Source: Candidatus Poseidoniaceae archaeon
GTDB taxonomy: Archaea; Thermoplasmatota; Poseidoniia; Poseidoniales; Poseidoniaceae
Direction: 5' to 3'
Assembly: GCA_028822845.1 (NCBI GenBank)
Contig: JAPKCS010000017.1
Coordinates: forward strand, 1-43,305
DNA length: 43,305 nucleotides
Made by a program: the position numbers and the translations under genes. A model generated the notes under the pieces. It worked only from the letters and a program-made list of their open reading frames with translations. It did not search any database and was not told the DNA's origin. Positions 1 through 43,305 of this stretch are shown here, piece after piece (the first letter of the stretch is position 1; every line of letters begins with the position of its first letter).

Positions 1-1130
1 TTTTCGGATTTTTCGGACTTTTCGGCTTTCTTTGCTGCTGTTGCTTCTGCACGTTGGGCTTTCTCTGCCCGAAGTTGCGCGTGACGAACTGAGCCGGAGT
101 CTTGCTCTTGAATTCGATCGGATTCATCTTCCTGTTGGCCATCAACAATAATTTTTACTTCTTCAAAGGTGTTGATTTCTGGCCAAGCATCTTCGAGGTA
201 GATCACACCATCTGGAACATGGTCTTGGGTGATGGAACCAAAACCTCGGTGCGTAAGGAATAAGCCTGCGATGAATGATGCCACTTTTGCTTCATCATCA
301 TAGCCTTCGGGAACAGCCCCAAACGTAGACTCAAGCACTTCGGACAAAGCAGCCATCACGTCGACAACTGGGACTTTGTTCGTTCCTGCTGCCAAGCAGG
401 TTCGACGCATTGCCGTCCAACAGCGCTGAATGTCGCCTTCAAGATCTTCATTGTGCATGCGACCACCGACATCGGAAAGGTATTCTTGCAACTCCAATTC
501 ATGAGCAATCCTGTTCTCTTCCCGCAAACGGAGCGCTTCTGCATCGTCTGCTGCGTCTTTGAAGGCTGAAAGCAATTCGCCCAATGTCACAGGACGGCCT
601 TCTTCCCTTCGAACACGCTCATCAAAGAGTGTTGGTAGGATGTCATCGGCTTCGCCTTTGAGGATGGAATTGGTGAAATGGAAGGCCTCATCATCGTAGT
701 CAGCTTCCCATCCAAAGTCAGATCCGTCATCCCAGATTTCTTCCTCTTCGATGTATTGAACCCGGTCAAACAGCACCGCTGCTTGTTGATGGAGAACTTC
801 CCATGAGAGTCGAATAAGACGGCCACATGCTGGCAAGTCAAGGGCTGATGCACCCTTTTTGACCCGGAGTGTAAAGACTTTCAAGAAACTCGACAAGTCC
901 ACATTCCATGGATCAAGTCCTTCTTCACGTACAAGCGACAACACCAGAGCAACTGAACGATCAAAAGGATCGACAAGGGTTTGATGCTCCGCCTCTTCAG
1001 TCTCAGCAATCGCCAAAATACGATCGGCGAAATGGGAAGCATCTGATGATGCCTCGCCTGAAGCAAGCAGTTGATCCATCACATCTTGACGGAGGAACCA
1101 CTTGTCCAAAACTGCCTGCTGTTCGACCAT
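1..1130 (-). CDS. scpA: Segregation and condensation protein A (ScpA kleisin), 3' part missing
   Basis: Kleisin partner of SMC in the chromosome condensation complex, acting in the cytosol on the nucleoid. The frame is open from an ATG at 1130 to the window edge (at least 376 codons), so the C-terminal end is not seen. Residues of about 45-115 have the ScpA N-terminal helical pattern: the segment FDRSVALVLSLVREEGLDPW followed by helices with LSSFLKVFTL and LPACGRLIRLSWEVL. An acidic stretch (YIEEEEIWDD) follows, and near the window edge the protein becomes Lys/Glu/Ala-rich with short KSEKSEK repeats, a low-complexity linker longer than in bacterial ScpA of about 250 residues. The start is 9 nt after the smc stop, with the motif GAGGTGA overlapping that stop, so translation is probably coupled to smc. 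Function is assigned from context plus the N-terminal pattern. Confidence 0.82.
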   Translation of the reverse strand, partial: MVEQQAVLDKWFLRQDVMDQLLASGEASSDASHFADRILAIAETEEAEHQTLVDPFDRSVALVLSLVREEGLDPWNVDLSSFLKVFTLRVKKGASALDLPACGRLIRLSWEVLHQQAAVLFDRVQYIEEEEIWDDGSDFGWEADYDDEAFHFTNSILKGEADDILPTLFDERVRREEGRPVTLGELLSAFKDAADDAEALRLREENRIAHELELQEYLSDVGGRMHNEDLEGDIQRCWTAMRRTCLAAGTNKVPVVDVMAALSEVLESTFGAVPEGYDDEAKVASFIAGLFLTHRGFGSITQDHVPDGVIYLEDAWPEINTFEEVKIIVDGQQEDESDRIQEQDSGSVRHAQLRAEKAQRAEATAAKKAEKSEKSE

Positions 1131-1139
1131 TGCATCACC

Positions 1140-4100
1140 TCACTGGAGTTCTTCTGTTTCCTCTTGTACTTCATCTATAGAGGGTTCCTGTTCGGCCTCA
1201 CGGATGGCGTCTGCGACTTCTTGGTATTCTTCAATGTCTTCGGTCATGTCGGCGGTTCGCTCAGATAGTGCTGCCAACGATGGTGCTTCTGGGACCTCTG
1301 GCGTCGCTTCCGACTCGCGTGCTTCTGCCAGGTGAGGAAGAAGGCCACCCAAACTCATTGGTGCAGCCATAGGCTCAGGCACTTCTGGCATCTCATGCTC
1401 AGCAGCTCGTGCCTCTTCAATGCGTGAAGTGTTCTTTTCATTGTCCTTGACGGCTTCTGCGAGAGCTTTCTCCCCCAGAGCAATGGCTCGTTCACGATCG
1501 AAGTCGACGATCCGACGGCTACAACCGTCGCCACCGTGCGTGATTCCAATGTGGTGGTCCGCAAGTCGCAAGGATACCTTTCTGAGGGTCACCATGATGA
1601 ATTGAGCACGCTTGCTGCGCTCTCTGCACATCATAGCAATGCGTTCGGCATTGTAACCATCGAGGTTTTGGTCGACTTCATCGAAGTAATAGAATGGGCT
1701 TGGATCATAATCCTGTATTGCGAAAATCAGGGCAAGCGCTGCCATGGATTGCTCACCACCGGAAAGTTGGTGGCGGGTCACCTTAGCAGATTTACCACGT
1801 GGTTGAGCCCAAAGTTCGAGTCCACCCTTGAAGGGTTCATCCTTGTTCTCAAGGAACAATTCACCACGGCCCCCATCGCTGAGGGATTTGTAGGCGACTT
1901 TGAAATTCTCATTGACCTTCTCCAGAACGTTCAACAACCGCTCTTTTCGTTGTTCTTCAAGTTTTTCAGTCACATCGAGCAGATGCTTTCGACGGCTTTG
2001 AAGGGTCTTGAAGTCATCTTTCATGCCGTCAAGACGGGCTTGACAGGCATCGAACTGCTCGATAGCAAGCATGTTGACAGGCCCGTAGTCATCGAGGCGA
2101 CGTTGGAGCGTGCGCTCACGACGTTCTGCATCACCAAGGCTTGGCAAAGCGGTTCCTTCCTCTGCTGGCTCGTACCCGCGTTCTGTCATCTCGTGGAGGG
2201 TTTGTGCGATGGTGATCTCTTTTTGCGTCAATGCCCGACCAATTTCAATGCTCATTGCACGGCGAGATTGTGCTTCCTGGACTTTTTGTTGAAGATCTGC
2301 TTTCAAAGCACTGCGTTCTTCAATCAATTCGACACGCTCGTCCTCAAGGCCTTGATTTTCTTCAAGGAACTCTCGGCGCTCGCTTTCCTTTTCGTTCAGT
2401 GCAATGGTGTCAGATGCCACTTGGCCCTGTAAATCATCCATCCGTTCGCTGCGAAGAACCGATGCTTTGTTGATGCCAAGGATTCGAGTGGTGCATTCAT
2501 CGATTCTGGTTTGGAGGAGGGCGCGGTGGCCTGCATCATTTGAGAGGGATGCATCGGCCTTCGCTTTGAGCCCTTCAGCCTCAACACGCTTCACTTCGGT
2601 TGCATGCAGGCGATCTTTGAGGTGGAGCGGGCTCGCGTCTTCGAGGGCCGTTTGAGCTGTGCTGCGAAGTTGGTTTGCGCTTGCCAAGCCAGCCTGCGCT
2701 GCATCAAGGGTCTTGAGATGATGCACACCTTCAGTCTCAAGGCTGCTCAATCGCTTTTCAGCCGCACCCACAGCCCCTAGGGCAGTGGTGTGGTTGGTCT
2801 TTGCTTGCTTGTGAGTTGCTTTCCACTCAGAGTGGAGAAGAGAGTGATTGTTGTTTGAAAGATCGTTGATGCTGGAACGAATCTCTGATTGTTGATTTCT
2901 TGCCTCAATCAATGCTCCATTGACGGTTTCGGACATCATGCGGAAGCGTTCGACATCGCTGACCAGAGTCTGCACTTCGTTGGCACCCTGGATGTTGCCT
3001 CCAAAGGATGTGGTCATCTTGCGCTTTGCACCACCAACCATAGCGCCACCTGCTTCGGTAACGTCGCCTCGGAGGGTGACCAGACGGACACCGCCCATGT
3101 TGGCACGGGCTGTTGCGAGGCTGTCCACAATCAAGGTGTTTCGAAGAACAAAGCGGATTGCGATGTCAATACGAGGATCGTAGTCCAAGAGTTCGTTGGC
3201 AAAGCCAATGACTCCTGGTTTCTTGGAAATAATTGTTGCACGCCCTGCTGGACGGTTGTTGGTGAGTTTGTTGAGGGGGAGGAAGGTTGCACGGCCTGCA
3301 CGGTTAACGGAAAGCCATTGAATCGCTTTTGCTGCGACTTCATCGTTGTCGACGACCACTGAGGTCATACCACCGCCGATTGCAGTTGCAAGCGCATCAG
3401 TATGACTTGGATCGCGAGGCTCACAGAGTTCCGCAACCGTTCCAATGATGCCTGTCAATTCTCCACGATCGCGTGCTGCGATGACCGCGGCCGCTCCGCC
3501 GGCCATGCCTTTTGCACCCGCTCGGTTTTCCATCTCCGCTTTTGCAGCAGACAGTTTTCGTTCTGTTTCTCGCAGGCGAGTTTCGACCGCTTGAGATTCT
3601 TCGACGAGCCGTGATTCGGCCCGCTGGGAGGCGTGGAGTTGTTCAGCGAGTTTGGAGCGGTCCTGTTCAGGAGCGTTTTCTTTCAATTCCTCGCCTTCGT
3701 GTTCGGATTCGCCAAGTGCAAGACGCGCAGATTCTGCAGCCTCTTGGACCTCGCTCAATTGTTCCCCAAGCATTTCAGCCTGCGTTGCGACTCGATTCAC
3801 TTCGCCCTGGGCGGCATCAAGAGCAGTTTGTGCAGCCTCAGAAGCCCCTGTGGCCTGAGAGAGGGCGCGGGTCAACTCGGCGCTTGCGGAGCCTGAAGAT
3901 TCCAAAGCCTTCCGGACTTCTTCTTCTTCTTCCTTTGCTTCGATGAGGGCTGCCAACGCTTCTTTGAGATCTACTTTGGCGGCCTTTAGCCCAGTATCGA
4001 AGGCATCGAGGTCGTCAACTGCGGAGGTTTGTGCCGTGGTCAGTTGTTCCAATTCCACAACATCTTCAGCATCCTTTTCCTCTGATTCATCCAGACGATC

Positions 4101-5054
4101 TTGGCTGGTCGCTATTCGAATTTGTAATTCATTGATGGAACCCATCAATCCACTGTTGTCGCCGCCGAGCAAATCTTCAATCTGCTTTTGCAAGGTACCG
4201 ATTCGGTCATCGAGGGAAATCATCAGCTTAGCGCCTTGCTTGACGTTTTCATCAAGGGTTTCCGCCTCGCCTTCGATTCTGACACGTTCGTTGATTTGGT
4301 AATGACGCTCTGCTTGTTGACTGGCGTACTTCGCTTGGGCGGAAAGTCGACGTGCAATCTTCAATTCCTCAACAAGATCCGTCACCTTCAATGCAAGGTT
4401 TTTCTCCTTTGTTAAGTCCTTGAGTCGCGCTTTTTGCTCCTCTTCCAAGAGACCAATACGTTCGATGTAACCCTCAACCATGGACCGTTGCTTTTCGGCC
4501 TTGCGGATTTCATCATCGTATGAAGTGACGCCAGCGACACCATCGAGGACCTTTCGTCGTTCCTTTGCAGTCATCTTAGCAAGCCTTGTTACGTCGCCTT
4601 GGAGCACGATGTTGTACCCATCAGGTCGGGCGTTTGCAGAACTCAGCAAGCGGTGAAAGGTCTTCTGTGTGCTTTCTTGGCCATCCAGGGCATAGTCCGT
4701 CACAATGTTGTTGCTTTTGGTGAGGCGGACGGCGCGAGTCATTCGGACTTCATCTTGATCCAAGGGGAGACGGCGACGGCCACTGGAAAGCAATGGGTTG
4801 GCAAAAACGAGCGTCACTTCACACGCACGCGCTGGTTTGTGGTTTTTACCGCCGTTGAAAATCAGGTCTTTCGCATTTTGAGCACGGATCACCTTGTTTG
4901 ACCGCGGCCCCAAAACAAACTGAATGGCGTCACCACAATTCGATTTACCTGAACCATTCGGCCCGGTAATCGCAGTGAAACCACGGTCCATGGGAATGGT
5001 CAGTTCTCCCTTGAACGATTTGAAATTTGAAACTTCCAGTGCTTTGAGATACAT
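1140..5054 (-). CDS. smc: Chromosome segregation ATPase SMC with an acidic C-terminal tail
   Basis: Structural maintenance of chromosomes ATPase, 1304 residues. Walker A GPNGSGKS is at residues 31-38, followed by the usual coiled-coil arm. The hinge lies at about 530-680 (starts near GIIGTVAELCEPRDPSHTDA, ends near GGAMVGGAKRK). The return coiled coil is followed by the signature LSGGEQ near 1095 and Walker B FYYFDEVDQNLD near 1120. The ATPase head ends near residue 1183, and about 120 extra residues follow that are rich in Glu, Pro and Ala with a short hydrophobic island (MSLGGLLPHLAEA); most SMCs end shortly after the head. The start ATG at 5054 is preceded by GAGGGAATGGG. It is first in a two-gene unit with scpA downstream. 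The kleisin gene next door and the head motifs make the assignment firm; the role of the tail is unknown. Confidence 0.97.
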   Translation of the reverse strand: MYLKALEVSNFKSFKGELTIPMDRGFTAITGPNGSGKSNCGDAIQFVLGPRSNKVIRAQNAKDLIFNGGKNHKPARACEVTLVFANPLLSSGRRRLPLDQDEVRMTRAVRLTKSNNIVTDYALDGQESTQKTFHRLLSSANARPDGYNIVLQGDVTRLAKMTAKERRKVLDGVAGVTSYDDEIRKAEKQRSMVEGYIERIGLLEEEQKARLKDLTKEKNLALKVTDLVEELKIARRLSAQAKYASQQAERHYQINERVRIEGEAETLDENVKQGAKLMISLDDRIGTLQKQIEDLLGGDNSGLMGSINELQIRIATSQDRLDESEEKDAEDVVELEQLTTAQTSAVDDLDAFDTGLKAAKVDLKEALAALIEAKEEEEEVRKALESSGSASAELTRALSQATGASEAAQTALDAAQGEVNRVATQAEMLGEQLSEVQEAAESARLALGESEHEGEELKENAPEQDRSKLAEQLHASQRAESRLVEESQAVETRLRETERKLSAAKAEMENRAGAKGMAGGAAAVIAARDRGELTGIIGTVAELCEPRDPSHTDALATAIGGGMTSVVVDNDEVAAKAIQWLSVNRAGRATFLPLNKLTNNRPAGRATIISKKPGVIGFANELLDYDPRIDIAIRFVLRNTLIVDSLATARANMGGVRLVTLRGDVTEAGGAMVGGAKRKMTTSFGGNIQGANEVQTLVSDVERFRMMSETVNGALIEARNQQSEIRSSINDLSNNNHSLLHSEWKATHKQAKTNHTTALGAVGAAEKRLSSLETEGVHHLKTLDAAQAGLASANQLRSTAQTALEDASPLHLKDRLHATEVKRVEAEGLKAKADASLSNDAGHRALLQTRIDECTTRILGINKASVLRSERMDDLQGQVASDTIALNEKESERREFLEENQGLEDERVELIEERSALKADLQQKVQEAQSRRAMSIEIGRALTQKEITIAQTLHEMTERGYEPAEEGTALPSLGDAERRERTLQRRLDDYGPVNMLAIEQFDACQARLDGMKDDFKTLQSRRKHLLDVTEKLEEQRKERLLNVLEKVNENFKVAYKSLSDGGRGELFLENKDEPFKGGLELWAQPRGKSAKVTRHQLSGGEQSMAALALIFAIQDYDPSPFYYFDEVDQNLDGYNAERIAMMCRERSKRAQFIMVTLRKVSLRLADHHIGITHGGDGCSRRIVDFDRERAIALGEKALAEAVKDNEKNTSRIEEARAAEHEMPEVPEPMAAPMSLGGLLPHLAEARESEATPEVPEAPSLAALSERTADMTEDIEEYQEVADAIREAEQEPSIDEVQEETEELQ

Positions 5055-5069
5055 CCCATTCCCTCGTAA

Positions 5070-5118
5070 TCGAGAATTAAATCCTCGACCTTATCCGCGA
5101 CACCCGTTCGCGACGGGT
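5070..5118. promoter_or_regulatory. Two short inverted repeats upstream of smc
   Basis: TCGAG and CTCGA (5070-5074 and 5084-5088) flank an AT-rich core AATTAAATC about 16-34 bases before the smc start; on the minus strand this core reads GATTTAATT, close to an archaeal TATA box. Farther upstream ACCCGT and ACGGGT (5102-5107 and 5113-5118) form a second perfect inverted repeat around TCGCG. These could be a promoter with overlapping operator sites. This is inference from symmetry and position only. Confidence 0.3.
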
Positions 5119-5199
5119 CTTAAAGAATGCGAGAGATGTGGGCACAGTGCAACGGTTTTGAGACCTCTAACAACGAAGCCGAGCGATGCTGTTTATCGT

Positions 5200-5205
5200 A
5201 AAAAA
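5200..5205 (-). terminator. T-tract terminator after the zinc-knuckle membrane protein
   Basis: Six consecutive T on the minus strand, about 30 bases past the stop at 5234 and before the smc promoter region. Archaeal RNA polymerase terminates at oligo-T tracts without needing a hairpin, so this is a plausible but weak terminator. Confidence 0.3.
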
Positions 5206-5233
5206 TCACGCTAGGCGGACATCAAGAAATGGC

Positions 5234-6019
5234 TCATAGCGTCCCTTTCAGTCCGCATTTTGAACATCCGCCACCAGAGCAGAAAGGACACGTTGCGTAA
5301 ACTTTGATGCCTCTGCCAGGTTTACGACGCATGTGAAGGCGTGAATCTTTCTGTAAAATCTTCGAACGAGTGATCCGAGTATTGGAACCAGAGCGAGCAT
5401 GCAATGGCGTAGAAACCGACCCGAACTTCGTTCGGAACTGTCGTGCTGCATCCCTTCGCTTTGTGATGGTTTCACTGGCGTTGGTGACGGCTTCTGCCTC
5501 CCAAAACTTCGGCCCCATCATCAGAGTACAGCCGATGAAAGCAATGGCAATCTGGACCACCCAGGGAGGCACGTCCAGAGGCACAAAGGCCGCCAATCCG
5601 GGAGACCCAACTTCGACAGGGACCAGTCCAAAGCGGTCCATGATGGCAAGACAGAAGATCATCACGCCGATCACAAAGGTGGCTTTGTACAAACGGTCAT
5701 CTTTCGCTCCAACCCGAGCCAATTTGATTTGCCCAGAAATTAAGATGAACAAGGAAGGGAAGATCAGAAAGAAATCCATACCCTTCCACTCGCCCGCAGG
5801 AACGAAGCAATTGATTTCACTGCCATCGGCAACCAATTGTTCTAAACGTTCGAAAAGGGGAGCACAATCCGGATCTGTCATTCGGGAAACATCGTATTTT
5901 TCCTCTGGCGCCCCGTCAATGATTTTCGGGGCGACCACTCCGAATTGCGCATTGGCCGCCACAATGGCAACAATCGCTACAGCAAGCAGCCTTCCAATAA
6001 GGATACGAAGGCTCGCCAT
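5234..6019 (-). CDS. Four-helix membrane protein with C-terminal zinc knuckle, function unknown
   Basis: 261 residues from ATG 6019 (MASLRILIGR). An in-frame upstream start at 6121 is possible but would run through the region containing the nadB start, so it was not chosen. A hydrophobic helix at about 9-24 looks like an uncleaved signal anchor. A short acidic extracytoplasmic region with two Cys follows, then three more hydrophobic segments (around FFLIFPSLFILISGQ, TFVIGVMIFCLAIMD and WVVQIAIAFIGCTLMMG). The tail is strongly basic and ends in CPFC-x4-CSKC (Cys 244, 247, 252, 255), a zinc-knuckle spacing like that in DnaJ-type or ribbon proteins. The gene is divergent from nadB and upstream of smc. 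I do not recognise the family; a membrane-tethered nucleic-acid or protein-binding role is only a guess from the basic zinc tail. Confidence 0.75.
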   Translation of the reverse strand: MASLRILIGRLLAVAIVAIVAANAQFGVVAPKIIDGAPEEKYDVSRMTDPDCAPLFERLEQLVADGSEINCFVPAGEWKGMDFFLIFPSLFILISGQIKLARVGAKDDRLYKATFVIGVMIFCLAIMDRFGLVPVEVGSPGLAAFVPLDVPPWVVQIAIAFIGCTLMMGPKFWEAEAVTNASETITKRRDAARQFRTKFGSVSTPLHARSGSNTRITRSKILQKDSRLHMRRKPGRGIKVYATCPFCSGGGCSKCGLKGTL

Positions 6020-6051
6020 GCCACGCTTAGGTGAGTGCCAGCCATAGTGAT

Positions 6052-6064
6052 ATCGCTCAGCGAT
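6052..6064. promoter_or_regulatory. 13-base palindrome between divergent starts
   Basis: ATCGCT-C-AGCGAT is a perfect inverted repeat lying between the start of the zinc-knuckle membrane protein (6019) and the chosen nadB start (6113). Its location in a 93-base divergent region suits an operator, but no regulator is identified. If nadB starts at an earlier GTG (6035) it would be inside coding sequence. Confidence 0.25.
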
Positions 6065-6112
6065 GGGGTGAAATGTGCGGGCGAACACGCTTTGGACAAC
6101 GGGGACGGGTTT

Positions 6113-7738
6113 TTGGCGCATATCGCAATCATCGGAAGTGGAATCGCAGGCTTATTTGCCGCCCTTCGATTAGGTGACGGTGGCCATTCAGTCACCGTTG
6201 TTACCAAACAACGCCCAAGCGACTCTTCCACAAATTGGGCTCAGGGCGGTATTGCTGCAATTCTCGACAAAACCGATGGCATTGGACTTGAAGCACACAT
6301 CAAGGACACGCTGGAAAGCGGCGATGGTTTATGCGATGAAGAAGTTGTAAGGAGCATCATCACTGAAGCCTCTGAACGGATCCAAGATCTTTTGCACATC
6401 GGTGTCCGCTTTGAAACGGATCAGAACGGTGCATTCAACCTCGTTCAAGAGGGAGGGCACTCAAAGCGAAGGATTCTGCACGCCAAGGATGCAACCGGCA
6501 AAGAAATTGAACGCGCCCTCACCGAAGCCGCCGCCCAGCACCCAAACCTCACCATCAAACCAAACACCCTCGCCATTGATTTGATTCAGGCAAAGCACGG
6601 CCATCCCGAACAAGGGGTCGACGGGGTTTGGTGCCTTGACCAAGTAAGTGGAGAAATACTTACTCTGCCTGCTGATGTTGTATTCCTCGCAACTGGAGGC
6701 GTCGGACAGCTGTGGGCGAACACGACAAATCCATCGGTGGCAACGGGTGATGGTTTGGCCATGGCCTATCGGGCTGGCGCTGCGGTCAAGGACATGGCTT
6801 TCATACAATTTCATCCAACTGCACTGGCACGTAAAGACGACCGACCGTTCCTTATCACTGAAGCAATGAGAGGGGAAGGCGGTGTCATCCTCGATGAAAT
6901 CGGCCTCAAAGCTTGGAGGAAAGCAAAGGCCAACGCCCAAGACAAGGGGGAAACGATTCCTTTGCCGGGGACGTTCTCCTTCACCCTCGAACATTCACCG
7001 CTTGGTTCAATGGCGACAAGGGACATTGTGGCAAGAGCCATTGATCAGAACATGAAGAAAACTGGATCTTCACACGTCTACCTCGTGACAGACCATCTTG
7101 ATGAAGTTCATTTGTTGAAACACTTCCCAACCATACAGAACCGATTGGACCGGCATGGCTTGAAACTTGGAAGAGACGCTTTGCCTGTTGCTCCAGCTGC
7201 ACATTACGTTGTTGGAGGATTGGCAGTGGACGGCATCGGCCGCCCTCATGTTCGTGATTCTGGCGTGGTGATTCCTGCACTCTACGCCATAGGTGAAGTC
7301 GCATGCACGGGCATGCATGGTGCCAATCGATTAGCCTCGAACAGTCTCCTTGAAGCAGTGGTTTATGCGGCGCGTGCTGCCGATCACATCATCATGAACC
7401 ATCCTGAACATTCGACAAAGACCCTCCCGAAATGGCGCGCTGACGGATTGACCGACCTGGTTGAACACGCCCCCGCCATCAATGATCGGGCATCGCTGCG
7501 ATCGACGATGTCACAGGAAGTTGGCATTGTCAAGCGATATGACCGCCTTCACCGTGCTCAACGCAGGCTAGCGCTGCTTTCAGAAGAGGTGGATATGATT
7601 TGGAAACAAGCGTTGCCTTCTCGTGAAATTGTCGAATTACGAAACATGACGCTGGTAGGGCAGTTGGTCATTGAAGATTCACTGACTCGAAAAGAGAACC
7701 GTGGTCTGCACTTCAATGCTGATTTGCTTGAGGAGTAA
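6113..7738 (+). CDS. nadB: L-aspartate oxidase
   Basis: FAD enzyme that oxidises L-aspartate to iminoaspartate, the first step of de novo NAD synthesis from aspartate; cytosolic. 541 residues, the usual length. The dinucleotide-binding motif GSGIAGL is at residues 8-14, followed by TNWAQGGIAA, the FAD-domain segment FIQFHPTAL, EAMRGEGG, and the C-terminal flavin segment GEVACTGMHGANRLASNSL, which together fit NadB better than succinate dehydrogenase flavoprotein. The start is placed at TTG 6113, immediately before the FAD motif and after a G-rich stretch (GGGGACGGG); an in-frame GTG at 6035 would add 26 residues with no family support. Its 3' end overlaps the convergent panE by 26 bases. nadA and nadC are not in the window. 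Confidence 0.93.
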   Translation: MAHIAIIGSGIAGLFAALRLGDGGHSVTVVTKQRPSDSSTNWAQGGIAAILDKTDGIGLEAHIKDTLESGDGLCDEEVVRSIITEASERIQDLLHIGVRFETDQNGAFNLVQEGGHSKRRILHAKDATGKEIERALTEAAAQHPNLTIKPNTLAIDLIQAKHGHPEQGVDGVWCLDQVSGEILTLPADVVFLATGGVGQLWANTTNPSVATGDGLAMAYRAGAAVKDMAFIQFHPTALARKDDRPFLITEAMRGEGGVILDEIGLKAWRKAKANAQDKGETIPLPGTFSFTLEHSPLGSMATRDIVARAIDQNMKKTGSSHVYLVTDHLDEVHLLKHFPTIQNRLDRHGLKLGRDALPVAPAAHYVVGGLAVDGIGRPHVRDSGVVIPALYAIGEVACTGMHGANRLASNSLLEAVVYAARAADHIIMNHPEHSTKTLPKWRADGLTDLVEHAPAINDRASLRSTMSQEVGIVKRYDRLHRAQRRLALLSEEVDMIWKQALPSREIVELRNMTLVGQLVIEDSLTRKENRGLHFNADLLEE

Positions 7739-8660
7739 GTGCTTCAATCATTGCACAAAGCATGTGATTCATAGGAGCGGGAAGCCCAACTCGCTCCCCC
7801 CGCTCAACAACAGCATGGTTGAGGTATCCAATTTCGGTGACCCGCCCTGCGCGGATGTCTTGAAGCATGCTGCACTGATTCCTTGCTGTCGCCTCAAGCA
7901 CGTGCTGTAGGCGCTGTTCAAGTTCGAGATCGTCTGGGAGTTCAACCCTCTCTTGGCGTGCAATACGAGCACCTTCGAGCATTGTTTCAAGGGCTGCAGA
8001 AAAGAGGGCGGGAGAAAGAAGAGATCCATTTTCAACCCCTGAAAGAGCAGCTATGGGGTTGATTGCAATGTTGAGCAAGACCTTCATCCAAACAGACGCG
8101 GGGCCGTTTTCGGTCCAGTTGCTTTCGATTCCTACGCTGTTGAGCATGTCCAAGAAAGGTTGAGCCTGGTTCAACATTGGGCCACCTTGAAGGTGACCAA
8201 GAACAACGTTCCCACGTCCTGCATAATGCACCACACCGGGGCTTGGCCGCCATGCAGCGTATGTTGTGGTCCCTGTGAAGACACGGTGCGGACCGAGAAT
8301 CGAAGCACAAATTTCAGCATGGCCAAGACCATTGCTGAGAGAAACGGCAACCCCTTGTGGATGAAGCAGATCATGGGCGATTCGAGCCAATTGATCAGTT
8401 GAATTTGCCTTCCCCGTCAACACAATGACATCCATTGTGCCAAAGAGCGAGGCTGGAAGACCAACTTCATCCAAAGTAAACATGGCTTGATCAGGCGAAA
8501 TGACCATGTTTGCTTCGCCTTGAATCTCCAATCCGTTCGCGACCATCATTGCGCCGTGGTCACCCTTTCCATGAACAAGGAGTTTGACATCCGGGTGTTG
8601 AGCAAGAAGACCTGCAAACAGGGAACCAAGCGAACCGGCCCCGAGCACTGCAATCCTCAT
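7713..8660 (-). CDS. panE: 2-dehydropantoate 2-reductase (ketopantoate reductase)
   Basis: NADPH-dependent reductase making pantoate for coenzyme A synthesis. 315 residues, normal for the family. GAGSLGSLFAG at 7-17 is the nucleotide-binding loop, then LVHGKGDH. Lys in VLTGKANSTDQ and the Lys/Asn pattern in VWMKVLLNIAINPIAAL match the substrate site, as does TEIGYLNHAVVERG near the C-terminus, which keeps the catalytic Glu although the usual TEIDYING reads TEIGYLNH here. ATG at 8660 follows GAGGCGATGGT and lies only 9 bases after the upstream gene stop, so it is probably co-transcribed with the protease-like gene. Related 2-hydroxyacid-type reductases cannot be fully excluded. Confidence 0.88.
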   Translation of the reverse strand: MRIAVLGAGSLGSLFAGLLAQHPDVKLLVHGKGDHGAMMVANGLEIQGEANMVISPDQAMFTLDEVGLPASLFGTMDVIVLTGKANSTDQLARIAHDLLHPQGVAVSLSNGLGHAEICASILGPHRVFTGTTTYAAWRPSPGVVHYAGRGNVVLGHLQGGPMLNQAQPFLDMLNSVGIESNWTENGPASVWMKVLLNIAINPIAALSGVENGSLLSPALFSAALETMLEGARIARQERVELPDDLELEQRLQHVLEATARNQCSMLQDIRAGRVTEIGYLNHAVVERGERVGLPAPMNHMLCAMIEALTPQANQH

Positions 8661-8669
8661 ACCATCGCC

Positions 8670-11213
8670 TCAAATATAACTGCCCAAATGTATGACAACT
8701 CGTCCTTCAACGTGCTCAAACCACAGCGTCGAAAGCGTCGAGTTGCTCGGTTCGAATTCAAATTGGTTGTCACCCGGTTCGAGGTTTGCAGTCGACGAAA
8801 GCGATGCCCATTGTGCGCCGTTGCCTTCGAAGTTTAATTGAACTGGTACCGTTGAGTTGCCTGGATTATAGAGATTAAATGCTCCTCCATCTGGATGAAG
8901 AAGCGTGCCGTTTGTCGCAGCCATCCAAACGTTTGACCACATGCGGTGAACAACATCGGTACGAATCAGGATCACTTCAGGACCTTCTTCGACTGAGAAG
9001 TTGAGGCGGGGGAGAGAAGAGAGTGGTTCTGAACAAACCAAGACAGTTGCTTCATCGGGCATCAGGACCGTCAGGTTCTGAGTTCCATTGGTGACGGCTG
9101 GAATGCTTGAAATGTCGCGGACCTCAAGGTCCCATACCCAATCGCCAGCAGCGGGAGGCAAGGGCGTAGCAAGGCTTGCATTGAATGGGCAAGCCTCACC
9201 TGTGGCGCTAAGAATGGTACCTGCTCCAAGTTCGAAGCCCCAGCCTGTGGTCGATTGATCTGTGATCATCCATCCCGTGCTTGGAACAACGGCTTTGAGA
9301 GGCAGTGTCGGTGTGCCTGCATTGTACATCAGGCCGTCAATGTGAATCATATCAAGCGTGGATGTACGCAACACAATTGGGTCAAGGCCCCGCAAGCAAA
9401 TACGGTCTGGTCGTTCATCATAGGTCGCAGAAAGGCCAGCATGGCCTTCAATCCAATGAAGGCGAGCTTCCAAATCAAATGCTTCTTCGGCATTAGGGAT
9501 CGACACGTTCACTTGTTCAGTGCCAAGTCCACCAAGTTCGAGGCATCGTTTCAATTCCCCTTCCTCATCCACGAACGACCACGGTGAGGCTACAAAGACC
9601 TCTGCGTCTGGTTGAACGCTGACCTCTTCGACACTGAGGATGCCGAGTGAAGAGGTTAAGATGCCGAATGTGGTTGATATCGGCGCATCACCAACGCCGT
9701 TCCAAACCATTGAGAGGGTCACGGTGCTCTCGCTGCTTGGAGGCAGGATGCTTCCGCATCCACCTTGGTCAATGGAATTGCTGTCTTCACCCTCGCAAGC
9801 CCAGGACAACGTCCAAGCGTTCAGATCAGCATCATAACGATCTTCGAGCACAGCCCAAGTTCGCTTGAGTGAAGACGGATTCCATACCTTCATGCTCAAT
9901 TCTGCACTCCATGTTTCATTTTCAAGCGTGGCTTGTGAAAAATCATCAATGGTATAGACGATTTCATCGTCCCAATCCTCATCAACAGCAAAAGGAACCT
10001 GCTGAGGGAGGGCAAACAGAATGATGGCCAAGGCCACAAGACCCATGTTTTTCATTGAAGAGAGTTCAAGCCCCTTTGGTTCATCAAGAATAATTGGGGT
10101 TCGACGGTCCGACCCCATGAAGAGAAGCAGTGGTATGGCCATTGAAAGAACAAAGATCCAGATGTTAAGGCCGTTGAAGGCATCAAACATCCAAGCAAAG
10201 GCGAGAAGGAGCAGGAAGATGAAGATTTGATTGGAACTGCTGCGAGCTTCCCCGTGGCCTGAGCGGGCAACCATCAAGCGGCCACCAGGGAAGGTAGGGA
10301 TTGGAAGCATCGAGAGGCACCCAAAGAAGGTCAACAAAGCACCAACATGGACAAACGGATGAGCCCAGACAAGGCGTTGTTGATAGCCTGCTTCAAGCGT
10401 CCAATTGCTCAATAACTCAACAGCCAGAGGAGGGTAAGCGACGTTTTGTTGTGTCGCCACAGCGATGAAGTCGGGCGTCAGCCAAAGACCAACGGTCCAG
10501 AACAGCATACCAAGGCTCACAAGGGTTGCTGGAACACTCAAAGCAGACCAACCAAGGGCTTTGCGATCAGGCCACAGCCTTGCATCCATTCTCGGTAACG
10601 ATGGTATGAGGAAGAGTCCAAATGGCCAAATCAGCATTGATTTTGGAAATGCACCGAGGCTCCACAAGGCGATGGAAGGCTCTGGAACAGGAACGATGTG
10701 GCCAACCCTCAAGCCGAAGCGTGCGGCGATGTAACGCTGAAGGTGGGAAGCGATGAACAGGGCGCCGAGGACCGGCAGGGTGTAACCAATGACCGCATCA
10801 AGAAACGCAGACTCGACAAACCAACCACCGGCGGGAGTCGCTCCCTCGAGCCAGTATGCCCCGGCAAGGGTGAGGGTAAGGGCGCTGAAGGCCCAGAGGG
10901 ACCAGTAGAAACCACGCATGGGGAATTGACGCTCAGGGATTGGAAGAATTTGGACAACCCATGGCTGATCGAGGAGAAGTTTACCCATCCATCCTAATTT
11001 TACGAGGTGTTGGTTGAGGTGTGAAAGTTGTTCGTGGGCATCATCTTCACCTTTGGTTGAAACGTTCCAAGCAGGCAAAACGGTGCCACCTAGAGAACCA
11101 TGAACATTAAAATGCCGTGAAAGGATGGTTTGAAGGAGATCTTGCTGGGACCAGAGCGTCTTGTGAACCTCCATTGGTACCAAAGAAGAAGAGGGCTGCT
11201 CGTCGTTGTTCAT
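8670..11213 (-). CDS. Site-2-protease-like membrane protein with lost catalytic residues
   Basis: 847 residues. Residues 20-95 resemble the N-terminal cytosolic domain of archaeal/plant M50 proteases (EGY1-like). Residues about 100-400 hold the multi-helix M50 core, recognisable from HLQRYIAARFGLRVGHIVPVP, LGAFPK, PDRKALGWSALSVPATLVSL and SMLPIPTFPGGRL. Against the family, the zinc-binding HELGH reads SHLQR (156-160) and the second motif N-x-LPxxxLDGGH reads S-M-LPIPTFPGGR (301-312), so both His ligands, the catalytic Glu and the Asp ligand are all replaced. Residues about 410-847 are a large extracytoplasmic beta-rich region with many N-x-S/T sites and several Cys. The start ATG 11213 has GAGG only 2 bases upstream; an ATG at 11174 is an alternative. 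Likely a pseudoprotease acting as a membrane binding protein (inference). It lies between atpD and panE on the same strand. Confidence 0.8.
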   Translation of the reverse strand: MNNDEQPSSSLVPMEVHKTLWSQQDLLQTILSRHFNVHGSLGGTVLPAWNVSTKGEDDAHEQLSHLNQHLVKLGWMGKLLLDQPWVVQILPIPERQFPMRGFYWSLWAFSALTLTLAGAYWLEGATPAGGWFVESAFLDAVIGYTLPVLGALFIASHLQRYIAARFGLRVGHIVPVPEPSIALWSLGAFPKSMLIWPFGLFLIPSLPRMDARLWPDRKALGWSALSVPATLVSLGMLFWTVGLWLTPDFIAVATQQNVAYPPLAVELLSNWTLEAGYQQRLVWAHPFVHVGALLTFFGCLSMLPIPTFPGGRLMVARSGHGEARSSSNQIFIFLLLLAFAWMFDAFNGLNIWIFVLSMAIPLLLFMGSDRRTPIILDEPKGLELSSMKNMGLVALAIILFALPQQVPFAVDEDWDDEIVYTIDDFSQATLENETWSAELSMKVWNPSSLKRTWAVLEDRYDADLNAWTLSWACEGEDSNSIDQGGCGSILPPSSESTVTLSMVWNGVGDAPISTTFGILTSSLGILSVEEVSVQPDAEVFVASPWSFVDEEGELKRCLELGGLGTEQVNVSIPNAEEAFDLEARLHWIEGHAGLSATYDERPDRICLRGLDPIVLRTSTLDMIHIDGLMYNAGTPTLPLKAVVPSTGWMITDQSTTGWGFELGAGTILSATGEACPFNASLATPLPPAAGDWVWDLEVRDISSIPAVTNGTQNLTVLMPDEATVLVCSEPLSSLPRLNFSVEEGPEVILIRTDVVHRMWSNVWMAATNGTLLHPDGGAFNLYNPGNSTVPVQLNFEGNGAQWASLSSTANLEPGDNQFEFEPSNSTLSTLWFEHVEGRVVIHLGSYI

Positions 11214-11306
11214 TACCTCGCCTCATCTCGATGGGGGCTAGCCTCCCAAATGAATGAATCCCCCATAGTTTTCAAACCTAAGGGCGCAAAGCAGGCCGTG
11301 AAAGAC

Positions 11307-11924
11307 TCACTTGTTCTTGAATCGCTTGAGACGGAACGTTTCTTCCCGTTCCATTTCTTCAAGACGCAGTTGAATAAAGACTCGTGCTTCTTCAAGTTCT
11401 GGAATCACTTTGAATTCCAAAGCATTGACACGTCGCTTGGTGGCCTCGATTTCTTGGAGCAAGCGTTTGAGGGTCGCTTCCATTTCTGAAGCACGAACGA
11501 TTTTTTCAATCAAGTTGCCAAACGATTCACTGGCTTCATCGATGTAAGGAGAAGAACCGATGTAACCAACGCCCCGTTCTTGGAACGTTGATTTCAAATT
11601 GGTTCCACTGACGCTAGGTACTACGACACCCATGATGTTTCGGCGTTCAACTTCGACTTCAGGGTGGCCCGTGTTGGCGATGGCAGCTGCACGGACCGCC
11701 AAACCACCTTCGATGGCATTGGCAAGGTCGATGCGTTGCTTTGCAAGTCGGTAGGTAGCGGTTAAGTCTCGCTTGGCTTCGATCATCTCAGCAAGCAGTT
11801 GACGGAATTCATGGAACAAACCGTCCCGCTTCATCTTCAACAACTTGTACCCGTTTTTGGTTTGCTTAATGCGCCCCTTGAGCTTGATTAGCTCGCTTCG
11901 AGTAGGCTTAATGTCGAGTGCCAT
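11307..11924 (-). CDS. atpD: A-type ATP synthase subunit D
   Basis: Central-shaft subunit of the rotary ATP synthase, turning inside the A3B3 head. 205 residues; the N-terminal helix PTRSELIKLKGRIKQTKNGYKLLKMKRD is the family hallmark (only part shown: SELIKLKGRIKQ), and the C-terminal helix (RRVNALEFKVIPELEE) forms the other half of the antiparallel coiled coil. The glycine-containing middle segment with VVVPSVSG is the globular part. Start ATG 11924 follows GGAGGG at good spacing. It is the last gene of the nine-gene operon; the usual subunit G found after D in methanogens is absent. Confidence 0.96.
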   Translation of the reverse strand: MALDIKPTRSELIKLKGRIKQTKNGYKLLKMKRDGLFHEFRQLLAEMIEAKRDLTATYRLAKQRIDLANAIEGGLAVRAAAIANTGHPEVEVERRNIMGVVVPSVSGTNLKSTFQERGVGYIGSSPYIDEASESFGNLIEKIVRASEMEATLKRLLQEIEATKRRVNALEFKVIPELEEARVFIQLRLEEMEREETFRLKRFKNK

Positions 11925-11957
11925 GTTCTTTCCCTCCAGTTTTTTTGGTTAAGCGAA

Positions 11958-13337
11958 TCACGCTTTGTTGTCTGGGTGGTACTTGTCAATCCACTTCTGG
12001 TCAAGACGAACGAGGTACTTGGTGTCGATTGAGGACATGAGTTCCCAGCACAAATCGAGTGTTTCTTCGATTGTACGGTCTTCGTCACGGGTTTGGCGAA
12101 GGAACTTGTCTTCGAACACACCGGAGAAGGTGAGCAATTGCTTGTCACGCTCATTCAATGCATCTTCACCGACGATGGCAACCAATCCACGGAGTTCACG
12201 ACCCTGTGCATATCCTGCATACATCTGGTCAGAGACAGACTTGTGATCTTCACGGGTTGTCTTTTCTCCGATGCATGACCCCATCAAACGAGAGAGTGAT
12301 GGAAGCACGTTGATCGGCGGATAGATTCCCTGTTGGTGGAGTTCACGAGAGATAACAATTTGACCTTCTGTAATGTAACCAGACAAATCTGGGATCGGGT
12401 GAGTAATATCGTCACCAGGCATGGTCAGAATTGGGAATTGGGTAATCGAACCCTTCTTGCCCTTGACAATTCCTGCACGTTCGTAGAGCATAGCCAAATC
12501 GGTGTACATGTAACCGGGGTAACCACGTCGTCCAGGAACTTCTTCTCGAGCAGCACCAATTTGACGAAGAGCGTCACAGTAGTTGGTCATGTCCGTGTAG
12601 ATTACCAGAACGTGCTTGTCCTTCTCAAACGCCAGGTATTCAGCAGCGGTCAAAGCAAGACGTGGTGTGATGATTCGCTCGACGGCCGGGTCGTCGGCAA
12701 GGTTGACGAACAACACAGCGCTTTCGAGTGCACCGGTTCGCTCCAAATCGGAACGGAAGAAGTTGTACTCTTCAGCGGTGATACCCATGGCACAGAACAC
12801 AACGATGAAATCTTCATCGGAGCCCTTGAGCTTGGCTTGACGAGCAATTTGCAGAGCAATGTCATTGTGTGGAAGACCAGATGCCGAGAAAATTGGCAAC
12901 TTCTGTCCACGGACGAGTGTCGTACAAAGATCGATGGCAGAGATTCCAGTTTGAATGAAATCGTGCGGGCTCTGACGGCTGTATGGGTTGATTGCAGCAC
13001 CGATAATGTCGGCTTTTTGATCTGCAACGATTTCTGGACCGCCGTCACGAGGACGACCTGCTCCATCGAGAATTCGACCGATGAGGTCGGTGCTCACTGG
13101 GAGTTTGAAAACATCACCCATGAAGGTGACACCTGCATCTCGGTCGATCTTTGCTGTGCCTTCGAACACTTGCACGATGACCATGTCATCGGAGGTGTCG
13201 AGCACTTGCCCGTTCTTGATGGTTCCATTGGTGAGCCGTAGTGTAACGATTTCACCGAAAGCAACAGGTTCAGTTTTGTTCAAAAAGACCAGTGGTCCTT
13301 TCACGTCAGTAATGGTTCGGTATTCTTTTCCAGTCAT
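11958..13337 (-). CDS. atpB: A-type ATP synthase subunit B (regulatory nucleotide-binding)
   Basis: Non-catalytic subunit of the A3B3 hexamer. 459 residues from ATG 13337. A GTG at 13346 is in frame but sits inside the Shine-Dalgarno motif GAGGAG, so the later ATG is preferred. Family landmarks: [15 protein letters not shown], the DKDAGV-like [12 protein letters not shown], the degenerate nucleotide loop region [12 protein letters not shown] (no GKT, as expected for B), [20 protein letters not shown] and [18 protein letters not shown]. It starts 12 bases after the atpA stop. Confidence 0.98.
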
Positions 13338-13349
13338 GATAATCACTCC

Positions 13350-15089
<1,740 letters not shown>

Positions 15090-15117
15090 TTTTATTTCCT
15101 CCATTTTTGTTGGAACA

Positions 15118-15417
15118 TTACTTCCAAAGGTCGACCCCTATTGCCTTGCGGATGGTGTCCCGCAAAGTGGTGTCTTCTTCCGTTCCAATGCCAAGCACGG
15201 TCGGAGAGACGGATGCCGAGAGTTGGTCACGAAGACGCTCTGGCAAGGCAGCGAGGATTGCGGAGTCGACTACGACAATCCCGACGCTTTTGTTGTTGAG
15301 AAGTGATTTGAATGTGGAGACCATTGCGTCTTCACCTTCAGGGTTGAGCAGGTGACTGACACCTGCAAGTTGGAAACCAAGGGTGAATTCTGGCGTACCT
15401 ACAACTGCGATATCCAT
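15118..15417 (-). CDS. atpF: A-type ATP synthase subunit F
   Basis: Small central-stalk subunit with a Rossmann-like fold. 99 residues from ATG 15417, which has GAGGTG at 6-base spacing; the in-frame GTG at 15426 is part of that motif. Family features are [18 protein letters not shown] at the N-terminus and [19 protein letters not shown] in the middle, ending with a C-terminal helix. Starts 10 bases past the atpC stop. Confidence 0.95.
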
Positions 15418-15427
15418 TCCATTCACC

Positions 15428-16471
15428 TCAGTTCAATATGTGTGCTTCCAGCACATCGGTTGGCAAACCCGCTAGACGGCCTCGCACAATCAGTCGCAAG
15501 TCGTTTACTTCTTGCACCTTCATGGCGATGTAGTGAATGACTGGTAGAGCGGAAACAGGGTGCAGGAAACTCATACGAGCCATCATCTTGTGTTCGCGTT
15601 CCTTCAACCAGGTGACGACCACATCGAGGCTTCTGTTTTCCTTTGAGGCCGCAAGTGTTTCTTCGAACGAAGATCCGTCGAAACGAGGTGCGTTTCGGAG
15701 CAGGTCGAGCAAAGCGTCTTTTCCACCGGCAGCAATGGCAGAGAAGGAACGCTTAGGCAAAACCCGACCACCGGAGATGAGCAGCCCGACGGTTTGTTCG
15801 TTTGACAAACCAACAGCCTCTGCTTCGAGGATGTTGAGGATGTTACGATGATCGATTTCAGCAGCGACCAAGCCTCGGAGGAAGCGGACAACTGGTCCTT
15901 TTCCAGTGAGGGCTTGGAGGGCGTGGGCGAAGTAGTGTCGGTCGAGAGCGTCTTCGTAATCAGAGAGACGTGCCTCGTCTGGGACCGCAGCGAGTGCTGA
16001 ACCAAACGACTTGCGACGCATCTGGACTGCAGCGGAGCGCAAATCGTCAGCGCTCTCAATGATTTTGATCCAAGGCGTGTTAATGTCGTTGAGTTCAGGC
16101 AGGATTGCGTGAATGATTTTTTCCATTTCCACATCGTTAGCCACGGAGCGAAGAACAACCTTTGCGTTGTGGTATTGGTAACGAGAGGTGTAGATTTCAA
16201 CCATCGAACGGATTTTTCCGTTACAGATACCGACCATTTTGTCGAGTTCGTGTTCGAGGTTGTGAGTAAGGGCTGCTTCAACCAAATCGCCACCGGTCAG
16301 ACGACCGGCGTACAGGTCCATTTCAGCTCGGTAGCCAATATCACTGATGGCAACGGTAAGCTGATCGGGTGATTGGCTGATCAATTGGCGCAAACGGGCA
16401 CGGTCCGCAAGTTTCTGCCGTCGAGCTTTCGCTCGGGCAGCAACGTATGGTGTGTTTCCTGTCATTACCAT
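15428..16471 (-). CDS. atpC: A-type ATP synthase subunit C
   Basis: Funnel-shaped subunit linking the central stalk to the membrane ring (V-type subunit d homologue). 347 residues, almost wholly helical; the N-terminus YVAARAKARRQKL and the internal three-fold helical pattern (for example DYEDALDRHYFAHAL and RNILNILEAEAVGL) are typical. ATG 16471 has GAGGG at 6-base spacing; the second ATG two codons later is less well placed. Confidence 0.95.
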   Translation of the reverse strand: MVMTGNTPYVAARAKARRQKLADRARLRQLISQSPDQLTVAISDIGYRAEMDLYAGRLTGGDLVEAALTHNLEHELDKMVGICNGKIRSMVEIYTSRYQYHNAKVVLRSVANDVEMEKIIHAILPELNDINTPWIKIIESADDLRSAAVQMRRKSFGSALAAVPDEARLSDYEDALDRHYFAHALQALTGKGPVVRFLRGLVAAEIDHRNILNILEAEAVGLSNEQTVGLLISGGRVLPKRSFSAIAAGGKDALLDLLRNAPRFDGSSFEETLAASKENRSLDVVVTWLKEREHKMMARMSFLHPVSALPVIHYIAMKVQEVNDLRLIVRGRLAGLPTDVLEAHILN

Positions 16472-16480
16472 AAGTATCCC

Positions 16481-17041
16481 TCAGTCAAATAGAATTTTGT
16501 TGGTGGAGCTCAATTGGTCTTTCCACGACGCTTCGAGAAGTGTGTCGAAACGCATGTCGTACGATACCGAGCCGTCGGTTGCTTCGAGGACAAATCCTCC
16601 AAGACCGGGAACAGCGTCACCCATTCCTCGCTTTCCAGCGAGTTCCGAGAGTGCCTTTCGATCCATCTCCACAGGGCGGACGTTGAAGTCCTTACCAATC
16701 TCATCAGCCTTGGCCATGAGGGACTTGAGCAAACTTGCTCGTCCTTTCATTTTCGGGCTGCTGAGTTCTGAATGAGTCATGGCCAAGGTTGCATCGAGCA
16801 CCTTGCGTCGAGCGACAAGAATTTCCTTTTGGTTGGCTTGTCGGGCACTGGCCACAATTTCGCGAGCAAGTTGAGTTGCTTCACGTTCGGTGCGACTGGC
16901 CGCTTCGGAGCGGATTATTACTGCCTTGGCTGTTGCTTCAGCCACAATTACATCGGCTTCTTTCTGAGCCTCTGCGATCATAGCATCGGCTTCCGCCTTA
17001 GCTGATTTTGAGATATCTTTTGCGAGTGTTTCAAGCGTCAT
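16481..17041 (-). CDS. atpE: A-type ATP synthase subunit E
   Basis: Peripheral-stalk subunit. 186 residues: a long Ala/Glu/Lys-rich N-terminal helix (to about residue 95, with ADAMIAEAQKEADVIVAEA) that pairs with subunit H, and a C-terminal globular domain ending in LLEASWKDQLSSTNKILFD that caps the A3B3 head. The segment GGFVLEATDGSVSYDMRFDT is the conserved E-subunit strand pair. GGAGGAAACACA precedes the start ATG. Confidence 0.95.
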   Translation of the reverse strand: MTLETLAKDISKSAKAEADAMIAEAQKEADVIVAEATAKAVIIRSEAASRTEREATQLAREIVASARQANQKEILVARRKVLDATLAMTHSELSSPKMKGRASLLKSLMAKADEIGKDFNVRPVEMDRKALSELAGKRGMGDAVPGLGGFVLEATDGSVSYDMRFDTLLEASWKDQLSSTNKILFD

Positions 17042-17108
17042 TGTGTTTCCTCCATAATGGTGATTTCAATTGACCAAGCGAACTTGGTCCTTCCATCGTT
17101 GGGCGTCT

Positions 17109-17414
17109 TCATAGGAAGAGTGGTAGGGCACCGAGAATAACGATAGATTCAGGCAAAGCAGTGAAAATCAATGCTGGGCCGAACTTGCTTCCGTCTTCTG
17201 CGAGCATACCGACAGCTGCGCTGCCAATGGCGGCCTGGGAGAGGCCAGCGCCAATTGCGGCGAGGCCAAGGGCGATTCCAGCGCCAATTGCTGTGTATCC
17301 GTCACCATCGCTGGCACCGGCTGGGTCTGCTGCTGCTGCTCCTTGAGCGACCATGGTAATGGCTGCCAGTAGGATCAACGTTCTTAGGCTCATTTTTAGG
17401 GTGTTTGTGTTCAT
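17109..17414 (-). CDS. atpK: A-type ATP synthase membrane ring subunit K (proteolipid)
   Basis: Ion-carrying ring subunit. 101 residues from ATG 17414, served by GGAGG; upstream in-frame starts overlap atpI and are rejected. Residues 1-29 look like a signal sequence ending AQGAAAA, so the mature protein is probably a single two-helix hairpin of about 72 residues. Helix 1 contains GAGLSQAAIGSAAVG with Gln60; helix 2 contains FTALPES with the ion-binding Glu89 followed by Ser90. Gln in helix 1 with Glu-Ser in helix 2 resembles sodium-binding c-subunits, so the coupling ion is uncertain. Located between atpI and atpE. Confidence 0.95.
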   Translation of the reverse strand: MNTNTLKMSLRTLILLAAITMVAQGAAAADPAGASDGDGYTAIGAGIALGLAAIGAGLSQAAIGSAAVGMLAEDGSKFGPALIFTALPESIVILGALPLFL

Positions 17415-17452
17415 ATTTGCTGCCTCCGTGTTTTGGTATGTCCATTGGACTC

Positions 17453-19825
17453 TTATTGCCCCTCCAGGTGAAGGGCGCGGCCACCGAGCGGTGCAAAAGC
17501 ACGGCCGGATCCGTCGTAGAATTTGCCCATCCATTCCACAAAGTGGAGACGGGCTGCGTGAATCGTAGGTGAAAGGATGCCAAGCGCTAGAGCAAAGACT
17601 TGGACGAAGAGGAAGATTACCATGCAGAGAAGTGCAGTCAAGTAACCTGCAGCGCCACCGGCTTCAATGCCAGCAACCATGTTTTCCCAGCCAAGGACAA
17701 TGGAGACTTCAGCGATTTTGACACCAGCCACGCCAACCGCCATGATGCGGAGGTATGAGAGGGTGTTGGCGAGAAGACCGAAAGTTTCGATTGGACCCAT
17801 GATGATGCCGCCAGCCCATCCAAAGCCTTCGTACACTGCGAGACCGATGATGAGGCAAACAATGCCGCCGATGAGAAGAAGGTTCCACAAAGGCTGGAAT
17901 TCAAACAGTTCATTGTGACCCATCACGTAGTTTCGGCAGACCATGAAGCCGCCAGCGAGGATCATCAACCAAGAGCCCTTTTCGAAGAAAGCAGCGGAGA
18001 AGCCGTGAGCCTTGTTGACGTTCATGAAGCCGATGATGAGGCCAAGCAGGATGTGGAAGACGCCGAGGTAGACTGCGAGCGCAACATATTGTTCGAGGCC
18101 GTGACCTGCGCTTGCCCGGTGGAACGGCATGAGGACGAATGGATGGCTTGCATCCCCAAGTCCAGTCAAGACCGCAATCGATTCTGGCAAGGTGAAGTGG
18201 TGGGTCCACTCATAGAAGGAGACAAGTGGTGCGATGTGTGGGTGACCTGCATGGCTGCCGTCCCAAACAAAGCCGAAGCCTTCTGCGAAGATGACGCCCC
18301 AAATGATGCACCAAACGCCCATCCAGCGAAGTACGGTCATGCCTTTTTGAGCCAATGGATCGACGGCGAAAGGTTTCGAACCAAGCCAATACGAAAGACC
18401 GACAAGAATAGCGCCATAGCCCCAATCTCCAAGAATCATTCCATAGATGAACGGGAAGGTCATCATGATCAGCATCGAAGGTTCGAAGGAACCATACTTT
18501 GGACGGCCGACGAGGTCGACGAGCAACTCAAAGGGCTGTGTAGCCTTGCCGTTTTGGAATTCGATAGGCGGTGTTGGCTCATCGTGGTGCTCTTCCGGTG
18601 CAGACATGGAGCGAATCATGGTGAGGGTGATGTCCAGTTCTGGCAAGTTGATTTTACCATCGCCGTCCAAATCCATGGCCTGAACCAGCTTACCAACTTC
18701 CCAAGGAGGAAGGTTAGCGATGCTTGCAGACTTGAGGGCCTGTTGGAATTCGTAACTGTCGACCATTCCTGAGTCATCGAGATCGATGGTCTTGAAGAAT
18801 TGGAAAACGGAGAGTTTGTTCTTGAAGAGATAATCGGAGAGCATGGTCAACTCTTTAGCGACTTCAGCGTGTTCTTCGTCGTGGGAATCGTCGTTGTGGT
18901 GGCCGTGGTGCGGGTCAACATAGGCTTCGACGCTGACGTGAGAGGCGATGCTCCCGAGTTTTTCCTTGACCATATCGCCTTGTGCGGTTGGCACCCATCC
19001 ATCAAGAGCGAAGGCTTGAGCGCTCACTGCGACCAACGTTGGTGCGGTGTAGATTGCATCTTCCCGGGTCAGGAATTCTTCCAAAGCGACGACGTTGCGT
19101 GCGTTTCGTTGAACCCATGCATCGAGGGCGTCTTGTGTGGAAGCAATGGTGTTCTCTAGGTTTAGGATTTCTGAAGTCAGGTCTTTGACTTTCTTAGCAG
19201 GCGATCCCTCGCCAGCAGGGATTTGAACGGCTTTAGCGCCAAGTTCAGCCAAACAAATCTGAACTTCAGCAGCGTGTTGCGTTTGGCACGCAACCGCCAC
19301 GACGCCAGGAGCGCTGTGGAGGAGGATTTCTGTACCAAGGGCTGCAAAAACCGTCTTGGCTTTGCTTGCACGCGCCGTTTCGCCAACATATACTTCCAAG
19401 CCGTCGAAACCACCCATCAATTCCAGAGGGATGTCGAGGGGTGCGAGGCGGGCAAGAACTTGAAGTTGGTCGGAGAGGGTGCTGATTGAGGATTCGCTGT
19501 CCCGTACGGTGTCAATGTAGGCAAGGGCGTCATCGATCTTTGGACCGAAGCTGTTCATCAGTGATTTTGCATCTGCGATGGAAAGTGGACCTTCTGTGTT
19601 GTTCGCCCGCACTGAGGAAGTCACAGCTCGTACCTTGGTGAGCAATGCACTGACTTGGTTGGCTCCTTCATTGGAGAGAGCACGTCCAACGCCGATGCCA
19701 TCTTGGAATTGTCCGTATTCTTCAATGTGAACGCATGAAAGCGAGGCACACATCCTGAGCACCTCTTCCATCCTAGCGACGGGAGCCGCCACGGTGAGGC
19801 GGGACATTTCTGCGGTGGCGAACAT
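17453..19825 (-). CDS. atpI: A-type ATP synthase subunit I with inserted EF-hand pair
   Basis: Membrane stator subunit (subunit a) that forms the ion half-channels. 790 residues, over 100 longer than usual. Residues 1-300 are the cytosolic arm with coiled coils. The extra part lies at about 303-425: a His/Asp-rich stretch (HHGHHNDDSHDEEH, about 306-319), then two EF-hand loops, DLDDSGMVDSYE (348-359) and DLDGDGKINLPE (385-396), both with acidic or polar residues at calcium positions 1, 3, 5, 9 and Glu at 12. The membrane domain starts at about 445 (FPFIYGMILGDWGYGA) and contains NTLSYLRIMAVG, whose Arg is the conserved proton- or sodium-channel arginine. ATG 19825 is 9 bases after the atpH stop. 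Calcium or metal control of the motor is an inference from the motifs. Confidence 0.96.
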   Translation of the reverse strand: MFATAEMSRLTVAAPVARMEEVLRMCASLSCVHIEEYGQFQDGIGVGRALSNEGANQVSALLTKVRAVTSSVRANNTEGPLSIADAKSLMNSFGPKIDDALAYIDTVRDSESSISTLSDQLQVLARLAPLDIPLELMGGFDGLEVYVGETARASKAKTVFAALGTEILLHSAPGVVAVACQTQHAAEVQICLAELGAKAVQIPAGEGSPAKKVKDLTSEILNLENTIASTQDALDAWVQRNARNVVALEEFLTREDAIYTAPTLVAVSAQAFALDGWVPTAQGDMVKEKLGSIASHVSVEAYVDPHHGHHNDDSHDEEHAEVAKELTMLSDYLFKNKLSVFQFFKTIDLDDSGMVDSYEFQQALKSASIANLPPWEVGKLVQAMDLDGDGKINLPELDITLTMIRSMSAPEEHHDEPTPPIEFQNGKATQPFELLVDLVGRPKYGSFEPSMLIMMTFPFIYGMILGDWGYGAILVGLSYWLGSKPFAVDPLAQKGMTVLRWMGVWCIIWGVIFAEGFGFVWDGSHAGHPHIAPLVSFYEWTHHFTLPESIAVLTGLGDASHPFVLMPFHRASAGHGLEQYVALAVYLGVFHILLGLIIGFMNVNKAHGFSAAFFEKGSWLMILAGGFMVCRNYVMGHNELFEFQPLWNLLLIGGIVCLIIGLAVYEGFGWAGGIIMGPIETFGLLANTLSYLRIMAVGVAGVKIAEVSIVLGWENMVAGIEAGGAAGYLTALLCMVIFLFVQVFALALGILSPTIHAARLHFVEWMGKFYDGSGRAFAPLGGRALHLEGQ

Positions 19826-19834
19826 GGAACCAGC

Positions 19835-20146
19835 TCACTGTGAATTTACGGTATCGAGTAGATGTGCTACGGCCTTGTCTTTCCGGCCACCAGCTGAGGA
19901 TTCGATTGCTTCAACCACTTTTTGGCCGTCCTTAGCAACACCTTCAGCCTCTTTGTTCGCTCCTGCACGAGCAGCATCTAAAGTGGATTGTGTGTCTGCA
20001 ACCGAGCTATCGGTTGCTTCGGTGACCAGGTGCACGGATTGACGCCGAGCCTCTGCTGCGATTTTACCAACTTCTGCTTGGGCATCAGCAAGTTGCTTTT
20101 CGGCATCTTGTTCTGCTTGCTTGATTTTGCGAAGGACATCGGCCAT
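19835..20146 (-). CDS. atpH: A-type ATP synthase subunit H
   Basis: Peripheral-stalk helix that pairs with subunit E. 103 residues from ATG 20146 (MADVLRKIKQAEQDAEKQLA), nearly all heptad-like and rich in Ala, Glu, Gln and Lys. The in-frame TTG at 20167 would add seven hydrophobic residues and is unlikely. It is the first gene of the operon; no Shine-Dalgarno motif is visible before the ATG, so the mRNA may be leaderless. Identity rests on composition plus the standard H-I-K-E-C-F-A-B-D order. Confidence 0.85.
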   Translation of the reverse strand: MADVLRKIKQAEQDAEKQLADAQAEVGKIAAEARRQSVHLVTEATDSSVADTQSTLDAARAGANKEAEGVAKDGQKVVEAIESSAGGRKDKAVAHLLDTVNSQ

Positions 20147-20243
20147 ACCCAAGATAATCACCAGCAAATTCGCTGAACAGGAGGGGGTTTATGAGGCTAA
20201 TGGGGAGGACTTCACATGCGTGAAGGACACCTACGGCGGTGAA

Positions 20244-21023
20244 TTACTGCTCCGGCTTGGTTGCACGGAACCTGCTGGCCATGGCAAACGGCAGCAGCAA
20301 ACGGCCTTGGACGCCTTCATATCCAACATCCTTGATCATGGCCCGATAGTACCCGTTTGTGCCATAATGTGAGTAGGTGTTTGCGAGACCTTTCCACGGG
20401 TGATTTTTGTCTTTTGTGACGTAGCGAGCAATCCATTGGACAACAGTAGCCATCCAGATACGACCTGCAAAACCATGCAACCAATTTGCTTTCCCAGCAT
20501 CACAGATGACCAAACGGCCACCAGGTTTGAGCACACGGTAGATTTCCTCAAGCCCCTTTCGCTTATCCTGAAAGTCTCTGAAAGAAAACAAGCAAAACAC
20601 CACATCATAGGTGTCATCGGGGAGCGGGATTGCTTCTGCGATGGCCTCAACATAATCTGCAGGTGACTCGCCACGTGCAGCGCGAGCGGAATCGACGCGC
20701 TTTTTGGCGACTTTCAACATCTCTGGCGATGGGTCGAGGCAGGTCACTTCGAGACCAACTAAGTCTTCGGCAAACGAACCGGGGCCACAGCCAACCTCGA
20801 GGACTTTCATCCCTGGTTCAGCATGATTGCGAACGTTTCGTCGCCAGCGCTTGTCCTGCCCGAAGGTCATGAGTTTGTTGACACGGTCGTAATTTGGAAT
20901 GGTCGCTTCCAATTGTGCCTCAAGAATGGTCCATGCGTCCAAATCGATACCAGAGGGGTCGTAACCCCCGGTCGCTTCTCTGCTTCCCATGGCTTGTGCG
21001 CATCTGCCAACCTCTTTGGACAT
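20244..21023 (-). CDS. UbiE/MenG-like class I methyltransferase
   Basis: S-adenosylmethionine-dependent methyltransferase, 259 residues. Motif I is VLEVGCGPGSFAEDL (about residues 74-88). The segment IPNYDRVNKLMTFGQDKRWR before it and FSFRDFQDKRKGLEEIYRVL-KPGG after it are the UbiE/MenG family pattern, which methylates demethylmenaquinone or a ubiquinone precursor. A quinone role fits the aerobic ATP synthase and heme A context, but related UbiE-like enzymes act on other substrates, so no gene symbol is given. ATG 21023 has no Shine-Dalgarno motif; ATG 20990 is an alternative start. It lies about 97 bases upstream of atpH on the same strand. Confidence 0.8.
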   Translation of the reverse strand: MSKEVGRCAQAMGSREATGGYDPSGIDLDAWTILEAQLEATIPNYDRVNKLMTFGQDKRWRRNVRNHAEPGMKVLEVGCGPGSFAEDLVGLEVTCLDPSPEMLKVAKKRVDSARAARGESPADYVEAIAEAIPLPDDTYDVVFCLFSFRDFQDKRKGLEEIYRVLKPGGRLVICDAGKANWLHGFAGRIWMATVVQWIARYVTKDKNHPWKGLANTYSHYGTNGYYRAMIKDVGYEGVQGRLLLPFAMASRFRATKPEQ

Positions 21024-21069
21024 GTCGCAGAGTCGCCAAGCCCAAAAATGGGCGCAGGACCCCCCGCCG

Positions 21070-21873
21070 TCAAGCGATGCGCTCGACTGTTTCTGGGGTG
21101 ATTCCTTCTTCAGGCGTGACTCGGAACACGAGGATCTTCAAGTTCTCAGGCGCGTTTCTAAATTTAGAAACAATCATTGAGGTTTCGAAGTCGGTTCCAA
21201 TGGTACGTACTTTGAATGAGAGAACCATGTCCGCAATCGATGAAAGTTCTTGCTTGATCACTGGATCAAGACCGTTGGTCGAGACCGAGATGAGCAACAG
21301 TCCACGGTGGAGTTGAGCGTGGGCTTGGAGCATACGTACCATTGCCACAACTCGAGCTGGATCTTCACGTTGAAGGAAAAAGTCGAGGCTGTCCACGACC
21401 GCCCGGAAGTAAGGACCTAGGGCCATGATTTCATTGGTTACTTCCGTGAGGTAATCTTGGTTGGTTTCATCAACAAATCGAGTTTGGGCAAGCCGTTGGA
21501 TGTCGGCGAGTTGGAATCCTTCCAAGCGGTAGCGGCTGGCAAGCAACTCCCGTTCTAGAACCGTTGAATTGTATTCTTCACCAATGGTGCGTACGTTGAT
21601 GTCCATTGGCCAACTGTATTTTTGGAAAATCCGAACAATCTCTGCTTGGCCTTCGTTTGTAGAGACATAGAGTGTGTTTTCTGATTCTTCTGCAGGCGAT
21701 GTGAATTGCTTAGCGAACAATTCGCTTCCAGACCCTGTATCTGTGAACGCAATCAAAGTGAAACCGCGAGGGATACCACCGTGCATTTCATTGTCGAACT
21801 TAGGCACACCGAAGGAACCCACCATGCTGAAGAACTCTTCATCTTCGGGATCAAAATCAAACTTGCGTGCCAT
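21070..21873 (-). CDS. KaiC/RecA-fold protein with degenerate P-loop (third of three)
   Basis: 267 residues. The KaiC-type entry FGVPKFDNEMHGGIPRGFTL (21-40) leads to a P-loop remnant TDTGSGSE (44-51) where the ATP-binding Lys and Thr are Ser and Glu. A Walker B-like strand AVVDSLDFFL has Asp161. The C-terminus carries MIVSKFRNAPENLKILVFRV, like the last strands of KaiC/RadA-like proteins. ATG 21873 has GAGGTG at 7-base spacing, 11 bases from the stop of the preceding gene. Probably unable to hydrolyse ATP by itself; a partner or regulatory role with the intact paralogue is inferred from the tandem arrangement. Confidence 0.75.
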   Translation of the reverse strand: MARKFDFDPEDEEFFSMVGSFGVPKFDNEMHGGIPRGFTLIAFTDTGSGSELFAKQFTSPAEESENTLYVSTNEGQAEIVRIFQKYSWPMDINVRTIGEEYNSTVLERELLASRYRLEGFQLADIQRLAQTRFVDETNQDYLTEVTNEIMALGPYFRAVVDSLDFFLQREDPARVVAMVRMLQAHAQLHRGLLLISVSTNGLDPVIKQELSSIADMVLSFKVRTIGTDFETSMIVSKFRNAPENLKILVFRVTPEEGITPETVERIA

Positions 21874-21884
21874 ATCTGTTCACC

Positions 21885-22469
21885 TCAATGGATAACGACC
21901 TGGCCTCGATCGATTAAATCGGTGCAATAAAGATCAAGATTCGACAACACCAACGGCGGTGTTTGATCGGGTACATTCAGAACAACGGAAAGGATTTCTC
22001 GCTGGCGGAAGGTGTTGATGAAGGTGTGAAGGTACTCCGCAAGAATGCGGTCTTCGTTGTAGATGGCAAGGGCATTGACGCTGTCGAGGAAGACAAAGTT
22101 GCGCTCTGAGGTGGTGGTTCGCAAGATGTAGAGGGTGCGAAGGAGCACTGATTCGAGCATGATTGGACTGTCGACGAAGTGAATGTTGGAATAAGGCACA
22201 TCCGTCCCACCGAGGATACCTGATGAGACCAGGTCGATGAACTGGATTTTCGATACATCGATGCCGATGGATTCGAAAGCCTCAATGATTTCAACAGCTC
22301 CACGGTTTGCGCTGATGTAAACGCCACCCATTTCGAACATTTGCATGAGAGGAATGATTGTGCTCGCCGTGACCATGAAGGCGTTGGAGTTGCCGCAGCG
22401 CACTTGCACTGCACTGTTGAGCGCTACTTCGGTGAGTTGTTCTGCTATTCGCTGATCCAGTTCAAACAT
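21885..22469 (-). CDS. RecA-fold paralogue without P-loop (second of three)
   Basis: 194 residues from ATG 22469; in-frame starts at 22484 and 22475 lie inside the end of the upstream gene. No P-loop is present: the corresponding strand reads VQVRCGNSNAFMVTAST. The remainder keeps the alternating strand-helix order of the KaiC/RecA core, with a Walker B-like FVFLDSVNAL (Asp129) and a final SVVLNVPDQ strand. GGGGGT 7 bases before the ATG lies within the upstream gene, and the two genes are separated by only two bases, suggesting translational coupling. No function is known; homology to its neighbours is inferred from fold order and the DS motif. Confidence 0.7.
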   Translation of the reverse strand: MFELDQRIAEQLTEVALNSAVQVRCGNSNAFMVTASTIIPLMQMFEMGGVYISANRGAVEIIEAFESIGIDVSKIQFIDLVSSGILGGTDVPYSNIHFVDSPIMLESVLLRTLYILRTTTSERNFVFLDSVNALAIYNEDRILAEYLHTFINTFRQREILSVVLNVPDQTPPLVLSNLDLYCTDLIDRGQVVIH

Positions 22470-22471
22470 AA

Positions 22472-23263
22472 TCATGACCCCCATCGCGAGGTTTTATCGC
22501 TTTGTGCGCCCCATTTGAGCATTGGTGTAAGCATGACGCCAAGCGGCGTAAGTTCGATGGCGTGTTTTGCACGGCTGTGCGCCGTGCCTCGCATCTTGAC
22601 CACCTGTAGGAATCGAAGCAAGTGGCCCATTCGTTCCACGTCACCCATCACAATGATACCATCAGCGATTGCCTCTTCCACACCGAATGAAGACCAGTGG
22701 GCGTTCTCGGTCGCTGAAGTAATCTCGGAGATGAGGATGGTTGTGCAACCGAGGGTCGCCAATTTCTTTCCAAGAGTGAACAAGAAGTCACGAATCAGTT
22801 GTTCTGATTTGATCTTGTAACAGAGGGTTGTTACCGAATCGATCACAAGTCGCGTCACACCAATGGTGTTGACGATGTCGACGATTGCTTTGATCAAAGC
22901 GTGAACGTCATCCAATTCGAACGATGCTTTTTCCAAGCCGAGCCAAGAGTAAAGCACGTCCATATCAAAGACGTTGATGAGCCCTGAGTCGACCATGTTC
23001 ATGTCGAAGAAAGCGTATTGACGAATGTTCTCGAGCAGTTTGACCGATGGTTCGGTTGCCGTGAAATGGGCGCATGCTTCACCTGCGAGGGCTCCACGTA
23101 CGAGGAACTCCATTCCAAGTGTGGTTTTTCCGGAACCACAGGTACCTGCAGCCAACACGGTGGACCCGTATGGGATACCGCCACGGAGAATCTCATCCAA
23201 TCCATGAATCCCAGTGACGCATCGGTCCCGGGTGTAAACGGCGGCTGGTTGCATGGGAAACAT
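22472..23263 (-). CDS. KaiC-like RecA-fold ATPase with intact P-loop (first of three)
   Basis: 263 residues from ATG 23263. Entry motif CVTGIHGLDEILRGGIPYGS leads to Walker A GTCGSGKTT (40-48); Walker B is TRLVIDSVTTL (Asp142), and TATEPSVKLLENI follows the pattern of the KaiC catalytic glutamate segment. Single-domain KaiC-like ATPases in archaea act in signalling, motility or unassigned regulation. No archaellum genes are present here. The ATG has no Shine-Dalgarno motif, as with other apparently first genes in the window. It leads a tight three-gene set with the two degenerate paralogues. Confidence 0.88.
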   Translation of the reverse strand: MFPMQPAAVYTRDRCVTGIHGLDEILRGGIPYGSTVLAAGTCGSGKTTLGMEFLVRGALAGEACAHFTATEPSVKLLENIRQYAFFDMNMVDSGLINVFDMDVLYSWLGLEKASFELDDVHALIKAIVDIVNTIGVTRLVIDSVTTLCYKIKSEQLIRDFLFTLGKKLATLGCTTILISEITSATENAHWSSFGVEEAIADGIIVMGDVERMGHLLRFLQVVKMRGTAHSRAKHAIELTPLGVMLTPMLKWGAQSDKTSRWGS

Positions 23264-23347
23264 GACCAACGAACCGGCCCGGGTTCATCAAGCAATCGCC
23301 CGCTCGACATAGGATGATTGCATTGGAGATGCAAACAGTCAGACTCG

Positions 23348-24430
23348 TCAAACGTCACCAGGTGAAGGCACCTGCTGGACAAACCACGACGTCAAGGCAG
23401 TCGAATTCCCGTCCCATGCCAGCGATTGGGCTGTGATCATGAACAGGCCTGTGTCGCCACCCCATTCAGCACGGAACATGTCGTAGGGGCGCGCCTCATC
23501 CACCTGAGTGTAGCGTAATGTGAGAACTCCGGTGCCGTCGCTCATGCCATTGAACATCCCGACACCGAGGAATCCGTCAAGACCTAGATCGATGACTTGT
23601 GAAGCGTTTCCAATCGCTTGTGAACTCGGATCGCCGGTCAAAACCATGGTGGCTTTCCCAGCCACAACACCCGACTTAAACAGGAAGTCTGAGGTGATGC
23701 TCGAGGAGGTGTGATTTAACGACCAACCGCGAAGGGCAATGGCGAAGTCATTCGGATTATAGATTTCAATCCACTCCGGTCCACCGCTTGCTGGGCGCGT
23801 CATAAGTTCGGTGATGTGGAGGTTATTGTTGAGTCGCCCGCCACGATGAACTTCAAGGACAACTTGCCAGACCTCACCATCTTGAATGAACTGACGGTTT
23901 GCCGTCGAAGATGCAGATGCAGTTTTTCGGTTTGTACCACCATCGAACAGCATGGTGCCAATTCGACTTGAGTTGGTGCTGGAAACAACTTCAATGGAGA
24001 GGTGGAGCGAAAACCCTTCATCCAATCCCAAACCATCGATCATGTCCCCTTCAGTCAGGTTTTGAATGGCGTTGATTTTGACCATGTCGAGGGTCCCGTT
24101 GGTGACCAAACCGGCCTGAATACGCCCATCGTCCAAGGCCTCTGCTGTTTGTTCATGCCAGTCGGTGGTGGCGTTGTTGTAATCCATGCCGCTTTCATTG
24201 GCCGGAACAAACCATCCACCGTCGGAGGTGAGGCGGTCCAAACCCTGCACTGCTGCTCGGTCGAGTCGGTCCACTGCTGGATCATTGGAACCCATTTGTA
24301 ATTGTGCCAAGGAGAGGAAGGCTGTCAAGATCATCAAGAATAAGACAAAGGCTGACAGGAATTCAATAACTGCAGTGAGGGCTGTCTCGTCTCTTTCAAG
24401 CGAACGAACCTCCCTGCTGCGCATGTTCAT
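23348..24430 (-). CDS. Pilin-like N-terminus plus lamin-tail-domain secreted protein
   Basis: 360 residues from ATG 24430; a longer in-frame version to 24958 overlaps the divergent neighbour and is rejected. Residues 11-45 have a charged LERDET segment followed by a long hydrophobic helix (AVIEFLSAFVLFLMILTAFL), as in archaeal type IV pilin-like or signal-anchor proteins. The middle (50-200) is a variable polar region with N-x-S/T sites. From about residue 202, LHITELMTRP and EWIEIYNPNDFAIALRGWSL mark a lamin-tail domain, a small Ig-like extracellular fold found in secreted prokaryotic proteins. It precedes the KaiC-like trio by 84 bases on the same strand. Export through the pilin or Sec route is inferred. 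Confidence 0.78.
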   Translation of the reverse strand: MNMRSREVRSLERDETALTAVIEFLSAFVLFLMILTAFLSLAQLQMGSNDPAVDRLDRAAVQGLDRLTSDGGWFVPANESGMDYNNATTDWHEQTAEALDDGRIQAGLVTNGTLDMVKINAIQNLTEGDMIDGLGLDEGFSLHLSIEVVSSTNSSRIGTMLFDGGTNRKTASASSTANRQFIQDGEVWQVVLEVHRGGRLNNNLHITELMTRPASGGPEWIEIYNPNDFAIALRGWSLNHTSSSITSDFLFKSGVVAGKATMVLTGDPSSQAIGNASQVIDLGLDGFLGVGMFNGMSDGTGVLTLRYTQVDEARPYDMFRAEWGGDTGLFMITAQSLAWDGNSTALTSWFVQQVPSPGDV

Positions 24431-24490
24431 CGGTGAGGTTCGGCGCTTGAAGAGGTTGCCGCATGGTGCGAGGAAAGAAGGTGAAATACG

Positions 24491-24514
24491 GGGGTCAACC
24501 CCCCCTTCGGGGGC
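24491..24514. other. G/C-tract hairpin sequence between divergent genes
   Basis: GGGG-TCAA-CCCC is followed at once by CCCC-TTCG-GGGG, so two mutually exclusive hairpins are possible, the second with a stable UUCG loop. It lies between the lamin-tail gene (start 24430) and the 985-residue surface protein (start 24552). It is too close to both promoters to be a normal terminator; any role is unknown. Confidence 0.3.
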
Positions 24515-24551
24515 GATGAGTCTTTGAATCCCCCATGCGAGCCATCGTTTA

Positions 24552-27509
24552 ATGTCGAACCGGACGCAACAATCAAGCGGCCCAAAAACGGGTAGTTTCT
24601 CGATGGTGTTTCTCCTCCTGTTGGCATCGTTAACAGGCCTTGTTTCACTGCCAGCAACTGCTGCTGAAGAAAGTGGAGATCTAGGCATCATAGCCTCTTT
24701 ATCACCCCTTGATGGATCGTGGGGGTCTTCATGGGACCCGCTTAGTTTCGAGGCCACAATTTCAAATGAAGGTCTTGGCACAAGCTCCAACCGCGTAATG
24801 AAGTGGTTCATCTGCGATGGTGAGATGGACGGCCCTTCCTGCAAGTCGAACCCTGAAGCAACCGGTTCCTTCTCCCTATCGAACATATTCCCAGGGGTTA
24901 CAATCGATGTTACAGCCGATACGGATTGGAATCCATCAGGAGACCAAGGGCTCTTCACTGTCGTTTATGCCTTTCAACTCAACGACCAAGATGCCTCTGA
25001 TGACATGTTGACCTTTACCATCAACTTGACACGCTCGTACGTCGATCTGGGAGTGGACACGACCTACAACCCACTTGAGGATCTTGACGCCACGGCAACA
25101 TACAATGGCGCCATAGTCCTCAACACTGACGTGGATTATGTCCTCAAGGCAAAGGGGCAAGTGAATGCGTGTGGCACCTGTAATTTCGAGGCAAACCTTG
25201 GTTGGCAACTCTGGACCGTTGATGCCTTCCCCACGATGGTCGATGAGGCCTACACCAACGTTACCAACCTTCCTTCATGGGGCGGCCAATCCCCGTTCAC
25301 CCGGGAACTCCCTCCAATGAACAACAGCGCAGAGGGTGAATTTACACTCAAATGGGGCTTATTTAACAGCACGGGCACACCGTACGGCGACCTTGATGAA
25401 AGCAACGATTTGACATCCACAGGCGTGGTTTTCGATGACACCATCGACCTCCAAGCAACCTCGATGACCCCATCGCACGATGCCACCTCGATGATCTATT
25501 TTTACGGAGACACCATGGTCACATCCACCGTCTCCAACATCGGTAACAAATCCGTGGACATGGTTTCAGTGGCTTTCCAAGTCTATGACTCAATTGGAGA
25601 GGTCGAATATGAAGCATCGTGTGCCCTGTATGCCTTCCACCCAGGTGAAATCCGAACATGCTTTTTCAATGTCACAACCGTTGGTGCAGATCGTACGCTC
25701 ACCATTCAAGTCCCTGCGAATCACGACGAAGGCGATGAAACGAAGTACAGCAATAACGCCCTCTCCGAGGTCACTGACCTCGTCGCAGGAGACATCAATG
25801 CGAACATCGATCAAGCCAGCGCAACCGGAGTTTACACAACCGGTGAAAACATTCAGATGAGCGCTCGAAACAGCGCCACTGCGGCTGGACCACTCAATTA
25901 TTCGTGGTGGGTCTCTGGTATCATCAACCTCGGCTATGGTCCTAGCTTGAATGTATCAGGCGGGAACCTTGGACTTGGTGATCACACCGTGACCCTCCGT
26001 GTCACCGATGTGTTTGGTGAATTGGAATCGGTTCACAAAGAAATCACGGTCTACGAATACATCTCCCTCGACAATGGCGATTTGTTTAGCGGACAAGCAG
26101 TCGCACGGACTTCTGCATACCTACGGTACGAATCATCCCTCCCCGTGCTTGGTACATCTTACGGAATCGGTGAAGGAAAGGAACCACTGCTTTTGCTGTC
26201 CTTTGAAATCCTCTCAACCATCGATGATTCTCCCGAAGTCGGCATGGATTGGATGGACATTCAATTGAATTTGAGTGCACTCTTACCAGAGAGCATCCCC
26301 CTCGAGTCTGTGGATGTGCGCTACCTACCAACCATGGAAGATTACATCTGGACCTACCTTGGCAGCTCCACAAGCAATGAAGGTGCAACGATCGATGTCA
26401 CGCTCTCATCCAATGGCGTGATCCTCATCATCGGAGAATCACCCGCGGCAAATTTGAGCACAGGGCCCCTCACCAGCACGCAAATGGAAGGCGGGCAATT
26501 GAACCTCAACTGGACCGCATCAGGTGACGCATCCAACCCCTACGTCGGAGGATGGAACATCTACAAATTGCTCATTGTTCAAGAAGCAGGCACCATTTTC
26601 CCCAATCCAAGCAATGGAGTGAACACATTCATTTGGAAAGAATTGACGGGGGATTCGCTTGTCGCCTCAATCGACGCCTCATCGAACAACTGGACCGACC
26701 CCGAACCATTGGCAACCGGAGATTGCGCATCGTACGCCATCATGCCAGCGAACCGTGAAGGAACCCCCGACTTCGAGCACATCAATGTCAGTTTGGATGA
26801 AGACGGCCAAGCAAGCGCCTTTTGTGGTGACGCCATTCCACCAGTCTCAAGCATCACGAATTTCCAATACACCTCAACCTTTACCAACGACACAGAGTGT
26901 TACAAAATTGTCAATGACTGGAACATGTGCTACGAACTCAACCTCACATGGACCTGGCCAGAGAATGAAGCGAACGGGGAACTGTTTTGGAACCTGTACA
27001 TGATCGAGCAGGAACCAAACGGCATTGATGTTCGGTTCTTGACACCCATTGCGAGCAACATGGCTTCAACGCCTGGTGAACAAGGCCATTACAATCAAAC
27101 CGGTGTCGAGGATTCGAGCCTAAGGCCACTCCGGACATATTACTTCATTCTCGCACCTGTTGATGCTGTTGGCAATGAACAAACCATCGCAGATTACCCT
27201 TCACCAAACATCGAACGAGTCTACATCCAAGACGAGTGGTGGGACTTCTACCAACACCTCATCCCGGAGCCAGAACCAGAACCAGAGCCACCGTTGGGTG
27301 TTCCTTGGCTGGGTACGTTAACCGATTACATGCAAGAAGATGAATTTAAGACAACTGGTCTAGCTTCACTGATCGTATTGGTGTTGTCAATCATCTCCCT
27401 CCCCCTTCTGTTGCAAAAGCGAAAGCGATTGAAGCGGATCATCTCTGCTCGGAAACGCCGAGCAGGCGGTACGACAGCGGATGACGAATTTGATGACTTC
27501 TTCGATTGA
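24552..27509 (+). CDS. Large surface-anchored beta-domain protein
   Basis: 985 residues. A signal sequence (about 17-38, FSMVFLLLLASLTGLVSLPATAA) is followed by several Ig-like or CARDB-like modules: the pattern FEATISNEGLGTSSN near the start, repeated around residue 320 as VTSTVSNIGNKSVD, indicates CARDB folds. Around 447-500, NYSWWVSG...LGDHTVTLRVTDVFGE is PKD-like, and LNLNWTASGD (about 653) and LNLTWTWPE (about 797) resemble fibronectin-type strands. A Pro/Glu linker (EPEPEPEPP) precedes a single membrane helix (about 935-957) and a basic then acidic cytosolic tail (KRKRLKRII ... DDEFDDFFD). Many N-x-S/T sites suggest N-glycosylation. Start ATG has no Shine-Dalgarno motif. Ligand unknown; an adhesin or scaffold is the likeliest role. 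Confidence 0.85.
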   Translation: MSNRTQQSSGPKTGSFSMVFLLLLASLTGLVSLPATAAEESGDLGIIASLSPLDGSWGSSWDPLSFEATISNEGLGTSSNRVMKWFICDGEMDGPSCKSNPEATGSFSLSNIFPGVTIDVTADTDWNPSGDQGLFTVVYAFQLNDQDASDDMLTFTINLTRSYVDLGVDTTYNPLEDLDATATYNGAIVLNTDVDYVLKAKGQVNACGTCNFEANLGWQLWTVDAFPTMVDEAYTNVTNLPSWGGQSPFTRELPPMNNSAEGEFTLKWGLFNSTGTPYGDLDESNDLTSTGVVFDDTIDLQATSMTPSHDATSMIYFYGDTMVTSTVSNIGNKSVDMVSVAFQVYDSIGEVEYEASCALYAFHPGEIRTCFFNVTTVGADRTLTIQVPANHDEGDETKYSNNALSEVTDLVAGDINANIDQASATGVYTTGENIQMSARNSATAAGPLNYSWWVSGIINLGYGPSLNVSGGNLGLGDHTVTLRVTDVFGELESVHKEITVYEYISLDNGDLFSGQAVARTSAYLRYESSLPVLGTSYGIGEGKEPLLLLSFEILSTIDDSPEVGMDWMDIQLNLSALLPESIPLESVDVRYLPTMEDYIWTYLGSSTSNEGATIDVTLSSNGVILIIGESPAANLSTGPLTSTQMEGGQLNLNWTASGDASNPYVGGWNIYKLLIVQEAGTIFPNPSNGVNTFIWKELTGDSLVASIDASSNNWTDPEPLATGDCASYAIMPANREGTPDFEHINVSLDEDGQASAFCGDAIPPVSSITNFQYTSTFTNDTECYKIVNDWNMCYELNLTWTWPENEANGELFWNLYMIEQEPNGIDVRFLTPIASNMASTPGEQGHYNQTGVEDSSLRPLRTYYFILAPVDAVGNEQTIADYPSPNIERVYIQDEWWDFYQHLIPEPEPEPEPPLGVPWLGTLTDYMQEDEFKTTGLASLIVLVLSIISLPLLLQKRKRLKRIISARKRRAGGTTADDEFDDFFD

Positions 27510-27518
27510 AGTCAACTA

Positions 27519-27605
27519 TGGCGCGGCAGGGGAGATTTGAACTCCCGAGGTGAGACACCACTGGATTAGCAATCCAGCGCAATGGCCAGGCTATGCGACT
27601 GCCGC
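27519..27605 (-). tRNA. tRNA-Ser (anticodon GCT)
   Basis: Acceptor arms GCGGCAG and CTGCCGC pair perfectly. The anticodon arm is CTGGA-TTGCTAA-TCCAG with anticodon GCT, which reads AGC/AGT. A long variable arm (TGGTG-TCT-CACC) and discriminator base G are serine identity features. The T arm is GGGAG-TTCAAAT-CTCCC. CCA is encoded at 27521-27519. No intron is present. It converges with the upstream surface-protein gene, whose stop is only 9 bases away, and lies downstream of ctaB. Confidence 0.96.
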
Positions 27606-27631
27606 AGACAAAGCCGGCGACCAATGAAGCA

Positions 27632-27645
27632 GTCATGAACATGAC
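27632..27645. promoter_or_regulatory. 14-base palindrome between ctaB and tRNA-Ser
   Basis: GTCATG-AA-CATGAC is a perfect inverted repeat in the 88-base space between the ctaB stop and the tRNA 5' end. It could be an operator or a short transcript hairpin after ctaB. No further support is visible. Confidence 0.3.
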
Positions 27646-27693
27646 GGTTGGGACTGGCTGAGCCTTGCCGTCGGTAAAGAGGCCACTGAGGCA

Positions 27694-28698
27694 TCAAAGA
27701 GGTCCGAATGGACCAAGCCAAGAGGAAGGAGGCACGCACACCAACACAAGGGCGAGGTGCATCCATCCGAGGTAATACAACGAGCGGAAGAATGATTTCG
27801 CAGCCTTTGGCATGCGCCCATTTTCATCAAGCTCTTCAAGTGGATCGATGTCCCATACTGATTTTGCATACCAGACGGTCAAGCCACCGGCAATGAAGGC
27901 CCAAAGCAGAGGCAAACCTGAACTCGGCCAGAAGCATGGGACGCTACCGAGCATAAGCAAGCAGAGGCAGTAAGCTTTGGAGAGGAAAATCGTATGTTCA
28001 GGGCCTCGAACCTCGTTCATCATAGGCACTTCAGCTTTTGCATATTCACCCGAGCGGTACAACGCCAATGCCCAAAAGTGAGGTGGTGTCCAAAAGAAAA
28101 TCAAGGCGAAAAACAACCATGGTACCGGAGAGCCAAGCGCAAGAGGGTTCAATCCTTCCAAAATAGAATCGCCTGCTGCTGCGGCCCAGCCAATCAGGGG
28201 CGGTGTCGCACCTGCAATGCCACCGATGACAATGTTCTGAGGTGTGCGCCGCTTCAACCACATCGAATAGATGAGGACGTAGAAGAACACGGAGAAAAAC
28301 GACCAAAAGGCTGCTTTCCAACTGACGATGAAAAAGAGTGAAGATCCAAGAACTGCAATGGTCGCTCCAAACACCAAAGCCCCACGGGCTGAGATGTGCC
28401 CTTGCGGCACAGGTCGGTTCTTGGTCCGCCTCATCAGCGGATCAATATCTGCATCATACCACATGTTGATGGCGTTTGATCCACCAGCAGAAAGGGTGCC
28501 TCCGACCACAGTGATGAGGATAGTGAACATGGTGTCGGTCCATGTTCGTTCGAGTGGTGTCACCAAATCATGAACGAGGATCGCACAAATGGCAGTCACC
28601 TGCAACAGAACAATCACTCGCAACTTCATCAATTGACGAAACACATTGAACCAACCTGGGTGCGGGGTCTGAACCACCTCACCAGCACCAAGATCCAA
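27694..28698 (-). CDS. ctaB: Protoheme IX farnesyltransferase (heme O synthase)
   Basis: Membrane prenyltransferase that converts heme B to heme O for heme-copper oxidase. 334 residues with about nine hydrophobic segments. The prenyl-diphosphate motif NMWYDADIDPLMRRTKNRPV is near residues 78-97, and a second conserved loop with PHFWALALYRSGEYAKAEVPM is near 205-225; TPPLIGWAAA is also typical. Translation starts at TTG 28698, with GAGGAGG at 7-base spacing inside the end of ctaA; the gap to the ctaA stop is two bases, so the pair is translationally coupled. Confidence 0.96.
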   Translation of the reverse strand: MDLGAGEVVQTPHPGWFNVFRQLMKLRVIVLLQVTAICAILVHDLVTPLERTWTDTMFTILITVVGGTLSAGGSNAINMWYDADIDPLMRRTKNRPVPQGHISARGALVFGATIAVLGSSLFFIVSWKAAFWSFFSVFFYVLIYSMWLKRRTPQNIVIGGIAGATPPLIGWAAAAGDSILEGLNPLALGSPVPWLFFALIFFWTPPHFWALALYRSGEYAKAEVPMMNEVRGPEHTIFLSKAYCLCLLMLGSVPCFWPSSGLPLLWAFIAGGLTVWYAKSVWDIDPLEELDENGRMPKAAKSFFRSLYYLGWMHLALVLVCVPPSSWLGPFGPL

Positions 28699-28700
28699 GG

Positions 28701-29768
28701 TTATGCCTCCTCTGTCCGATCGTTAAAATTAGAGGCTGAGATATTCATTGAAAACAAGGCACTGCTGGCGATGAGCAAACCTGTTATGCCTACGACGAGA
28801 TGCAGGAGTGAGACCCACTCAGGGAAATTGTCCATTTTGGCTGCAATGATGTAGGTGCCTCCAATCATGACGTTGAGCATCCAGAACCCAGCGGTAATGT
28901 CGGTGATCCGCCCAATGCTCGTACCTGCATTGTGCTCCCGGGCCTCAGAACGGATTCGAGCCGATCCTGCCACCAAGACCAGACCAACGATCAATGCCCC
29001 GAAGCGATGCACCATTTGCACAAGCACACCTGGGCCATCAAACGAAGGAAGAACACTGCCATTGCACTTTGGCCAGCCTGTTGGGAATCCGACTGAACAA
29101 CCCTGATTGTATTGGCCACCTGCTGTTGAGGAGACCCAGGCACCAAGGATGAGCAAGGTAAACACCGCTCCAACCATGGCGTCGATGCGACGCTTGTTTG
29201 CTACGACAAAGGCTTCTGGGAGGTAGAACAAGGGATGGAAGGATCCTTCTTTTGATCTCATTTCCATGTGCTGGAAAATAAAGGTGGCTGAAAAGATACA
29301 CGCCATCGATAAGTGAAGCGCAACGGACCAATCGGCGTTATCGAAGAACACCGTAAGCGCTCCTGCAGTCGCTTGAAGAATCAGCATGATACCTGCGAAA
29401 ACGGCCAACTGGTAGGCCTTCGTACCGTACATTGCTCGCTTTGAACGCATCAATAAGGCGTTGGCTAAGACTGGTAGAGCGATGACACCAACCATGGCTC
29501 GATGAATCCATTCAGTGAAAATTTCGAACGTTGTGTAACGATGATCTTCACCCCTCGAATCCACTTCTTCAGGATTCGCCTCCCAGTAAGCAGCCTGTTC
29601 CTCGACCGAGATGTCAAAGCCCCAGGTTCCGAAACACTGAGGCCAATCTGGGCAAGATTCGCCAGCATCATTGATGCGAATTGTTCCGCCGGCGACGATG
29701 ATGACGAGCGCCATTCCCAGCAACACAAGAGGGAGGGTTGAGGGGCGACGCCACCATACACCCTCCAT
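28701..29768 (-). CDS. ctaA: Heme A synthase (COX15/CtaA)
   Basis: Membrane enzyme oxidising heme O to heme A. 355 residues from ATG 29768 (MEGVWWRRPST); an earlier ATG at 29822 would overlap the divergent gene start. Eight hydrophobic segments are visible. Four conserved heme-ligand histidines lie in EWIHRAMVG, VALHLSMAC, QMVHRFGAL and SLLHLVVGI. The extracytoplasmic Cys pairs are CPDWPQCFG after helix 1 and CSVGFPTGWPKCNG in the second half. No Shine-Dalgarno motif precedes the start. First gene of a ctaA-ctaB unit; together they indicate an a-type heme-copper oxidase encoded elsewhere. Confidence 0.95.
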   Translation of the reverse strand: MEGVWWRRPSTLPLVLLGMALVIIVAGGTIRINDAGESCPDWPQCFGTWGFDISVEEQAAYWEANPEEVDSRGEDHRYTTFEIFTEWIHRAMVGVIALPVLANALLMRSKRAMYGTKAYQLAVFAGIMLILQATAGALTVFFDNADWSVALHLSMACIFSATFIFQHMEMRSKEGSFHPLFYLPEAFVVANKRRIDAMVGAVFTLLILGAWVSSTAGGQYNQGCSVGFPTGWPKCNGSVLPSFDGPGVLVQMVHRFGALIVGLVLVAGSARIRSEAREHNAGTSIGRITDITAGFWMLNVMIGGTYIIAAKMDNFPEWVSLLHLVVGITGLLIASSALFSMNISASNFNDRTEEA

Positions 29769-29781
29769 GTGCAAAGGTGAG

Positions 29782-29792
29782 AGGGGACCCCT
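29782..29792. promoter_or_regulatory. 11-base palindrome between ctaA and the thioredoxin-like gene
   Basis: AGGGG-A-CCCCT is a perfect inverted repeat inside the 52-base divergent region. With both starts so close, one regulator site could serve both. Weak evidence; position and symmetry only. Confidence 0.25.
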
Positions 29793-29820
29793 TTTGAACA
29801 CATTCCTATACCCACACATC

Positions 29821-30732
29821 ATGGAGGGTAGGAATTTCTGGTGTTCACTTGTAGTGCTCGTTGTTGTGCTTGCTTCCAGTGGTTCGGTTTTAGAGAAGGC
29901 TGCGGCTCAAGAAACAAGTTCTGTTGAAGAGGGCGCTACACTTGATGTGCTCTATTTATCTGAAGCATGCCTCGGTCTCGAAGAGGAATGTGAACAGACT
30001 CGACCTGATCATTTCATTGAATACTTTGGCGCTGATTGGTGCGAACCTTGCAAAGTGCTCGATAACGACATTGACGTCATCAATACGACCGATGTATTTG
30101 TCATGCGCCATCACCCTTCCCCGTTGGATATATCCTACAACACCGATTCGAATCTTAGGTTCAATTGGATGTACAGGTTGCTGTTTTTACCAAGCCTGAT
30201 TCACAACGGTGAAGGCTTGCTCACCGGCACCAGTCAAGCGCAAGACCTCGGCAATGTCATGAGCAACAGCACGACGACTTTTGCCGGTCTGAACGAAGTT
30301 GCCCTCAACAACAGTTTGATTTCGTGGAATTCTTCAGTCAACGGAACTGTTTCTGTATGGCGCTTAGGCGACGTACAGCACGAGACTGAAGACTACATCC
30401 ATCGGAACATGGTCATTGGAGCAGCCCATTTCAACGCCAGCTCCTTGCAAGGGAACATCAGCCAGATCTTAGAAATGAACGGTACTGGCCTCGTGGTGAT
30501 GCTCGAAACCGATGGGGAACGGAACCTTACTGTGAAGTCTGCAAACCCTGCGGCGGGTTTAGATCTCATCGACAACGAGGATGGTGGAATTACGTCCACC
30601 ATCAAACAAACTTCTGGTGCTCGCCTAGCCATGGCGACAATGGTTGGTTTACTGGTGCTGTTGGCACCGGCGCTGGTCATGTGGAAGAACGCCCTCAAAT
30701 CCGCTCCAATGGCTTCATCTGAACAGGAATAG
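29821..30732 (+). CDS. Membrane-anchored extracytoplasmic thioredoxin-like protein
   Basis: 303 residues from ATG 29821; in-frame codons upstream overlap ctaA. A signal peptide (about 1-27, ending KAAAQE) is followed by an acidic segment and a thioredoxin-like strand YFGADWCEPCKVLDND with active-site Cys74-Glu-Pro-Cys77. LFLPSLI near residue 123 would supply the cis-proline. The remaining extracytoplasmic part (about 150-260) is polar with N-x-S/T sites, and a C-terminal helix (LAMATMVGLLVLLAPALVMW) anchors the protein. It is divergent from ctaA-ctaB, separated by 52 bases, suggesting a part in oxidase maturation such as copper-site or Cys reduction. The function is inferred; only the fold and location are supported by sequence. 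Confidence 0.83.
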   Translation: MEGRNFWCSLVVLVVVLASSGSVLEKAAAQETSSVEEGATLDVLYLSEACLGLEEECEQTRPDHFIEYFGADWCEPCKVLDNDIDVINTTDVFVMRHHPSPLDISYNTDSNLRFNWMYRLLFLPSLIHNGEGLLTGTSQAQDLGNVMSNSTTTFAGLNEVALNNSLISWNSSVNGTVSVWRLGDVQHETEDYIHRNMVIGAAHFNASSLQGNISQILEMNGTGLVVMLETDGERNLTVKSANPAAGLDLIDNEDGGITSTIKQTSGARLAMATMVGLLVLLAPALVMWKNALKSAPMASSEQE

Positions 30733-30820
30733 GGTTCTCCTGCCGGTCAAGCCCTTGGGTTAGGTTCAAGAAGAGTAGGTAAGTCGGCAACTTGCGACAC
30801 TGTTCGCAGGTGCATCTCTC

Positions 30821-31075
30821 ATGGTCAAGCCAGCACGACTCCATACCCGCTTCGAACGAGCCCGAATCATTGGTGCACGCGCACTTCAGATTGGAATGGG
30901 TGCACCACTTTATGCAAACGAAGAGGTTCTTCGTGAGGCATTCCTAGAAGAACTTGTTTCACTCTACGGCCTTGAAGAAGCGTCGGTCCGATTTGTATTG
31001 GACCCGCTCAAGATTGCGCTCTATGAATACGAACACGAGTTGATCCCAATCGACATCGACCCTCACCTCGATTGA
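30821..31075 (+). CDS. rpoK: DNA-directed RNA polymerase subunit K (Rpb6 homologue)
   Basis: 84 residues. TRFERARIIGARALQIGMGAP (family core, here spanning residues 9-28 and continuing one residue) is diagnostic for archaeal RpoK / eukaryotic Rpb6, and IALYEYEHELIPIDI is the conserved C-terminal strand. Between them an extra acidic helix pair (about 32-62, YANEEVLREAFLEELVSLYG) makes it longer than the usual 55-60 residues. AGGTG lies 8 bases before ATG 30821. It stands alone between the thioredoxin-like gene and the convergent tryptophan dioxygenase gene, whose stop is two bases away. Confidence 0.92.
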   Translation: MVKPARLHTRFERARIIGARALQIGMGAPLYANEEVLREAFLEELVSLYGLEEASVRFVLDPLKIALYEYEHELIPIDIDPHLD

Positions 31076-31077
31076 GT

Positions 31078-32172
31078 TTACTCGTTTATTGCAAACCCGT
31101 AGAATTCGGGTTGGCTAACATCAACCAGTGATTCTCGCTTGACGAGCATGGTACGTACGGCCCATAAATCGACGAACACTCTGTATTTTGTTGTTGCATC
31201 CAAGTAATCAACACCGCTTGATCCACCTGTGCCCATGCGTCGTCCAATCATCCGTTCAACCATCCGAGCGTGAGCGGAGCGGAACAACAGCATGCCTTGT
31301 TCGAGTCCGACAAAAGCATCGATGAGTTTTCTTGGCCACGAAAGCAAGGGAAGTTCTGGATAGGATTCAATGAACAGCAAACCTGCTCGGGAGCGGGAAA
31401 TCACGCCTTCTGGTTTGAGGAATGATTCAGCTTGCACGCGGGCTGCCTCGATGCGTGGACGTACCTGGGCCTCTTCGCCGTGGCCGATCGCTACGATGTG
31501 GGCGATGACATCTTCGCCATGCCGTTCCATGACCTCAAGGTGGCCATCGACGAATGCAGCGATGATGTCTGCATCACCCGCTGCATCTGGTAGGGATCCA
31601 TTGATTGGGGTTCGTGCAAGCCACGCACAGAGTGCATCGTTGAGGGAAGGGGCGTTCGAAGTGGCTTCGAAATCTGACAACACTTTAGCACTCACTTTCC
31701 CTTCGGAAGCGAGTTTCTTCATGTGGAGCAACGGGTCCATTCCACCCATTCGCTGTTCGTTTTCAAGGCCGAGGAGGACTTCCATTTCCCTCATTTGCCA
31801 GGACTCGAAGCCTGAAGAGGTCCCTAACTTATCCCTGAAAGCAAGGAAATCTTGAGGGGCTAAGGTTTCCATGACCTTCCACTGATTGGCAAGCAATCGG
31901 AAGATTTCAGTCACCCGTTCAAGATGGTGCACCAACTGTGGCAAAGACTTCTCTTCGACATGATCCCTGTTGAGGATGGAATGTGATTCCTTCAACTCTC
32001 GTAAGACCATCTTGAACCACAATTCGAAGGTTTGGTGGGTGATAATGAAATGTTGCTCATCGTTGCAAAGGGCGGGACCGTAGCCTTCTGGGCCCTCTTG
32101 TAATTCCAGAAGTTCGTTCAGACGCAGGTAGCCTCCGTAAGTCATTCGATGTGTTGGAGAACCTTCGGCCAT
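31078..32172 (-). CDS. kynA: Tryptophan 2,3-dioxygenase
   Basis: Heme dioxygenase opening the indole ring of L-tryptophan to N-formylkynurenine. 364 residues, near the length of animal enzymes and longer than many bacterial ones. MTYGGYLRLNELLELQ, FIITHQTFELWFKMVLRELK and FESWQMREMEVLLGLE are family motifs. AHARMVERMIGRRMGTGGSSG carries the proximal heme-ligand His301 and the GTGGSSG substrate loop. ATG 32172 has no Shine-Dalgarno motif. The enzyme implies tryptophan catabolism in an aerobic cell; kynureninase and formamidase genes are not in the window, and the NAD route by aspartate is separately represented by nadB. Confidence 0.95.
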   Translation of the reverse strand: MAEGSPTHRMTYGGYLRLNELLELQEGPEGYGPALCNDEQHFIITHQTFELWFKMVLRELKESHSILNRDHVEEKSLPQLVHHLERVTEIFRLLANQWKVMETLAPQDFLAFRDKLGTSSGFESWQMREMEVLLGLENEQRMGGMDPLLHMKKLASEGKVSAKVLSDFEATSNAPSLNDALCAWLARTPINGSLPDAAGDADIIAAFVDGHLEVMERHGEDVIAHIVAIGHGEEAQVRPRIEAARVQAESFLKPEGVISRSRAGLLFIESYPELPLLSWPRKLIDAFVGLEQGMLLFRSAHARMVERMIGRRMGTGGSSGVDYLDATTKYRVFVDLWAVRTMLVKRESLVDVSQPEFYGFAINE

Positions 32173-32243
32173 GAGGCGACATCTTCAACGAGCCCTTGAA
32201 CTCTTCACCCGAATGGCGAAGGTTGAGGATTGATTGAGCACGG

Positions 32244-32603
32244 TCAAGCGCTGGCGAAGACCTTGCTGGCGATGAAAATCCCAACGGCATAACACCCCGC
32301 AGTCATCGACATCGAAATCCAAAGCGCTGGCCAGAAATCCATTCCACGTGCGAGCAACAATGGGAGAGCGATGAACAACACGAGTGAAGGTAAAACCAGC
32401 AACAACACTTCGTTCGAAAAAACGGCAATGCGTTCGGAGTCTCCTGTGTCATGATGCAGCCATACGAGGGTCATGATTGAGGCCAGAGGCAAAGAAATGA
32501 GCAAAGCGCCAAGAATGCTGTTTCGCTTCGCAACCTCACTTGCTGCAACCACGATGCTTCCTGAAAGCAGGACTCGGAGCAACAGATTCTGCCAAACCAT
32601 CAT
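32244..32603 (-). CDS. Small DUF3147-like membrane protein
   Basis: 119 residues from ATG 32603 (MMVWQNLLLRVLLSGSIVVA); the next codon is also ATG, so 32600 is equally possible. An in-frame ATG at 32711 would add a hydrophilic stretch crossing the divergent promoter region. Four hydrophobic helices are visible. The pattern AASEVAKRNSILGALLISLP and LVWLHHDTGDSERIAVFS resembles the DUF3147 family of four-helix membrane proteins. It precedes the tryptophan dioxygenase by 71 bases on the same strand and is divergent from purP. Function unknown. Confidence 0.75.
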   Translation of the reverse strand: MMVWQNLLLRVLLSGSIVVAASEVAKRNSILGALLISLPLASIMTLVWLHHDTGDSERIAVFSNEVLLLVLPSLVLFIALPLLLARGMDFWPALWISMSMTAGCYAVGIFIASKVFASA

Positions 32604-32728
32604 CAAACCCTGAAGGTGGGGGTTTGTCGTTCTTGCGCCGGTTTCGCTCGTTGGAGGGATGGTTTTTTCAGTTCCAAAACAACTTCTGCAAACATAACCC
32701 TCATAGAGCAAATACGGAACCCCTCGAC

Positions 32729-33841
32729 ATGGTCGTACACTCTGATAGTTTGAAGAATTGGCTCGCAGACTATGACGCAGACAACATCGTCATCGGTGTC
32801 GTCGCCTCGCACTCCTCTCTTCAGATACTTCATGGAGCCCGAATGGAGGGCTTCAAAACACTCGGGATTGCTGTCGGTGAAAACCGACGCCGCTTTTACA
32901 AAGCCTTCCCTGGAGCAGAACCTGATGAATGGTTGATGCTCGATCATTACCACGAGATGTTGGATCATGCCGAATGGTTCCGAGAACGCAACGTGGTCAT
33001 CATCCCACACGGATCGCTGGTTGAATACCTTGGTCCGGAAAAATTCGGAGCTCTCGAGGTGCCAACCTTTGGCAACCGAGGCATCCTTCACTGGGAAAGC
33101 AGCAGAGCTCGGCAACGCCAATGGCTCGAAAGCGGTGGCTGCACCATGCCACGGGTGCTTGAAGACCCACACGACATCGATGGGCCTGTGATTGTCAAGT
33201 ACGCTGGAGCAAAAGGCGGCCGTGGCTACTTCATTGCACGCGATTACCGGGATTTCCGACGCAACGTCGACATTGAAGAAGAATTTACCATCCAAGAATA
33301 CGTCCTTGGATGCCGCTACTACCTCCACTTTTTCTTCGATCCAACCGCTGATGACGGCTTCCAAGTTCAAGGCCGTGGCAAGCATGCTGGTAAGAACCTC
33401 GGACGATTGGAACTCATGTCCATGGACCGAAGGGACGAATCGAACGTCGATGAATTCTACAAACTTGGATCGTTGCGAGACCTTCGTGAAATGGCTCTTG
33501 AGCCATCGTTTGTCGTCACAGGCAACCAACCAGTTGTGATCCGAGAATCCCTGCTCCCTCGTGCCTTTGAGATGGCTGAAGGAACCGTTGCTGCATCGTT
33601 TGAACTGGAAGAAAACAGCCGTGGTATGCTCGGACCATTCTGCTTGGAAACCATTGTCACAGACCAACTTGAATTCAAAGTGTTCGAAATCAGTGCACGC
33701 ATTGTGGCTGGATCAAATCCGTTTGTTGGCGGCTCCCCTTATTCTGATATCAACGAGACACGTATGTCCACTGGACGCCGAATCGCTCGCTCAATCCGTA
33801 AGGCAGCAGATGACAACCGTCTGCATGACATTCTGTCTTGA
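32729..33841 (+). CDS. purP: FAICAR synthetase PurP (ATP- and formate-dependent)
   Basis: ATP-grasp enzyme that formylates AICAR with formate in archaeal purine synthesis. 370 residues from ATG 32729. Features are VVASHSSLQILHGARMEGFKT near the N-terminus, VPTFGNRGILHWESSR, the ATP-grasp segment VIVKYAGAKGGRGYFIA near 153-169, and ARIVAGSNPFVGGSPYSDI at the C-terminal active-site loop. An in-frame start upstream at 32540 overlaps the divergent gene and is not used. No Shine-Dalgarno motif is visible. PurP occurs essentially only in archaea, which makes it a good lineage marker. Confidence 0.96.
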   Translation: MVVHSDSLKNWLADYDADNIVIGVVASHSSLQILHGARMEGFKTLGIAVGENRRRFYKAFPGAEPDEWLMLDHYHEMLDHAEWFRERNVVIIPHGSLVEYLGPEKFGALEVPTFGNRGILHWESSRARQRQWLESGGCTMPRVLEDPHDIDGPVIVKYAGAKGGRGYFIARDYRDFRRNVDIEEEFTIQEYVLGCRYYLHFFFDPTADDGFQVQGRGKHAGKNLGRLELMSMDRRDESNVDEFYKLGSLRDLREMALEPSFVVTGNQPVVIRESLLPRAFEMAEGTVAASFELEENSRGMLGPFCLETIVTDQLEFKVFEISARIVAGSNPFVGGSPYSDINETRMSTGRRIARSIRKAADDNRLHDILS

Positions 33842-34012
33842 TTACAGCAGTTCGTCAGCCCACACAAAGCCCTTGCGAGGCATTGGACATGAACTGTCCA
33901 CAGTATGACCTCGCATAACCAAGTCTGCTTAAGCGTATAATGAAGACGTGATCAATGAGGGTATGACCGCAAAAGGGAACAAAACAATCGCCTGCGTTCG
34001 TCGATGATCGGT

Positions 34013-37000
34013 TCAATACCCATACTTGCTGGCCATTTTAGTCACAGGTCGATCTTCTCCTGGTGGGCGGTCTCGATCCCTGCGTCTTTTCATTCGACGA
34101 TCCAAGATGAGCACCATGAGTATCATGAAACTGAAGAGCACGAGGAAGAGTATTTTGAACGTATCCTCCGGTGTGATTACGATGGACTGTGAAGAGGATT
34201 CTCCAAGAATGCACGATGATTGACCGATCTGATCTTGATGCATCCCGAGTGGACACTCTGTCTGTTCTGACTGACCTTCAAGTTTGACATAATGATCGTA
34301 ATCAGCCCACAAACAATCGCTCTCCAATGTCGAGCCTGCATTTGGGTTGTAGGTACCAACGCGGCAAAGTATTGTTTGATTCTGGCCGGTTTCCAAAACA
34401 TAAGAGCCGGGTTCAGCGTCGAGGCAATCATCGATGGAACCCCTCCCCGGCATTGGATTGTAAGTCCCAATAGGGCATGCAATTTCGAGGGATTGGGCCG
34501 GAAGGTCAACGTAGTGCCCCACCGAAGCCAATTCGCACGAAGTGGAGGCATTTCCCCCTGTTGTTGGGTTGTAGCTTCCCATAGGGCACGGTGTTTCTTC
34601 TGAGCGCCCTTCTTCATCCACATAGTGCCCCAGCGAGGCGTTGAGACAGTCCTGGGAATTATTGGAGGCGGCATTTGAGTTGTATGTTCCTTTTTGACAG
34701 GGTATTTGCAGTTCTTGACCCGTCATATTGACAAAATGACCGGGGGTGGCATCGACGCAATCAGAGGCATTGATTGAACCCATGTTCGGGTTGAACGTAC
34801 CAAGCCCACATTCACTTTGATTGAATTGACCTTTGAGGGGTACAAAATGGCCGCCCCAAGCAGGTGTGCATTCCGATTGGCCACTGGCGGGTTGGAATGT
34901 ACCCGGGCTGCATTCAAGCTGAACCGATTGGGCGGTCTCGTTAACGAAATGGCCAGGATCGGCATCGGTGCACAAGACTTGCCCGGTTTGGTTTACGAAT
35001 GTTCCAAGGCTGCATTCAGTTTGATTCCACTGTCCAAAGGCTTCAGCATGGTGACCAATGTCTGTTGCTAGGCAATCATTTGGATCAGAAGAGCCGTTCA
35101 ATGGATTGTAGGTTCCTGGATCACATGGGGTTTGATCGCCTTGGCCGGTTTCATTCACGAAATGACCGCGAGTTGCTGGAAGGCACCACGTGGAGTTGTT
35201 TGCTCCGCGAAGCGGATTGTAGGTGCCTATTGAGCAAGGTGTTTCGGTGGATTGGCCCACAAGGGAGACATAGTGACCACGTGAAGCGTTGAGGCAAGAG
35301 GATTGGCCCGTTTGGTTTTGCAACGTACCAAGTTCACATTCAGTTTGGTTGTACCTGCCCGTCTCGTTGACAAAGTGGCCGATGTCTGCTGGTCTGCAAT
35401 CTGTCGGCATGATGGAACCGTTGTCAGGATTATAGAAGCCTTCGAGGCAAGCAGTTTGGTTCACTTGACCCGTTTCATTGGCGTAGTGGCCCCATTCAGC
35501 GGGCCGACAAGACACCTGTTCCGTCTCATTCTGGAAAGTGCCAATGGGGCATGGAATTTGAGAAGTTTGGGCGGTCATGTTGACGAAGTGACCAAGATCG
35601 GAGGGGAGGCATGCTTGCGAACGGGTGCCAGGTTGGAAGGTCCCCACATCGCAAGGTAACTGTTCGCCTTGGCCAATCAATCCGACGTAGTGGCCCGCTG
35701 TGGAATCAAAACAGGCGTTGATGCTTTCACCACTTGTTGTAGGATTGTAGCGCCCAACAGGGCACGGTCGTTCTCCGATTTGTCCAACTTGGTCAACATA
35801 ATGCCCGATGGATGCATCAGTGGGGTAGATTGCGTCGTTTGCTGGTACATATTTGCCAAGCCCCACTGTGGTGCATGCGTAACGGCCATAGGTTGGTGCA
35901 ACGCATTTTACCGTGCGCATGATGTCTTCGGGATAGGCATCGAGTGGATCAGCAACCCCGTCGCCGTCTTGGTCCCCATTGTCAATGGCAATGGAACGCG
36001 GTACCACAAGAGGAATTGTGTAGGTGAAATTGACTTGGTTTGAAGTGTCGTTGTTTCCAATTTGACCGGCGTCACCCCTCCCAGTACAGGCAACAGATTG
36101 ATTGTCATACAGCACACAGGTTCGATCACTACCTGCATCAACAGCAATGACTTTTCGGTCGGGGTCAAGCGAATTCGGGACCGTGACTGCGTATACGTGT
36201 GCATTTGGGGTGGCATCCCCAATACCCATGCCACCGTTGTTATTTGACCCCCAACACATTGCAGAGCCGTTGCTCAATACAGCACAGGAATGTTCGTAGC
36301 CAGCTGAAATTGAGACCGCATTTGAGATTCCACCTGAATGTGTGATGGTGAGTGGAGTGATTGACCCCACACCCGGACCATGCCCCAGTTGGCCAAGTGC
36401 GTTGTAACCCCAACAAGAAACCTGTCCATTGTCCAAGAGAGCACACGTGTGCTCCCGACCTCCAGAAATATCCACAACCGTTCTTCCAGAATCAAATGCT
36501 GCGGTTAAAGTTGGTGATGTCTGACCCACATAGTCGCCATTGCCTAATTGGCCACGTTCATTGCTCCCCCAACAGGAAACTGAACCATTGTCCAGGAGAG
36601 CACATGAATGAACAATGCCTGTTGTGACGGCAACAGCGGTACGGCCTGTCCCAAAGCTGGAAGTGAGGGTGGGAATGGTCCGATCTGTTGTCGTAGAATC
36701 CCCGAGTTGCCCACCATCATTACGACCCCAGCAAACGACTGAACCATTATCCAGAACGGCGCATGAATGCCGATCGGAGACTGAAATATCAACTGCAGTT
36801 CGTCCAACTCCGAGATCTCCGACCAGCGATGGTCCTGACTGCAAGTTGGAGGGGTAATTACCCCAGCAAGCGATTGAGCCGTTGTCAAGAATAGCACAAC
36901 TTGTTCCACCAGAACTCACCTGGACTGCGGTTCGACCTGTTCCAAAAGAAGACACAATCGAAGGAGAGGGTACCGAGTCACCATTACCTCCATCCCCAAC

Positions 37001-39538
37001 GTATCCACCCCCCCAACATGCAACTGAACCGTTGCCAAGTAAAGCGCATGAGTGGGGTCCACCGACTGAAATTGAGGAAACTGAGGGCCCAAGCGTCTTT
37101 GTCAAAACTGGCGAGGCTTGGTTTGCGGTTTCCCCGTTTCCAAGTTGCCCATTGAGGCCGCCGCCCCAGCATGATACTTCTCCGGAATCAAGAACGACAC
37201 ACCCGTGGAAGGAGCCAACTGCGAGGGATGTAGCAAGCTTTCCATCACCAAAGGAGACCGTTGGCGTAGGCACGTACACTCGAGATGAACTCCCAGTTCC
37301 AAGGCGCCCGTACCCACCATCACCCCAACAGACAACCTCGCCACTGTCAAGCAGAGCGCAGATGTGGTGGTCGCCCGATGAGACTGAAACTGCAAGTTTC
37401 CCTGCACCAAATCCACTGGTCAACCCTGGAGATAGACGGTTTGCACTTGTTCCATCTCCATTCTGGCCGTATGCACCTTCGCCCCAGCATGAAACATCCC
37501 CTATGTCCAGAAGAGCGCACGAATGGTGGCTGCCGACTGAAACGGCAATTGGAGTGGTGTTGACTGGAAAAGAGTTGACTTGAACCGGAGCATTCCTTTG
37601 GCTTGTCGTCCCGTCGCCTAATTTCCCGTAATCATTTTTACCCCAACACATCACGGTTCCATCGTCGATTAAAGCACAGGCATGATCGGAATAGAGGGAC
37701 ACCGAGAGGGCTTTCTTACCCGCTCCAAAACTTGTCGTTGGGGTAGGGTCGGTTGAGGAAGTCGTGGCTCCGTTGCCAAGTTGGCCGGAAAAGCCCTTGC
37801 CCCAGCACGACACTGTTCCATCGCTCAACACCGCACACGTCACCGAGTTTCCTGTTGAAATCTGAATCGCCGTTCTGTTATTTCCAAAGTCGCCCACCAG
37901 CGTAGGGCTTGTCAAATCCACCTTAGTGTCGTTTGTAAGGTATTGCTCACCCCAGCAAGAAACCGATCCATTATCCAGCAGGGCGCACGTATGCGTCCAG
38001 CCCGCATCAACGGCCTGTGCGGTTCTTCCTGCACCCAAGGAGAGGGTTGTCACCGGTGTAAGTTGGTTTGTTTTATCGCCGGTACCAAGTTGCCCATTTG
38101 CGTTATCACCCCAGCACGTGATCGAATCATCATCAAGAATGGCGCAGGTGTGCTTGTATCCAGCAGAAAGCCCGCTGGCCTTGAAGTCAAAGCGAATCGG
38201 AGTTTCAAAGATATTGAACACGCCATTTCCGTTGAAATCTCGTTCAGAAACAGCGACTGTTCTCAGCGCAGGCAAAACCGATAAGGAAGTAGGTGAAGAT
38301 TGAGGAGTGCTTTGATCGCCAGGTGGAGAATCACCCCAACATGAAACTGAGAAATCATCGAGAAGAGCGCATGAATACGTGTGACCGGAGGTGATCGAAA
38401 GGGCTGTTCGATTCACGCCAAGGCTGGATGTCAAGGTGGGAACCAATTGCGAATTTTCAACGCCGTCATTACCGCCTCTTCCGTTCGCACTCACGCCCCA
38501 GCATGAGACATTACCATCGTTCAGTACAGCGCAAGTATGCTTATGCTTTGCAGAGATAGCAACCGCCGTTCGCCCTTCTCCAAAGGGCTCAACGGCTTCT
38601 GGAGTGAGTTGGTCAGAAGTGGAACCGCTTCCCAAAAACCCTTCAAGCCCACTGCCCCAACAGACAACAGAGCCCTTGCTCAGCATTGCGCAAGTGTGAT
38701 CATCACCTGAAGCGAGCGCAACCGGTTTGAATGCTGAAGGTATTGCTGCGATGGGTGCGGGTGAAGACGATGAGGCGACGCCCCCGTTGCCAAGTTGGCC
38801 CTTTGCCCCGTTGCCCCAGCACAGTGTGGAACCGTTGTCAAGAAGAGCGCAGGTGTGATGCAAACCGGCCGAAATCGATTTCGCACTGCGATTCTCCCCT
38901 AAAGAATCAGTGAGTTGGGGTGAAGCTGAATTTGAAGCTCCACCGTTGCCAAGTTGGCCATTGGAACCCAAGCCCCAGCATGCGATGGCTCCATCGTCAA
39001 GGATCGCACAGGTATGGGAATTGCCTGATGAAAGCGCCATCGCTTTTTGCCCTGATGGGAAGGGAAGGACAGGAGAGGGGACGCTGCTGGTGCTCTGCAA
39101 TACACCGTTGCCAAGTTGTCCGTTTTCGCCTTTCCCCCAACATGAAACTGAGCCGTTGTCGAGCAGAGCGCAGGTATGACGAGCCCCTGCACTGATTGCT
39201 TTAGCAGTACGGCCGGGTCCAAAACTTGAGACAAAGACTGGAGTTGATTGATCGGAAGTGTCGTTGTTGCCAAGTTGTCCATCCGCTCCTTTGCCCCAAC
39301 AAGCCACCGATGCGTTATCGAGGATGGTGCACATGTGCTCAGCGCCGATGGCAATTGTGGCTTGAGTGAAAATCGATCCTTCTTGGAATCCTGCCGCTTG
39401 TGCTGAGGATTGAGAAATCAAAACGGGGCTTTGCTTCGTTGCTTCTTGGAGGGGAGAGGCAAACGTGTTGATGCCAGCAGAGCAACTCAGAACAACCATC
39501 AGAAAAACCAAGAAATAGGCCTTCAGCGGTCTGCTCAT
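34013..39538 (-). CDS. Giant RCC1-repeat and Cys-rich-repeat surface protein
   Basis: 1841 residues from ATG 39538; an in-frame TTG at 39553 is less likely. The signal peptide covers about 1-28. Next come 21 RCC1-type repeats (core C-A-L-L-D-N-G-S-V-S-C-W-G-x6-GQLGNG, 20 with CWG and one with CTG), which would make three seven-bladed propellers. After the seventh repeat comes a calcium-loop-like DFNGNGVFNIFE. After the last comes DQDGDGVADPLDAYPED, like thrombospondin type-3 loops (about residue 1188). Then about 15 repeats of roughly 37 residues with two Cys each (pattern GHFVNETGQ-x5-C-x2-GTYNP, about 1209-1774) resemble the ephrin-receptor-like/GCC2-GCC3 module. A membrane helix lies at about 1793-1812, followed by a basic tail. 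Probably a cell-surface binding protein. Confidence 0.9.
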   Translation of the reverse strand: MSRPLKAYFLVFLMVVLSCSAGINTFASPLQEATKQSPVLISQSSAQAAGFQEGSIFTQATIAIGAEHMCTILDNASVACWGKGADGQLGNNDTSDQSTPVFVSSFGPGRTAKAISAGARHTCALLDNGSVSCWGKGENGQLGNGVLQSTSSVPSPVLPFPSGQKAMALSSGNSHTCAILDDGAIACWGLGSNGQLGNGGASNSASPQLTDSLGENRSAKSISAGLHHTCALLDNGSTLCWGNGAKGQLGNGGVASSSSPAPIAAIPSAFKPVALASGDDHTCAMLSKGSVVCWGSGLEGFLGSGSTSDQLTPEAVEPFGEGRTAVAISAKHKHTCAVLNDGNVSCWGVSANGRGGNDGVENSQLVPTLTSSLGVNRTALSITSGHTYSCALLDDFSVSCWGDSPPGDQSTPQSSPTSLSVLPALRTVAVSERDFNGNGVFNIFETPIRFDFKASGLSAGYKHTCAILDDDSITCWGDNANGQLGTGDKTNQLTPVTTLSLGAGRTAQAVDAGWTHTCALLDNGSVSCWGEQYLTNDTKVDLTSPTLVGDFGNNRTAIQISTGNSVTCAVLSDGTVSCWGKGFSGQLGNGATTSSTDPTPTTSFGAGKKALSVSLYSDHACALIDDGTVMCWGKNDYGKLGDGTTSQRNAPVQVNSFPVNTTPIAVSVGSHHSCALLDIGDVSCWGEGAYGQNGDGTSANRLSPGLTSGFGAGKLAVSVSSGDHHICALLDSGEVVCWGDGGYGRLGTGSSSRVYVPTPTVSFGDGKLATSLAVGSFHGCVVLDSGEVSCWGGGLNGQLGNGETANQASPVLTKTLGPSVSSISVGGPHSCALLGNGSVACWGGGYVGDGGNGDSVPSPSIVSSFGTGRTAVQVSSGGTSCAILDNGSIACWGNYPSNLQSGPSLVGDLGVGRTAVDISVSDRHSCAVLDNGSVVCWGRNDGGQLGDSTTTDRTIPTLTSSFGTGRTAVAVTTGIVHSCALLDNGSVSCWGSNERGQLGNGDYVGQTSPTLTAAFDSGRTVVDISGGREHTCALLDNGQVSCWGYNALGQLGHGPGVGSITPLTITHSGGISNAVSISAGYEHSCAVLSNGSAMCWGSNNNGGMGIGDATPNAHVYAVTVPNSLDPDRKVIAVDAGSDRTCVLYDNQSVACTGRGDAGQIGNNDTSNQVNFTYTIPLVVPRSIAIDNGDQDGDGVADPLDAYPEDIMRTVKCVAPTYGRYACTTVGLGKYVPANDAIYPTDASIGHYVDQVGQIGERPCPVGRYNPTTSGESINACFDSTAGHYVGLIGQGEQLPCDVGTFQPGTRSQACLPSDLGHFVNMTAQTSQIPCPIGTFQNETEQVSCRPAEWGHYANETGQVNQTACLEGFYNPDNGSIMPTDCRPADIGHFVNETGRYNQTECELGTLQNQTGQSSCLNASRGHYVSLVGQSTETPCSIGTYNPLRGANNSTWCLPATRGHFVNETGQGDQTPCDPGTYNPLNGSSDPNDCLATDIGHHAEAFGQWNQTECSLGTFVNQTGQVLCTDADPGHFVNETAQSVQLECSPGTFQPASGQSECTPAWGGHFVPLKGQFNQSECGLGTFNPNMGSINASDCVDATPGHFVNMTGQELQIPCQKGTYNSNAASNNSQDCLNASLGHYVDEEGRSEETPCPMGSYNPTTGGNASTSCELASVGHYVDLPAQSLEIACPIGTYNPMPGRGSIDDCLDAEPGSYVLETGQNQTILCRVGTYNPNAGSTLESDCLWADYDHYVKLEGQSEQTECPLGMHQDQIGQSSCILGESSSQSIVITPEDTFKILFLVLFSFMILMVLILDRRMKRRRDRDRPPGEDRPVTKMASKYGY
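34200..35910 (-). repeat. Coding tandem repeats, Cys-rich module (about 15 copies)
   Basis: About 15 units of roughly 110-120 bases encode the Cys-rich modules of the giant surface protein. They diverge at the nucleotide level but keep the codons for GHxV, GQ, C and GTxNP. Copy-number change by recombination between strains is plausible. Confidence 0.8.
35990..39400 (-). repeat. Coding tandem repeats, RCC1 module (21 copies)
   Basis: Twenty-one units of about 150-165 bases encode the propeller repeats. Several share near-identical runs: CCGTTGCCAAGTTGGCC or a one-base variant appears near 37777, 38785, 38943 and 39108. Local sequence identity of this kind could drive recombination or gene conversion. 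Confidence 0.85.
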
Positions 39539-39616
39539 ACTGTGTCCAAGCAAGGGGGGGATTTCAACTCTCTTCTTTGCAAGATGAACTGCCCTTCAAA
39601 GGAAAGCAGGTGGCTT

Positions 39617-40879
39617 TCAATTCGAATCCGAAGCAGAGTCAGTGAGTTCATCTAAATCAGGTGCGCTCGGTAATTCTGTCCCGGTTGCGGATTGGGAACC
39701 TTCTCTTTCAAGACGCTCATTGAGTTCATTGATCAGTTCATTCGAAGCTTCAGAGGTTTCCGAAGGGGCACTGGTTGCCGCTGAATCATCTGGAATTTCA
39801 CCACGCTCAAGAGCAGAAAGGCGGTCTTCGAGGGCCTTCTTGCGACGGCGGCGCTCTGCCATGCTTGGAACATCAAAGGTCGCCACGAGCATGATTGGAT
39901 CGCCGTGAGTGAGTGCTGCCTTGTACTCCATCACATCAACAACGCCATCGTTGTCTTCATCGTGAAGTGAATTGATGATCACTTGGAACTTCGTAGGGTC
40001 CCGTGAACGTCGCTTCTTGTGCTTCTTGTAGTGGTGCACATAGACTTGATACTTGCCTGCAGGTGCAGTCCCTTCTGGCCAGTAGACGTTTTCCACAGGC
40101 TTCTTGCTTTCTGGACGGACGTTGGCATCTACGTCGAGTTCTCCACCGCACTTTGAGATTTTATTCCCTCCGTGAATCCGTTCGCCTGAAGGGCACACAA
40201 TGTGCAAATCCAAGTCGTTGAAGTTGTTCCACATCAAGGACACCTGAACGTCAGAAGACCGAGCCCCTTCACGGCTTAGACGCTCTTGGAGATCTTTCAT
40301 AGCGGCCTGTGCCGCTTGCTTTGATTGAATAGCGTCGGCTTCACGAGCTGATTCGATTTCTGCGATTCGAGATGTTTCTGCATCATCCAGTTCGTTTTGA
40401 CGCACCGTTTCAAGTTCAGCCAATTGAGCTGAGCGGGCTTCAGCAAGTCGGGCTTCTTCCCTGTCGCGTCGTCGCTGCTCTGCTTCATCTTCGGCCTGTT
40501 GAGACGCTGCATTCGCTTCGGCTTGGGCTTCTGCGATGGCCGCCAAGCGGAGTCGTTCCGCATCCCGCACTAGATCTGCTGCGTCCTTGGCCGTCCGCTC
40601 TGCAGCCTGGTTCCGAACGTTGCGTTCTGCATCGAGTTGAGCGACGCGCCCACGTGCTAAATCACGTGCACGGCGGCGTTCCTCGACGATAGCTAGTTTA
40701 GCGTTGATCTGTTGTTTGGCGCTGCCGAATCCTGGCCCACCTGTGTTGTAGCGCAAGCCTTCCGGACCGATGCCCTGGCGCATGTTTAGTTTCGTATCGC
40801 CACGGGCAACAATGTACCACAAACCGATACCAAAACCGCCACCGAGGACGGCTAACATACCCATCGACTGCGCATCCAT
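39617..40879 (-). CDS. Membrane-anchored coiled-coil protein with YfaP-like domain and EF-hand loop
   Basis: 420 residues. An N-terminal membrane helix (about 7-25) is followed by a long charged coiled coil (about 55-205, rich in Ala, Glu, Arg). Residues about 211-340 match the YfaP/DUF2135 beta domain: VSLMWNNFNDLDLHIVCPSG, then YWPEGTAPAGKYQVYVHHY. Inside it, HDEDNDGVVDVMEY supplies a canonical EF-hand loop (307-318). A Lys/Arg-rich helix and an acidic Ser-rich tail end the protein. Start ATG 40879 has GGGTGA 4 bases upstream. It sits between the giant RCC1 gene and the FtsX-type permease on the same strand. The topology (which side the coiled coil faces) is not certain; no enzymatic function is suggested. 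Confidence 0.82.
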   Translation of the reverse strand: MDAQSMGMLAVLGGGFGIGLWYIVARGDTKLNMRQGIGPEGLRYNTGGPGFGSAKQQINAKLAIVEERRRARDLARGRVAQLDAERNVRNQAAERTAKDAADLVRDAERLRLAAIAEAQAEANAASQQAEDEAEQRRRDREEARLAEARSAQLAELETVRQNELDDAETSRIAEIESAREADAIQSKQAAQAAMKDLQERLSREGARSSDVQVSLMWNNFNDLDLHIVCPSGERIHGGNKISKCGGELDVDANVRPESKKPVENVYWPEGTAPAGKYQVYVHHYKKHKKRRSRDPTKFQVIINSLHDEDNDGVVDVMEYKAALTHGDPIMLVATFDVPSMAERRRRKKALEDRLSALERGEIPDDSAATSAPSETSEASNELINELNERLEREGSQSATGTELPSAPDLDELTDSASDSN

Positions 40880-40933
40880 TGATTCACCCTAGGTGGAACC
40901 TGTCTATTGTAGCATCGGTTGTTTAGGCTTGAA

Positions 40934-43305
40934 TCAGGAAGATAAATCCTTGATTTTTTCGACCAGATCCATTCGACGAAGTCGCCAAATTCCGAATGGC
41001 GTCATTGCCACAGCGATGAAGATCACGCCTGTCATCAGTTGCCAAGCAACGCTTGGGACAATCGTGACCGGCACGAAGAACTGCCAAGAAGAGAATGAAG
41101 CTGCCAACCCCACTGCTCCGCCGTAAGCAAACAAAACACCGACAATACCGCCGATTATACCGATCAACAGGCTCTCAAACAGAAGCATCAGACCTAGGCT
41201 GCGAGTCGAGGCTCCAAGCACTCGTAAAGTCGCCAATTCGAAATCCCGCTCTGCTACGTTCATGATCATCGTGTTAAACATCACAACAATGGTGAACAAG
41301 AGTCCAAGATACATCATGGCTTGGAAAATCTGAGTCTGCTGGTCAAGTAAACTGTTGATGCCGTCGAGCAAGGTTTGCCGATTGACAACCCCTGTTGAAA
41401 CTTCACCTAAAGCTGAATCCACCTCAACACCTTCTGGGAATTCCAAATAAATCGAAGTTGCATTGACACCAAGAATCTCGCTCAAATCCCCGCGGAGGAA
41501 ATACATGGTTCGGGCGAGTTCAGCAGTTGCGGTTCCAACAACTTTGACATCGTGTGGTGCGCCATTAATGTGAATGGTTTGTTGTTCTCCAACATTCCAT
41601 CCGAGGAACCTCATGCTCCCTTCCTCCATCACCACTTGAGTGACAGCCATGGCACTGGAAGGGGCATTCCCCTCCAGAAGAGGCACTGCCCGCATTCCAC
41701 TCTGGAATGAGTCAAGGCCTACAAGAGTGAATGTTCGTTCAATTCCATCAACATCTGCAACCGAACCAAGGGGGGTTTCAATAATCATTTCGTGATTGGC
41801 AGAATTGTTCTCCGCCCAATCAATGACATGTTGTTCCCCATCTGGCATGATGTAGACTTGTGCGTCCCAAGATTGGTCGTTCTCCAGACCGCCGACCATC
41901 GTCTCTTCCAATCCTGCTGACATCATTTGGATCGAACCAAACAGCATTAGAGAAATACCGACAGCAACAAAGGTCATGGTGAGTCGAATGGGTTTGCGAA
42001 CGCTTGAACGAATCGAAAGACCGAGTGTCGTTGGCATCCAAGAAGTGAGATTACGAAGTATGTTTGAACCAACGCGCATTTCATTTTGCCCACTCAAGAC
42101 TTCAAGCGGGTCCAGACGACTCGCTTTCCATGCAGGAAACGCCCCCGAAAGGAACACGACACACATGGTTGAACCAATGACAGCAAGATAGACCGAAGAC
42201 GGAATCGTGCGTACAATGATTGGCATGCCAATAAGGTCCTGATAGAAATCCAGCATTCCATTCATACCCCATGGTCCTGCGAAAGCACCGAGCGCACAAC
42301 CGATTCCCCCAATGACAAGAGGCGCAGCAAGATAGCCGGTCATGAGCGATGAGCGCTTGACACCCAGCGTCCGTAATACAGCAATTTCCTTCGCTTGACT
42401 TTGCACCAAACGCTGCAAGCTCAAGACGATCGTGATGGATGCGATTGAGGCAATCATCACGGTAAAGGGAACGGTTGTTCGCTTGGTTCCTTCCAAATCT
42501 TGTCGCATGACTTCGACCGGTTCATTCTGCCCTCGGTCTCGAACACGTGCGTCCAATTCAGTCGATTCAAGAGAAGTGTCAACCAGGTGTTTGACTGCAT
42601 CGATTTCTTCACCTTCATACGCTTGAGTATTGGGCAAATCATACGATGGGGTGCCTTCAACATCCAAAACAATTGTGTTGCTTGTGCCAACCGTATTACC
42701 GGTGAGTCGGGCCATTCCAGAATCAGAAAGGTAGCCTACAACATATTGACCAGATTCTTGCGGGAACAGTGTGCCTTCGGGAGCCATGAGCACGTGCAGT
42801 GGATGGTAGCCAGTTCCAACAACTGTGAAAGATGCGCTCGTATTTCCAGCACTGATATTCACGGTATCTCCAAGTTCGATTTCAAGTGCTTCAGTGACGT
42901 GTGCATCGATCACAATTTCATCGGCAGCAACCGCTGTGCGACCTTCGAAATGCCCTTCTGGCATCCATACACGATCAGCATTTGCATCTGCAGGAATTCC
43001 ATGCCAAAGAGAGTTGATGATGTGTTCTCCCGTGTCGTTGGTGTGAAACATCGCCCCTTGAGTAACGGTGCGTCCTTCACATGATTCAAGAGAAAAAGAT
43101 GTGATTGAGTTTGATGCCCATTCCGATGCTAACGAATCGCAGAAGGCATTGACTTGTTCGGGACTCCAGGTTGCACTGCGGTTGTCAATCCAAAGATCTG
43201 CAAGATTAGCACCACCTTCTTCATCGGCTTGCATGGTATCGTACATGCCACCAAGATTGTGCGCATAGCCTCCAAAGGTAATGCCAGCAAATACGCCGAC
43301 AAACA
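40934..43305 (-). CDS. FtsX/MacB-type ABC transporter permease, 5' end missing
   Basis: The frame stays open to the right window edge above the first in-window ATG (43246), and those codons encode a hydrophobic stretch (FVGVFAGITFGG), so the true start lies outside; at least 790 residues are present. It has two FtsX-type halves: after an extracytoplasmic domain, three helices around FTVMIASIASITIVLSLQRL with KEIAVLRTLGVKRSSLMTGY and PAWKASRLDPLEVLSG, and a repeated set ending with AERDFELATLRVLGASTRSLG. This is the MacB/LolE-like architecture for moving lipids, lipoproteins or peptides across or out of the membrane. The partner ATPase is not in the window and is probably beyond the edge. Confidence 0.9.
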   Translation of the reverse strand, partial: FVGVFAGITFGGYAHNLGGMYDTMQADEEGGANLADLWIDNRSATWSPEQVNAFCDSLASEWASNSITSFSLESCEGRTVTQGAMFHTNDTGEHIINSLWHGIPADANADRVWMPEGHFEGRTAVAADEIVIDAHVTEALEIELGDTVNISAGNTSASFTVVGTGYHPLHVLMAPEGTLFPQESGQYVVGYLSDSGMARLTGNTVGTSNTIVLDVEGTPSYDLPNTQAYEGEEIDAVKHLVDTSLESTELDARVRDRGQNEPVEVMRQDLEGTKRTTVPFTVMIASIASITIVLSLQRLVQSQAKEIAVLRTLGVKRSSLMTGYLAAPLVIGGIGCALGAFAGPWGMNGMLDFYQDLIGMPIIVRTIPSSVYLAVIGSTMCVVFLSGAFPAWKASRLDPLEVLSGQNEMRVGSNILRNLTSWMPTTLGLSIRSSVRKPIRLTMTFVAVGISLMLFGSIQMMSAGLEETMVGGLENDQSWDAQVYIMPDGEQHVIDWAENNSANHEMIIETPLGSVADVDGIERTFTLVGLDSFQSGMRAVPLLEGNAPSSAMAVTQVVMEEGSMRFLGWNVGEQQTIHINGAPHDVKVVGTATAELARTMYFLRGDLSEILGVNATSIYLEFPEGVEVDSALGEVSTGVVNRQTLLDGINSLLDQQTQIFQAMMYLGLLFTIVVMFNTMIMNVAERDFELATLRVLGASTRSLGLMLLFESLLIGIIGGIVGVLFAYGGAVGLAASFSSWQFFVPVTIVPSVAWQLMTGVIFIAVAMTPFGIWRLRRMDLVEKIKDLSS

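What the first reader, a model, noticed from the sequence alone, without database searches (positions are those of the whole stretch)
18596..18913. EF-hand pair and His/Asp-rich segment inserted in the ATP synthase stator subunit AtpI
Seen: AtpI carries about 110 residues between the cytosolic arm and the membrane domain, with a His/Asp-rich stretch (18869-18913) and two complete 12-residue EF-hand loops (Asp348-Glu359, Asp385-Glu396). Known: archaeal subunit I normally lacks these and is about 650 residues. Inferred: calcium (or another divalent metal) could change the coupling or assembly of a rotary ATP synthase. A pair of EF-hands is the usual cooperative unit, so this looks like a working sensor rather than a chance motif. 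I know of no described calcium-sensing A-type ATP synthase.
Basis: partly seen in the sequence, partly recalled or inferred. Interest (0 to 1): 0.85.

Follow-up and report, generated by a model that had tools for sequence, protein, structure and literature searches.

The report
Calcium-binding insert in archaeal ATP synthase
A group of abundant ocean archaea carries a calmodulin-like calcium-binding domain inside the stator of its ATP synthase, and close relatives carry versions of the same domain in respiratory complex I and in an oxidase-like protein, which suggests that calcium acts on energy conversion in these cells.

Summary
AtpI (window 17453-19825, minus, 790 aa) holds an EF-hand pair (residues 325-405) between its cytosolic arm and membrane domain; both 12-residue loops are canonical. 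It passes Pfam's cut-off, models as two EF-hands, and was gained once, in the main clade of one genus. All 42 distinct inserts keep ligand residues at loop positions 1, 3, 5 and 12; pooled dN/dS is 0.05, near that of the membrane domain.

Two corrections. The His/Asp-rich stretch is older: relatives without EF-hands have it, and the EF pair landed inside it. And the module is not unique to AtpI. Homologues are the tail of an oxidase-fold protein in 47 of 48 sampled genomes of the family, an insert in a His/Asp-rich loop of NuoL (complex I) in another genus, and a NuoJ-like tail in a third. The tested His/Asp codon pattern has two exact matches in the window's genome: AtpI and NuoL.

So one module family was placed repeatedly on energy-converting membrane proteins. 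Most likely it is a tethered, cytosolic, Ca2+-responsive docking or regulatory lobe. Ca2+ binding and any effect on ATP synthesis are inferred. The papers searched hold no description of this.

The parts
17453..19825 (-). AtpI, A-type ATP synthase stator subunit I (790 aa) with EF-hand insert
   Evidence: translation; Pfam V_ATPase_I 1.6e-33; NCBIfam V-type ATP synthase subunit I models match, best 354.3 bits, but below their curated cut-offs; Foldseek 6r0z_N, Thermus V/A-ATPase, E 2.1e-18
18920..19825 (-). N-terminal cytosolic arm, residues 1-302
   Evidence: family knowledge; Foldseek hit to 3rrk, cytoplasmic N-terminal domain of subunit I, E 1.2e-07
18854..18919 (-). N-side His/Asp-rich linker, residues 303-324 (6 His and 7 Asp/Glu of 22), older than the EF pair
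   Evidence: pLDDT below 50 at 303-321
18611..18853 (-). paired EF-hand module, residues 325-405
   Evidence: Pfam, AlphaFold secondary structure, conservation, dN/dS 0.051, module profile 140.5 bits
18749..18784 (-). EF loop 1, D348-E359
18638..18673 (-). EF loop 2, D385-E396
18575..18610 (-). C-side half of the split His/Asp-rich linker, residues 406-417 (SMSAPEEHHDEP)
   Evidence: pLDDT below 50 at 407-454
17456..18574 (-). membrane domain, residues 418-790, with invariant R693 in SYLR
11958..20167 (-). A-type ATP synthase genes read in the order H-I-K-E-C-F-A-B, in which atpI lies (names by eye from sequence and order, no family search); the ORF 11307-11924 after them may be subunit D, but its sequence was not read
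   Evidence: ORF lists

Best explanation
The insert is a calmodulin-lobe-like EF-hand pair that was copied once into a pre-existing flexible His/Asp-rich linker of AtpI, at the junction of the cytosolic stator arm and the membrane domain. It is one of a family of homologous modules placed on several energy-converting membrane proteins in this family of archaea, probably all facing the cytosol. Most likely it binds Ca2+ through both loops when cytosolic Ca2+ rises. It then exposes a hydrophobic groove that docks a helix, either in cis on the stator or central stalk or in trans on a partner, and so changes ATP synthase activity or its association with other complexes. Shown: anatomy, homology, single gain, retention, purifying selection. 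Inferred: Ca2+ binding, cytosolic location, docking. Not known: the partner and the direction of the effect.
For: Pfam EF-hand pair over cut-off. Model: helices 340-345, 357-366, 377-384, 394-405 with short strands 354-356 and 391-393; block pLDDT 72-81 for residues 321-400, and linker segments under 50. 42 of 42 distinct inserts keep D at 1, E at 12 and D/N/S at 3 and 5 in both loops; ligand, Gly and hydrophobic positions are more conserved than the rest of the insert, permutation p 0.00015. dN/dS 0.051 against 0.040 (membrane domain), 0.078 (arm) and 0.121 (linkers) over 41 pairs. One gain on the AtpI tree; the 39 EF rows form one clade. Homologous modules on an oxidase-fold protein, NuoL and a NuoJ-like protein. 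Two CaCA-type exchanger frames in the genome. Precedent: Ca2+-calmodulin binds the N-terminal domain of the eukaryotic V-ATPase a1 subunit (PMC10313074, passages seen).
Against: No Ca2+ binding measured. The insert is absent from six same-genus AtpI proteins and from those of the other genera sampled, so it is dispensable for the enzyme. The full-length AtpI model is weak overall (pTM 0.35, 13 sequences), so contacts of the module cannot be read from it; the 50 PDB matches listed for it include no EF-hand chain, so the EF fold rests on sequence and predicted secondary structure. The EF-module tree does not resolve which host gave the module to which. EF-hand matches are common in this genome (16 PF13499 matches at E up to 0.1), which makes an EF-hand as such less surprising.
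Confidence: 0.55

Rival explanations
1. The module is a Ca2+-dependent tether: EF lobes on ATP synthase, complex I or the oxidase-fold protein bind each other or one common partner and hold respiratory complexes together, with no direct effect on rotation.
For: Homologous modules occur on different complexes in different genera, besides the oxidase-fold protein; AtpI (17), NuoL (14) and NuoJ-like (2) hosts never coincide in the 48 family genomes; the AtpI linker is predicted disordered and the NuoL site is a His/Asp-rich loop of variable length.
Against: No partner identified; the g3 and g4 genomes and the two same-genus genomes G083 and G087 have only the oxidase-fold copy among strong matches. 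The non-overlap rests on only about three events.
Confidence: 0.25
2. The domain is a constitutively filled structural or metal-buffering element: EF loops and His/Asp linkers store or shield divalent metal at the membrane surface, without switching.
For: His/Asp-rich linkers flank the module in AtpI and NuoL, and linkers of this kind exist without EF-hands in other genera of the order.
Against: The linkers have the highest dN/dS of the four segments (0.121), whereas the EF ligands are conserved throughout; the module sits on disordered arms in the model.
Confidence: 0.13
3. Neutral domain insertion: repetitive His/Asp codons are recombination-prone, and a module copied there is merely tolerated.
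For: The His/Asp codon pattern has two exact matches in the genome, AtpI and NuoL, the two linkers that received modules in different genera.
Against: Purifying selection, conserved ligands and no loss in the 39-row clade.
Confidence: 0.07

Closest known systems
Calmodulin and other EF-hand pairs
   Same: Two canonical 12-residue loops 37 residues apart; phmmer matches calmodulin chains over about 340-398.
   Different: A single pair covalently inserted in an ion-translocating ATPase subunit; an LPPW linker motif common in this archaeal module family.
A/V-type ATP synthase subunit I (Thermus thermophilus) and eukaryotic V-ATPase subunit a
   Same: Same arm, membrane domain and conserved arginine segment.
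   Different: None of 50 AtpI loci (49 genes) of the phylum, taken from outside the insert-bearing clade, carries an EF pair. In eukaryotes Ca2+-calmodulin binds the a1 N-terminal domain as a separate protein (PMC10313074, passages); here the EF pair is built in.
EF-hand-fused transport proteins of mitochondria (SCaMC and aralar carriers, MICU; recalled)
   Same: EF-hands control a bioenergetic membrane protein.
   Different: Those are carriers or channel partners, not the rotary ATP synthase or complex I core subunits.
NuoL of genus g2 and the NuoJ-like protein of genus g5 (found here; g2 is probably Poseidonia, since contig G004:C26 has the length of a record so titled)
   Same: Homologous EF module; in NuoL also inside a His/Asp-rich loop.
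   Different: Different complex; different place in the protein.

Membership tests
EF-hand domain pair | Two 12-residue loops with oxygen ligands at 1, 3, 5, 12, Gly at 6, hydrophobic at 8 | tested here: met
   42 of 42 distinct inserts
EF-hand domain pair | Profile match over the curated cut-off | tested here: met
   PF13499 33.1 bits against 30
EF-hand domain pair | Helix-loop-helix twice with a short strand in each loop | tested here: met
   (predicted model, block pLDDT 72-81 for 321-400); no EF-hand chain among the 50 PDB matches listed for the whole model
EF-hand domain pair | Binds Ca2+ | not testable with these tools
   needs protein; Glu at position 12 in both loops is typical of Ca2+ over Mg2+ (recalled)
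A-type ATP synthase subunit I | V_ATPase_I family match, arm and membrane domain | tested here: met
A-type ATP synthase subunit I | Conserved arginine in the membrane domain (SYLR; role recalled) | tested here: met
   R693 invariant in 13 sequences
A-type ATP synthase subunit I | Gene in the A-type cluster | tested here: met
   neighbouring translations read; names assigned by eye
Calcium-regulated rotary ATPase (functional class) | Activity or assembly changes with Ca2+ | not testable with these tools
Heme-copper oxidase subunit I (for the related protein P0002) | Fold | tested here: met
   Foldseek 8smr_E, TM-score 0.79 by target length, probability 1.00
Heme-copper oxidase subunit I (for the related protein P0002) | Six invariant histidine ligands (recalled) | tested here: not met
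   no invariant His column in 17 sequences; the two best membrane-region columns have His in 14 of 17

The most novel reading that the evidence does not exclude
These archaea have a Ca2+ control layer on oxidative phosphorylation: one mobile EF-hand module family is plugged into ATP synthase (AtpI), complex I (NuoL, NuoJ) and an oxidase-fold protein without canonical heme ligands, so that cytosolic Ca2+ regulates or assembles the energy-converting machinery. It would be an archaeal parallel to mitochondrial Ca2+ control, but with the sensor built into the core subunits.
Probability: 0.4. Interest if true: 0.92.

Novelty: new variant of a known kind. Interest (0 to 1): 0.78.

Why it matters
Direct, covalent Ca2+ sensing by a rotary ATP synthase is not described in any paper found here. 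If it works, it makes testable whether archaea use cytosolic Ca2+ to control energy conversion. The repeated placement of one module on AtpI, NuoL and a NuoJ-like protein in different genera of an abundant marine group is a natural experiment on how regulation is added to ancient core enzymes. Lineages with and without the insert exist inside one genus, giving near-matched pairs for biochemistry.

Tried and rejected
Considered and rejected: chance motif; assembly chimera (insert in many separate assemblies); His/Asp stretch as part of the insertion; EF-hand as a general feature of Thermoplasmatota AtpI (0 of 50 loci); direction of module transfer between hosts (tree unresolved; a single AtpI clade and a single oxidase-fold clade are not rejected, p-AU 0.39 and 0.36); the first guess that P0002 is an ordinary cytochrome oxidase (no Pfam COX1 match in the 575-aa piece scanned or in the three homologues scanned; no invariant His; the genome has a separate true COX1 on contig C34). 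Led nowhere: in the PDB the 60 best sequence matches of P0002 and of its profile shown were EF-hand-type chains matching its tail only. NCBIfam XopAW is a weak match to the EF part, far below its cut-off. The AtpI model was too weak overall to place the module against other subunits.

Limits: genome tallies were read by me from the printed lists. For 7 of the 14 g2 genomes the NuoL identity of the module's host rests on frame length (850-870 aa), the other 7 on a NuoL search. The 50 AtpI loci hold one G004 gene twice, include 13 loci of the window's own order, and three are fragments of 470-538 aa. The AtpI tree used the quick method without bootstrap. The dN/dS pairs (dS under 1.2, dN over 0.005) overlap. 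In one search, 77 of 102 distinct modules (each at least 40 bits) were kept: near-copies over 93% identical in one host, rows with X, rows of odd length and rows with clashing names fell out, and the tool warned of few columns and of long branches meeting. In one search, 72 of 82 rows were kept (97.5% identity filter), after dropping rows with 500 or fewer aligned residues and L001.

Full report
What is there. The window is contig C16 of a genome of 1.92 Mb. Matching public records are titled Poseidoniales or Candidatus Poseidoniaceae archaeon, so the window's order and family (f1 in the tables) are taken as those. The minus strand carries A-type ATP synthase genes, read in the order H-I-K-E-C-F-A-B (names by eye). 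AtpI (17453-19825, 790 aa) matches V_ATPase_I (1.6e-33) and, in residues 341-396, the EF-hand pair family PF13499 over its cut-off. In 20,000 shuffles of the protein none gave such a pair.

What was inserted, and when. In 110 loci (84 distinct AtpI proteins), 49 proteins have the EF pair and 35 do not. Those without it are mostly 676-699 aa long and keep a short His/Asp-rich linker at the same place (for example VDDHHGHDDGHHEPTPP, L083). The six f2 sequences sampled also carry His there. Of ten AtpI proteins sampled outside the order, six have a shorter linker without His, and four (G292, G312, G298, G388) have some. So the linker is older than the insert, and the EF pair split it into a longer N-side half and a shorter C-side half. 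On a tree of AtpI without the insert, the 39 EF rows form one clade (SH-aLRT 96), with the six EF-less rows of the same genus as sister: one gain and no loss. Records carrying the insert include the MG-II chromosome CM001443 (L039) and a contig named MGIIa-L1 (L062); records named Poseidonia (L083, L084) and MGIIa-L2 (L095) lack it. None of 50 AtpI loci (49 genes) of the phylum from outside the insert-bearing clade has an EF pair.

Selection. All 42 distinct inserts have Asp at loop position 1, Glu at 12, and Asp, Asn or Ser at 3 and 5, in both loops. Ligand, Gly and hydrophobic positions are far less variable than the rest of the insert (mean entropy 0.22 against 0.96 bits, permutation p 0.00015). 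Pooled dN/dS over 41 pairs with dS under 1.2 is 0.051 for the EF module, 0.040 for the membrane domain, 0.078 for the arm and 0.121 for the linkers. The pairs are not independent.

Structure. AlphaFold (13 sequences) gives helices 340-345, 357-366, 377-384 and 394-405 with short strands at 354-356 and 391-393, the EF-pair pattern, at block pLDDT 72-81 for residues 321-400 (53 for 401-410). Linker segments 303-321 and 407-454 are below 50. The full model is weak (pTM 0.35), so it does not place the module. Foldseek of the whole model finds subunit I of the Thermus V/A-ATPase first, and no EF-hand chain is among the 50 matches listed. By family knowledge the linker is on the cytosolic side.

The module is shared. 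A search of 15 genomes with AtpI gave unexpected matches confined to the EF segment in other long frames. One is P0002 of the window's own genome (G000:C27, 659 aa), a multi-helix protein with the module as its C-terminal tail: 69% amino-acid and 65% DNA identity to the AtpI module over 81 residues. Its model (pTM 0.71) has the fold of heme-copper oxidase subunit I; the best match by E-value is a cbb3 structure (9g6b_A, 2.0e-08), and 8smr_E reaches a TM-score of 0.79 by target length. No His column is invariant among 17 homologues, so the canonical set of heme and copper ligands is not kept. The genome has a separate true COX1 on contig C34. The f2 homologues listed match only the part before the EF tail, up to about residue 600.

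In genus g2 the module lies inside NuoL (PF00361 at 3.2e-60 for L235). The site is inside a His/Asp-rich loop that other genera have without it (HHAHHHLHHHDDHGDDHDDHHDDD in the window's genome). In genus g5 it is the tail of a 191-aa protein that stands between a NuoJ N-half-like ORF and NuoK-, NuoL- and NuoM-like ORFs (names by eye), taken as the second half of NuoJ. In f2 genus g19 it is on a NuoJ-like protein of G073 (PF00499 at 0.0032, below cut-off), and a divergent EF pair sits at the NuoL site.

With a profile of 17 modules, the strong matches (above 70 bits) in 96 genomes of the order were as follows, counted by me with hosts checked. Oxidase-fold protein: 47 of 48 family genomes; for the missing one, G018, one search lists no match to that gene outside the EF segment. 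AtpI: 17 of 19 g1 genomes; the other two, G083 and G087, have EF-less AtpI (694-aa frames). NuoL: 14 of 14 g2 genomes, of which 7 were confirmed by a NuoL search and 7 rest on frame length. NuoJ-like: 2 of 2 g5 genomes. Other family (f2): 1 of 48, G073. In 243 genomes of the phylum, the 38 with a match at 1e-12 were all of the window's order. The AtpI, NuoL, NuoJ-like and oxidase-fold modules group together against eight other EF-hands of these genomes (97/82), but the order among hosts is unresolved, and the tool warned of long branches. EF-hands as such are common in this genome: 16 PF13499 matches at E up to 0.1.

A coincidence worth noting. The codon pattern for HHxHHxD[DH], taken from the AtpI linker, has exactly two perfect matches in the 1.92-Mb genome (92% complete): AtpI itself (by construction) and NuoL. 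These are the two linkers that received EF modules in different genera. With up to two mismatches there are 52 matches in all, against 5 for the reversed pattern; seven have one mismatch, two of these again in NuoL.

Mechanism. Shown: a canonical EF pair, tethered by predicted-disordered acidic His-rich arms at the arm-membrane junction of the stator, held by selection, and homologous to modules on complex I and on an oxidase-fold protein. Inferred: both loops bind Ca2+; the domain faces the cytosol; Ca2+ entry from seawater or by signalling loads it; the loaded lobe docks a helix and changes activity or association. Two CaCA-type exchanger frames fit a cell that keeps cytosolic Ca2+ low. The direction (brake, activation or tether) is not known.

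Against what is known. In eukaryotes Ca2+-calmodulin binds the N-terminal domain of V-ATPase a1, as a separate protein (PMC10313074, passages seen). Calcium-binding protein families specific to Poseidoniaceae and Thalassarchaeaceae were reported without naming ATP synthase in the passages I saw (PMC9258230). Searches combining EF-hand with A-type or V-type ATP synthase, NuoL, Marine Group II or Poseidoniales returned no paper or one to three papers, none on this by title, abstract start or passages. Two wider searches held 62 and 70 papers, of which only 15 and 12 were listed, none on this by title. Subscription papers and preprints are not held.

Verdict. It is a new variant of a known enzyme; the wider reading, a Ca2+ layer on oxidative phosphorylation in archaea, is not excluded and is the most interesting possibility.

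Noticed in passing
L201:6509-8488 (G000:C27:170508-172484): P0002, a heme-copper-oxidase-fold protein without invariant histidine columns in 17 homologues, found across the order (115 of 115 genomes match the query, some only through an EF segment), with an EF tail in one family and a SAP domain in some members; no oxidase genes recognised by eye next to it in the window's genome.
   Followed up: partly
L113 (G000:C30:18300-18467): A multi-helix protein that reads like an amino-acid permease (by eye, no family search), about 570 aa, with a C-terminal EF-hand pair.
   Followed up: no
L111, L116, L199, L200, L251, L252, L254, L255: Several families of Cys-motif (zinc-ribbon-like) plus EF-hand plus acidic stretch proteins, most with apparent membrane helices (by eye).
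   Followed up: no
L239, L253 (f2 genus g19): A divergent EF pair with an altered first loop (DIDSSRTLTVEE) at the same NuoL His-rich loop, possibly an independent or decaying insertion.
   Followed up: partly
G003:C23 and G067:C15: Two f2 genomes carry an AtpI nearer to family f1 than others listed of their genus (56-57% identity over 414-789; best E about 1e-112), either lateral transfer or wrong binning.
   Followed up: no
G025:C111 (genus g6): Two copies of the EF module in one 781-aa frame of the P0002 family.
   Followed up: no
window 17109-17534 minus: The ATP synthase c subunit has a Q in helix 1 and an ES pair in helix 2 (GLSQAA, LPESIV), a possible Na+-binding signature (recalled, not tested).
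   Followed up: no
f2 homologues of P0002: Twelve f2 matches listed are reported with one in-frame TGA; in G054 (L240) the stop lies at the end of the ORF, so this is probably the terminal stop.
   Followed up: partly
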